Source: an uncultured Bacilli bacterium (GTDB lineage Bacteria; Bacillota_I; Bacilli_A; RF39; UBA660). From it: a DNA stretch of 44,827 nucleotides. The DNA is taken from contig CANQOR010000010.1 of the NCBI GenBank assembly GCA_947625535.1, positions 1 to 44,827 on the forward strand, in the 5' to 3' direction. The position numbers were made by a program, and so were the translations under genes. This document shows positions 1-44,827 of this stretch, in pieces (position 1 is the stretch's first letter; every line of letters begins with the position of its first letter). Under the pieces are notes generated by a model. The model ran no database searches and had not been told where the DNA came from. It was given only the letters and a program-made list of their open reading frames with translations.

Positions 1-58
1 AAAAGTGCATTTTCTTTTAAAAATACACTTTTTTAACTCAATTGCACTTTTTTGTGCA
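1..58 (-). terminator. Probable terminator region of the DUF402 gene
   Basis: On the minus strand, just past the stop codon at 61, lies a small hairpin (TGCAC, six-base loop, GTGCA; 43-58). A second inverted repeat follows (CACTTTT at 26-32 with AAAAGTG at 1-7). The motif GTGCA/TGCAC recurs four times with small changes. The U-tract of the second hairpin would lie outside the window, so its function as a terminator is only probable. Confidence 0.4.
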
Positions 59-60
59 CT

Positions 61-606
61 TTACTTAAAATTTAACGATTTTTTTATTTCTTCAAACAAT
101 TTATAGTACTTATCAACCATTCCTTTTTCAAAAGGACCGGCTTCTTTTCTTTTTTTACCTATTAAATAAGTTAACTCTGATCTAATAATACCATCTAATT
201 CATCCGAATAATGCATTGTCTTTTTATGATAATTATATTCGTTTCGATCTAGTACTCTAAATCCTCCATCAGGAAATACTCTTAAGTCTAAATCATAATC
301 AATATATTTTATTGATTTACCATCTATTATATATGGTGAAGCAATATTACAATAATAAAACAATCCAAATTTCTTTAATTGACCAATTATATTAAACCAA
401 TGATTTTTATAAAAAAATAATACTGCTGGTTCATTAGTCATATGACTACGACCATCTTTTTCTGTAATTCTCGTTCTTCCATTACCACAAACTAAATATT
501 CATCATTATTTTCTAAAACAATAGCTTCTTCAGAAGTATGTTCTAAAGAACCATCATGTTTATAACAATAAATTTTTAGTTTATCACCTACTTTTAATTC
601 ATTCAT
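61..606 (-). CDS. DUF402 family protein, probable nucleoside di-/triphosphate phosphatase (YgaC/Ntdp-like)
   Basis: This 181-residue soluble protein has the length and pattern of the DUF402 family (B. subtilis YgaC, S. aureus Ntdp), whose studied members remove phosphate from nucleoside di- and triphosphates. Visible family marks are NEPAVLFF (about residues 58-65), the YYCNIASP segment, the acidic IDYDLDLRVFPDG stretch that in relatives holds the metal-binding aspartates, and a helical C-terminus. There is no signal peptide or membrane segment. ATG start at 606 has only a weak Shine-Dalgarno (AAAGCGGG). It is a single-gene unit with its own promoter, whose -35 box lies inside the terminator of the upstream protease gene. 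The family call is firm; the exact substrate cannot be read from sequence. Confidence 0.85.
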   Translation of the reverse strand: MNELKVGDKLKIYCYKHDGSLEHTSEEAIVLENNDEYLVCGNGRTRITEKDGRSHMTNEPAVLFFYKNHWFNIIGQLKKFGLFYYCNIASPYIIDGKSIKYIDYDLDLRVFPDGGFRVLDRNEYNYHKKTMHYSDELDGIIRSELTYLIGKKRKEAGPFEKGMVDKYYKLFEEIKKSLNFK

Positions 607-627
607 ACAATCCCGCTTTCAAAAAAC

Positions 628-656
628 ATTATATACTATTTTTAAAAAAATAACAA
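628..656 (-). promoter_or_regulatory. Promoter of the DUF402 gene
   Basis: TTGTTA (-35, 651-656), a 17-base spacer and TATAAT (-10, 628-633) read on the minus strand. The -35 box is part of the terminator stem of the preceding protease gene, so the two units are packed with shared bases. Confidence 0.6.
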
Positions 657-678
657 ACAAGACCTCTTGTTTGTTATT
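640..678 (-). terminator. Intrinsic terminator of the S41 protease gene
   Basis: A perfect 14-base-pair inverted repeat (649-662 with 665-678, two-base centre) is followed on the minus strand by a run of seven T. Its first arm contains two bases of the protease stop codon (677-679). Confidence 0.9.
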
Positions 679-2068
679 AACTTAATAAACTAATTGCTTT
701 ATCTAACTGTTTATCATATATCGTATTATCTTTATATTCTAAATTTACTTCATAATCAGGTGTAATACCTATTTCATCAATACATTCTCCATTAGGTCTT
801 AACCATTTAGCGGAAGTATACTTCATCATCGTATCTTCATAATAAACCATTGTTTGAACTTTACCTTTTCCAAAAGTAACATTTCCTACTACTGTTGCTC
901 CATAACTATCATGTAGGGCCGCTGTTAATATCTCCGCAGCTGAAGCCGTTGATCCATTAACTAAAACAACTATCTTATATTCTCTTTTATCATCCGTATC
1001 ATCTTTTTCCGTTGTTATTTTATTTTTACTTTCTAAAGAATATATTACTTTACCTTTAGGTATAAATAAACTAGCTATATTATAAGCTGACTTTAAATAA
1101 CCACCTGTATTATTTCTTAAATCTATAATAAGAGAATCAATTTTATCATCTTCTAATTCTAATAACTTATCTTGAAATTCTTCAAATGAATGAGATGAAA
1201 AAGCACTCAAAGATAAATATCCTATCTTATTGCCTTTAGATTTAATAACATCTGAATTAGTAACAGGTACATTCACATTAGCTTTTTCAACATAAAAAGT
1301 TAATTCTTTACCATCTCTTTTAACAACAATTTCATTTTTATCTTTATCATTTTTTTCTATTAAAACAGATATTTGTTCAAAATTAGTTTTATCTATATTT
1401 TCACCATTAACTTTTATTATTTCATCATTTTCTTTTATTCCTGCTTTTTCAGCTGGTGAATCTTTATATACACTATAAACAACATTTTCCACAGATATAA
1501 TACCTATTCCTTCATAAGAACCATCTAATATTTCTGATAATGAATCAGTTTCATCCTTATCTAAATATATTGAATAATTATCTTCTAAAAAAGTTAACAT
1601 TCCTGAAATAGCTGCTTCCATCATCGCTTTTTCATCTACTTCTTCATAATAATTATCAATAATTTCTGAATAAGTATTTAAAAATTTATTAACATTTTCA
1701 TCTGTTATTAACTTTTTATCATATAAAGCTGTCGATTTCTTAAATTGATAATTTAAAACAAAACCAGTTAAAACACAAGATAAGATAGAAGTTAAAACAA
1801 TAATAATTAAAATATCTAAGATATCTAAGTTAAAACGTCCATCAAACTTTTTAACTTCTTTCTTTTTCTTCTTATCATCTTTAATAAACATTGACCATAT
1901 TGATTTTTTATTTTCTTTTTTCTTTTTCTTCTTATCTTTTACTAGTTTTTCTTTAGAACTAGATGCCTTTTTCTTAGTACTAACCTTAGTTACTTCTTTA
2001 ACATCTTGTTCTTTAGGAGTCTTATTTACTTTTTTCTTTTTATCATTTTGTGTATTTTCTTTTTTCAC
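677..2068 (-). CDS. Membrane-anchored S41 C-terminal processing peptidase (CtpA/CtpB family)
   Basis: The order of parts is: a Lys-rich cytoplasmic tail of about 75 residues, one membrane segment (about 84-106), a PDZ domain (GSYEGIGI ... VYSVYKDSPAEKAGI), then the S41 peptidase. The catalytic Ser is in NGSTASAAE (about residue 376) and the catalytic Lys in FGKGKVQ (about 401); the 25-residue spacing matches B. subtilis CtpB. I chose the GTG at 2068 because GAGGGTGA lies 5-12 bases before it; an in-frame TTG at 2086 has no such site. The product probably cleaves extracytoplasmic or membrane proteins; its substrate is unknown. The long basic tail before the membrane segment is longer than in typical family members. 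Single-gene unit ending in a strong terminator. Confidence 0.93.
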   Translation of the reverse strand: MKKENTQNDKKKKVNKTPKEQDVKEVTKVSTKKKASSSKEKLVKDKKKKKKENKKSIWSMFIKDDKKKKKEVKKFDGRFNLDILDILIIIVLTSILSCVLTGFVLNYQFKKSTALYDKKLITDENVNKFLNTYSEIIDNYYEEVDEKAMMEAAISGMLTFLEDNYSIYLDKDETDSLSEILDGSYEGIGIISVENVVYSVYKDSPAEKAGIKENDEIIKVNGENIDKTNFEQISVLIEKNDKDKNEIVVKRDGKELTFYVEKANVNVPVTNSDVIKSKGNKIGYLSLSAFSSHSFEEFQDKLLELEDDKIDSLIIDLRNNTGGYLKSAYNIASLFIPKGKVIYSLESKNKITTEKDDTDDKREYKIVVLVNGSTASAAEILTAALHDSYGATVVGNVTFGKGKVQTMVYYEDTMMKYTSAKWLRPNGECIDEIGITPDYEVNLEYKDNTIYDKQLDKAISLLS

Positions 2069-2100
2069 AAAATCACCCTCTACCAACTTATAATATCACA

Positions 2101-2136
2101 AACAAAAAAAGTTTAATACTCAAATTAAACTTTTTT
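2101..2136 (-). terminator. Intrinsic terminator
   Basis: Perfect 13-base-pair stem (2105-2117 with 2124-2136), six-base loop, T-rich tail on the minus strand, directly after the gene ending at 2141. Confidence 0.9.
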
Positions 2137-2140
2137 ACAA

Positions 2141-2692
2141 TTATTCAACTTCTAATTCTTTTTCCATCTTCTCGTAGTCAACTATATATTTATTAATTTT
2201 ACCATTTTTAACTTTAATTAAAGTTGCATCACCAACTTTAATTTCTTCTAAAGTCTTAGCTTTAGTATTAACATTTTCTGGATCATAGTAAGATTTATTT
2301 AATTCATTATTTAAATCTACAGTATACATATGTAAATGTTCTTCTTTACTATTATATTCATAAACCATATTAGATATTTTAATAGCATCTTTACCATTAG
2401 CTAAATCATAAATAATTACATAATATTCTTTATATGGTCTATTAAGTAGTTGGCCCATAATAGCTACACTATAATCTATAGATCCAGGTACTACTTCCTC
2501 TTCTTTAGGAGTATCTTTCTTAAATAAATTCTTTGTTACAAAAGCTCTAGTACAAAGATAAATACCTCCTACACAAAGTAATACTACAACAACTACTACT
2601 AAAAATTTTTTAATTTCAGCTTGTTCTGAAGTATTATAATTTATTTTTTTATCAACTACGTTTTGCTTAACTTTCTTTTTCTTTTTTTCCAT
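2141..2692 (-). CDS. Membrane-anchored protein with possible degenerate thioredoxin fold
   Basis: This 183-residue protein has a Lys-rich start, one membrane segment (about 30-48, rich in V and L) and an extracytoplasmic domain of about 115 residues. The pattern YYVIIYDL, a helix, HMYTVDLN, then VGDATLIKVKNGKI resembles the strand-helix-strand and the sheet-closing hairpin of thioredoxin folds. The CxxC is absent and the cis-Pro position is not proline, so it should have no redox activity if the fold is right. The only cysteines are in the membrane segment. Start supported by AAGGTGG six bases upstream, and by a promoter at 2711-2738. I do not recognise a named family; the fold is a guess from pattern. 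Confidence 0.75.
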   Translation of the reverse strand: MEKKKKKVKQNVVDKKINYNTSEQAEIKKFLVVVVVVLLCVGGIYLCTRAFVTKNLFKKDTPKEEEVVPGSIDYSVAIMGQLLNRPYKEYYVIIYDLANGKDAIKISNMVYEYNSKEEHLHMYTVDLNNELNKSYYDPENVNTKAKTLEEIKVGDATLIKVKNGKINKYIVDYEKMEKELEVE

Positions 2693-2710
2693 TTAAACCA
2701 CCTTGACTCA

Positions 2711-2738
2711 ATTATAACACATTTAATTCCTAAAGCAA
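2711..2738 (-). promoter_or_regulatory. Promoter of the thioredoxin-fold-like gene
   Basis: TTGCTT (2733-2738), 16-base spacer, TATAAT (2711-2716) preceded by TG one base upstream (extended -10), minus strand. Confidence 0.7.
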
Positions 2739-2792
2739 ATAAATGTTGAGTTTATCATAGTTATAATGGGCATTTATTAACTAATTTATTCA

Positions 2793-3833
2793 TTATTTTT
2801 CTGATATAACAGTTCTATTTAATGAATCAGCTATTGTTAATATTTCTGTTGTACTTAAATCATTACTAGCTAAATAATAATCGACATTATCTACTGACCA
2901 AGAAAGTGAATTACTACTTAAAGCTCCTATTGTATTACTAAGCATTAATGGATCACCATAAACTGGTATTATTTCAAAATCTTCATATTCTTTGCTTACT
3001 TCTTCTATTAAAACAAAATTCTTATCACCATTAAATGTTAATATAACTCTTTCTCCATTCTCTGTATTTACTGTTTCTTTATCTTTTAAATAAGTATTAG
3101 CAGGTACATATAAAGGATAAAATATATCTTTTAAAGAAGATGTTTCTTCACTACTTTCTCCTTCTCCATTACCTTCATTATTTTCTTTATTTTCATCATC
3201 TGTATTACAACAATTTTCATCTATTAAATTATCAACACTAAAATCTTTATCACTTAAATTAGCTTTATAATCTATTTTATTAAAATCTACTTTAATCGCC
3301 ATTATATCTTCATCATCATAAACATTAACACTCTTTAAATTCATATCTTTATCAAAATAAATATTTTCATATTTTAAATTAGCATTATTTGGATAATTAA
3401 CATCTACTTTTAATGAATAACCATCTTTTTCCATAGTAAATAAAATATCGTCATCATCTAAAATATCTTTAACTAAAGAATTTAATATATATGATTGACT
3501 ACTATTATAAGGCCATTCACTAACAAACTTATAACTTTTATTTAAACTAGGTGTAACAACATATACTTCATCATTATTTCTTAATATAACTTGTTCATGT
3601 TTACTTAAAGTATTAACCATATCTACTTTAAAATAATCATCATCCATATAATAAACTTTAATATCATATTCAAATGTATCTTCAGCATTATATATTTCCA
3701 TCTTACTATCTAAGCTATAAGCTTTAGATGATTCTACCTTATCTTTAAAATCTTTAATTAACTTATCTTTATCAACCTTCCCACACCCTGTTAATAAAAC
3801 TAAACTTATAAACAGCAAAAATAATTTTTTCAT
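2793..3833 (-). CDS. Lipoprotein with LolA-like N-terminal domain
   Basis: The signal peptide ends in the lipobox LLTGC (Cys17), so this 346-residue protein should be lipidated by Lgt and stay on the outer face of the membrane. Residues of about 30-200 show the alternating strands of the LolA/outer-membrane-lipoprotein-carrier fold found in many Firmicutes lipoproteins (GerS-like), including KVYYMDDDYFKVDM and the LKYENIYFDKDMNLKSV strand pair. An acidic linker (about 205-230, Glu/Asn-rich) leads to a second domain of about 110 residues of unknown type. SD GGTTGGTG before ATG. A divergent plus-strand gene begins 103 bases away. The only candidate terminator is a weak long-loop repeat (AATAAATG ... 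CATTTATT, about 2738-2780). Function is not known; lipid or envelope-precursor handling is a family-level possibility. Confidence 0.82.
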   Translation of the reverse strand: MKKLFLLFISLVLLTGCGKVDKDKLIKDFKDKVESSKAYSLDSKMEIYNAEDTFEYDIKVYYMDDDYFKVDMVNTLSKHEQVILRNNDEVYVVTPSLNKSYKFVSEWPYNSSQSYILNSLVKDILDDDDILFTMEKDGYSLKVDVNYPNNANLKYENIYFDKDMNLKSVNVYDDEDIMAIKVDFNKIDYKANLSDKDFSVDNLIDENCCNTDDENKENNEGNGEGESSEETSSLKDIFYPLYVPANTYLKDKETVNTENGERVILTFNGDKNFVLIEEVSKEYEDFEIIPVYGDPLMLSNTIGALSSNSLSWSVDNVDYYLASNDLSTTEILTIADSLNRTVISEK

Positions 3834-3935
3834 AACACCAACCTTTTCTAATTAATAATATTTAATAAAAAGAGAAATATTCATACATAAATAATAAATA
3901 CTTGTCCATACTATAAATAGAAAAGGAAGGTTTTT

Positions 3936-4136
3936 ATGGAAATAATTAAAAAAATAGCTCTTGCTTTAACAATTGTTGGAGCATTAAACTGGGGCTTAAT
4001 TGGTATATTTGATATTAATTTAGTTACTTTATTAATTAAAAGTACAATGATTAATAATCTTATCTATATTATTATAGGTATTGCTTCTTTAATAAGCATT
4101 GCTTATTTCTTTGAAGAAAAAATGACTCATGAATAA
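3936..4136 (+). CDS. DUF378 family small membrane protein (YuzA-like)
   Basis: The 66 residues form two membrane helices and carry the DUF378 signature: KKIALALTIVGALNWGLIGIF in the first helix and a second helix LIYIIIGIASLISI. Length matches the family. AAGGAAGG lies eight bases before the ATG. It is one of only two plus-strand genes here, a single-gene unit whose stop codon lies within a bidirectional terminator shared with cdaR. No function is established for the family. Confidence 0.9.
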   Translation: MEIIKKIALALTIVGALNWGLIGIFDINLVTLLIKSTMINNLIYIIIGIASLISIAYFFEEKMTHE

Positions 4137-4147
4137 TGAGTCATTTT
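4117..4147. terminator. Bidirectional terminator between DUF378 gene and cdaR
   Basis: A 12-base-pair stem (AATGACTCAT at 4121-4130 with ATGAGTCATT at 4136-4145, extended by two A-T pairs), five-base loop. A-runs on one side and T-runs on the other serve both convergent genes. The DUF378 stop codon (4134-4136) is inside. Confidence 0.9.
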
Positions 4148-4150
4148 CTT

Positions 4151-5548
4151 TTAATTAGTATTAGATATAATAATATCTACTTTTTTAGTAACAATGTATT
4201 GGAATCTTGAATCGCTACCTTCAACATATACATCTACTGTATATGTACCAACTGTTTTACCAGTTAAATCTACATAAGCAATTATTCCTGAAGATTCTTC
4301 ATCTAAATCAGCTATTAATGATTCAACACCAATAACTTGTACTTCTATACCATCACCCAACTGCGATATCAAATTAGCTGTCAAGCCATTCGGTACATTT
4401 CGTCGCTGGATATTCTTTATCTTAATTGTCTTCTGTTTAGCATCACCAAAGTTTAGGACAACACTAACTGTTTCATCACTAATACTTCTAACTCCTGCTG
4501 GTTTAGCTAATGTAACTTTAGATGTCTTAGAACCATTATTACCTTGTTTTTCAACATCTATTGTTACTGTAATTTCTTCTACTTTCTCTAATGATTCTTC
4601 ATCACCATAAATAGTAGTTTCAAAATCCATAGCATTAGTACCATTTATTGTAATAGATGAAATAGCTTTACCACTTACTAAGTTACCAGTTGTTTGTATT
4701 CTTACTGGAACTCTCTTAGAATAAGAATCTAATTCAACAGTTGCTGATATATTAGTTGCAACTATCTCAACATTATCAATAATACGACCAAGTGAGTCAT
4801 ATGCTACTAAATTTAAATTATCCATTGTATAAGTTCCAGCTTTATTAAATTCTTCATTACTTAAATCTATTAAAGCTTTAATTGAAGCAATAGAAGCTAT
4901 TGTTTCTTTAGAACCTCTTACAATAACATCAGATTTAGATAACTTAACACTCTTAACACTTAGTTTTGGATCTAATGTATCTTGATTTAATAAATCATAA
5001 GTAACAATCTTATTATCACTTACTTTTTCTTTAATAATTACTGATACATAAGCTGGATCAATTTTATATTCAACATTATTAAAAGGTTTCTTATATATAA
5101 GTTTTACTCTAACTGGTTTATCACTAGCTTGATAATCAGTTAAATCTACTACAACTTCTCTATCTCTTAATTGACGAGCTAAATACAAAGAACCATGTGG
5201 TCCAATTGCTGTTACATCAACTGTTTCTGGTATACCCTCTATAACATAAGCACTACTATTATATTGAACCTTAACAGGTACATTAGTATAAAAGTCAGCA
5301 TCATTATTTACTAAAGAAACTGATTGTGAATCAACTAACCAAAATAATAAAACAGCAAATACTAAAGATATATATAATAATATATTAGGTCGATTAAGTA
5401 ACTTTTCTAATTTACTACCTTTATCTAATTTAGAACCTATTTTATAAATAATTGTACTAATAGGTGTAATAACTATTTTATCTAAAGCATTATATATACT
5501 TTTTCCTATATTACTAAAGGCTTTAACAATTCCACTTTTATTTTTCAT
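4151..5548 (-). CDS. cdaR: CdaR, YbbR-domain regulator of the diadenylate cyclase
   Basis: A short cytoplasmic N-terminus and one membrane segment (about 57-75 of 465) are followed by four YbbR repeats of about 90-100 residues on the outer face. Repeats are recognisable by the recurrent pattern of a V-P-V strand, a G-x-x-x-x-hydrophobic turn (AIGPHGSLYLAR, VRGSKETIASI, IYGDEESLEKV, VIGVESLIADL) and an aspartate-led VDLT/IDLS/IDVE strand. In other Firmicutes CdaR binds and modulates CdaA. The gene overlaps cdaA by 11 bases; I start at the second of two tandem ATGs (5548), six bases after AAGGTG, rather than the GTG further upstream. glmM, usually the third gene of this operon, is absent: a terminator follows instead. 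Confidence 0.93.
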   Translation of the reverse strand: MKNKSGIVKAFSNIGKSIYNALDKIVITPISTIIYKIGSKLDKGSKLEKLLNRPNILLYISLVFAVLLFWLVDSQSVSLVNNDADFYTNVPVKVQYNSSAYVIEGIPETVDVTAIGPHGSLYLARQLRDREVVVDLTDYQASDKPVRVKLIYKKPFNNVEYKIDPAYVSVIIKEKVSDNKIVTYDLLNQDTLDPKLSVKSVKLSKSDVIVRGSKETIASIASIKALIDLSNEEFNKAGTYTMDNLNLVAYDSLGRIIDNVEIVATNISATVELDSYSKRVPVRIQTTGNLVSGKAISSITINGTNAMDFETTIYGDEESLEKVEEITVTIDVEKQGNNGSKTSKVTLAKPAGVRSISDETVSVVLNFGDAKQKTIKIKNIQRRNVPNGLTANLISQLGDGIEVQVIGVESLIADLDEESSGIIAYVDLTGKTVGTYTVDVYVEGSDSRFQYIVTKKVDIIISNTN

Positions 5549-6359
5549 CATTATCACCTTCACTATCTACATCATCAGCATCATAGAATAATTCAGCTTT
5601 AGGTTTTAATTCTTCAACTAACATCATTCTAAATTCATCTAAACTAAGATTATAATGAATTTCATGATCAACAGCGATACTTATCTTACCAGTTTCTTCA
5701 GAGACAATTAAAGCTACAGCATCACTTTCCTCAGCAATACCTAAAGCAGCTCTATGACGTGTACCTAATTTCTTATTTAAATTAGGATCCATACTTGTTT
5801 TAAATACTGCTCCAGCGCAAGTAATCTTATCCCCTTGAATAATAACACCACCATCATGCAATGGACTATTAGGGAAGAAAATTGTTCCTAAAAGTGGACT
5901 AGTTAAATCAGCATATATCTTTGTAGCAGGTGTAATATACTCTTGTAAAGATACATCTCTTTCAATAACCATTAATGCTCCAATTTTATTCTTACGTAAA
6001 TAATCTACAGCATCCATTATTTCATAAACTACTTTTTCTCTTTCTTCAACAGTTAATACTTTATGTCTACCAAGTAATTTAGTACGTCCTATAGATTCTA
6101 AGAAACTTCTAATTTCAGGTTGAAATAAAATTATTAAAGCCACAGGTCCCCATTGAACAACATATTGTAATAATAAACCAACAGTACTTAAGTGTAATAA
6201 ATCACTTAAAACCTTTATTACTAAAAGGACAATAACACCTTTAACAATCAATAACATCTTAACATTATTTTTAACATTCTTTAAAATATAGTACACAAAA
6301 AACCATACTATACAAATATCAATTACCTTTGTAAATATTGATAACACAGTAGAAAACAT
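5538..6359 (-). CDS. cdaA: Diadenylate cyclase CdaA (DacA), makes c-di-AMP
   Basis: Three N-terminal membrane helices (about residues 5-85) precede the DAC domain. It joins two ATP into c-di-AMP, the essential second messenger controlling potassium and osmolyte balance in Firmicutes. The active-site motifs are visible: PLHDGGVIIQG (the DGA motif, here with Gly for Ala) and GTRHRAALG (the RHR motif), followed by IVSEETG. Length of 273 matches the family. Start ATG at 6359 with GAGGAGG upstream. First gene of a two-gene unit with cdaR. The DGG variation keeps the catalytic Asp, so I expect activity. Confidence 0.96.
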   Translation of the reverse strand: MFSTVLSIFTKVIDICIVWFFVYYILKNVKNNVKMLLIVKGVIVLLVIKVLSDLLHLSTVGLLLQYVVQWGPVALIILFQPEIRSFLESIGRTKLLGRHKVLTVEEREKVVYEIMDAVDYLRKNKIGALMVIERDVSLQEYITPATKIYADLTSPLLGTIFFPNSPLHDGGVIIQGDKITCAGAVFKTSMDPNLNKKLGTRHRAALGIAEESDAVALIVSEETGKISIAVDHEIHYNLSLDEFRMMLVEELKPKAELFYDADDVDSEGDNDEK

Positions 6360-6385
6360 CTTCCTGCCTCCTCTTTACGATATCT

Positions 6386-6415
6386 ATTATATCAAAAAAC
6401 AAGAGTAAAAAACAA
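6386..6415 (-). promoter_or_regulatory. Promoter of cdaA-cdaR
   Basis: Extended -10 TGATATAAT (TATAAT at 6386-6391) with a weak TTGTTT (6410-6415) at an 18-base spacing, minus strand, about 27 bases before the cdaA ATG. Confidence 0.6.
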
Positions 6416-6422
6416 CCCAAAT

Positions 6423-6448
6423 AAAAAAGAACAATCTAGTTCTTTTTT
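6423..6448 (-). terminator. Terminator of the rnr-smpB-amidase-YerB operon
   Basis: Perfect 10-base-pair stem (6423-6432 with 6439-6448), six-base loop, minus-strand T-run. Confidence 0.9.
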
Positions 6449-6450
6449 AC

Positions 6451-7512
6451 TTAAGCAATAGTTGTAATTTTAGTAGAAGGTTGAATTTGAATAAATGTAT
6501 TACCGTCATTTACCTTTATTTCTTCGCCATTTAAATATTTATAAACAGTTTGTGAAGTTCTACTCTTCTTTTCCCAAGTTATTGGTACTGCATAACCTTC
6601 ACTTATAAAATAGCCATTTCCACTGCCAAGATTGTCTATGTCTTGTCGCCCTTTGACATCGCCATTTAACACATGATTAGACACATTATAAACAATTATA
6701 TTTTTAGCAGTATATTGTTTCTTAGTTACATAATCAACATGTTCTTTACCATTAACAAATCTTTTATATACTTTCGCATTACTATCATATTCATATGAAG
6801 TAGTAGTAATACCAGAATATGGAATATTAACTTTATTAGCAACTTTACTACCTTCCATATCTTTAAGATTAATTTCATCTACGGAATAATTTAATAATAA
6901 ATCCTTAGAAGAAGTATTACGATAACCCAATTTACTAATAGCTTTATTAATCATTTCTGTTTTAGTATAACCAGTATGTTCCATTGAAACATTTAAACTC
7001 TTATCACGATAAAAATAAACATTTTCATAATTTAAACCATTTATATTATTTACTCCTAAAGTAGATATATCTTCTTGAGCTTTATTACTCCATCCCCAGT
7101 GAACATAAATAGCATCATTTTCTAAAGCATAATCTAAAAAATAATGTCTTGAACTTCTAACTGAACCAATTGCATCTAGATTAACATCTTTATATAAAGC
7201 CATATATCTAGTATATCCACCTTCAACAATAATTTCATAAACTATATAAGCTTCTTGTAATCCAGAATGATAAGGTCTAGCCTTATCATGATTATTAATC
7301 ATTACAGCAATAGGTCTTGTCTTAGAATCCAAATTAACTATCTTAAGTTCTTTAACTGGAGCAGGAACATTCTCATTATTAGCTTTATCTTTATCATTAT
7401 TATTAAACTTCTTTGTATAAGTAAATACTAATCCTATAGCTACTACTCCTAATACTAATAAAACCATTAAAAGTTTAAAACTTTTCTTTAATTTTCTTTT
7501 TCTTTTTGTCAT
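6451..7512 (-). CDS. DUF3048 family protein (YerB-like), membrane-anchored
   Basis: A basic N-terminus, one membrane segment (about 14-34) and an extracytoplasmic DUF3048 region. Family marks are RPIAVMINNHDKARP, EIIVEGGYTRYMALYKD and the highly conserved GSVRSSRHYFLDYALENDAIYVHWG block, then a C-terminal DUF3048_C region with FNVGS-like replacement (YKRFVNGKEH ... IVYNVS). B. subtilis YerB is a lipoprotein of unknown role; here there is no lipobox, so the first helix should be a stable anchor. I start at ATG 7512 (AGAAGGTG seven bases before it) instead of a TTG 27 bases upstream. Last gene of the rnr operon, 13 bases after the amidase gene. Confidence 0.88.
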   Translation of the reverse strand: MTKRKRKLKKSFKLLMVLLVLGVVAIGLVFTYTKKFNNNDKDKANNENVPAPVKELKIVNLDSKTRPIAVMINNHDKARPYHSGLQEAYIVYEIIVEGGYTRYMALYKDVNLDAIGSVRSSRHYFLDYALENDAIYVHWGWSNKAQEDISTLGVNNINGLNYENVYFYRDKSLNVSMEHTGYTKTEMINKAISKLGYRNTSSKDLLLNYSVDEINLKDMEGSKVANKVNIPYSGITTTSYEYDSNAKVYKRFVNGKEHVDYVTKKQYTAKNIIVYNVSNHVLNGDVKGRQDIDNLGSGNGYFISEGYAVPITWEKKSRTSQTVYKYLNGEEIKVNDGNTFIQIQPSTKITTIA

Positions 7513-7525
7513 CTTACTACACCTT

Positions 7526-9373
7526 CTAACCTTTTTCAAAAAATTCTCTAAAGAATATAATAATCATTACTAATGTTATAACTACAAAAAAAGTATAAAC
7601 TAAAAATCTCTTCATTTGATAAGCTGTAAATAAACCTAAAAACTTATCTTTAAAAATATCATCTATTTTATCAGTTTCATATCTATCGAGTAACTCTTTA
7701 GCTTTAACACTTACATCTTCATAACTATTATAATTATCCAAAAATTCTTTAACACCATTAACCCACTTAGTTACATTCTTATCATGACTATTAACAGTTA
7801 AAACTTTACTATAGAAATTTAATAATTGTGTAACATTACTAGGTACTTCATATAATGCTGGTGTTAATGGTGAAGTATCTAAAACATTACCATTCATTTT
7901 TTCAAACTCTATACTAACATTATACAACATTTTTTCATTATATGCTTGACTTAAAAATTCTAACCCATATGAAAAACCATCTTTATCATAACCCATAGGT
8001 ACTGTTATAGAAGGATACCCAATTGCACTACCTAAACTACTACCAGGACTTATATTAGCTACAGAAACATTATACTTAAATGGTTTATTCTTTAAAGTTG
8101 GATACAATATTACATCTAAGTCATATTCTTTAAAATAATCATCTACATATTCACGATAAGTATTTACCATTTCTTGTTCTTTACTAGTTAAAGTTAAACC
8201 ATCTCCACAACTAGATAAATAACCACTTAAATTTTGAATATGTCCAGAAGATCTAACTAATTCACTAAAACTTCTTATTGCACTACTAGTACCTTCAATA
8301 TAATTATTAAAGCCATCACACATTGTAGAACCTGCTTTTGTTTGAGCAGCAATTGTCAGATTAGAACTCTTAACAAAACTATCTAAATATATTATATTAG
8401 CTCCTGCTTTTTCTAACTTATCAATTGCTTTAATAGCTAGTTCATATATATCATCATCTGTCTTACTAGTTACACTTTCTCCACTACCAGAACCTTTTAA
8501 ATACTGTGTAGGTACTCCAATATTTATTCCTTCTAAACTAGTATCATCTAAAGAATAATTATCTTTCTTAGCATTTAATGTTACTTTATCTTTTTCATCA
8601 GTTCCTGCAATTATCGATAATATTAAAGCATTATCAGAAACATCCTTAGTAATAACCCCAACTGTATCTCTAGTTACATCATACGGAATAACTCCCGTTC
8701 TACTAACTAACCCATATGTAGGTCTTATTCCTACTAAACCAGCACCAGCAGCTGGTAATCTTACTGATGAATTAGTATCTGTTCCTAAAGATGCTGCTGC
8801 AAATGTTGCTTTTACAGCTACCGCAGAACCTCCACTGCTACCATAAGAAGTATATAAAAAGTTAAATACATTTCTAACATAACCATAAGAACTAAGTGAA
8901 TCTCTAGCTGAAAAAGCAAACTCACTCATATTAGTTGAACCTAATATAATAGCACCTTCATCAATTAACTTTTGAATAACAAAAGCATTTTGATTAGGAA
9001 AATTATCTAATAAAGTTTTAGATCCAGCTGTAGTAGGCATTCCATAAACATCTATATTACATTTAACTAATATAGGTATTCCATGTAATTTACTACGTAC
9101 CTTACCTTCTTGTCTTTCTTTATCTAACTCTCTAGCTTGTTCTAAAGCATGTTCATTTAATTGATTAATTGCATTAAAAGTCTCATTATATTCATCTATT
9201 CTTTCTAAATATAACTTAACTAAAGTTTCACTAGTTATATAACCATTATCTAAAGCTATACTTAAATCATTAATATCCATCTTTGTTATATCCACTGGTG
9301 CTTTAGTATAAGCATTACACTTTGTAATAAACAAAAAAAGCACAAGTAGAAAGAATGAAAAATATTTTTTCAT
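7526..9373 (-). CDS. Exported amidase-signature hydrolase with C-terminal membrane anchor
   Basis: A signal peptide (about 1-22) is followed by a full amidase-signature domain and a C-terminal membrane helix (about 585-608), so the enzyme should sit on the outside, tethered. The family uses a Lys-cisSer-Ser triad to split C-N bonds. The Lys is in PILVKCN, the cis-Ser in GSSGGSA, and the nucleophile in GTDTNSSVRLPAA. The usual GTDTGGSIR loop has NS in place of GG, next to the oxyanion hole. The start is the ATG at 9373 behind AGGTGAT; longer in-frame versions would run into smpB. It lies five bases after smpB and before a YerB gene. Substrate unknown; a cell-wall or peptide amide is plausible from location, not shown by sequence. 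Confidence 0.85.
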   Translation of the reverse strand: MKKYFSFFLLVLFLFITKCNAYTKAPVDITKMDINDLSIALDNGYITSETLVKLYLERIDEYNETFNAINQLNEHALEQARELDKERQEGKVRSKLHGIPILVKCNIDVYGMPTTAGSKTLLDNFPNQNAFVIQKLIDEGAIILGSTNMSEFAFSARDSLSSYGYVRNVFNFLYTSYGSSGGSAVAVKATFAAASLGTDTNSSVRLPAAGAGLVGIRPTYGLVSRTGVIPYDVTRDTVGVITKDVSDNALILSIIAGTDEKDKVTLNAKKDNYSLDDTSLEGINIGVPTQYLKGSGSGESVTSKTDDDIYELAIKAIDKLEKAGANIIYLDSFVKSSNLTIAAQTKAGSTMCDGFNNYIEGTSSAIRSFSELVRSSGHIQNLSGYLSSCGDGLTLTSKEQEMVNTYREYVDDYFKEYDLDVILYPTLKNKPFKYNVSVANISPGSSLGSAIGYPSITVPMGYDKDGFSYGLEFLSQAYNEKMLYNVSIEFEKMNGNVLDTSPLTPALYEVPSNVTQLLNFYSKVLTVNSHDKNVTKWVNGVKEFLDNYNSYEDVSVKAKELLDRYETDKIDDIFKDKFLGLFTAYQMKRFLVYTFFVVITLVMIIIFFREFFEKG

Positions 9374-9377
9374 TTTA

Positions 9378-9809
9378 TCACCTACCACTTCGACGTGCTT
9401 CTCTTTGTAAATCTCTTTCTTTGATAGTTTCACGTTTATCATACAACTTCTTACCACGACCTACTCCTAGTAATATTTTTACTTTATTCTTTACTAAATA
9501 AGCCTTTAAAGGCACTAAGCTATAACCTTCTCTATCAATCTTTTCTTTTAATTTCTTAATTTCATTTTTATGTAATAATAACTTTCTTGTTCTTCTTTCT
9601 TGATGATTAAATTGATTGCCTTCTTCATATTTAGCTATATACATATTAATAATATAAACTTCATTATTACGAATAATAGCAAAAGTATCTTTTAAATCTC
9701 CCGAACCTCTTCTTAAAGACTTTATTTCTGTTCCTTTAAGTTCAATTCCACATTCAATACTCTCTTCAATATAATAATCAAAATTAGCTTTCTTGTTCTT
9801 TATCTCCAT
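9378..9809 (-). CDS. smpB: SmpB, tmRNA-binding protein for trans-translation
   Basis: SmpB escorts tmRNA to stalled ribosomes. At 143 residues it is a normal length and shows the family motifs: KKANFDYYIEE, CGIELKGTEIKSLR, EVYIINMYIAKYEEGN, HNxxRxRKLLLHK-like (QERRTRKLLLHK), GYSLVPLKAYL, and the basic tail KRETIKERDLQRE. I start at ATG 9809, nine bases after AAAGG; the TTG and ATG just upstream are worse placed. It overlaps the end of rnr by 26 bases, the common Gram-positive arrangement (RNase R and SmpB act together in ribosome rescue). tmRNA itself is not in this window. Confidence 0.96.
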   Translation of the reverse strand: MEIKNKKANFDYYIEESIECGIELKGTEIKSLRRGSGDLKDTFAIIRNNEVYIINMYIAKYEEGNQFNHQERRTRKLLLHKNEIKKLKEKIDREGYSLVPLKAYLVKNKVKILLGVGRGKKLYDKRETIKERDLQREARRSGR

Positions 9810-11913
9810 TTTCATCAACCTTTACTAATTCAAAGTCAACCATTGAATTTTCTTTAGATGCAGCAATACATCTGACTCTAACTTTATCCCCTAATCTATA
9901 CATTTTCTTTGTTGATTTACCAATCATTGCTAATAAATCTGGTACATAATTAAAATAATCTCCCTTTAATGTTTGAACATGTACTAAACCTTCTACAGTA
10001 TTTGGTAATTGTACAAAGAATCCAAAATTTGTTATTGTATCAATAATACCATCATATTCTTCCCCAATATGATCTTCCATATATTCAGCAACTTTCATAT
10101 CAAACACATCACGTTCAGCATCCACAGCAGCAACTTCTCTTTCAGATGAATGTTGCGCTATTTCTACTAAACTATTTTCTAATGTTTGAATAGTTGTCAT
10201 TGACATATCATTATCTATTAAATAAGTCTTAAGTAATCTATGTACTTCTAAATCTGGAAATCTTCTAATTGGACTTGTAAAATGTGTATAAGCACGACTA
10301 GCTAAACCAAAATGTCCTATATTATCTTTACTATATTCTGCTTTACGCATACTTCTTAAAAGTAAACTAGATAATATTTCAAATTCTTTTTTATCTCTTA
10401 ATTGATTTAAGATATTATCCATTGACTTAGGAGTTAACTCTCTAACATTACCAGTTAACTTATAACCTAATATTTTAACCATTGTCATAAAGTCATCAAT
10501 CTTTTCAGGTTTAGGAACATCATGAACACGATAAATAAAAGGTAAATCCATATTATAAATATGTGTTGCAACTGTTTCATTAGCAGCAATCATGAAGTCT
10601 TCTATTAACATTTCTCCTTCTTCACGAACTCTTTTAACTATATCAATTGCTTTACCATTTTCATCTTGTACTACTTTAGCTTCATCTATATCAAAACTTA
10701 TGTAACCTCTACTAGTATGTTCTTTACGTAAGATATGATGTAATTCATTCATCTTAATTAAATCATCAGCAAATTCTTCATATCCAGGATCAACTATTCC
10801 CCTAACTATAATATCATTAACTTTCTTATAAGTCATCTTTTTACGACTCTTAATATAACTAGGGAATATATCATAATTAACTATCTTACCTTTATGATCT
10901 ATTTCCATTACACAAGACATAGTAAGTCTTACTACACCTTCATTTAAAGAACATATACCATTAGATAATTTATGAGGTAACATTGGAATAACTGTATCAG
11001 CTAAGTAAGAAGATGTCCCTCTTTCATAAGCTGCATCTCCTAAAGCTGTATTTTCTTTAACATAATTAGATACATCCGCAATATGAACACCTAATTCATA
11101 ATTACCATTATCTAGTATTCTAATACCAATCGCATCATCAATATCCTTAGTATCATCACCATCTATAGTAAAAATAACTTGATTAGTTAAATCACGACGA
11201 TTAACAAGTTCTTTTTCACTTACTTCATTTGGTATATCAACTAATTCCTTTTCTACTTCTTCTCCAAAATCTTCATAAATACCATGTTTATAAGCAATAC
11301 TTAAAATATCTGTTCCAGGATCATTCTTATGACCAATTATCTTTACTACTTCCGCAATATACTTATGTTTATTAACTTCTTTAATTACCTTAACTAAAAC
11401 TTTATGTCCTTCAACACAATCTTTTGCAGATTCTAAAGTTAACATAATAGTTAATTCTTTTTTATCATCATCTAGTTTAATAAAAGGATCCCCATTTTCC
11501 GTATATTGAACTTCACCTACTAGATTTTGTAATTCTCTTTTAATAATACGTACTATTTTAGCTTCTTTTCTTACACCAGAAGGAAATACTTCAGCTAAGA
11601 CAATATCTTCATCAATAGCACCATTCATATTCTTTTCTGCTACATAAATATCGTCTTCTTTATCTAAAACTACAAAACCAAAACCTTTTTTACTTACTTG
11701 TAATTTACCTATCTTAAGACCGGGACAATTTTTCAAAAGAATATATTTACCCTTTTTAGTATAAAATACTAAATATTCGTCTACTAAACTATTTAAAGTA
11801 TCTTGTAATTCTTTATATTCTAATGGTGTTGTTAAACCTAACATATCATTTATTTCTATAGCTTCTTTAGCTTCATGAATACCACTTAGCAAATTTAAAA
11901 CTTTCTCCTTCAT
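9784..11913 (-). CDS. rnr: Ribonuclease R (3'-5' exoribonuclease)
   Basis: About 709 residues: N-terminal winged-helix segment, cold-shock domains, RNB catalytic domain (VFTIDGDDTKDIDDAIGI holds the metal-binding aspartates; GYISFDIDEAKV; HFGLASRAYTHFTSPIRRFPDLEVHR), then a C-terminal S1 domain (GEEYDGIIDTITNFGFFVQL). It degrades structured RNA and takes part in trans-translation clean-up. The ATG at 11913 follows AAGGTGATAATA; a GTG nine bases earlier lies within that SD. First gene of the rnr-smpB-amidase-YerB operon. A possible -10 (TAATAT with TGG before it) lies near 11960, but I see no good -35. Confidence 0.96.
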   Translation of the reverse strand: MKEKVLNLLSGIHEAKEAIEINDMLGLTTPLEYKELQDTLNSLVDEYLVFYTKKGKYILLKNCPGLKIGKLQVSKKGFGFVVLDKEDDIYVAEKNMNGAIDEDIVLAEVFPSGVRKEAKIVRIIKRELQNLVGEVQYTENGDPFIKLDDDKKELTIMLTLESAKDCVEGHKVLVKVIKEVNKHKYIAEVVKIIGHKNDPGTDILSIAYKHGIYEDFGEEVEKELVDIPNEVSEKELVNRRDLTNQVIFTIDGDDTKDIDDAIGIRILDNGNYELGVHIADVSNYVKENTALGDAAYERGTSSYLADTVIPMLPHKLSNGICSLNEGVVRLTMSCVMEIDHKGKIVNYDIFPSYIKSRKKMTYKKVNDIIVRGIVDPGYEEFADDLIKMNELHHILRKEHTSRGYISFDIDEAKVVQDENGKAIDIVKRVREEGEMLIEDFMIAANETVATHIYNMDLPFIYRVHDVPKPEKIDDFMTMVKILGYKLTGNVRELTPKSMDNILNQLRDKKEFEILSSLLLRSMRKAEYSKDNIGHFGLASRAYTHFTSPIRRFPDLEVHRLLKTYLIDNDMSMTTIQTLENSLVEIAQHSSEREVAAVDAERDVFDMKVAEYMEDHIGEEYDGIIDTITNFGFFVQLPNTVEGLVHVQTLKGDYFNYVPDLLAMIGKSTKKMYRLGDKVRVRCIAASKENSMVDFELVKVDENGDKEQES

Positions 11914-11990
11914 TATTATCACCTTAAATCCCTTTTATACATTCTTATCTATTATTAATATTACCATATTTAATGATAAAATAATAGAGC

Positions 11991-12012
11991 AAAAAAAAAG
12001 TCCTAATGGACT
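11991..12012 (-). terminator. Terminator of secG
   Basis: Short stem AGTCC (12008-12012 complement) and GGACT around a four-base loop, followed on the minus strand by nine T. It includes the secG stop codon (12011-12013). Confidence 0.85.
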
Positions 12013-12226
12013 ATTTAATAAACAATATAAAAGATATAATAAAAAATAAAGCTCCTAATAAAATTGTTAACCTCGTAATAAACAATTCTACTCCTCTTTC
12101 CTTTTGATTTTGGAATAAAACATCATTACCACCAGATATAATTTGACCAGCATCACTAGCTTTATTACTTTGTAATAAAACAATCGCTATTAATAAAATT
12201 GATACAACTAAAAGTGCTATTTCCAT
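12011..12226 (-). CDS. secG: SecG, preprotein translocase subunit
   Basis: Seventy-one residues with two membrane helices (3-19 and about 50-69) and the family core LLQSNKASDAGQIISGG between them, typical of SecG. It assists SecYE in protein export. In many Firmicutes secG lies directly upstream of rnr, as here, but a terminator and an rnr 5' region separate the two. SD CGGAGTGG before the ATG. Confidence 0.95.
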   Translation of the reverse strand: MEIALLVVSILLIAIVLLQSNKASDAGQIISGGNDVLFQNQKERGVELFITRLTILLGALFFIISFILFIK

Positions 12227-12249
12227 AATTCCACTCCGTTCCGATTAAT

Positions 12250-12278
12250 AATCTACCATATATTCCTAAATAAATCAA
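12250..12278 (-). promoter_or_regulatory. Promoter of secG
   Basis: TTGATT (12273-12278), 17-base spacer, TAGATT (12250-12255) with TG one base before it, minus strand. Confidence 0.65.
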
Positions 12279-12280
12279 GA

Positions 12281-12300
12281 AAAAAGACCATTTTGGTCTT
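12281..12300 (-). terminator. Terminator of the HdeD-like gene
   Basis: Seven-base-pair stem AAGACCA/TGGTCTT (12284-12290 with 12294-12300) and a T-run on the minus strand; the arm includes two bases of the stop codon at 12299-12301. Confidence 0.88.
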
Positions 12301-12868
12301 AATTAAATAACTTCATAAGTTGTTTAGCTCTTCTTCTAAATAACATCCAAGTAACAGCATCAAATAAACCAGAAGCTATCATAAATAATCCAATAAGTCT
12401 AGTTATTAAAGTAAATGCTTTAAATGGATTAATAATAGTTAAAATACCCATAATAAGTAATAAAACGGCTAAAAAAGTAACTAAAGGAAAGATCTCTTCA
12501 TGAGCAGTTATAAACTTAATACCATAATATAATTTATCTATAGCAGAAATGCATAACCAAATACCAAATAAAACTCCTATTGTTTTTAAAGCATCCATTG
12601 GATTAAATACCGTAAATACACCTAATATAACAGCAGCAACCCCAAAAATAAGTTCAAAAGAGAAAAACTTATTGCCTAAACCATCATAAAAATATCTAAC
12701 TAAATAAAATAAACCATGTAATATAATAAAACTACCTACAATAATCATATTCATCTTAGTTGTAAAATCAGTATATAAGATAAACAACAAACCAACAGCA
12801 ACATCTATTAAAGACATCACTAAAGAACCTAACATCATATTTTCAAATCTTTTTACTACTTTATTCAT
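12299..12868 (-). CDS. HdeD/DUF308 family membrane protein
   Basis: This 189-residue protein consists of six predicted membrane helices in three hairpin pairs. The internal repeat is visible as GVAAVILGVFTVFNPMDALKTI and a later LLLIMGILTIINPFKAFTLI, the DUF308 repeat with its NP turn. HdeD is linked to acid stress in E. coli, but the role in Firmicutes is unknown. AGAGGTGA precedes the ATG. Its promoter shares its -35 hexamer with the divergent femX promoter. Confidence 0.85.
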   Translation of the reverse strand: MNKVVKRFENMMLGSLVMSLIDVAVGLLFILYTDFTTKMNMIIVGSFIILHGLFYLVRYFYDGLGNKFFSFELIFGVAAVILGVFTVFNPMDALKTIGVLFGIWLCISAIDKLYYGIKFITAHEEIFPLVTFLAVLLLIMGILTIINPFKAFTLITRLIGLFMIASGLFDAVTWMLFRRRAKQLMKLFN

Positions 12869-12889
12869 TTTGACTTCACCTCTAGTATA

Positions 12890-12918
12890 ATTTTAAATCA
12901 TAAATAAATATATTGCAA
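12890..12918 (-). promoter_or_regulatory. Promoter of the HdeD-like gene (shares -35 with femX promoter)
   Basis: TTGCAA (12913-12918) and TAAAAT (12890-12895) with a 17-base spacer on the minus strand. TTGCAA is its own reverse complement, so the same six bases serve as -35 on both strands. Confidence 0.65.
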
Positions 12919-12940
12919 TATTTTTTAATTGTGATATAAT
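12913..12940 (+). promoter_or_regulatory. Promoter of the femX-like gene
   Basis: TTGCAA (12913-12918), 16-base spacer, TATAAT (12935-12940) with an extended -10 TG. The start of transcription should be about 20 bases before the ATG at 12970. Confidence 0.8.
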
Positions 12941-12969
12941 ACTCTCTTATTTTAAGAAAGGGGTATATT

Positions 12970-14223
12970 ATGAAACTTAAAAACTTGTCTATTTTTGAAT
13001 TTGACAACTATGCTTACAACCATCCTTTAAGTAGTTATCATCAAAGTTCTAGTTATGCTCTATTCATGTCAGAACAAGGCTACGACTATGATTTACTAGG
13101 TTTAGTAGATGATAATGGTACTATTCATGCCGCTTCCTTAATCTTATCTAAAAAACTAGGTATGTTCTATCGTTATGGTTATGCACCTAAAGGTTTCCTA
13201 ATTGATTATTATAACTCTAACCTAGTCGCTGAATTTACTAAAGCTTTAAAAAAATACTACTACAAAAAGAACTTTGCTTTCATAAAAATAAATCCTGAAA
13301 TATCTATAGGTACAATGGATTATAAAAATAAAAAAATAACTTATAATAAAAATCAAATTATTGAAAATACCTTAATCGATTTAAACTTTAGAAAATTAAT
13401 AAGTAATAAACGTTTTGAAACTAAAATACCTAAATATAATGCTATCCAAGTACTAAAAAATACTAATTTAAGAACAATAAGTAAAAACACTCGTAATAAA
13501 ATAAATAAAAGTATTAGAAATGGTTTATCTTTAGTTAAAGGTAAAAGAGAAGATATTGAAATATTATATGAATTTATAAAAAATAAAAAGAATTATCCAA
13601 TTAATCACTACTATAATTACTATAATGCTTTTTCTAAAAAAGATGAAATAGATATCTTCTTAGTTAAAATTAATTTTGAAGAATGTCTTATTAATCTAAG
13701 AGAAAAATATGAAGAAGAATTAGAAAAAAATAATTACTTAGTTAAAAGAGTAATGAATAATCCTTCGGAAGAAAATCTACGTCGTAAACTAGATTCTGAT
13801 AATACACTAAATACTTATAATGAAAGTATTGCCAGTGCTACTAGATACTTAGCTTTAAAACAAGAAGAATATATAGCAGGTGCTATTACTATTAAATATA
13901 AAAATAGAGTTAATATCTTAATTAGTGGTTATAATCATGAATTTAAAAAATTATGTCCAAATTACTTCTTACATTATAAATTAATCGAATATTATAAAAA
14001 AGATTATGACTTTATGGACTTAAATGGTATTACTGGTGATTTTACTAATGAAAACCCATATCGTGGACTAGATGAATTTAAATTAGGATTTAATCCTTTA
14101 ACTTTTGAAAACATTGGTGAATTTGACTATATAATAAATGATGGTCTATATAAAAGTTTAGATCAAAATGGTCAACTAGCTAAAGAATTTCAACATAAAG
14201 AAAAAAGTATTAAAAATAATTAA
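12970..14223 (+). CDS. FemX/FemAB-type peptidoglycan bridge aminoacyltransferase
   Basis: The 417 residues show the FemABX layout of two GNAT-like domains with an inserted helical arm. Seen are HPLSSYHQSSSYALFM at the start, FIKINPEI in domain 1, NKINKSIRNGLSLVKG before the second domain, a charged helical arm (about 235-285, REKYEEELEKNN), then AGAITIKYKNRVNIL and MDLNGITGDF ... YRGLDEFKLGF at the end. Such enzymes transfer amino acids from tRNA to the lipid II side chain, so the cell probably makes cross-bridged peptidoglycan. A lone homologue suggests the first-residue (FemX/MurM-like) step. GAAAGGGG precedes the ATG. Transcribed alone on the plus strand. Confidence 0.92.
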   Translation: MKLKNLSIFEFDNYAYNHPLSSYHQSSSYALFMSEQGYDYDLLGLVDDNGTIHAASLILSKKLGMFYRYGYAPKGFLIDYYNSNLVAEFTKALKKYYYKKNFAFIKINPEISIGTMDYKNKKITYNKNQIIENTLIDLNFRKLISNKRFETKIPKYNAIQVLKNTNLRTISKNTRNKINKSIRNGLSLVKGKREDIEILYEFIKNKKNYPINHYYNYYNAFSKKDEIDIFLVKINFEECLINLREKYEEELEKNNYLVKRVMNNPSEENLRRKLDSDNTLNTYNESIASATRYLALKQEEYIAGAITIKYKNRVNILISGYNHEFKKLCPNYFLHYKLIEYYKKDYDFMDLNGITGDFTNENPYRGLDEFKLGFNPLTFENIGEFDYIINDGLYKSLDQNGQLAKEFQHKEKSIKNN

Positions 14224-14232
14224 TACTTTTTT
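14201..14232. terminator. Bidirectional terminator between femX-like gene and serine-hydrolase-like gene
   Basis: Perfect 12-base-pair stem (14201-14212 with 14221-14232), eight-base loop. A-rich on one side and T-rich on the other, so it serves both convergent genes; the femX-like stop codon (14221-14223) is in the stem. Confidence 0.85.
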
Positions 14233-14233
14233 A

Positions 14234-15526
14234 TTAGCCATAAATACCTGTCTTACAAACATCTTCTCTTGCTTTATAAAATTCCTTATGTAATTCATTA
14301 ACTTTATTACTAATATCTTTTATTTCATCTGTCTTTATATCACTAGTTAAAATAATTATTATATAAGGATTTTCATCATAAACAATTCCCATACGATGAT
14401 TATAATTACTATAAATACTATAAGATAAAACTGTATCTAAATCACTTAAACTATTATCATTAGCTTCCATATATATTTCTTTTAATTCATCATTAACACT
14501 AATTAACTCATTAAGTTTCTTTAAATAACTTAAAACATCATTTACATCAACATTACCATATTCATTACTTTTACTTAATACATTAGTAGCTCCTAATGAC
14601 TCACCATATTCCTTTAACTTATCTTTACCTATATAATTCATTAACATCTTATGAGCACTATTATCACTATAAATAATCGCATACTTAACTAAATCTTTAA
14701 GACTTATCTCTGTTCCATAACTAACATCTTTTAAATAAGTACTATTAGAATCTTTATATTTCTTAGTATATTTAATTGTATCATTTAAATCTATTTTCTT
14801 ATCATAAAGATATAAAACATCTAAAGTATTAATTAAACTACCAGTACTATAAGATAAATCATCTTTATATAAATATTTATATCCTTTATTTATATCTTCA
14901 TATAAAACACTAACTTTATAATTATCATCTAAGTACTTAGTTAAATCATTTATCTTATCTTCTAATTCACTTGGATATTCATCTTCTTCTAAAGTCATAC
15001 TAAGACATTTATTATAAGATTCATTACGTTCATCATTATTATTACTTTCTAACTTCGAAGACATTATATTATATAAAATTAATAATATAATAAAAGCAAT
15101 AAACATTAATAAACATATAATAGTTAATATTAAATTACGATTATCATAAATCTTATTAAAAACATTATTATCAAATTTAAATCTATCCCAAATTTTTTTA
15201 CGCTTAAAAGTATCTGTAATTAATTCTTCACCATCTAATGGATCATAAAAACTACTTAAATAACCATTATCTTCATCTAAAGCATTTTCAAGTTCTATCA
15301 CATTTTTTATTTCTTTAACTAAACCATCATGATTATCAACATAACCATTTAAATCTATATCTAGTTGACGTTCTATAATTTTTTTATCTTCTTTAACATT
15401 AGTCTTCTTATTATTATAAGCTTTTTTCTTTTTACTATTATATTTAGAATTATTATTCTTTTTATAATATTTCTTTTGTGAAGAAGTTACAGGTTTCTTC
15501 TTTTGCTTTTTTATATCTTCCCCCAT
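14234..15526 (-). CDS. Membrane-anchored class A beta-lactamase-fold protein, probably catalytically dead
   Basis: A Lys/Asn-rich cytoplasmic region of about 130 residues, one membrane segment (131-153), then an extracytoplasmic domain with the layout of the beta-lactamase2 / serine hydrolase family. The nucleophile Ser appears as Ser230 in STGSLIN, but the general-base Lys of SxxK is Asn233. The SDN motif is intact (Ser287-Asp288-Asn289 in IIYSDNSAHKML). The KTG motif is missing: the region before GIVYDENPYIIIILT reads NYNHRM. With two of three motifs lost it is unlikely to hydrolyse beta-lactams or peptides and may bind cell-wall material or act as a scaffold. SD CAGGTGA. A -10 TATAAT lies at 15544-15549 with no clear -35. 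Confidence 0.82.
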   Translation of the reverse strand: MGEDIKKQKKKPVTSSQKKYYKKNNNSKYNSKKKKAYNNKKTNVKEDKKIIERQLDIDLNGYVDNHDGLVKEIKNVIELENALDEDNGYLSSFYDPLDGEELITDTFKRKKIWDRFKFDNNVFNKIYDNRNLILTIICLLMFIAFIILLILYNIMSSKLESNNNDERNESYNKCLSMTLEEDEYPSELEDKINDLTKYLDDNYKVSVLYEDINKGYKYLYKDDLSYSTGSLINTLDVLYLYDKKIDLNDTIKYTKKYKDSNSTYLKDVSYGTEISLKDLVKYAIIYSDNSAHKMLMNYIGKDKLKEYGESLGATNVLSKSNEYGNVDVNDVLSYLKKLNELISVNDELKEIYMEANDNSLSDLDTVLSYSIYSNYNHRMGIVYDENPYIIIILTSDIKTDEIKDISNKVNELHKEFYKAREDVCKTGIYG

Positions 15527-15562
15527 AAAATCACCTGGCTCTTATTATAACCTTTTTTAGTC

Positions 15563-15590
15563 ATAAAAAAAAGTGAAATTTCTTTCACTT
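15563..15590 (-). terminator. Terminator of tuf (end of the str operon)
   Basis: Perfect 8-base-pair stem AAGTGAAA/TTTCACTT (15571-15578 with 15583-15590), four-base loop, run of eight T on the minus strand. Confidence 0.93.
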
Positions 15591-15607
15591 TTCATTATTT
15601 TAATTAA

Positions 15608-16777
15608 TTACTCAATAATTTCAGTAACCATACCAGCACCAACAGTACGTCCACCTTCACGGATAGAGAACTTAGTACCGTTTTCAAGAGCTACTGGAGA
15701 GATTAATTCAACAGTCATATCTACGTTATCACCAGGCATAACCATTTCAGTTCCTTCTGGAAGTGTAATAACACCAGTAACATCAGTAGTTCTGAAATAG
15801 AATTGTGGTCTGTAGTTTGCGAAGAATGGAGTATGACGTCCGCCTTCTTCTTTACTTAATACGTAAACAGATCCTTTGAATTTATGATGTGGAGTAACTG
15901 ATCCAGGTTTAGCTAGAACTTGTCCACGTTCAACTTGATCTCTAGAAATACCACGTAGTAATGCACCAGCATTATCACCAGCGATAGCTGAATCTAGTGA
16001 TTTTCTAAACATTTCGATACCAGTAACAACAGTCTTTTGAGTAGGTCTTAAACCAACGATTTCAACTTCGTCGTTAAGTTTTAATTCACCACGTTCTACA
16101 CGTCCAGTAACAACTGTACCACGTCCAGAAATAGTAAATACATCTTCGATACTCATTAAGAATGGTTTATCAGTATCACGAGTTGGTAAATCGATATATG
16201 AATCAACAGCAGCCATTAAGTCTTTAATAGATTGAACAGCCTTTTCATCACCTTCAAGAGCTTTAAGAGCTGAACCTCTAATGATAGGACAATTGTCACC
16301 ATCGAAGTCATATTCATTTAATAATTCACGAATTTCCATTTCTACTAAATCAAGTAGTTCAGGATCATCAACTTGATCACATTTATTCATGTATACAACG
16401 ATTTTTGGAACACCAACTTGACGAGCAAGTAAGATATGTTCACGAGTTTGAGGCATAGGTCCGTCTGCAGCAGATACAACCAAAATAGCTCCATCCATTT
16501 GAGCAGCACCAGTAATCATGTTTTTAACATAGTCAGCATGGCCTGGGCAGTCAACGTGAGCATAGTGACGTGTTTCAGTTTGATACTCAACGTGAGCAGT
16601 ATTAATTGTAATACCTCTTTCTCTTTCTTCTGGTGCTTTATCGATATCAGCATAATCAACGAATTCACCAAAATATTTTGTAATTGCAGCTGTTAATGTT
16701 GTTTTACCATGGTCAACGTGTCCAATAGTACCAATATTAACATGTGGTTTTGAACGATCAAATTTTTCTTTTGACAT
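15608..16777 (-). CDS. tuf: Elongation factor Tu
   Basis: EF-Tu brings aminoacyl-tRNA to the ribosome. G1 [11 protein letters not shown]2 RERGITI, G3 DCPGH, G4 NKCD and G5 GSALKA are all present, followed by the two beta-barrel domains ([36 protein letters not shown] ... [14 protein letters not shown]). At 389 residues it is a few shorter than most because the loop after the P-loop helix ([17 protein letters not shown]) is short. Base use is visibly less A+T-rich than its neighbours, as expected of a very highly expressed gene. SD AGGAGG. Last gene of rpsL-rpsG-fusA-tuf, with its own internal promoter. Confidence 0.98.
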
Positions 16778-16809
16778 ATAATATTTCCTCCTTTTATATA
16801 TACATACAT

Positions 16810-16838
16810 ATTTTATCTAATGCTTGAAAGTTTTTCAA
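16810..16838 (-). promoter_or_regulatory. Internal promoter of tuf
   Basis: TTGAAA (16833-16838), 17-base spacer, TAAAAT (16810-16815) on the minus strand, between fusA and tuf. The -35 lies in an inverted repeat CTTGAAA/TTTCAAG with a short loop (about 16823-16839). Confidence 0.65.
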
Positions 16839-16847
16839 GTATTATTT

Positions 16848-18923
16848 TTATTGAGCGCTGTTTTTCTTTATAATCTCATCAGCAATTGATTTTGGAACTT
16901 CTTCATAATGATCCATTGTCATTGTGAAGTTACCACGTCCTTGAGAGTTAGAACGTAATGTAGTTGCATATCCAAACATTTCAGATAATGGAACCATTGC
17001 GTCAATCTTAAGAGCGTTTCCTCTAGATTCTTGTCCTAGTGGACGTCCACGTCTACTAGTTAAGTCTCCCATAACATTTCCCATATATTCTTCAGGAACT
17101 ACTACTTCTACTTTCATAATTGGTTCTAGAAGAACTGGTTTACATTTATTTAAAGCTTCCTTTAAAGCTAAACTAGCAGCAATTTTGAAAGCCATTTCAG
17201 ATGAGTCGACATCATGGTATGAACCATCAAATAAAGTAGCTTTAACATCTACCATTGGATAACCAGCAAGGATACCACCAGCCATAGCTTCTTGTAATCC
17301 TTTATCAGTTACTGGAATATATTCACGAGGAACTACACCACCAACGATAGCATCAACGAATTCATAACCTTTATCTTTATTAGGTTCAAATCTAACCCAA
17401 ACGTGACCATATTGTCCACGTCCACCTGATTGTTTAATATACTTACCTTCACATTCACCAGTTTGTGTTAATGTTTCACGATAAGCAACTTGTGGTCTAC
17501 CAATATTAGCATCAACATTGAATTCATCTTTCATTCTTCTTACTAATACTTCTAGGTGTAATTCACCCATACCACTAATAACTGTTTGTCCTGTTTCAGG
17601 ATCAGTTCTATATTTGAATGTTGGATCTTCTTCAGCTAGCTTTTGTAAAGCAAGACCTAATTTATCTTGATCAGCTTTTGATTTTGGTTCAATAGCTTCA
17701 TCAATAACTGGTTCTGGGAATTCCATACCATTCATTATTACTGGAGATTTTTCATCACAAAGTGTATCAGCAGTAGTTGTATTTTTAAGACCAACTAAAG
17801 CAGCAATTTCACCTGTCCATACTTCAGTAATTTCTTTTCTTTGGTTAGCATGCATTTGTAAAATACGTCCAACTCTTTCTTTAACATCTTTAGTACTATT
17901 TAAAATATATGAACCACTAGTTAAGTGTCCAGAATAAACTCTAAAGAATGCTAATCTACCAACAAATGGGTCAGTCATAATCTTAAATGCCATAGCTGTA
18001 AATGGTTCACTATCACTTGGATGACGTTTAACCAAATTACCATTTTTATCAGTACATTCAATAGCTTCTACATCTGTTGGAGCTGGCATGTAATCTACTA
18101 CAGCATCCAAAGCTAATTTAACACCAGTATTTGATAGAGCACTACCACACATTACTGGGAAGAATTCAGCAGCTAAAACACCTTTTCTAATAGCTGATTT
18201 GATTTCTGCAATAGAAAGTTCTTCACCTTCTAAGTATTTTTCCATTATTGCATCATCAAATTCAACTGCTTTTTCAATTAATTCTAATCTCTTAGTTTCA
18301 GCTAAATCTTTTAAATTTTCAGGAATAGGAATTTCAACATAGTTTTCATGTTGATCTTGACGATCAAATTGATAAGCTTTCATTTCAACTAAATCAATAA
18401 TTCCATTAAATTCAGCTTCAGCTCCAATAGGCCATTGAATAGGAGCATAATTAACACCTAATCTCTTACCAATTGTATCTAAACTAAATTCAAAATCAGC
18501 ACCAAGTTTATCCATTTTATTAACGAAAATCATTCTTGGTACTTTATATTCAGTAGCTTGACGCCAAACTGTTTCTGATTGAGGTTCAACACCTGCATTA
18601 CCATCTAGTAAGCAAATAGCACCATCAAGTACTCTTAATGAACGTTGAACTTCAACTGTAAAGTCTACGTGACCTGGAGTATCAATAATATTTAAACGAT
18701 AACCTTTCCAGTGAGCTGTAGTAGCTGCACTAGTAATAGTAATACCACGTTCTTTTTCTTGTTCCATCCAGTCCATTTGTGATTCACCATCGTGTGTCTC
18801 ACCTATTTTATGAGTAATACCAGTATGGAATAAAACTCTTTCTGTAAAAGTAGTTTTACCGGCATCGATGTGTGCCATAATACCAATATTACGAATTTTA
18901 TCTATTGTAACATCTCTTGCCAT
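16848..18923 (-). CDS. fusA: Elongation factor G
   Basis: EF-G drives translocation on the ribosome. P-loop [12 protein letters not shown], switch motifs [11 protein letters not shown] and [22 protein letters not shown], and the domain IV/V motifs [29 protein letters not shown] and [17 protein letters not shown]-like ([15 protein letters not shown]). Length 691 is normal. It starts 12 bases after rpsG, with SD AGGAGCAAGG near the ATG. Confidence 0.98.
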
Positions 18924-18935
18924 ATTACCTTGCTC

Positions 18936-19403
18936 CTACCATCTATAATGAGCAAATGCTTTATTGGCTTCAGCCATTTTGTGAGTATCTTCACGTTTCT
19001 TAACAGCTCCACCAACTCCATTTGCAGCATCTATTATTTCATTTGCTAAATTAATAGCCATTCCGTTTCCATTTCTAGTTTTAGCATAATTTACTAACCA
19101 ACGTAATGCTAAAGCTTGACTTCTTTCATCTGTAACTTCAACTGGAACTTGAACGTTTGAACCCCCAACTCTTCTAGATTTAACTTCTAAAAGAGGTTTA
19201 ATATTTTCTAAAGCTTTTTGGTAAACTTCCATTGGTTCTTGACCAGTTTTCTCTTTTACCATATCAAAAGCTTGGTATAAGATTCTTTCAGCAGTGCCTT
19301 TTTTACCATCTTGCATAATTTGATTAATTAACTTAGTAACTACTTTTGAATTATATATAGGATCTGGTAATACATCTCTTTTTACTGCACGTCTCTTACG
19401 CAT
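18936..19403 (-). CDS. rpsG: 30S ribosomal protein S7
   Basis: Primary 16S rRNA-binding protein of the small subunit head. [19 protein letters not shown] is the conserved start; [18 protein letters not shown] and [10 protein letters not shown] are family motifs; length 155 is normal. It lies 31 bases after rpsL, SD AAGGAGAG. Confidence 0.98.
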
Positions 19404-19434
19404 ATTTATCTCTCCTTCCTTAAAGTATTTCTAA

Positions 19435-19845
19435 CTATTTAGGTCTCTTAGTACCATATTTACTACGACCTTGTTTTCTATTATTAACTCCTTGAGTATC
19501 AAGTGTACCACGAATAATGTGATAACGAACACCGATTAAGTCTTTAACACGTCCACCACGTACTAAAACTACACTATGTTCTTGTAAGTTATGTCCTTCA
19601 CCTGGAATATAAGTATCAACTTCTCTTCCGTTTGATAATCTAACACGAGCATATTTTCTTAAAGCTGAGTTAGGTTTCTTTGGAGTACGAGTACCAACTT
19701 TAGTACAAACTCCTCTTTTTTGTGGACTATTTTGAACAGTTGGTTTTCTTTCCATGCTATTAAAACCTACATTTAATACTGGGCTTTTACTTTTTTTAGT
19801 TTTATCTTTTCTGTTCTTTCTTACTAATTGATTAATAGTTGTCAT
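19435..19845 (-). CDS. rpsL: 30S ribosomal protein S12
   Basis: Decoding-centre protein of the small subunit. [12 protein letters not shown] start, [31 protein letters not shown], the [29 protein letters not shown] block and a GTKRPK end. Lys at the streptomycin position (TPKKPNS) is the wild-type, sensitive form. The ATG at 19845 follows AGGAGGA; an upstream in-frame start is not supported. Heads the str operon, behind a strong promoter and a structured leader. Confidence 0.98.
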
Positions 19846-19900
19846 ATATGTCCTCCTCTCATATACACACATCCTGGTGTATCAAACATTCCTTTAAATT

Positions 19901-19923
19901 AGGTTCCACCTAAGGTAGAACCT
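19901..19923 (-). promoter_or_regulatory. Hairpin in the rpsL leader
   Basis: In the rpsL 5' untranslated region AGGTTC-x-ACC pairs with GGT-x-GAACCT (19901-19923), one internal mismatch and a three-base loop. A weaker ACAC ... GTGT repeat follows nearer the SD. No T-run follows, so it is not a terminator; it could be an autoregulatory binding site for an operon protein such as S7, but I cannot match it to a known motif. Confidence 0.45.
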
Positions 19924-19942
19924 TAATTCAAAACGCAACAAT

Positions 19943-19971
19943 AATATAGCATTTAATCTAATTTATGTCAA
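19943..19971 (-). promoter_or_regulatory. Promoter of rpsL-rpsG-fusA-tuf
   Basis: Consensus TTGACA (19966-19971), 17-base spacer, TATATT (19943-19948) with TG one base before the -10, minus strand. About 90 bases of leader follow. Confidence 0.88.
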
Positions 19972-19972
19972 G

Positions 19973-20000
19973 AAAAAAAGTTAACTAAAATTAACTTTTT
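19973..20000 (-). terminator. Terminator of the pilin-like gene pair
   Basis: Perfect 10-base-pair stem (19975-19984 with 19991-20000), six-base loop, T-run. The stop codon of the gene ending at 19991 is inside the stem. The rpsL -35 begins immediately beyond the T-run. Confidence 0.9.
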
Positions 20001-20491
20001 ACTTCATTATAATCAAAATATTCATCAGATGTATATTTATTACAATTTATATAAGATTTAGAAACATAAGATTCATTTTCATCATCATAATATAATATAC
20101 TATAACCTTTACAAGTATTATCATTACCAACATCTTTTTGTGATATTAAATTTAAATCTTTTAAAACTTCTAAACTTATATTTAATTTACTATCTCTAGT
20201 AGGATAAATATTATAATTTTGAACATATCTTAAAGCTGCATTATTAACGTTGTTCTCTGCTTCATGATACTTTTCTAACATTTTATTATTAGAGAAAGTT
20301 CCAATTATTAAAGTTATAATAATTAATAATACAATTGACCATAAATATACAAGATGTCTTACATACTTAGGTAAACTCATAAATTTATTATAAACATTTA
20401 CAAAATAATTTTTAACTTTATTAAATAAATTAATAAACATTTTCTTTACTTTCTTTAAAGAAAACTTACTTCGACGTTTTTTTGTAGCCAT
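19991..20491 (-). CDS. Membrane-anchored protein paralogous to the pilin-like neighbour
   Basis: A very basic N-terminal tail of about 45 residues, one membrane helix (about 47-65) and an outer domain of about 100 residues. The outer domain matches that of the adjacent upstream gene: NAALRYVQNY against NAATNYVAEH, a ...SLEVLKDLNLI segment against ...TASTLISNGYL, then TCKGY ... INCNKY against TCSGY ... LKCDNY. The two shared cysteines probably form a disulfide. Unlike its neighbour it has no prepilin-type cleavage motif. SD TAGGAGTGA. Second gene of a two-gene unit with an 11-base gap, in the position where rpoB-rpoC lie in most Firmicutes. Function unknown; a role on the cell surface is inferred. 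Confidence 0.78.
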   Translation of the reverse strand: MATKKRRSKFSLKKVKKMFINLFNKVKNYFVNVYNKFMSLPKYVRHLVYLWSIVLLIIITLIIGTFSNNKMLEKYHEAENNVNNAALRYVQNYNIYPTRDSKLNISLEVLKDLNLISQKDVGNDNTCKGYSILYYDDENESYVSKSYINCNKYTSDEYFDYNEVKS

Positions 20492-20502
20492 TTAAATCAC
20501 TC

Positions 20503-20952
20503 CTAATTTTCTTCATAACCAGTTGTAAAATAATTATCACATTTTAAATAAGGTATAAGTGTAGATTCTCCTGCACTATTAGTATACCCATTAATATAAC
20601 CACTACATGTTTCTTCTCCAAATTGATCTTTTAATAAATGTAGATAACCATTGCTAATTAAAGTACTGGCTGTAATTCTAAAATTATAACTAGTAATAGC
20701 ATCACTATGTTCTGCTACATAATTAGTAGCAGCATTTTTCATTTCATTTTCTAAATTAGTATAATATTCATAATTTACAGCAACTGGTTTTTGAGTTGGT
20801 TCTAATACTGGTTTATCAGTATTAATAGTTGGTTCAGGTCTATTCTTATATAAAGAATTAATTGAAAAAGCAACATAAAGTAATAAAAGAGATAATAAAC
20901 AAGTATAAATAATCATTTCCTTAAGTCCAAATCCTTGATTGCCTAATTTCAT
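20503..20952 (-). CDS. Type IV prepilin-like / pseudopilin-like protein
   Basis: The N-terminus reads LGNQGFGLKEM followed by a hydrophobic helix (about 13-33). This resembles a prepilin: Gly7 before Phe8, and Glu12 at position +5 of the would-be mature protein, then the helix. A proline-rich linker (about 38-54) leads to an outer domain with two cysteines (TCSGY, LKCDNY) shared with the next gene. Length of 149 fits a minor pilin. SD GGAGG before ATG 20952. A -10 TATAAT is at 20976-20981 with no clear -35. No prepilin peptidase or pilus ATPase is in the window, so the pilin reading is a proposal. The basic residue before the cleavage site, usual in prepilins, is only one Lys. Confidence 0.75.
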   Translation of the reverse strand: MKLGNQGFGLKEMIIYTCLLSLLLLYVAFSINSLYKNRPEPTINTDKPVLEPTQKPVAVNYEYYTNLENEMKNAATNYVAEHSDAITSYNFRITASTLISNGYLHLLKDQFGEETCSGYINGYTNSAGESTLIPYLKCDNYFTTGYEEN

Positions 20953-21016
20953 GTCATAACCTCCAACTCATACTAATTATAATACAAATACCTAAAATTT
21001 ACTAGACTCTTTAAAC

Positions 21017-21047
21017 AAAGAAAAAGATAAGATTTAATCTTATCTTT
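21017..21047 (-). terminator. Terminator of rplJ-rplL
   Basis: AAAGATAAG pairs with CTTATCTTT (21023-21031 with 21039-21047), T-rich tail CTTTTTCTTTG on the minus strand, eight bases beyond the rplL stop. Confidence 0.88.
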
Positions 21048-21054
21048 AATAGCA

Positions 21055-21426
21055 TTAAGCTAATTCAACTGTTGCGCCAGCTTCTTCTAATTGTGCTTTA
21101 ATTTCTTCAGCTTCTTTAGCAGGAATGTTTTCTTTAACATTTCCACCATTGTCAGCTAAACCTTTAGCTTCTACTAATCCTAAGCCAGTAACTTCTTTAA
21201 GGATTTTAATTACTTGCATCTTAGTAGCTCCAGCTTCTTTTAATACTACAGTTTTAGTAGCACTTTCATCAGCTTCAGGAGCAGCACCAGCAACAGGAGC
21301 AGCAACTGCTACTGCACTTGGATCTACACCAAATTCTTCTTTCATTGCATCAACTAATTCTTTAACTTCAAGAATAGTCATTTCTTTTAAAGCACTTATA
21401 AATTCATCTTTTGTTAATTTTGCCAT
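21055..21426 (-). CDS. rplL: 50S ribosomal protein L7/L12
   Basis: Stalk protein that recruits translation factors. N-terminal dimer region (EMTILEVKELVDAMKEEFGVD), Ala-rich hinge (about 36-55) and the C-terminal factor-binding domain (KTVVLKEAGATKMQVIKILKEVTGLGLVEAK). Length 123 is normal. Starts 29 bases after rplJ. Confidence 0.98.
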   Translation of the reverse strand: MAKLTKDEFISALKEMTILEVKELVDAMKEEFGVDPSAVAVAAPVAGAAPEADESATKTVVLKEAGATKMQVIKILKEVTGLGLVEAKGLADNGGNVKENIPAKEAEEIKAQLEEAGATVELA

Positions 21427-21455
21427 TTTTCTTCAATTCCTTTCTCTATTCAAAA

Positions 21456-21947
21456 TTATTTTTCTAATTGTTCTGCATACATATTAAGTCCAACTGCTAA
21501 ATCTCTAACATATTGAATCATACCACCAGCAAGCATTGTAAGTAATCCTTCTCTTGATGGTATTGATGCATACTCTTTAATAACATCTAAATCTGCTTTA
21601 GCTCCACTTATAATACCAACAGTTATATTAGCTTTTTCATGTTCTTTAGCAAATTTAGAAATAACTTTAATTGGTTCAAGTAAATCTTTACCAAATAAAA
21701 TTGCGTTTGGTCCCTCTAAGAAACCATCTAAGTTGATATCTAAATCATCTAATGCTCTTTTAAATAAAGTGTTTTTGTAAACTTTTACTTCACTTTGAGA
21801 TTGTCTAAGTTCTTTTCTTAGTTCACTAAGTTCAGCAACTGTTAATCCTTGGTAAGTAAAGACAATTACAGATTCACTATTTTGAATATTAGATTTGATT
21901 TCATCAACTATAGCTTTTTTGTTTTCTAAAATCTTTGCACTTGCCAT
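21456..21947 (-). CDS. rplJ: 50S ribosomal protein L10
   Basis: Base of the ribosomal stalk, which binds L7/L12 dimers through its C-terminal helix. Seen are KKAIVDEIKSNIQNSESVIVFTYQGLTVAELSELRKELR-type motifs, VYKNTLFKRALDD and EGPNAILFG. Length 163 is normal. SD AAGGAGGAA. An L10 leader with a built-in terminator precedes it, so L10 should control its own transcription. Confidence 0.97.
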   Translation of the reverse strand: MASAKILENKKAIVDEIKSNIQNSESVIVFTYQGLTVAELSELRKELRQSQSEVKVYKNTLFKRALDDLDINLDGFLEGPNAILFGKDLLEPIKVISKFAKEHEKANITVGIISGAKADLDVIKEYASIPSREGLLTMLAGGMIQYVRDLAVGLNMYAEQLEK

Positions 21948-21971
21948 TTTTTTCCTCCTTTATGGATAATT

Positions 21972-21998
21972 AAAAAGCTTTCCTCCGAAGGAAAGCTT
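21972..21998 (-). terminator. Attenuator terminator inside the L10 leader
   Basis: AAGCTTTCCT pairs with AGGAAAGCTT around a UCGG loop, followed by five T; it lies upstream of the rplJ start and so acts as a conditional terminator. Confidence 0.88.
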
Positions 21999-22085
21999 AA
22001 AATCACATTAAAATTAATGTTATATTAAGTATTTCCTCGGCAAGATTTACTTTTACACTTGCGGTCTTCGGAGTCGCTTTTTTCT
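21972..22085 (-). ncRNA. L10 leader (autoregulatory 5' UTR of rplJ-rplL) with attenuator
   Basis: On the minus strand the leader contains GACTCCGAAGACCGCAAGTG, a later CTTGCCGAGG that can pair back with it, and then a perfect 10-base-pair hairpin (21975-21984 with 21989-21998) followed by TTTTT. This is the form of the Firmicutes L10 leader: excess L10(L12)4 binds the upper part and favours the terminator. Confidence 0.85.
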
Positions 22086-22095
22086 AACAATTCAT

Positions 22096-22124
22096 ATTAT
22101 ATTCTAATACTAACTAAATGTCAA
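22096..22124 (-). promoter_or_regulatory. Promoter of rplJ-rplL
   Basis: TTGACA (22119-22124), 17-base spacer, TATAAT (22096-22101): a perfect consensus on the minus strand. The -35 lies within the last codons of rplA. Confidence 0.92.
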
Positions 22125-22812
22125 AAGAATTTTGGTCAACTTTAATACCAGGACCCATAGTACTAGAAATAGAAATATTATTAATATACTTACCTTTAAC
22201 TGCTGTTGGTTTAGCTTTTACAATAGTATTAACAACATAGTTAAGGTTTTCTAATAATTTAGCTTCATCAAATGATACTTTACCAATAATAGTATGAACA
22301 TTTCCATAAGAATCAGTCTTATATCCAACCATACCTTTTTTGATATCATTAACTGCTTTAGCAGTATCCATAGTTACAGTACCAGTTTTAGGGTTTGGCA
22401 TTAAACCTTTAGGTCCTAAAACACGTCCGATTCTACCTAATTGAGCCATCATATCTGGAGCAGCTACGATTACATCATAATCGAACCAATTTTCTTTTTC
22501 GATTTTTTCAATCATATCAGTATCTCCAACATAATCAGCACCAGCATTTCTAGCAGCTTCAGCAGCATCGCCTTTAGCGATTACTAAAACTTTTTTAGCT
22601 TTACCAGTACCATTAGGTAATACCATAGATCCTCTTAATTGTTGATCAGCTTTTTTAGTATCAAGATTTAAGTTTAAAGCAACTTCAACAGTAGCATCAA
22701 AACTAGTAATAGAAGTTTCTTTAACTAATTTAACTGCTTCTTCTTTAGTATAAAGAGTATTCTTATCTACTTTTTTAGAAGCTTCCACATACTTCTTACC
22801 TAACTTTCTCAT
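22114..22812 (-). CDS. rplA: 50S ribosomal protein L1
   Basis: Binds the L1 stalk of 23S rRNA and is a translational repressor of the L11 operon in many bacteria. Motifs: [17 protein letters not shown] start, [65 protein letters not shown] and the [12 protein letters not shown] end. Length 232 is normal. SD GGAGGTAAAAAA. Second gene after rplK, with the rplJ promoter embedded in its 3' end. Confidence 0.98.
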
Positions 22813-22870
22813 TTTTTTACCTCCTAATTGTGGTTTATTAGCGGATTTTTAAATATATAATAAATTAATA

Positions 22871-23464
22871 TTATTCTTCAGTTTTATCTTCAGCTTCAGC
22901 TTCTTTTTCGTTGATAACTTCAACTTCATGTGCTTCATTAGCTTCTTCTTCCATCTTAGCTAATTCAGCTTCTCTCTTAGCTTCTTTTAAAGCTTCAGCT
23001 TCAGCTTCTTTTTGTTGTTCAGCTAATTCTTGATCATTTAATCCTTTAACTGCAACACCCATATTTCTAGCAGTACCTTCAATAATCTTCATAGCAGCTT
23101 CTACATCATAAGCATTTAAATCAGGTAACTTAGTTTCAGCTATTTGTCTTAAATCATCAATAGTAATAGTAGCAACAACTTCGTTAGCACCTTTTGTACT
23201 ACCTTTTTGAATCTTAGCAGCTTTCTTAATTAAGAATCCAGCTGGTGGAGTCTTTAATACGAAATCAAAAGTTCTGTCTTCATATAAACTAATTTCAACA
23301 GGAACTATATCTCCCATTTTATCTCTAGTAGCATCATTAAATTTAGTACAAAATTCTTGTAGATTAATACCTGCAGGTCCTAAAACAGTTCCAACTGGTG
23401 GAGCTGGTGTAGCTTTTCCAGCAGGGATTTGTAACTTAATTTTCTTTACGGCTTCTTTTGCCAC
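22871..23464 (-). CDS. rplK: 50S ribosomal protein L11 with long charged C-terminal extension
   Basis: L11 forms the GTPase-associated centre with 23S rRNA. The core is complete ([74 protein letters not shown]). After the usual end at about residue 141 it continues for about 56 residues rich in Glu, Ala and Lys, probably one long charged helix. The start is the GTG at 23464, six bases after AGGAGGTG; the GTG nine bases earlier is part of that SD. First gene of rplK-rplA. In most Firmicutes nusG lies immediately upstream; here another gene intervenes. Confidence 0.96.
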
Positions 23465-23484
23465 GAAAAACACCTCCTAAAAAA

Positions 23485-23561
23485 TTTTTTTCGCGAAAGT
23501 GGTCAAAGGCAATCCGCTTATTCCCTCCCACTTCAGCTAATTGTGCTAAATACACAATTGC
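23485..23561 (-). promoter_or_regulatory. Structured leader of rplK-rplA
   Basis: Two hairpins can form in the leader: AATTGTG/CACAATT (23539-23545 with 23553-23559, seven-base loop) and AAGTGG/CCACTT (23497-23502 with 23528-23533) enclosing a purine-rich GGGAGGGAATAAGCGG. A GTGGGAGG ... ACCAC pattern upstream of rplK is common in Bacilli and fits an L1-type autoregulatory site. No T-run follows. Confidence 0.5.
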
Positions 23562-23568
23562 AACTAAG

Positions 23569-23597
23569 ATATTAACATAGAATTTACATAAATGCAA
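23569..23597 (-). promoter_or_regulatory. Promoter of rplK-rplA
   Basis: TTGCAT (23592-23597), 17-base spacer, TAATAT (23569-23574), minus strand, about 105 bases before the rplK GTG. Confidence 0.75.
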
Positions 23598-23627
23598 GTA
23601 ATATCTTACTTCGAATGACAAGTTATC

Positions 23628-24629
23628 TTAGACATAACGACCTGTCTTTGATGGTTTATATGTAAGAACTATGTCCTTCTTAGCTAAATATTCATCTTCA
23701 TCACTATCTTCACTAAGTTTTCTTGGTATCTCAGTAGGTTCAAAATAAAGAGAATTATATAAATAATCAGTTGAAAAATTACCAATACGACCAGGTACAA
23801 ACTCTAAATAAGCATTAGCTCTATAGCTTAACATTACTGTTCCTGTCTTTTTTAAAACCTTATAAATTTCTGGTTCTAAAACACTAATAACTTCCCCTTC
23901 TATTCTGTCTTCTGTTCCATAACCAGCAAATGGATACTTACGTACTTCCATTGCTACAATAGTTTCAATTATATTAGATAGATAAACAATGTCATACTTA
24001 TAATTAAAGGCTTTACTTAATTGATAGATATCAGCTGATCTAAATACTGGATATCTTCTCTTACGTAACTTAGCTTGTAAAGTATAATAATCAGCCTCAT
24101 TAGCATAAAAAGGCATTCCATTAACTACCATTTCTTCTTTATTACATAAAGCATTTAAATTAACAAAAGTACCATAATTATCTTTCTTTACAGCATACAT
24201 AATTTGTTCCCAGAAAAAACCAACTTCATTAGGCATCTCTGGTAATAAACGACGTAATGTTTTTAAATTCCAAAAACTTTTCTTTACTTTACCTTGTTCA
24301 TCCATTGGTATGAAAAAATCTTTAAATCCTTGATAAGATAAATGCTTAACAGCAGCTATTTTAAGATAAGAAACATATTTTGTAAGTCTATTAATGTCAT
24401 ATAAATCAATCTTCTTAGCACCATAATATAAAGCTCCAAGATATTGATCTCCACTAGATGCAACAGTTAAAACGTCTTTATTATTATAATCAATAACACT
24501 ATTTATACCTTCTTGATTCTCTGTTCCAAATATAAAAGATGTACAATAATTACTATAATATGGTGTACCACTTTGTGGCTTTTTTATTAAATCTATTGCT
24601 CTTTTAACATCTTTAGATACATCTTGCAT
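23628..24629 (-). CDS. Putative SAM-dependent enzyme with Rossmann fold (DUF3419/BtaA-like pattern)
   Basis: This 333-residue soluble protein has a SAM-binding pattern: DVLTVASSGDQYLGALYYGAKKIDLYDIN (about 52-80) matches motif I and the acidic end of strand 2, followed by a helix TKYVSYLKIAAVKHLSYQGFKDFF. This resembles the DUF3419 / BtaA group, which moves the aminocarboxypropyl group of SAM onto lipids, although I cannot confirm the substrate region. A later segment (AFNYKYDIVYLSNIIETI) looks like the motif IV strand, and VMLSYRANAYLEFV a later strand. It has its own consensus promoter and sits between nusG and rplK, which are adjacent in most Firmicutes. SD GGGAGGGG. No terminator is obvious before the rplK promoter. 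Function unassigned. Confidence 0.72.
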   Translation of the reverse strand: MQDVSKDVKRAIDLIKKPQSGTPYYSNYCTSFIFGTENQEGINSVIDYNNKDVLTVASSGDQYLGALYYGAKKIDLYDINRLTKYVSYLKIAAVKHLSYQGFKDFFIPMDEQGKVKKSFWNLKTLRRLLPEMPNEVGFFWEQIMYAVKKDNYGTFVNLNALCNKEEMVVNGMPFYANEADYYTLQAKLRKRRYPVFRSADIYQLSKAFNYKYDIVYLSNIIETIVAMEVRKYPFAGYGTEDRIEGEVISVLEPEIYKVLKKTGTVMLSYRANAYLEFVPGRIGNFSTDYLYNSLYFEPTEIPRKLSEDSDEDEYLAKKDIVLTYKPSKTGRYV

Positions 24630-24657
24630 AATACCCCTCCCTCTTTAAAGTATGCTT

Positions 24658-24686
24658 ATTATAGATGGAAGTCTTATAATTGTCAA
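24658..24686 (-). promoter_or_regulatory. Promoter of the SAM-fold gene
   Basis: TTGACA (24681-24686), 17-base spacer, TATAAT (24658-24663): a perfect consensus on the minus strand just after the nusG terminator. Confidence 0.92.
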
Positions 24687-24694
24687 AAATACAT

Positions 24695-24722
24695 CAAAAA
24701 AATACTATTAAAAATAGTATTT
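24695..24722 (-). terminator. Terminator of secE-nusG
   Basis: A 10-base-pair stem AAATACTATT/AATAGTATTT (24700-24709 with 24713-24722), three-base loop, T-run. Two bases of the nusG stop codon (24721-24723) lie in the stem. Confidence 0.9.
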
Positions 24723-25257
24723 ATTGTAATTTATTAACTTGGAATAATTCAACTTCAACTGGTGTTTCTTGACCAAATAAATCAATTAAAACATTTAATC
24801 TATTATTTTCAATATCAATATTATCTACAACACCATTCATTCCTTTAAATGGTCCATCAACAATTGTTACTTTATCACCAACTGCCATTTCAGATTCAAT
24901 ATTAACTCTACTCATACCCATTGAAGCTAAAATTCTATCTATTTCTTGAGGCATTAAAGGTGTAGGTTTAGCTTTATGTCCAGATGAACCAATAAACCCA
25001 GTAACTCCAGGAGTATTACGAACGATATACCACGCTTCATCAGACATAATCATTTCTACTAAAACATATCCAGGGAACATCTTTTTAACTTTTTCTTTTT
25101 TAACTCCATCTTTTACAACAACTTCTGTTGTTTCAGGAATAATAACTCTAAAGATATTATCTTGCATTCCCATAGAAATAGCTCTTTGTTCTAGTTTCTC
25201 TTTTACTTTAGATTCATGTCCACTATAAGTATTTACTACATACCATTCTTTTTCCAT
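24721..25257 (-). CDS. nusG: Transcription elongation/termination factor NusG
   Basis: Binds RNA polymerase to adjust elongation and pausing. NGN domain (WYVVNTYSGHESKVKEKLEQRA, FPGYVLVEMIMSDEAWYIVRNTPGVTGFIG) and C-terminal KOW domain (VGDKVTIVDGPFKGMNGVVDNID). Length 178 is normal. The start and the secE stop share one base (25257), so translation is coupled. Confidence 0.98.
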   Translation of the reverse strand: MEKEWYVVNTYSGHESKVKEKLEQRAISMGMQDNIFRVIIPETTEVVVKDGVKKEKVKKMFPGYVLVEMIMSDEAWYIVRNTPGVTGFIGSSGHKAKPTPLMPQEIDRILASMGMSRVNIESEMAVGDKVTIVDGPFKGMNGVVDNIDIENNRLNVLIDLFGQETPVEVELFQVNKLQ

Positions 25258-25700
25258 TATGAGAACAACTCCTTTATAAATGCAGCTAATAAATTAATTC
25301 CTTCAAAGAATAAACATAAAATAACACAGAAAATAATAACAGCTATAGAATATTTAATAATTTCCCCAATCTTTGGCCATACAACTTTCTTAAGTTCTTT
25401 ACCAACTAATTCTAAAAATCCTTCTTTTTTCTTAGCACTTTTTTTCTTCTTACCATTTTTATCTTTCTTAACTACATCATAATCTTCTTCGTCTTCATCT
25501 TCATCTGCATCTTCATATTCATCATCTTCAGATTCATTATCAAGATCTACTTCTTCTTCATCTAAAGTTTCTTCTTCTACTTCCTCTTGTAATTCTTCTT
25601 CTAGTTCTTCCTCTTCTTTAATTTCTTCTTTCTTAGATTTACTAGATTTCTTTACAATTTTACTTTCTTCTACATCTTTAATATTTTTCTTTCTTGCCAT
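25257..25700 (-). CDS. secE: SecE with long acidic N-terminal extension
   Basis: The last 55-60 residues are a standard single-helix SecE (GKELKKVVWPKIGEIIKYS then a membrane helix), the clamp of the SecYEG translocon. Before this are about 90 residues of low-complexity Lys/Glu/Asp sequence, including an almost continuous acidic run (about 30-75). Gram-positive SecE is usually about 60 residues in total. SD GAGGTGGG before ATG 25700. First gene of secE-nusG; the ribosomal gene rpmG that usually precedes it is absent. Confidence 0.93.
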   Translation of the reverse strand: MARKKNIKDVEESKIVKKSSKSKKEEIKEEEELEEELQEEVEEETLDEEEVDLDNESEDDEYEDADEDEDEEDYDVVKKDKNGKKKKSAKKKEGFLELVGKELKKVVWPKIGEIIKYSIAVIIFCVILCLFFEGINLLAAFIKELFS

Positions 25701-25726
25701 AAGCCCACCTCATATTTTTTTGTATT

Positions 25727-25747
25727 AAAAAAACACCTTTTCGTGTT
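25727..25747 (-). promoter_or_regulatory. Hairpin with T-run at the 5' end of the secE-nusG transcript
   Basis: AACAC, a six-base loop, GTGTT and then seven T on the minus strand. The hairpin starts at the predicted transcription start, so it cannot terminate the preceding unit (which has its own terminator at 25785-25810). It may stabilise the 5' end or cause an early pause. Confidence 0.4.
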
Positions 25748-25754
25748 CAATTAG

Positions 25755-25783
25755 AATATACCATAACTTACAAGTAAATTCAA
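25755..25783 (-). promoter_or_regulatory. Promoter of secE-nusG
   Basis: TTGAAT (25778-25783), 17-base spacer, TATATT (25755-25760) with TG one base before the -10, minus strand. Confidence 0.75.
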
Positions 25784-25784
25784 G

Positions 25785-25810
25785 AAAAAGTTCGAATTTA
25801 TCGAACTTTT
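25785..25810 (-). terminator. Terminator of mrnC-rlmB-sigH
   Basis: Perfect 10-base-pair stem AAAAGTTCGA/TCGAACTTTT (25786-25795 with 25801-25810), five-base loop, T-rich tail. Two bases of the sigH stop (25809-25811) lie in the stem. Confidence 0.9.
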
Positions 25811-26423
25811 ATCTCTCACTTAACAATTTTTTAATTTTATTTCTAACTCTTTGAATTGTATTATCTACTTGTTTTAAATTTTTATCTAATAATGTAGCTA
25901 TTTCATCATACTTTAAACCATTTATCATTAATGAATATACTTCATATTCACTATCAGATAAAATATTTCTTATACTTTGTAATAATTCTTGAAAAGTTTC
26001 TTCTTTTAAAATATTCTCTAACGGATCATTTTCCGAATTATCACTAAGTAAATCCATTAATGGTGATGCATAACTACTATATATATGTTCTAAACTTAAT
26101 GATTCATTAATTAACTTATTTTTAAGTCTTCCTGCTTTTATAATAGATACTTGTAATTTACGATCTACACATAATGTAATAAAACTCGCTAAAGAAGCTT
26201 CCCTATCTTCTCTATAACTATTAATTGCATCTGAAAAACCTACTAAAGCATCTTGAATTAAATCATGTTGATCATAACCTAGTATTTTAGCCATATTTGC
26301 ATATTTCTTAACTTCAATATCTATAATATAATGATATTTTTCAAATAATAAATCTTTAGCTTCTTCTGAAGCTTCATGGACCATTCCAATCAATTCATTA
26401 TCACTTATATCTTCGTAACTCAT
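25809..26423 (-). CDS. sigH: SigH-family RNA polymerase sigma factor
   Basis: A 204-residue sigma-70 family protein. Region 2 is visible as KYHYIIDIEVKKYA ... GYDQHDLIQDALVGFSDAINSYREDREASLASFITLCVDRKL, and region 4 as LSDSEYEVYSLMINGLKYDEIATLLDKNLKQVDNTIQRVRNKIKK, the pattern of SigH/Spo0H. The conserved mrnC-rlmB-sigH-secE-nusG order supports SigH rather than an ECF factor. In relatives it drives competence or early sporulation genes; no such genes are in the window, so its regulon here is unknown. It begins eight bases after rlmB. Confidence 0.9.
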   Translation of the reverse strand: MSYEDISDNELIGMVHEASEEAKDLLFEKYHYIIDIEVKKYANMAKILGYDQHDLIQDALVGFSDAINSYREDREASLASFITLCVDRKLQVSIIKAGRLKNKLINESLSLEHIYSSYASPLMDLLSDNSENDPLENILKEETFQELLQSIRNILSDSEYEVYSLMINGLKYDEIATLLDKNLKQVDNTIQRVRNKIKKLLSER

Positions 26424-26431
26424 ATTAACCT

Positions 26432-27115
26432 CTACTTATTAACAATACCATATATTAAGATAGCTGCTGCTACTGAAGCATTTAAACTATTAACATGACC
26501 ATATTGAGGAATAGCTAATATTACATCACAATTCTTTTTTACTAATCTTCCTACTCCGTTACCTTCACTACCAATAACTAATAATACTTTAGGAGCATAA
26601 GAAACATTTTTATAATTTTCTCCATCCATATCTGCAGCATAAACAAAATAACCATTATCTTTAAAATCATCTATAACATTAACTAAGTTATTAACCATTG
26701 CTATATTAACATGTTCTAAAGCTCCACTACTAGTTCTCATAACTGTTGATGTAACGCTAACACTTCTATCTTTAGGAATAATAATTGATTTAATTCCTGC
26801 TGCTTCACAAGTTCTAATAATTGCTCCAAAATTATGTGGATCTTCTAAATGATCTAACATAACTACTACATCATCATTTAACATTGTCTTATAATCAACA
26901 TATTCATAATCATCTACAACAATTATTATTCCTTGGTGTTTACCTTCTACCATACCATCCATTTTATGAATATCCATTGTTGCATAACTAATTTTATTAT
27001 CTTTTATAAAATTTATAATATCTTTATCATTAAAATTATTAGCTAAATAAACTTTCTTAATTGCTTTAACGTTATCTTTAAGTTCATTAAATACATTTTT
27101 ACCAAATACTTTCAT
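26432..27115 (-). CDS. rlmB: 23S rRNA 2'-O-methyltransferase of the RlmB/TrmH family (SPOUT)
   Basis: SPOUT-class methyltransferase with the three family motifs: LEDPHNFGAIIRTCEAAGI (motif 1), LLVIGSEGNGV (motif 2) and IPQYGHVNSLNASVAAAILIY (motif 3). An N-terminal L30e-like substrate-binding domain (KNVFNELKDNVKAIKKVYLAN) precedes it. At 227 residues it is slightly short for RlmB. The neighbourhood (mrnC before, sigH after) is the standard Firmicutes one. Starts on the last base of mrnC, so translation is coupled. Confidence 0.93.
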   Translation of the reverse strand: MKVFGKNVFNELKDNVKAIKKVYLANNFNDKDIINFIKDNKISYATMDIHKMDGMVEGKHQGIIIVVDDYEYVDYKTMLNDDVVVMLDHLEDPHNFGAIIRTCEAAGIKSIIIPKDRSVSVTSTVMRTSSGALEHVNIAMVNNLVNVIDDFKDNGYFVYAADMDGENYKNVSYAPKVLLVIGSEGNGVGRLVKKNCDVILAIPQYGHVNSLNASVAAAILIYGIVNK

Positions 27116-27480
27116 TACTCTTCACCTACAATAAAATTCATAATTTCTTTGATTCTATCATTCTTACCAGCAAAATATAATTTACCTATTAAAGCTTCTA
27201 ACCCTGTTGCTAAACGATATGTCACAATATCCGTACTTTTACTTTTATGCCCTTTAGCATTACGTCCCCATTTGACTATTTCCAATTCTTCTTCCGTTAA
27301 ATAGTTAGCTTGTTCTAATCTTTCTAAATGTTTACGTTGACTTCTAGCACTAACATAATATAAACTTCTTTGTTGTAATTCTCCTATTTTGCATATTCCT
27401 TTTTTAATTAAATACTCTCTTATATATTGTTCATAAATTGTATCACCCATATAAGCCATAACTAACGGATTATCATACAT
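27115..27480 (-). CDS. mrnC: Mini-ribonuclease III
   Basis: A stand-alone RNase III catalytic domain without the dsRNA-binding domain, which trims 23S rRNA ends in Bacillus. The motif LVMAYMGDTIYEQYIREYL contains the metal-binding Asp, with AKGHKSKSTDIVTYRLATGLEALIGKLYF matching the second acidic helix. I start at ATG 27480 behind GGTGGTGG; upstream in-frame GTG and TTG codons are part of the SD region. Length 121 is normal. cysS, usually just upstream, is not here: lgt precedes instead. Confidence 0.94.
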   Translation of the reverse strand: MYDNPLVMAYMGDTIYEQYIREYLIKKGICKIGELQQRSLYYVSARSQRKHLERLEQANYLTEEELEIVKWGRNAKGHKSKSTDIVTYRLATGLEALIGKLYFAGKNDRIKEIMNFIVGEE

Positions 27481-27496
27481 ATTTACCACCACCAAT

Positions 27497-27525
27497 AATT
27501 TAACATAATAATCTTAAATTGCCAA
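27497..27525 (-). promoter_or_regulatory. Probable promoter of mrnC-rlmB-sigH
   Basis: TTGGCA (27520-27525), 17-base spacer, TAAATT (27497-27502) with TG one base before the -10, minus strand; it sits directly after the lgt stop codon. Read-through from lgt is also possible because I see no terminator between them. Confidence 0.55.
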
Positions 27526-28335
27526 TTATTCCTTAACTTTTTTCTTCGGATAATATAAACCTTTTTTTAATCTATTAAAGCATAAATATATAAAACATAT
27601 TAGTCCTATTACAAAACATAATAAAGATACTAATTGAGCAACTTTAAACCCCATAAACATTAAAGAATCAGTTCTTAAAGATTCAATAAATACTCTACCT
27701 ACACTATACCACATTAAATAAACACAAGTAAGTTGACCAACCTTTAAATACTTATAATACTTTCTAATAAGTAATATAACTATAAACCCTAATAAACACC
27801 ATAATGATTCATATAAAAATGTTGGATGATAATAAATACCACCTATCTTCATTCCTTTAATAATAAAATCAGGTATAAATAAACTCTTTAAATTTTCTAA
27901 AGTAGTTACTGGTCCATGAGCTTCACTATTAAAGAAATTACCCCATCTTCCAATAGCTTGAGCAATTATTAAAGAAGGAACTGCTATATCAGTCATTCTA
28001 AAAGGATTTACATCTCTTATCTTGCAATAAATAACCAAGGTAATAAAACCAAATAAAATACCTCCATGAATAGCTAAACCACCATTCCATACTTTAAATA
28101 TATCTATTATATTATCTTTATATAAATTAAAATTAAAAATAACATAATAAAGACGGGCACCTATAATACCAAAGATAACTACCCAAAAAGTTAAATCAAA
28201 AACAAAATCTTTTGGTAAATCAAACTTCTTTGCTTCCTTAGATGCTAATAAGTATCCGATAATAACACCTAATAATATTAAAACAGAATACCATCTTATA
28301 CTAAAATTACCTATTGTAAATATATTTGGATTCAT
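27526..28335 (-). CDS. lgt: Prolipoprotein diacylglyceryl transferase Lgt
   Basis: Seven-helix membrane enzyme that attaches diacylglycerol to the lipobox Cys of prolipoproteins, the first step of lipoprotein maturation. The Lgt signature GRWGNFFNSEAHG is intact, as are HGGILFGF and the late YLMWYSVGRVFIESLRTD. Length 269 is normal. SD AGGAGGAAAG. Its presence agrees with the lipobox protein at 2793-3833. Confidence 0.97.
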   Translation of the reverse strand: MNPNIFTIGNFSIRWYSVLILLGVIIGYLLASKEAKKFDLPKDFVFDLTFWVVIFGIIGARLYYVIFNFNLYKDNIIDIFKVWNGGLAIHGGILFGFITLVIYCKIRDVNPFRMTDIAVPSLIIAQAIGRWGNFFNSEAHGPVTTLENLKSLFIPDFIIKGMKIGGIYYHPTFLYESLWCLLGFIVILLIRKYYKYLKVGQLTCVYLMWYSVGRVFIESLRTDSLMFMGFKVAQLVSLLCFVIGLICFIYLCFNRLKKGLYYPKKKVKE

Positions 28336-28358
28336 AACTTTCCTCCTTAAGTAATCGT

Positions 28359-28368
28359 ATTATATCAC
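28359..28368 (-). promoter_or_regulatory. Extended -10 promoter of lgt
   Basis: TGTGATATAAT on the minus strand (TATAAT at 28359-28364), about 24 bases before the ATG. No good -35 hexamer at the right distance; the extended TG probably compensates. Confidence 0.6.
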
Positions 28369-28400
28369 ATATTTAAAACGCTATTAATAACATTAATCTA

Positions 28401-28435
28401 AAATAAGAAGTTATCTCTACAATAACTTCTTATTT
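28401..28435 (-). terminator. Long hairpin after the cysteine-repeat gene, probable terminator
   Basis: Perfect 14-base-pair stem (28401-28414 with 28422-28435), seven-base loop. The minus-strand T-run after it is short (TTTT within the stem end), so termination may be weaker than elsewhere. The rest of 28336-28532 is plain A+T-rich sequence. Confidence 0.7.
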
Positions 28436-28532
28436 CTTATTTTAATAATTAACTTTATTCAATAATTTAATTTTAAACATTAATTACCTTCTATAATTTA
28501 TAATTACTTCTTAAAATTTTATTAAATATTTT

Positions 28533-29273
28533 TTATCTTGGACAAGTTTTATTATAAGTTTTACCATTACTTGTTACTTCACATTCATAATTTTTACAAG
28601 TAACATTTGAATCACCAGATGAAACATTATAATTACCATTCGTATCTACATTGGCACAAGCTGTATCTAGCATTATTTCGAAATTAGATTCATAATCAAT
28701 TGTTCTTTTATTATATTCTCCAGTTTTACAATCTTTAGTATAAAGTTCCATCTTTTCTCCTTCTGCAAGTTGATAATCAGGATTCTTTTGTATTTTTTCG
28801 ATTAACTCATCATCAATATCTATATAAGCACATACATTATTACCACATGTTCCTTTTGTAAATGTACTTTCATCAATATCAACATTATAGTTTCCACTTT
28901 CATCTACTAAAGAACACATATTATCTAATTGTTTTTTAGCTTTTGTTTCAGCATCTTCCGTTACTTCTTCTTTTTCTTGTTCTTCTTTATCTTCCTTTTT
29001 CTCTACTTCTTTCGTTTCATCTTGTTTTAAAATATATTTATTATAAAGTTCTTTAAGATCAAAAACACCTATTAAATGTAATAAGAAAGCAACAGCTACA
29101 ATTAAAATAATTAATGCTAAGAGAAAAGAGAAAAATCCTCCCCCTTTATTACTATTATCATCATTATTATAGTTCATATTTTGTTGAGGCATTTGATTCC
29201 AATTGTTAAAATTATTAGGATTATAATTATTATATCCGTTATTATAACCATTATTATAATATTGATTATTCAT
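28533..29273 (-). CDS. Membrane-anchored protein with two cysteine-rich repeats
   Basis: Not a family I recognise. The first 42 residues are Asn/Tyr/Gln-rich with repeats of NNGYNN, on the cytoplasmic side; then GGG, one membrane helix (about 47-68), a Lys/Glu linker (about 83-115), and two repeats. Each repeat reads C-x2-VD-x2-GNYNV followed after about ten residues by TC-x3-x-C (MCSLVDESGNYNV ... TCGNNVC and ACANVDTNGNYNV ... TCKNYEC). Further cysteines (KDC, KTC) make ten or so in total, likely disulfides outside the cell. Low-complexity tail in the cytoplasm and repeats outside suggest a surface or matrix protein. SD GGAGG. Single-gene unit. Confidence 0.75.
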   Translation of the reverse strand: MNNQYYNNGYNNGYNNYNPNNFNNWNQMPQQNMNYNNDDNSNKGGGFFSFLLALIILIVAVAFLLHLIGVFDLKELYNKYILKQDETKEVEKKEDKEEQEKEEVTEDAETKAKKQLDNMCSLVDESGNYNVDIDESTFTKGTCGNNVCAYIDIDDELIEKIQKNPDYQLAEGEKMELYTKDCKTGEYNKRTIDYESNFEIMLDTACANVDTNGNYNVSSGDSNVTCKNYECEVTSNGKTYNKTCPR

Positions 29274-29354
29274 ATTTAACCTCCACTTATTTATTCTAAT
29301 ATTAATAATATCATAAATTTAAAACATAAAACATAACTACTTTTATAATTTTAC

Positions 29355-29395
29355 AAAAAAATACTTAAGAATTACTTTAAATTCTTAAGTATTTT
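29355..29395 (-). terminator. Terminator of the radical SAM-DUF7666-uvrA-hypothetical operon
   Basis: Perfect 15-base-pair stem (29358-29372 with 29381-29395), eight-base loop, T-run on the minus strand. The stop codon of the last gene (29372-29374) is inside. Confidence 0.92.
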
Positions 29396-29740
29396 AACTA
29401 ATTCCATTAACTTAGGTGGATACTTTAAAGCCCCACTTTTATGATAGTATGTATCAAATTCATCATAAAACGCCAAACGCCACATCGGTGATAAAGGTTC
29501 ATGGTCTTTAGTTTTATCTGGCCAATAGTCAAATTCATCTAAATCTTCATATTCCCAAACTAAATCATTAATCTTCTTTAATGTTAAAGAATCAATTTTA
29601 TATTCCCATAATTCTCCATTAACATCAATTACATTAGCATCTAAATTAATAATAATATAATTCATATCTTTATATTCTATTTCGATTCTTTTAATTTTAG
29701 GTTTATTATTAACCATCTTTTTTACATCTAATTCTGCCAT
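29372..29740 (-). CDS. Hypothetical protein, last gene of the uvrA operon
   Basis: A 122-residue soluble acidic protein with no membrane segment and no family I recognise. It shows strands at IKRIEIEYKDMNYIIINLDA and a Trp-rich middle (LVWEYEDLDEFDYWPD, MWRLAFYDEFDTYYH). It starts seven bases after the uvrA stop and ends inside the terminator. Coding is supported by operon position and length. Function unknown. Confidence 0.65.
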   Translation of the reverse strand: MAELDVKKMVNNKPKIKRIEIEYKDMNYIIINLDANVIDVNGELWEYKIDSLTLKKINDLVWEYEDLDEFDYWPDKTKDHEPLSPMWRLAFYDEFDTYYHKSGALKYPPKLMELVKILKNLK

Positions 29741-29747
29741 TTTACAC

Positions 29748-32552
29748 CTATAAAACTTTCTTTAACCATTCACCAGTATAACTATTTTTGTCTTTAGCTA
29801 CCTGTTCTGGTGTACCAGTTGCAACTATTGTACCACCTTCATCGCCACCTTCAGGTCCTAAATCAATTATGTAATCTGCTACTTTTATAACGTCAAGATT
29901 ATGTTCAATTACAATTACAGTGTCTCCATTATCGACAATTCTATGTAAAATAACTAAAAGTTTTTTGATATCATCACTATGTAAACCAGTAGTTGGTTCA
30001 TCTAGAATAAAGACACTTTTACCAGTAGCTTTCTTTTGTAATTCTTTAGCTAATTTAACACGTCCAGCTTCTCCTCCAGATAAAGTAGGTGCTGATTGAC
30101 CAAGTTCTATATAAGATAAACCAACATCCATCATTACTTGAATTTTATTTTTTACTTTTGGAATATTATCAAAAAATTCTAAAGCTTCTGAAACACGCAT
30201 ATGTAAAACATCAGCTATACTCTTACCCTTAAATTTTACATCTAATGTCTCTTTATTATATCTAGTTCCTTTACATACTTCACAAGGAACATATACATCA
30301 GGTAAGAAATTCATTTCAATACGTTTTACACCATCACCATAACAAGCTTCACAACGTCCACCTTTAACATTAAATGAGAACCTATTCTTACCATAACCTC
30401 TCATTTTAGATTCTTTCATATTAGCAAAAACATCTCTAATATCATCAAATACCCCAACATAAGTTGCTGGATTACTACGAGGTGTACGACCAATTGGATC
30501 TTGAGTAATATGAACTACTTTATCAATGTTTTCCATTCCTTTAACTTCTTTACAAGTTCCAACTATTGTCTTAGATTTATAAACTTTCTTAGCTAACGCA
30601 TTATATAAAATATCATTTACTAATGTTGATTTACCACTACCAGAAACACCTGTTACACAAATGAATTTACCTAAAGGAAATTTAACATTTAAATTCTTTA
30701 AATTATGTTCTTTAGCACCTTTTACTTCTAAGAATAATCCGTTGCCTTTTCTTCTTTTTTTAGGTACTTCAATTTTCATTTCACCCGTTAAATATTTCCC
30801 AGTTAAAGAATTAGGATTTTTCATTACTTCTTGTGGTGTTCCCGCTGCCATAATATGTCCTCCTAAAACACCAGCTCCTGGTCCAATATCAACTAAGTAA
30901 TCCGCAGCTAACATAGTATCTGTATCATGTTCAACGACAATTAATGTATTACCTAAATCACGCATTTCTTTCATTGATGCAATTAACTTTTCATTATCTC
31001 TTTGATGTAAACCTATACTAGGTTCATCTAATACATATAAAACCCCAGATAACTTACTACCAATCTGTGTCGCTAAACGAATTCTTTGTGCTTCTCCACC
31101 AGATAAAGTTCCCGCTGCTCTATTAAGTGTTATATAACCTAAACCAACATTATTTAAAAACTCTAATCTATTACATATCTCTTTTACTAATAATTCACTT
31201 ATTTGTTGTTGCTCCTTATTAAGCTTTAAATTCTTCATAAACTTATATAAATCAGCAATACTTAAAGCTGTCATATCATAAATATTTTTCTTATTTATAT
31301 AAACATTTAATATATCTTTTTTAAGTCTAGTACCATGGCATAAAGGACATTCTTGTTCAATCATAAATCCTTCTATCCATTCTCTAATCCATCCAGCTGT
31401 TGTTTCTACTTGACGTCTTTCTAAATTAGTAATAATTCCTTCAAAATAATCTGTTTTTGTTCTAACATTACCATTTCTTGAAACATACTTAAAATCTAAT
31501 AAATCAGGTGAACCATATAAAATAATATCCAATTTATCTTTAGGTATATCTTTAATAGGATCATCTAAAGATATCCCATAATAATTGGCAACTGTTTCCA
31601 CTTCCGTAAATAAAGTATTTTGTTCTTCTGTAAGAGTTAAAATACCTCCTTTTCTTATACTCTTTTTCATATCAGGCATTAATAACTCTTCAGATATCTT
31701 CATCTTCATACCTAAACCATTACATTCAGGACAAGCCCCAAATGGTGAATTAAATGAAAACATTCTTGTTTCTAATTTAGGCATTGAATAATTACAATGA
31801 ACACAAGCATAATTTTCACTCATTAATAATTCTTCACTACCTATTATATTAAATAAAACTAAACCATTAGATAACTTAGTACTAGTTTCTATTGATTCAA
31901 AGATTCTTGATCTTTCATCATCTCTAACTACAACACGATCAACTATTACTTCAATTGTATCTTTTTTATTTTTCTCTAACTTAATATCTTCAGCTAAATC
32001 ACGAATTTCCCCATTAACTCTTACACGACTATAACCTTTTTGACGTAAGTCATCTAGTATTTGTTGATGAGCTCCTTTTTCACCTCTAACAACTGGTGAT
32101 ATTATTTCAATCTTTGTTCCTTCTGGCATCCCCATTATTTTATTAGTCATTTCTTCAATACTTTGACTATTAATTGGTTCATGATGATTAGGACAATAAG
32201 GAATACCTATTCTAGCAAATAACAATCTTAAATAATCATATATTTCTGTTACAGTTCCTACTGTACTACGAGGATTATTATTCGTACTTTTTTGATCAAT
32301 ACTTATACTAGGACTTAATCCTTCAATACTATCAACATCTGGTTTACTAGTACCACCTAAAAATTGTCTTGCATAAGCTGATAAACTTTCAACATATCTT
32401 CTTTGTCCTTCAGCATAAATGGTATCAAAAGCTAAACTACTTTTACCACTACCAGAAACACCAGTCATAACAACTAAAGAATTCTTAGGTATCTCTAAAT
32501 CTATATTTTGTAGATTATTCTCTCTAGCTCCCTTGATTACTATTTTGTCCAT
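29748..32552 (-). CDS. uvrA: UvrA, excinuclease ABC subunit A
   Basis: DNA-damage recognition ATPase of nucleotide excision repair. Two ABC modules (Walker A GVSGSGKSSLAFDT and GVSGSGKSTLV; signatures LSGGEAQRIRLA and LSGGEAGRVKLA; Walker B VLYVLDEPSIGLH and VFILDEPTTGLH) and zinc-binding cysteines (CVHCNY ... CPECNG, CEACYGDG ... CEVCKG). Length 934 is normal. It starts 29 bases inside the preceding DUF7666 gene, so it is translationally coupled. uvrB, a frequent neighbour, is not in the window. Confidence 0.98.
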   Translation of the reverse strand: MDKIVIKGARENNLQNIDLEIPKNSLVVMTGVSGSGKSSLAFDTIYAEGQRRYVESLSAYARQFLGGTSKPDVDSIEGLSPSISIDQKSTNNNPRSTVGTVTEIYDYLRLLFARIGIPYCPNHHEPINSQSIEEMTNKIMGMPEGTKIEIISPVVRGEKGAHQQILDDLRQKGYSRVRVNGEIRDLAEDIKLEKNKKDTIEVIVDRVVVRDDERSRIFESIETSTKLSNGLVLFNIIGSEELLMSENYACVHCNYSMPKLETRMFSFNSPFGACPECNGLGMKMKISEELLMPDMKKSIRKGGILTLTEEQNTLFTEVETVANYYGISLDDPIKDIPKDKLDIILYGSPDLLDFKYVSRNGNVRTKTDYFEGIITNLERRQVETTAGWIREWIEGFMIEQECPLCHGTRLKKDILNVYINKKNIYDMTALSIADLYKFMKNLKLNKEQQQISELLVKEICNRLEFLNNVGLGYITLNRAAGTLSGGEAQRIRLATQIGSKLSGVLYVLDEPSIGLHQRDNEKLIASMKEMRDLGNTLIVVEHDTDTMLAADYLVDIGPGAGVLGGHIMAAGTPQEVMKNPNSLTGKYLTGEMKIEVPKKRRKGNGLFLEVKGAKEHNLKNLNVKFPLGKFICVTGVSGSGKSTLVNDILYNALAKKVYKSKTIVGTCKEVKGMENIDKVVHITQDPIGRTPRSNPATYVGVFDDIRDVFANMKESKMRGYGKNRFSFNVKGGRCEACYGDGVKRIEMNFLPDVYVPCEVCKGTRYNKETLDVKFKGKSIADVLHMRVSEALEFFDNIPKVKNKIQVMMDVGLSYIELGQSAPTLSGGEAGRVKLAKELQKKATGKSVFILDEPTTGLHSDDIKKLLVILHRIVDNGDTVIVIEHNLDVIKVADYIIDLGPEGGDEGGTIVATGTPEQVAKDKNSYTGEWLKKVL

Positions 32553-33072
32553 TTTCTAACACCATCCTTATCTGATTTTCTCTTTCTTCAAAAGAAGAAG
32601 AATATAAATCTGTACATCCAAATTGATAAAACAACAACCATTCTAACATTGGAATATTTTTACGATATAATTTTAAATATTGTTTTTTCTCGTGTTCTGT
32701 TAATTTTAAAGTCATTAAAAACTTTCGATTATTAAAATCATGATCTTTTAACATTCTAGCTATAATTTCTTTACGTTCCATAAAATGTGTTATTGTTATT
32801 TCTTCTACTGCATACATTTCATAGTATCCATAATATTCATCATTAAATTCTAAACACTTTCCACGCCCTATTACTTCTGCAACACAAGCTTCTCCCAAAG
32901 GATATTCAAAATATCTAAATACATCACTTAAACTTGTACACATATGAAAACCATTACCATCGTTTCCAAATGATATTTCTCCATGTGCTCTATATGTTTC
33001 CCCTTCTTTAAAAGGTTTCCCATATCTATTAGTTTTATCTACATTGAATGCTTTATACCCCTTGACTTCCAT
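32524..33072 (-). CDS. DUF7666-like protein
   Basis: A 182-residue soluble protein. The first part, GYKAFNVDKTNRYGKPFKEGETY then GNGFHMCTSLSDVFRYF, matches the pattern I associate with DUF7666, small domains often found in phage or accessory regions. AVEEITITHFMERKEIIARML follows and a helical C-terminus. No catalytic motif can be named. It starts two bases after the radical SAM gene and its end overlaps uvrA. Family call moderate; function unknown. Confidence 0.7.
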   Translation of the reverse strand: MEVKGYKAFNVDKTNRYGKPFKEGETYRAHGEISFGNDGNGFHMCTSLSDVFRYFEYPLGEACVAEVIGRGKCLEFNDEYYGYYEMYAVEEITITHFMERKEIIARMLKDHDFNNRKFLMTLKLTEHEKKQYLKLYRKNIPMLEWLLFYQFGCTDLYSSSFEERENQIRMVLENGQNSNQGS

Positions 33073-33074
33073 TG

Positions 33075-33878
33075 CTATCTCCTTAATTCATAAAAATTAC
33101 ATTTTTTACATAAATTATGAATCTTTTTATTATTTAGAAAACCTTCTTTCATTTCCCTAAAAAGTTCGTTATTTATTATATCACTTAAATAATCTTTGTA
33201 AATATTACCTAAATTTATAATACCATCACTATCTAAACAACAAGGAACAATCGTCCCATCTACTAATATACCTATATGATCTCTTAGTCCTCTACAACTA
33301 CCCTCTATACTAAAATAATTATTATCATAACTTGGCCATATAAATTCATCTTCTATTTCAAAATAAACATTATTATCTAATTTAATCTTCTTTTCATCTA
33401 ATATCTTACAATTATACTTTTTATTTAATCTATCTATTATCTTATCTTTATCTTCACTATTAACCCACATTCTATAACAAATAATAGTGTTATTAACTAC
33501 TAACTTATCAACAGCATTAAATATATCATCTAAATAATTATCTAAACTTTTCTTATATTTTAAATTAAAACTATGTAATGAAATATTAACTTGTCTAATA
33601 TTCTTATTATTCTCTATTTTCTTTATTAAATAACCATTAGTAGTAATATTTACCATATATCTTAAACTAGCTTCATTAATTAATTCATTAATCTTTGGAT
33701 GTAATAAAGGTTCACCCATTATATGAAAATATAAATACTTACTATAACCATCTATCTTATCTAATAATATTTTAAACTTACTTAAATCAATAAACTCTTT
33801 ATCTCTTTTTGTTCCCTTACAAAAAGAACAATTTAAATTACAATTATTAGTTATTTCTATATATATTTTTTTAAACAT
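33075..33878 (-). CDS. Radical SAM protein with SPASM-type C-terminus
   Basis: CxxxCxxC at Cys13, Cys17 and Cys20 (NNCNLNCSFCKG) binds the radical SAM 4Fe-4S cluster; HIMGEPLLHP is the usual (G)GE motif, and TTNGYLI and QVNISLHSF are core strands. The C-terminal part (SCRGLRDHIGILVDGTIVPCC ... GNIY ... LCKKCNFYE) looks like a SPASM domain with auxiliary cluster cysteines. Such proteins modify peptides or assist enzyme maturation. No precursor peptide gene is seen beside it. First gene of an operon with a DUF7666 gene and uvrA. A -10 TAAAAT with TG before it lies at 33897-33902. Confidence 0.88.
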   Translation of the reverse strand: MFKKIYIEITNNCNLNCSFCKGTKRDKEFIDLSKFKILLDKIDGYSKYLYFHIMGEPLLHPKINELINEASLRYMVNITTNGYLIKKIENNKNIRQVNISLHSFNLKYKKSLDNYLDDIFNAVDKLVVNNTIICYRMWVNSEDKDKIIDRLNKKYNCKILDEKKIKLDNNVYFEIEDEFIWPSYDNNYFSIEGSCRGLRDHIGILVDGTIVPCCLDSDGIINLGNIYKDYLSDIINNELFREMKEGFLNNKKIHNLCKKCNFYELRR

Positions 33879-33940
33879 TTTTAAACACCTATTCCTATTT
33901 TAACACACATTTGTTCGTTTTAAAATAACTAATTACCAAA

Positions 33941-33964
33941 ATAAAAGACCTTTTAAGGTCTTTT
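33941..33964 (-). terminator. Terminator of the SDR-hypothetical unit
   Basis: AAAAGACCTT/AAGGTCTTTT (33943-33952 with 33955-33964) with a tight centre and a minus-strand T-run; it contains two bases of the stop codon at 33963-33965. Confidence 0.85.
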
Positions 33965-34649
33965 AATCTAAAGTCTCTATATTACTATTTTCTACTACTT
34001 TTAAATTACCTATTCCATCAACACTATCAGCTAATTTCTTTAAATCTTTAACTATTTGATCAGAACTCTTATTAGAAACAAAATCAAAGAAATCCATATT
34101 ATCACCTATTAAAGATTTATATGTATCAGTAGGTCCATTAGATAAAGCAGGTATGGTAATAATTCCTTTAGGATATCCTAATAAACTATTAAATTTATTA
34201 ATAGAACCAATTATTTCCATTCCCATATATTGTGATTTTATATCTAACATAGCTTCCAAACTAACATCATGACTATCACTTTCTTTAGCCATATCATCTA
34301 CTTGATGAACTAATTCTTCCATATTACGAACCCCAAAAACACCAGCTATTTTCTCTTTATCTACTTTTTCATAATCGTCTTCATCTACTACTCTACCTCT
34401 AGATAAATGTTTACTCATTAAATCTTCTGCATTAGCTAAAGGAACTTCTTCCCCAGTTTCTACATTCTTATATTTACCACTCTCCATTAATATATAAAAA
34501 GATAAATAATTATCTATATAGGTATATAAAAAGACATCATAAACTATCTTACCATTTTCAACACTAGTCATAATAGTTAAACTTTTCCTAATACTATAAC
34601 CAGCAAAAACATACTTAGACGGTAAATTTTTAAACATATAACTAAACAT
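33963..34649 (-). CDS. Hypothetical protein partnered with an SDR
   Basis: A 228-residue soluble protein, not recognised. N-terminal half has strands (SIRKSLTIMTSVENGKIVYDVFLYTYIDNYLSFYIL); the middle is helical and charged (DEDDYEKVDKEKIAGVFG); the end is Asp/Lys-rich. Its SD (AAAGGA) lies within the last codons of the SDR gene, two bases separate the genes, and a terminator follows, so it is co-expressed with the SDR. Function unknown. Confidence 0.68.
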   Translation of the reverse strand: MFSYMFKNLPSKYVFAGYSIRKSLTIMTSVENGKIVYDVFLYTYIDNYLSFYILMESGKYKNVETGEEVPLANAEDLMSKHLSRGRVVDEDDYEKVDKEKIAGVFGVRNMEELVHQVDDMAKESDSHDVSLEAMLDIKSQYMGMEIIGSINKFNSLLGYPKGIITIPALSNGPTDTYKSLIGDNMDFFDFVSNKSSDQIVKDLKKLADSVDGIGNLKVVENSNIETLD

Positions 34650-34651
34650 AT

Positions 34652-35413
34652 TTAACCATTCCTTTTACATTTATTACTTTGAATACGATGTACTACTCTT
34701 AAAGATAATTTATAAGGAGCAAACCTATTAAAGAATACACCTAATTTAATAGTTATACCTGGAATAATAATTAACTTATTCTTTAAACATTTATCTATTC
34801 CATATTTAGCTACATACTCGCTACTTAAACCTTTTACAGTAAATGAACCACCAGCTACTTTATTAAAATTAGTATTAACTGGTCCAGGACATAAACAACT
34901 AATATGAACATTACTTTTAACTTTACGCAATTCTTCATATATAGCTAAAGTCCACTTAGTTACATAGTTCTTAGTAGCATAATAAGTATTTAAACCAGGA
35001 CCTGCTAAGAATCCAGCAGATGATGCTATATTTAAAATTCTTCCTTTATCTTTTTTTACCATATCCTGTAAAAACAACTTAGTTAATATATGTAATCCCT
35101 TAATATTTAAATCTATCATTTTAAGTTCTTTATTAATATCAGTTTCCCAAGTATTACCAAATAAACCAAATCCAGCCCCATTAACTAATAAATCTATATC
35201 TTCATCTTTAAACTTATCATATAATTTAAAACAATTATCAGTACCACATAAATCAGTAGGATAAACTACTACATTAGTTTTTATTTGATTAGCTACTTCA
35301 TTTAATCTATTTACATCACGACTAACTAATATTAAGTCATAACCTAATTCACTTAAATATAATGCCATATCTTTTCCGATACCAGAACTAGCTCCAGTTA
35401 CTAATGCTTTCAT
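34652..35413 (-). CDS. Short-chain dehydrogenase/reductase (SDR)
   Basis: NAD(P)-dependent oxidoreductase of the classical SDR family. TGASSGIG nucleotide-binding motif (6-13), SRDVNRL after strand 2 (basic residue, favouring NADPH), LVNGAGFG, catalytic Ser in NIASSAGF and the YATKN (YxxxK) pair. The C-terminus ends in a basic helix (RFAPYKLSLRVVHRIQSNKCKRNG) typical of the DltE/YqjQ-like subgroup. Length 253. An extended -10 TGGTAAAAT lies at 35429-35437. Substrate cannot be read from sequence. Confidence 0.92.
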   Translation of the reverse strand: MKALVTGASSGIGKDMALYLSELGYDLILVSRDVNRLNEVANQIKTNVVVYPTDLCGTDNCFKLYDKFKDEDIDLLVNGAGFGLFGNTWETDINKELKMIDLNIKGLHILTKLFLQDMVKKDKGRILNIASSAGFLAGPGLNTYYATKNYVTKWTLAIYEELRKVKSNVHISCLCPGPVNTNFNKVAGGSFTVKGLSSEYVAKYGIDKCLKNKLIIIPGITIKLGVFFNRFAPYKLSLRVVHRIQSNKCKRNG

Positions 35414-35463
35414 ATTATCACCATTTATATTTTACCAAAATATCTATAAATAATAAACAATAT

Positions 35464-35494
35464 CTAAAAAAAGAAGATACATTTTATCTTCTTT
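35464..35494 (-). terminator. Terminator of the ABC cassette with the small secreted protein
   Basis: AAGAAGATA/TATCTTCTT (35471-35479 with 35485-35493), five-base loop, run of T on the minus strand, about 100 bases past the last stop codon. The sequence from 35495 to 35592 shows no gene. Confidence 0.85.
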
Positions 35495-35592
35495 CTTCTA
35501 AATTACATAGTCTTCCAACTACGTTTTTTATATGGATTTTTTACTCATAACTAAATTATATAGAGCATTTATAATTTACCGTATAATATAGA

Positions 35593-36018
35593 TTAATCTC
35601 TAATAACTGTGTATGCACTATAATTACCGCCAACACTAGTTCCAGATTTAATATTAGTCCATTTTACACGTGTAGAAGCAGAATTAGGTTGATTAAATAA
35701 CACCTTATATCTTACATCTTTTTTTTCTATTGTAATTGTAGCGGATTGTTCGTGTCCATAAAGCAAACCACTTTTATACTTTGTTACAATTTTAACAACT
35801 GGATTGTTTAAAGACAACACCGTACCCATAACAGTTGCATAATAATCTACTCCAAGTTTTGCAGTTCCAGTATATGATTGATTATATTCTAATAAAATAT
35901 TTTTTGAAATTTCTGAATCACTTTCTGATCTAACTGAAGCTGCATACACATTTGTAAATACACTTAGTCCACACATTAAAATAACTAATTTTAATAATAA
36001 TTTATTTGTTCCTCTCAT
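35593..36018 (-). CDS. Small secreted protein, last gene of an ABC transporter operon
   Basis: A signal peptide (KLLLKLVILMCGLSVFTNVYA, cleavage likely after Ala26-Ala27) leaves a mature protein of about 115 residues without cysteine. It is rich in Ser, Thr, Val and Tyr and shows alternating strands, and it ends in a Gly/Tyr-rich turn (SGTSVGGNYSAYTVIRD). The start ATG at 36018 follows AGGAGGTGA, which includes the last Arg codons and the TGA stop of the permease gene before it. The size, signal, lack of Cys, GGN-x-AY-like ending and adjacent ABC genes recall lactococcin-972-type bacteriocins, but the Trp content is low and I could not align it, so this is only a hypothesis. It could equally be a binding partner or sensor of the transporter. 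Confidence 0.78.
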   Translation of the reverse strand: MRGTNKLLLKLVILMCGLSVFTNVYAASVRSESDSEISKNILLEYNQSYTGTAKLGVDYYATVMGTVLSLNNPVVKIVTKYKSGLLYGHEQSATITIEKKDVRYKVLFNQPNSASTRVKWTNIKSGTSVGGNYSAYTVIRD

Positions 36019-36022
36019 TTTT

Positions 36023-37093
36023 TCACCTCCTCTCGACATTCATTTTATATAAAATACATAAAATGAATAACACAATAATTAATAAAAAAGCAGGAGGTAA
36101 AAAAGCATTTATTGATATTATTTTTAAATTTAAACTATAAACATTCTTTATAATCAATATTCCAATGATATTTAATAAATAAGATAGAAGTAAAGAACAA
36201 ATATTAATAATTAATTGTTTAAAAAATAAAATATTTTTTATAATTAGTTTTTTAAATCCTAATACTTTATATATCTGAATTTCATTATTTGAATCACTAA
36301 ATATATTGATAGATAAAGTCAAGAATATAATTACAAATACAATTACAAAACATATAATAACTTTCTTTAATGTATTTATTATTTCTTCGTTTTCTAACTG
36401 ATTATAATTATTATATTCATAAAATTCATATTCGCATTTCTTTTGTTCATCACATAATTTTTTTAATTTTTTTTCAATCATCACATAATTATTTTTTAAA
36501 GTAGGATTAACTTTATATATATAAGAATTACTATCTTTAAGTATTTCAGTAAATACATCATTCGAAACATTAAGTTGATAACAATCTTTAAAATCATAAC
36601 TCTTAATTTTTAAAATATAATTTCTCTTATTAATATTCATTTGTACAAAGCCATCATAATTCATATCAAGATTTAGATAAAGAGATTCATAAAATCTAGG
36701 AAATGATATATCAATTTCATCATTAATATTACTTTCATTTTTGAAAATTAATACACCATCAAAATCCATATTTATAAAAGACTTCCAGTCTGAATCATCA
36801 TATTCTTTTTCTTCATCATCATTAACATATGTTAAAGGATTATTAATATCTTGAGGTATATACAATGTTCCAGTATCAAAATTTTTACTTATTTTATTAT
36901 ATATATCATTTGAAATATCAGTATCACTTTTTAATAAATAATACGAATTATCAGCATAAAAACTGTTAATTAAATTATTATAATAATCATAAAAAGAATA
37001 TAATAAAAATGAAGTAGTAAAAATTATTGTATATAAAGCTATATAAATATAAATACTCTTTTTTCTAAAAAAACTTACTAATATCGTTTTCAT
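36023..37093 (-). CDS. ABC transporter permease, type B subunit (MacB/FtsX-like) of cassette 1
   Basis: About 356 residues: membrane helix near the start (about 14-35), an outer domain of about 190 residues, then three C-terminal helices (about 245-350) as in FtsX/MacB permeases. KVLGFKKLIIKNILFFKQ after the second helix is the coupling loop. Start ATG 37093 overlaps the TGA of the type A permease by four bases (ATGA). Its stop lies in the SD of the secreted-protein gene. It is clearly more divergent from its cassette-2 counterpart (40774-41901) than the type A subunits and ATPases are from theirs, which suggests it may decide cargo or target. Confidence 0.85.
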   Translation of the reverse strand: MKTILVSFFRKKSIYIYIALYTIIFTTSFLLYSFYDYYNNLINSFYADNSYYLLKSDTDISNDIYNKISKNFDTGTLYIPQDINNPLTYVNDDEEKEYDDSDWKSFINMDFDGVLIFKNESNINDEIDISFPRFYESLYLNLDMNYDGFVQMNINKRNYILKIKSYDFKDCYQLNVSNDVFTEILKDSNSYIYKVNPTLKNNYVMIEKKLKKLCDEQKKCEYEFYEYNNYNQLENEEIINTLKKVIICFVIVFVIIFLTLSINIFSDSNNEIQIYKVLGFKKLIIKNILFFKQLIINICSLLLSYLLNIIGILIIKNVYSLNLKIISINAFLPPAFLLIIVLFILCILYKMNVERR

Positions 37094-38316
37094 TTTAAAA
37101 CACTTATTAAACTCTTTCTTAAGAATAAACAAAAATACAAAATAGTACAAAGAAAATTAGAAATAAAGATAATACCAATAACTTTAAAAATATGTACATA
37201 ATTATAAAGAATATCTAATCCAGTATAAGAAAATGATAGAAAAATTGTATTTTTTAAAATTATAAATAATATAAAGGAGAATAAAATACCTAACACAAGA
37301 GAAACTATAATATTTAAAACTGATATTCCAAGATATATTAGCTTTATTGTATTGTTTCTATACCCAAGATTACGAAATATTCCAATATTTTTACTATCTT
37401 TGCTTACTTTCTTTCTCATAAGAAAAATTATTATAGCTATTTGCGAAGCAATGATAACATATTTAACTATAGATAAGGTTTTATTTACACTTTGAATGGT
37501 ATCATCATAAAGGAAACTTTGAATATTAACATCAGAAAAACCTAAATTCTCTAACTTCTCTTTAACTTGTTGAACATTATTAATATCATCTACAACAACG
37601 CTCCAACCATAATATATATTACTATCCTCTCCAAACTTATTATCACCTATTCTCTTTATTGAATCAAAAGAAATATAACACTGGTTATTAGTGTTCATAA
37701 CTCTACTATTATCATAAAGACCAATAACTTCAAATTTTTCTTCATATAATTTATAATCATCCATTAGTTTATCATTAGGTTCATCATTTATACCCATATA
37801 AGATAATGTGATTTCTTTACCTAATAAATCTTCACCATTAATAATATTTTCCTTTTTAATTTTAAAAGCATCATAAGAATTTGAATCTGGATAGAAGTTA
37901 ATTGGACATATCAGTTCATTTTTATTTTTGCTAAATTTATTTTTACCTTTTACAACATTATTAGAGTTATATCCTCCATATTGTAAGGTAATATATCCAT
38001 CATATTTATCATTTTGATAATTTGAATTAATAGTAATAGAATCATATTTAGAGTTATAAACATTTTCAATATTATCAACTTTTTGAATAAGATCTAAACC
38101 CAAATCCTCCCTATCAGTAAGAGCTGAAGCAGTTAAAGTCCTAAAACCATAATTAGAATTTACTATCTTGCTAACATAGATATCAAAATTTTCCTTAAAT
38201 ATAAAAATTACTAACAACGCAATGGCAGTAACAGCTATTAATATAATATTAAAAATATTTGACTTATCTCTAAAAAATAATATAAAAGTTGTTTTAAAAT
38301 AATCATTAAGTTTCAT
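37090..38316 (-). CDS. ABC transporter permease, type A subunit (MacB/FtsX-like) of cassette 1
   Basis: About 408 residues with the layout helix, outer domain of about 230 residues, three helices. Blocks shared with the cassette-2 type A subunit are YGFRTLTASALTD, VKGKN, ELICPINFYPDSNS, FEVIGLYD and NNQCYISF. The two Cys in ELICP and NNQC recur in both cassettes and could form a disulfide. IGIFRNLGYRNNTIKLIYLG is the coupling-loop segment before helix 3. I start at ATG 38316 with AGAGG upstream, inside the end of the ATPase gene (11-base overlap). Confidence 0.88.
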   Translation of the reverse strand: MKLNDYFKTTFILFFRDKSNIFNIILIAVTAIALLVIFIFKENFDIYVSKIVNSNYGFRTLTASALTDREDLGLDLIQKVDNIENVYNSKYDSITINSNYQNDKYDGYITLQYGGYNSNNVVKGKNKFSKNKNELICPINFYPDSNSYDAFKIKKENIINGEDLLGKEITLSYMGINDEPNDKLMDDYKLYEEKFEVIGLYDNSRVMNTNNQCYISFDSIKRIGDNKFGEDSNIYYGWSVVVDDINNVQQVKEKLENLGFSDVNIQSFLYDDTIQSVNKTLSIVKYVIIASQIAIIIFLMRKKVSKDSKNIGIFRNLGYRNNTIKLIYLGISVLNIIVSLVLGILFSFILFIILKNTIFLSFSYTGLDILYNYVHIFKVIGIIFISNFLCTILYFCLFLRKSLISVLK

Positions 38317-39019
38317 TGGCAACCTCTTTAAGTTCTAAGTCTTTAATTTCATAAATTATATCAGCATATTTTTTTACCTGTTTACTATGTGTTACAACAA
38401 TAACACACTTGCCGTTTTCACTCAGTTCCTTTAGATATTTAAATATTATAATTTCATTTTTTTCATCTAAGTTTCCAGTAGGTTCATCAGCTAATATTAC
38501 TTGTGGATTATTAACAAGTGATCGAGCAATTGCAACACGCTGTTGTTCCCCACCTGATAGTTGCTTTGGCATATGACTCATTCTATTTTTTAAGCCAAAC
38601 TTTTCTAGTAATTCTTTAGCAATAGATTCACGTTCATTTTTATTAAAATTTTTATTAATTAACATTGGTAACATAACATTTTCTAAAGCATTCATATAAG
38701 GGTTTAATAAATAGTCTTGAAACATTAATCCAATATTATCTCTTCTTAAATCAGATATTTCATTATCAGTTAATTTTTCACATGGTTTATCATTAAATAA
38801 ATATTGTCCCGATGTTGGTTTATCCAACAATCCTAAAATATTAATTAAAGTTGATTTACCACAACCACTTTCACCAATAATCGCATAAAATTTTCCACTA
38901 TTGAACTTAATATTCAAATCTTTTAAAACATTAATATTTCCTTTTTTAGATTTATAATTTTTACAGACATTTTTTAAAACTATTATTTTTTCTTCGTTTT
39001 TTTTCACGTAATTACCCAC
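38306..39019 (-). CDS. ABC transporter ATPase of cassette 1 (LolD/MacB-type)
   Basis: Walker [11 protein letters not shown]-loop [18 protein letters not shown], signature LSGGEQQRV, Walker [13 protein letters not shown] and H-loop VVTHSKQV are all present, the pattern of the MacB/LolD/BceA group that power mechanotransmission-type permeases. Length 237. The start is either the GTG at 39019 or the GTG at 39007; both lie among G-rich SD-like bases and I keep the longer one. First gene of cassette 1: ATPase, type A permease, type B permease, secreted protein. Confidence 0.93.
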
Positions 39020-39044
39020 ACCCTTATCTAGTCATCTTAATCAT

Positions 39045-39053
39045 ATTATAACA
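39045..39053 (-). promoter_or_regulatory. Extended -10 promoter of ABC cassette 1
   Basis: TGTTATAAT on the minus strand (TATAAT at 39045-39050) with a weak TTTTAC at 17 bases upstream. It separates cassette 1 from ppaC, which ends in its own terminator. Confidence 0.6.
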
Positions 39054-39070
39054 TATAATTTTATTTGGTA

Positions 39071-39104
39071 AAACAAGAAAACCCCTAGAAAAATCTAAGG
39101 GTTT
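39071..39104 (-). terminator. Terminator of ppaC
   Basis: AAACCCTTAGA pairs with TCTAGGGGTTT (11 pairs with one G-U; 39079-39089 with 39094-39104), four-base loop, TTTTCTTGTTTT tail on the minus strand. Confidence 0.88.
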
Positions 39105-39110
39105 ATCATT

Positions 39111-40733
39111 TTATCTTCTTTCTTCTAAATCTAATAATGGAGGTAACATTTGTTTCTTACGAGATACTACTCCATCAAAATAAATACCTTGATATATTTC
39201 ATCTATTCCATAAGCTTCTTCCATTATGTCTTTACACTTTTCATTATAGAATAAATAAGAACCATTTCTAATAACATCTGTTACAAATAATAAAGCTATT
39301 TTTAGTCCACCATATTCACACATATTATTAAGTTCTGTAATAACGTCTTCTACTCTTTCATGAATATCATCAAAATCTAATGTCATTATTTGACTTATTG
39401 CAATATTAGAATCATCATACTTAAATGTCTTCATATCACTATGAATAATATCATAAACACTAAGTTCACTAACTGTTGAAGCAGCTTTAAACATTTTCAT
39501 ACCATATTCTTCTATATTAATAGAAGCTATCTTAGCAAGTTCCTTACCTACTTCTATATCTACTTCTGTAGTTGTAGGTGATTTAAATAATAATGTATCA
39601 GATAAAATAGCTGATAACATAATACCTGCTATATCTTTAGGTATTGTAACATTAGCTTCTTTATATAATTGATAAATTATTGTACAAGTACATCCTACTG
39701 GCATACTTCTAAAATTAATTGGTGTTGAAGTACCAATAGTACCTAAATTATGATGATCAATAACTTCTAATATAGAAGCTTCTTCTATACCATCAACACT
39801 CTGAGATTGTTGATTATGATCTACTAAAATAACTTGTTTTCTTTCAAAATTATTAACATCAACAAGCCTCATCATTCCTACACAAATACCTTTTTTATTA
39901 ATTACTGGATAATTAGTATGACCTAATTTACTACTTATATCTATAAAATCATCGCGATAATCAATTGGACTAAAAGTAATTGGATTAGGATTAATATTTA
40001 ATAACTTAACATAATTACATAACTTAATCATATTAGCACATTTATATGTACCTAAAGGTACACTTATAATATTAACTTTATTTTGTTTAGCTAAATTAAA
40101 TAAATCACTAGGTAATATACCATTATTAACCATTATTAATAATTTAATACCTGAATTAATAGCATATTCTAATATCTTATATCTATCTCCAACTATTAAA
40201 ACACTATTCTTATCTAATTTAACACGATTAATAAAAGTTTCACTCTTATAAGCAGCTGCTAATATATTACCTTCTATTTCATCATCAAATCTTGTTATAC
40301 TAGTACCATTTAAAGTATTTAAAATATTATCATAAGAAGTATTTAAATACGTAATATCTCCATCTATTAAAAACTTAGATATTTCTTTAACGTTAACATA
40401 TCCCGTTAACTTCTTATGTTTATCTACTAAAGGAAAACCAGTAACACCAAATTTAACCATTTCCTTATAAGCTTCATATACCGAAATATGTTCTTCTATC
40501 ATAGCTTCTTTATTATAATGCATATTTCTTATTTGAACTTTTACATCATTTAAAAACTCTGGTTCTTCTATTTTAAAATAATCTAAAACAAACTTAGTTT
40601 CTTTATTTAAAGTCCCTAAAACACGAGGTTCTGTATTATAACCTTGTTTATTTTTTAAATAAGATAAACTAATACTAGCACAAACAGTATCAGTATCAGG
40701 CATTTTATGACCAAAAATATATATAGTTTGCAT
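39111..40733 (-). CDS. ppaC: Manganese-dependent inorganic pyrophosphatase with CBS and DRTGG domains (family II)
   Basis: Hydrolyses pyrophosphate to drive biosynthesis. Order of parts: DHH N-terminus with FGHKMPDTDTVCASISLSYL, first CBS domain (about 72-125, EEHISVYEAYKEMVKFGVTGFPLVDK), DRTGG domain (about 125-245), second CBS (about 246-300), then the rest of the DHH core (ILVDHNQQSQS, LEVIDHHNLGTI, LSDTLLFKSPTTTEVD) and the DHHA2 domain. Such CBS-PPases are regulated by AMP/ADP and activated by diadenosine polyphosphates, often seen in Clostridia. Length 540 is normal for that subfamily. It lies alone between two ABC cassettes with own terminator. Confidence 0.95.
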   Translation of the reverse strand: MQTIYIFGHKMPDTDTVCASISLSYLKNKQGYNTEPRVLGTLNKETKFVLDYFKIEEPEFLNDVKVQIRNMHYNKEAMIEEHISVYEAYKEMVKFGVTGFPLVDKHKKLTGYVNVKEISKFLIDGDITYLNTSYDNILNTLNGTSITRFDDEIEGNILAAAYKSETFINRVKLDKNSVLIVGDRYKILEYAINSGIKLLIMVNNGILPSDLFNLAKQNKVNIISVPLGTYKCANMIKLCNYVKLLNINPNPITFSPIDYRDDFIDISSKLGHTNYPVINKKGICVGMMRLVDVNNFERKQVILVDHNQQSQSVDGIEEASILEVIDHHNLGTIGTSTPINFRSMPVGCTCTIIYQLYKEANVTIPKDIAGIMLSAILSDTLLFKSPTTTEVDIEVGKELAKIASINIEEYGMKMFKAASTVSELSVYDIIHSDMKTFKYDDSNIAISQIMTLDFDDIHERVEDVITELNNMCEYGGLKIALLFVTDVIRNGSYLFYNEKCKDIMEEAYGIDEIYQGIYFDGVVSRKKQMLPPLLDLEERR

Positions 40734-40760
40734 AATATCACTCGCCCCTATTACAAAATT

Positions 40761-40789
40761 AGTATATCAAATATTAGTCTTTTTTTAAA
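40761..40789 (-). promoter_or_regulatory. Possible promoter of ppaC
   Basis: Extended -10 TGATATACT (TATACT at 40761-40766) and TTTAAA (40784-40789) at a 17-base spacing, minus strand. It overlaps the stop codon of the upstream permease gene. No terminator separates cassette 2 from ppaC, so read-through is also likely. Confidence 0.45.
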
Positions 40790-41901
40790 TAATTAATATG
40801 TTTTAAAGAACAATATATATAAATAAATTCAATTAAAATAATAATTACTAAATATAAAATAATTAATTTAAAATTTAATAAGCTCAAAGAAATTTTAAAT
40901 ACAAGGTTTACACCTAAAGCAATAATGATATAAAATAATAAAGAAAATATAAGTGAAACCATATTTAATACAAAGACATTTTTTAATAAAGACAATATAT
41001 TCTGCCATTTATTATATCCTAGTTGTTTTAGTAATAACATATTACTTTCTTCATCAGATACTAAATCTTTTAATATTGCTAATAACATTATTATAAAAAT
41101 AACTGTAGAAACTACATTAGCTACCTTAAACATCATAATCATATTATCTAATAAATCATTTCTATCAATAGTATCCGATTCTTTAGGGAAGAAAGGAATT
41201 GTTATCCTAAAAAAGTCATTATCTTCCAAATTATTCCATTTTTTTTCTAATTTTTCTTGTATTTTATAATTCACTGTTTCTATATCATATATATAATTCT
41301 TATTTGTCTTTAATAATTTATTATATAAATTATCAGAAACACATACATAATTAAATGTTTTAGGTTCTAAAATATCCTTAATAATTAATGGTATTTCTTG
41401 ATTATTATATTTAAAAATTATTTCATGTTCTATATAATTTTCTAAATACTCTTTATTATAAAACCTTTCAGAAAGATAAATAATAACTTCATTATCAGAT
41501 AAATTAGTACCACAAGAATTAGCTTTGAAAGTTAAAATATCATCACCAAATAATAAATTACTCCAAAGAATTTTAGTTTCATCAAACTCTTCTTCATATT
41601 TTGAATTACCATCTTCATCAACTACAGTTTTAGGGTCATATATAATATCATTATCTAAACCAATTTCAAAACTTAAAGCTTGTCGATAAGACTTTATTCC
41701 TTTTTCTTTTCTTAATAATTCATCATGATTTTCTTTAGTATACATTAAAAAAGATGATGATTCTTGTTTTAATTTATTACTTTCATAATCAACATAATTA
41801 TAAATACTATTTAACAACATAATAATAATTGTAACAATAGAAAAAAGTTTAAAATATATTTTAGTTTTCTTTTTTCTAAAAAAGCCTTTTAATGAAATCA
41901 T
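40774..41901 (-). CDS. ABC transporter permease, type B subunit of cassette 2
   Basis: A 375-residue protein with a helix near the start (about 17-36), an outer domain of about 220 residues and three C-terminal helices. The outer domain matches that of the short protein at 43799-44638: KENHDELL, GLDNDIIYDPKTVV, NSCG against STCN, NYVCVSDNLYNKLL against SFVCIADELYDELL, and NYIYDIETV ... KKWNNLEDNDFF. LLLKQLGYNKWQNIL is the coupling loop. GGGAG lies nine bases before the ATG and the start follows the stop of the type A gene by one base. Last gene of cassette 2. Confidence 0.88.
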   Translation of the reverse strand: MISLKGFFRKKKTKIYFKLFSIVTIIIMLLNSIYNYVDYESNKLKQESSSFLMYTKENHDELLRKEKGIKSYRQALSFEIGLDNDIIYDPKTVVDEDGNSKYEEEFDETKILWSNLLFGDDILTFKANSCGTNLSDNEVIIYLSERFYNKEYLENYIEHEIIFKYNNQEIPLIIKDILEPKTFNYVCVSDNLYNKLLKTNKNYIYDIETVNYKIQEKLEKKWNNLEDNDFFRITIPFFPKESDTIDRNDLLDNMIMMFKVANVVSTVIFIIMLLAILKDLVSDEESNMLLLKQLGYNKWQNILSLLKNVFVLNMVSLIFSLLFYIIIALGVNLVFKISLSLLNFKLIILYLVIIILIEFIYIYCSLKHINYLKKD

Positions 41902-41902
41902 G

Positions 41903-43123
41903 TTACTTCTCCCTTAATATATCGCATATTTGATTACTTAATTTTTTATTTAGAAGATAATAATTTATTAATTCAGCTATAAACAATACAACTATAAAAA
42001 TCGAAATTAATAGTAATACATTATTACTTACAAAGAAATTTATATACTTAAAATAGTAAAATAGATTCTTTTCAAGTATTAAAAATAACACAGAAAATAA
42101 AGTTGAACTTATAAGAAAACTAATACCCAAAACAAAGATATTTTCAAATATTTCTTGAATTATTATTTGTTTTTTAGTATAACCACAAGATCTCAAAATA
42201 CCAAGAATTTTTGAATCATTCTTTATTTTTTTACTTATATAGTTTTTTAATATTAATAAAATAGAATATACTATAATTACAACAAAAAATATAGTTATAA
42301 AAAACAAATTACCTACAAACATTTTATCAATATAAGCAACTGTATTATCACCAACTTCATAATTGCCTAATTTTTTTATATCTTGAGAAACAGTATCAAT
42401 ATTTTTATTTTTATCAACTATCACATTAAGGGTAACATATTCATAAGAATTATATGATTTTTGAATCTCCATAATATCTTGCATTGTAGCAAAACAATTA
42501 TTAATACCCGTTCTAAAAACATTTCCATCATATAATCCTACTATTTTAAATTTTTTGGTATATTCTTCTTCTTTAATTTCTAATCCATCTGTTACTGGAA
42601 CATAATAAGTACCAGTAATTTCTCTATTTAATATATCTTTTTCATATAAAAATTTAGATTCATCAATATGTAAAATATCACTTATATTAGAATCTGGATA
42701 AAATTCATGTGGACATATTAATTCTCCAGGAGATAGTTCATCTATGTTTTTACCTTTAATAGATTGTGGTGCAGTATTTTTACTTCCATACGACAAATAT
42801 ATAGAACCATCAAGACCATTTAAAGTAAGATCACTATCAATACTAACTCCATCATATAAATTAGGATATACCTCACTTACATGTTCTATTTGTTCTAATT
42901 CTTTTATAGCATCATCTTTATTACCAGTTAAATAATCTACACTCAAAGTTCTAAAACCAATATTATTATTAATAGCATAATTATAATAACTCATAAAATT
43001 TTTCATAATAATAATATCAACAAATAAAAGAAAAAATAATAAAGAAAATATAGTAATTAATATTTTATTTTTTTTATTTCTTTTAAATAACTTAAAAGAA
43101 TTACTAACTAAATCTTTTATCAT
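41903..43123 (-). CDS. ABC transporter permease, type A subunit of cassette 2
   Basis: A 406-residue protein with one N-terminal helix, an outer domain of about 230 residues and three C-terminal helices. It shares with the cassette-1 type A protein the blocks IGFRTLSVDYLTG, IKGKN, GELICPHEFYPDSN, FKIVGLYDGN and NNCFATM, so the two are paralogues. KILGILRSCGYTKKQIIIQEIF is the coupling segment. AGAGGTAA precedes the ATG, which lies 20 bases inside the ATPase gene. Confidence 0.9.
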   Translation of the reverse strand: MIKDLVSNSFKLFKRNKKNKILITIFSLLFFLLFVDIIIMKNFMSYYNYAINNNIGFRTLSVDYLTGNKDDAIKELEQIEHVSEVYPNLYDGVSIDSDLTLNGLDGSIYLSYGSKNTAPQSIKGKNIDELSPGELICPHEFYPDSNISDILHIDESKFLYEKDILNREITGTYYVPVTDGLEIKEEEYTKKFKIVGLYDGNVFRTGINNCFATMQDIMEIQKSYNSYEYVTLNVIVDKNKNIDTVSQDIKKLGNYEVGDNTVAYIDKMFVGNLFFITIFFVVIIVYSILLILKNYISKKIKNDSKILGILRSCGYTKKQIIIQEIFENIFVLGISFLISSTLFSVLFLILEKNLFYYFKYINFFVSNNVLLLISIFIVVLFIAELINYYLLNKKLSNQICDILREK

Positions 43124-43802
43124 TTTTTACCTCTTTTAAAAGGCCATCTTCTAATAATAGATTTATATCAGCATAGTGAGAAATTTCATCACTATGTGAA
43201 ACAACAATAACACATTTGCCTTTATCAGCTAATTCTTTTAATAAATCAAATATTACTTTTTCATTTTTCTTATCTAAATTTCCGGTTGGTTCATCAGCAA
43301 TAATAATATCTGGATTATTTGCCAAAGCTCTTGCTATAGCAACTCTTTGTTGTTCTCCTCCTGATAATTCACTAGGGAAATGATTTTTACGTTCTAGTAA
43401 TCCAACCATTTCTAATAGTTCATCAGCACGTTTTTCTCTATCTAATTTAGGAATATCTTTATTAATAATCATAGGAATAATTATATTTTCATAAGCTTTT
43501 AAATAAGGATTCAAATTATATTCTTGAAATATAAACCCTATATACTTCATTCGATATTGTGAAGACTCTATATCAGTTAAATTTTTAACATTATTTTTAT
43601 TAATAAAATAATCACCAGAAGTTGTATTAGATATTAAACCCAATATTTGAACTAATGTAGTTTTACCACTACCACTATGACCCTTTATAGCATATAGTTT
43701 TCCCTTTTCAAAAGAATAATTAATACCTTGTAATACTTCTATTTTTTCTTCTTTAGTTTTATATTCTTTTTTAATATTTTTTAATTCTATAACAGTATTC
43801 AA
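43104..43802 (-). CDS. ABC transporter ATPase of cassette 2 (LolD/MacB-type)
   Basis: Walker A GHSGSGKTT, Q-loop FIFQEYNLNPYLKAYEN, signature LSGGEQQRV, Walker [14 protein letters not shown]-loop VVSHSDE. Closely related to the cassette-1 ATPase, including the unusual shared LNPY after the Q-loop. Length 232. It starts at a TTG (43802) that overlaps the TGA of the upstream gene (TTGA), with GGGGGAT as SD; the rare start may keep its level below or tied to the upstream protein. Confidence 0.92.
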   Translation of the reverse strand: MNTVIELKNIKKEYKTKEEKIEVLQGINYSFEKGKLYAIKGHSGSGKTTLVQILGLISNTTSGDYFINKNNVKNLTDIESSQYRMKYIGFIFQEYNLNPYLKAYENIIIPMIINKDIPKLDREKRADELLEMVGLLERKNHFPSELSGGEQQRVAIARALANNPDIIIADEPTGNLDKKNEKVIFDLLKELADKGKCVIVVSHSDEISHYADINLLLEDGLLKEVKNDKRFS

Positions 43803-44638
43803 TTATTATCCCCCATCTCTTTATTTAATTTATTCAATAATAGTTTTACTATAAATACAATAACTAATATCAAAAATAACAAAGCAGATATTACATTTAA
43901 ATAATTAAGAAAATCTATAAAATCATTTAATTTATTTTCTTTAGATTGAATATCTATCGAAGAATAACTAGAAACTGATAAACCATAAAAGTCGTTGTTT
44001 TCTAATTTTAACCATTTTTCTCTATATTTTTGAAGATTTTTATAACTATCAAACTTTACATCATATATATAATTTTCTTCTTTTTCTAATAATTCATCAT
44101 ATAATTCATCAGCTATACAAACAAAAGAATAATACTTAGAAGAATTTATTTGTTTAATTTTAAAATTAATTAGTTCTCCATTATATTTAAAGCTTATATC
44201 TTTATTTAAAAATTTAGATACATTGTCTTGTAGGTGTGATAATTTAATAACTATTTCATCTTTATTTATTTTTTCATTACATGTTGATGCTTTAGTAGTA
44301 TAGATAAAATCACGTTCAAAAGCCTTTAAATCATTCCAACTTAACTTTGATTCATCTATAGTATTTGTAGTAGAACCATTAGGATTTACAGTAACAGCAG
44401 GAGTATATACAATATCATTATCTAATCCAGGATAAAAGGTTAACAAACGTTCATAAGATACTACATTTTTAGTATTTGATAATAATTCATCATGATTTTC
44501 TTTACCATGTATAATAAATTTAGAAATATTTAATTCAATTTTCTCATATTCACTTCTAACATAAACATTTACAAAAACAAGTATAAAAAAATAAAATAAT
44601 ACTATTAAATATTTTTTATTCAAAATCTTTTTCTTCAA
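43799..44638 (-). CDS. Truncated type B permease-like protein (two helices, no FtsX core)
   Basis: At 279 residues this is a shortened relative of the type B permease of the same cassette. It keeps the first helix (about 9-27), the whole outer domain (HGKENHDELL, GLDNDIVYTPAVTV, STCNEK, SFVCIADELYDELL, ENYIYDVKFDS, WLKLENNDFYG) and a second helix (about 246-268), then ends with LLNKLNKEMGDNN. The last two membrane helices and coupling loop are missing. The stop overlaps the ATPase start, so the end is not a recent break: no remnant of a C-terminal half follows in any frame. Start is a TTG (44638) with a weak SD (GAGATGA); a stop codon is in frame three codons upstream. First gene of cassette 2. 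Confidence 0.82.
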   Translation of the reverse strand: MKKKILNKKYLIVLFYFFILVFVNVYVRSEYEKIELNISKFIIHGKENHDELLSNTKNVVSYERLLTFYPGLDNDIVYTPAVTVNPNGSTTNTIDESKLSWNDLKAFERDFIYTTKASTCNEKINKDEIVIKLSHLQDNVSKFLNKDISFKYNGELINFKIKQINSSKYYSFVCIADELYDELLEKEENYIYDVKFDSYKNLQKYREKWLKLENNDFYGLSVSSYSSIDIQSKENKLNDFIDFLNYLNVISALLFLILVIVFIVKLLLNKLNKEMGDNN

Positions 44639-44658
44639 AGTTAATCATCTCATTTCAA

Positions 44659-44683
44659 GTACAAACGTAGTACATTAAACTAC
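44659..44683 (-). repeat. Overlapping inverted repeats in the cassette 2 leader
   Basis: Two overlapping inverted repeats, GTAGT/ACTAC (44667-44671 with 44679-44683) and GTAC/GTAC (44659-44662 with 44670-44673), lie between the promoter and the first gene. They could be an operator or alternative small hairpins. A six-codon ATG...TGA reading frame (about 44656-44676) crosses them but lacks an SD. Confidence 0.4.
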
Positions 44684-44697
44684 CATTATCTAACTAT

Positions 44698-44726
44698 ATT
44701 GTAAGAAAATATAAATTTAAAGTCAA
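44698..44726 (-). promoter_or_regulatory. Promoter of ABC cassette 2
   Basis: TTGACT (44721-44726), 17-base spacer, TACAAT (44698-44703), minus strand, about 60 bases before the first start codon. No regulator gene (such as a BceRS-type two-component system) is in the window. Confidence 0.75.
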
Positions 44727-44757
44727 TCTAAAAAAATATTAATATTACTTAAATACT

Positions 44758-44800
44758 TAAATGCAACTTTAAAATAATAAAAATATATGATTTGCATTTA
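44758..44800. repeat. Nine-base inverted repeat TAAATGCAA ... TTGCATTTA
   Basis: TAAATGCAA (44758-44766) and TTGCATTTA (44792-44800) are exact inverted copies 25 bases apart, upstream of the cassette 2 promoter. It may be an operator or part of a terminator of a gene beyond the window. The surrounding sequence to 44827 is A+T-rich and shows no gene. Confidence 0.4.
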
Positions 44801-44827
44801 GTGCTTTAAAGGTATTTAATATATTTA

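What the first reader, a model, noticed from the sequence alone, without database searches (positions are those of the whole stretch)
35593..39019. ABC cassette with two unlike FtsX-type permeases and a small secreted protein
ATPase, type A permease, type B permease and a signal-peptide protein of about 115 mature residues form one unit: the genes overlap or touch and a promoter and terminator bracket them. The closest known arrangement is lactococcin-972-type bacteriocin loci, where a small secreted protein is encoded with an ABC ATPase and a large integral membrane protein; here the membrane part would be two four-helix proteins. The secreted protein has no Cys and ends GGN-x-AY-like, but has only one Trp and I could not align it. 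It could be a toxin, a signal, or a periplasm-side partner of a mechanotransmission transporter.
Basis: partly seen in the sequence, partly recalled or inferred. Interest (0 to 1): 0.62.

Follow-up and report, generated by a model that had tools for sequence, protein, structure and literature searches.

The report
Secreted beta-sandwich protein with cognate ABC cassette
A gut-type Bacilli genome carries a four-gene unit that makes a small secreted protein and a membrane ABC complex evolved to match it, one of a large undescribed set that most resembles a bacterial toxin with its self-protection pump, although neither toxicity nor protection has been tested.

Summary
Read on the minus strand, 39019-35593 encodes an ABC ATPase, FtsX-type permease B, FtsX-type permease A and a 141-aa Sec-secreted protein, with overlapping or touching genes. 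It is not a lactococcin-972 locus: the secreted protein, both permeases and the ATPase all miss the curated models, while authentic pBL1 Lcn972 and its membrane protein hit theirs. The survey shows a recurring system. B-type permease cassettes occur in 53 of 385 genomes of the order. In 31 of 77 distinct cassette permeases examined, a small signal-peptide protein of about 100-130 mature residues lies beside the cassette, after A, before the ATPase or between B and A. These proteins fall into at least seven sequence types that follow the permease tree exactly. Every convincing window-type relative I found sits beside such a cassette, whereas cassettes without it are common; one pair is 92% identical up to the end of A, with the protein present in one and absent in the other. 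AlphaFold gives a confident eight-strand beta-sandwich with no informative relative. Most likely reading: a secreted antibacterial protein with a dedicated type VII ABC immunity complex, works like Lcn972 but is not a member. Function is inferred, not shown.

The parts
38306..39019 (-). ABC ATPase of the LolD/MacB/FtsE group, 237 aa
   Evidence: Pfam ABC_tran 2e-34; LolD model 231 bits, L_ocin_972_ABC 218 bits, both below their cut-offs
37090..38316 (-). FtsX-type permease B, 408 aa from ATG
   Evidence: Pfam FtsX 2.9e-9; relatives in 53 of 385 order genomes
36023..37093 (-). FtsX-type permease A, 356 aa from ATG
   Evidence: Pfam FtsX 3.8e-5, 1.3 bits below cut-off; profile match to B, 96.7%
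35593..36018 (-). Secreted protein SEC: signal peptide plus about 115 mature residues, cationic, Cys-free, predicted eight-strand beta-sandwich
   Evidence: no Pfam, NCBIfam or PHROG family
39045..39072 (-). Promoter-like site, extended -10 TG-TATAAT, in front of the ATPase gene
   Evidence: such matches are not above the shuffled count
35460..35490 (-). Hairpin followed by a T run downstream of SEC, likely terminator (approximate coordinates)
   Evidence: Folding; missed by the scan because it has too few G-C pairs
43799..44638 (-). Second cassette: A', truncated type A permease, 279 aa, lacks the last helices
43104..43802 (-). Second cassette: ABC ATPase, 56% identical to the first
41903..43123 (-). 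Second cassette: permease B, 32% identical to the first in the BLASTP match
40774..41901 (-). Second cassette: permease A, 25% identical to the first; no SEC follows

Best explanation
The unit is a secreted antibacterial protein with its dedicated self-protection ABC complex. Shown: SEC carries a Sec-type signal peptide with no lipobox Cys or second membrane helix, is translated from a strong ribosome site coupled to the permease genes, and its type is tied to the type of permease B beside it. Inferred: SEC is released, acts on the envelope surface of competing, closely related bacteria, and the ATPase-A-B complex (type VII, mechanotransmission type) keeps it off the producer's membrane or wall target by an ATP-driven movement of the paired ectodomains. 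Copies without SEC would be immunity-only or resistance loci.
For: Same ATPase-B-A-SEC order in four genera of the family. SEC-like protein beside 31 of 77 distinct permeases, in at least seven sequence types that need only the minimum 7 changes on the permease B tree (shuffled mean 21.4, 0 of 200); SEC and B distances correlate (Mantel r 0.51, p 0.004). SEC-like genes enriched next to cassettes (11 of 91 against 9 of 463, p 6e-5). Asymmetry: every convincing window-type SEC found has the ABC, but 46 of 77 permease rows have no detected SEC, and L086 and L087 are 91.6% identical over 2.6 kb ending at the end of A, with SEC only in L086. Own genome has four cassettes and one SEC. Positions vary. 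Mature SEC is cationic, pI 9.4; 28 of 35 SEC-like are cationic. MacB-type ABCs protect Gram-positives against antimicrobial peptides (PMC5985334) and lcn972 with orf2-orf3 is the described analogue (PMC4055356). The host makes peptidoglycan (five transpeptidase genes).
Against: No activity is known for any member. SEC does not evolve faster than permease A, so there is no special toxin-like rate. Different SEC types are not linked to each other by convincing sequence similarity, and only the window type has a confident model (the second model has pLDDT 59). Many relatives carry a second secreted protein and a membrane-spanning XRE regulator that this reading does not explain. Contig ends can hide SEC genes in some 'empty' cassettes.
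Confidence: 0.5

Rival explanations
1. SEC is the cargo: Sec brings it across the membrane and the type VII ABC complex then pulls it off the membrane surface and releases it, as MacB or LolCDE do. It may be an effector, adhesin or signal.
For: Tight linkage and co-divergence of SEC with the permeases; the ATPase scores best against LolD; type VII systems move proteins already across the membrane (PMC5985334).
Against: Many cassettes, and three of four in this genome, have no SEC; the L086/L087 pair keeps the ABC without SEC. A Gram-positive-type cell needs no second export step for a Sec protein.
Confidence: 0.2
2. SEC is an extracytoplasmic partner or regulator of the ABC complex, comparable to hydrolases or adaptors worked by FtsEX, acting on the cell wall of the producer itself.
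For: FtsX-type permeases work by mechanotransmission on extracellular partners (PMC7668044, PMC6355983); overlapping genes; glycan-binding domains are among the nearest folds.
Against: SEC has no catalytic domain, is patchy (1 of 15 genomes of the genus) and is absent from many cassettes, so it is not a core subunit.
Confidence: 0.15
3. SEC is a secreted signal or environmental ligand sensed through the ABC complex, with the XRE membrane regulators seen beside relatives as the output.
For: XRE proteins with a membrane helix and an extracellular part lie upstream of many cassettes; BceAB-type complexes sense peptides (PMC5985334).
Against: The window locus has no such regulator, and 115 folded residues is large for a pheromone.
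Confidence: 0.12

Closest known systems
Lactococcin 972 / streptococcin loci (lcn972-orf2-orf3, scbABC)
   Same: Small Sec-secreted protein encoded with an ABC ATPase and a large membrane part; the ABC can persist without the secreted protein (D39-type scb loci, PMC11796350). ATPases 36% identical.
   Different: No match to PF09683; two FtsX halves instead of one DUF1430 protein of 648 aa; order ATPase-B-A-SEC instead of bacteriocin-permease-ATPase; mature protein about 115 against 66 residues.
LolCDE
   Same: One ATPase with two unlike FtsX-type permeases, a heteromeric type VII complex.
   Different: LolC/LolE models reach only about 20 bits on B and none on A; there are no outer-membrane lipoproteins here, and a secreted protein is attached.
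MacB/YknYZ and BceAB type VII peptide-resistance transporters
   Same: MacB-like ATPase and FtsX-type membrane parts; roles in peptide immunity (PMC5985334).
   Different: BceB has ten helices and MacB is fused to its ATPase; here two four-helix proteins, with no MacA-type adaptor in the cassette.
Jelly-roll type beta-sandwich domains (GOLD, CBM6/35/36, PirA, TPP II domain)
   Same: General fold of the predicted SEC model, Z 8 to 10.
   Different: Identity around 10%, many unrelated families score alike, so no kinship or function follows.

Membership tests
Lactococcin 972 family | Secreted protein matches PF09683 / TIGR01653 | tested here: not met
   No hit at E 10 for window SEC or 12 relatives; authentic Lcn972 hits at 8.7e-15; profile comparison gives nothing
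Lactococcin 972 family | Associated membrane protein of the DUF1430 / TIGR01654 kind | tested here: not met
   A and B hit only FtsX; pBL1 orf2 hits DUF1430 at 5.9e-22; profiles do not align
Lactococcin 972 family | ATPase above the TIGR03608 cut-off | tested here: not met
   218.4 bits against 254.85
Lactococcin 972 family | Small Sec-secreted protein encoded together with an ABC ATPase and membrane protein | tested here: met
Lactococcin 972 family | Beta-sandwich fold like Lcn972 | tested here: inconclusive
   SEC is a predicted beta-sandwich; Lcn972 is not among the rows shown and could not be compared directly
Lactococcin 972 family | Binds lipid II, inhibits septum formation | not testable with these tools
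   Needs experiment
Type VII ABC (MacB/FtsX/LolCDE) superfamily | FtsX C-terminal permease domain | tested here: met
   B 37.5 bits over cut-off; A 24.2 against 25.5 but homologous to B
Type VII ABC (MacB/FtsX/LolCDE) superfamily | One N-terminal helix, large ectodomain, three C-terminal helices | tested here: met
   Hydrophobicity of window A and B
Type VII ABC (MacB/FtsX/LolCDE) superfamily | ATPase of the LolD/MacB/FtsE group | tested here: met
   Best NCBIfam models are LolD, L_ocin_972_ABC, MacB and FtsE, all below equivalog cut-offs
LolCDE | Permeases reach the lolCE / LolE model cut-offs | tested here: not met
   About 20 bits against 362 or more for B, none for A

The most novel reading that the evidence does not exclude
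An undescribed, diverse class of antibacterial beta-sandwich proteins in uncultured gut-type Bacilli, each type paired with its own heteromeric type VII ABC immunity complex, and in the full version also with a membrane-spanning XRE sensor and a conserved secreted protein of about 240 residues.
Probability: 0.35. Interest if true: 0.75.

Novelty: new variant of a known kind. Interest (0 to 1): 0.56.

Why it matters
If the reading is right, a common group of uncultured gut-type Bacilli carries a varied arsenal of folded secreted antibacterial proteins that no family database names, each with a matched ABC complex. The functions of the two ABC proteins have not been verified in any Lcn972 locus (PMC11796350); cassettes with and without the secreted protein, 92% identical over their shared ABC part, offer a direct test of whether such ABC genes are immunity genes.

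Tried and rejected
Lcn972 membership. Known family or solved relative of SEC by sequence: none. Fold-based naming: hits are generic jelly rolls, viral library generic as well. SEC in viral contigs and B in viral contigs or plasmids: none. Weak SEC matches in other genomes: those looked at were prohead proteases, other secreted proteins or other ORFs; most of the rest were not inspected. A toxin-like fast rate of SEC: rejected, permease A diverges as much. A fold for a second SEC type: model too poor, so no search was made with it. Literature on such loci in RF39-like Bacilli: nothing found.

Full report
WHAT IS THERE. The window is one whole contig (C10, 44,827 bases) of a metagenome-assembled genome of 1.82 Mb in 113 contigs, 88% complete, 7% contaminated. 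On the minus strand lie ATPase 39019-38306, permease B 38316-37090, permease A 37093-36023 and secreted protein SEC 36018-35593. ATPase and B overlap, B and A share ATGA, and the stop codon of A is inside the strong ribosome site AGGAGGTG of SEC. A hairpin between the upstream gene and the cassette ends the upstream transcript; a hairpin plus T run follows SEC. The promoter-like site is no better than chance in number.

THE ABC PART. The ATPase is closest to LolD, lactococcin-972-type, MacB and FtsE models, below every equivalog cut-off. B passes Pfam FtsX, A falls 1.3 bits short, and the two profiles are homologous. Both have one N-terminal helix, a large ectodomain and about three C-terminal helices. 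A second cassette, A'-ATPase-B-A, lies upstream at 44638-40774; A' is truncated, and no SEC follows. Two more cassettes lie on contigs 31 and 45 of the same genome. The second window cassette groups with these two and with L088 (100/99 support), not with the first cassette, which also speaks for the contig belonging to this genome.

THE SECRETED PROTEIN. SEC matches no Pfam, NCBIfam or PHROG family and no solved sequence. The mature part has no Cys, one Trp, pI 9.4 and charge about +5. AlphaFold with 13 relatives gives mean pLDDT 86.5, about 92 to 98 over most of the mature domain, an eight-strand beta-sandwich. Structural neighbours are GOLD domains, carbohydrate-binding modules, PirA and similar jelly rolls at Z 8 to 10 with about 10% identity; this names a fold class, not a function.

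THE SURVEY. Only the window genome of 15 in its genus has SEC. Searching 385, 193 and 392 genomes gave three more sure members; all stand directly after permease A in ATPase-B-A-SEC units, in four genera in all. A scan of 84,980 species with the B profile gave 22 loci, in Bacilli and also two Clostridia-type MAGs; most carry a small secreted protein beside the ABC genes. Among 385 genomes of the order, 53 have a B permease at E 1e-25. In 60 loci fetched from these, further small secreted proteins of about 100-130 mature residues appear, often 60 to 110 bases before the ATPase, or between B and A. They are enriched next to the cassettes, and most of the 'elsewhere' cases lie within 2.5 kb as well. 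They form separate sequence types; links between types are weak, so a single origin is plausible but not shown.

CO-INHERITANCE AND ASYMMETRY. On a tree of 77 distinct B permeases, eight SEC types need 7 changes, the least possible; shuffles need 21.4 on average, and none of 200 reaches 7. For ten window-like loci SEC and B distances correlate, r 0.51, p 0.004. Yet 46 of the 77 rows have no SEC found. L086 and L087 are 91.6% identical from within the ATPase region to the last codons of A and then diverge; L086 has SEC, L087 has none. So the ABC complex is kept without SEC, while SEC was not found without the ABC. That is what toxin and immunity genes show, for example scb loci that keep scbBC without scbA (PMC11796350), and is not expected if SEC were a subunit or the only cargo. 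Contig ends limit the count of empty cassettes.

COMPARISON WITH LCN972. From pBL1 (NC_004955), authentic Lcn972 hits PF09683, and its 648-residue membrane protein hits DUF1430 and FtsX only weakly. The window proteins hit neither PF09683 nor DUF1430, the profiles do not align, the ATPase is 36% identical, and gene order and sizes differ. The locus therefore may work like Lcn972 but is not a member on the sequence tests available.

LARGER FORM. Many relatives also have a membrane-spanning XRE regulator and a conserved secreted protein of 220-252 residues upstream. The latter occurs in 99 of 322 genomes, has no family, and in the window's genome sits with its XRE partner on contig 31. The window locus is thus a reduced form.

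VERDICT. Toxin plus ABC immunity 0.5; cargo 0.2; wall-side partner 0.15; signal 0.12. Shown: gene unit, signal peptide, homology of A and B, association, co-inheritance, asymmetry. Inferred: release, target, immunity.

Noticed in passing
L075:6581-7279, L119:8065-8805, L147:8723-9439, L170:6534-7283: Conserved secreted protein family of about 240 residues (core 'SYQHA...GxGGVFxF...YDxMxGV') without Pfam or NCBIfam model, in 99 of 322 genomes of the order.
   Followed up: partly
L112:4394-5470, L084:5976-7040, L147:9540-10604, L170:5411-6502: XRE helix-turn-helix proteins with one membrane segment and an extracellular part, recurring upstream of these ABC cassettes and next to the 240-residue secreted protein.
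   Followed up: partly
window 43799-44638: Truncated duplicate of permease A (A') in front of the second cassette's ATPase; it keeps the ectodomain and two helices.
   Followed up: partly
L109:909-6122 (G000 contig 31): In the same genome a 193-residue secreted protein is followed by a 281-residue protein and two fused MacB-like ATPase-permeases (647 and 599 aa), upstream of another ATPase-B-A cassette.
   Followed up: no
L120:4834-10193, L122:2568-6672: Cassettes with several tandem B permeases (up to four open frames) between the ATPase and A.
   Followed up: no
L125:1220-2057: Two tandem, diverged SEC-like genes on the strand opposite to the cassette.
   Followed up: no
L102:1504-2794: A secreted protein of 142 aa next to a membrane protein that looks like an ABC-2 type permease, possibly another bacteriocin-like pair.
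   Followed up: no
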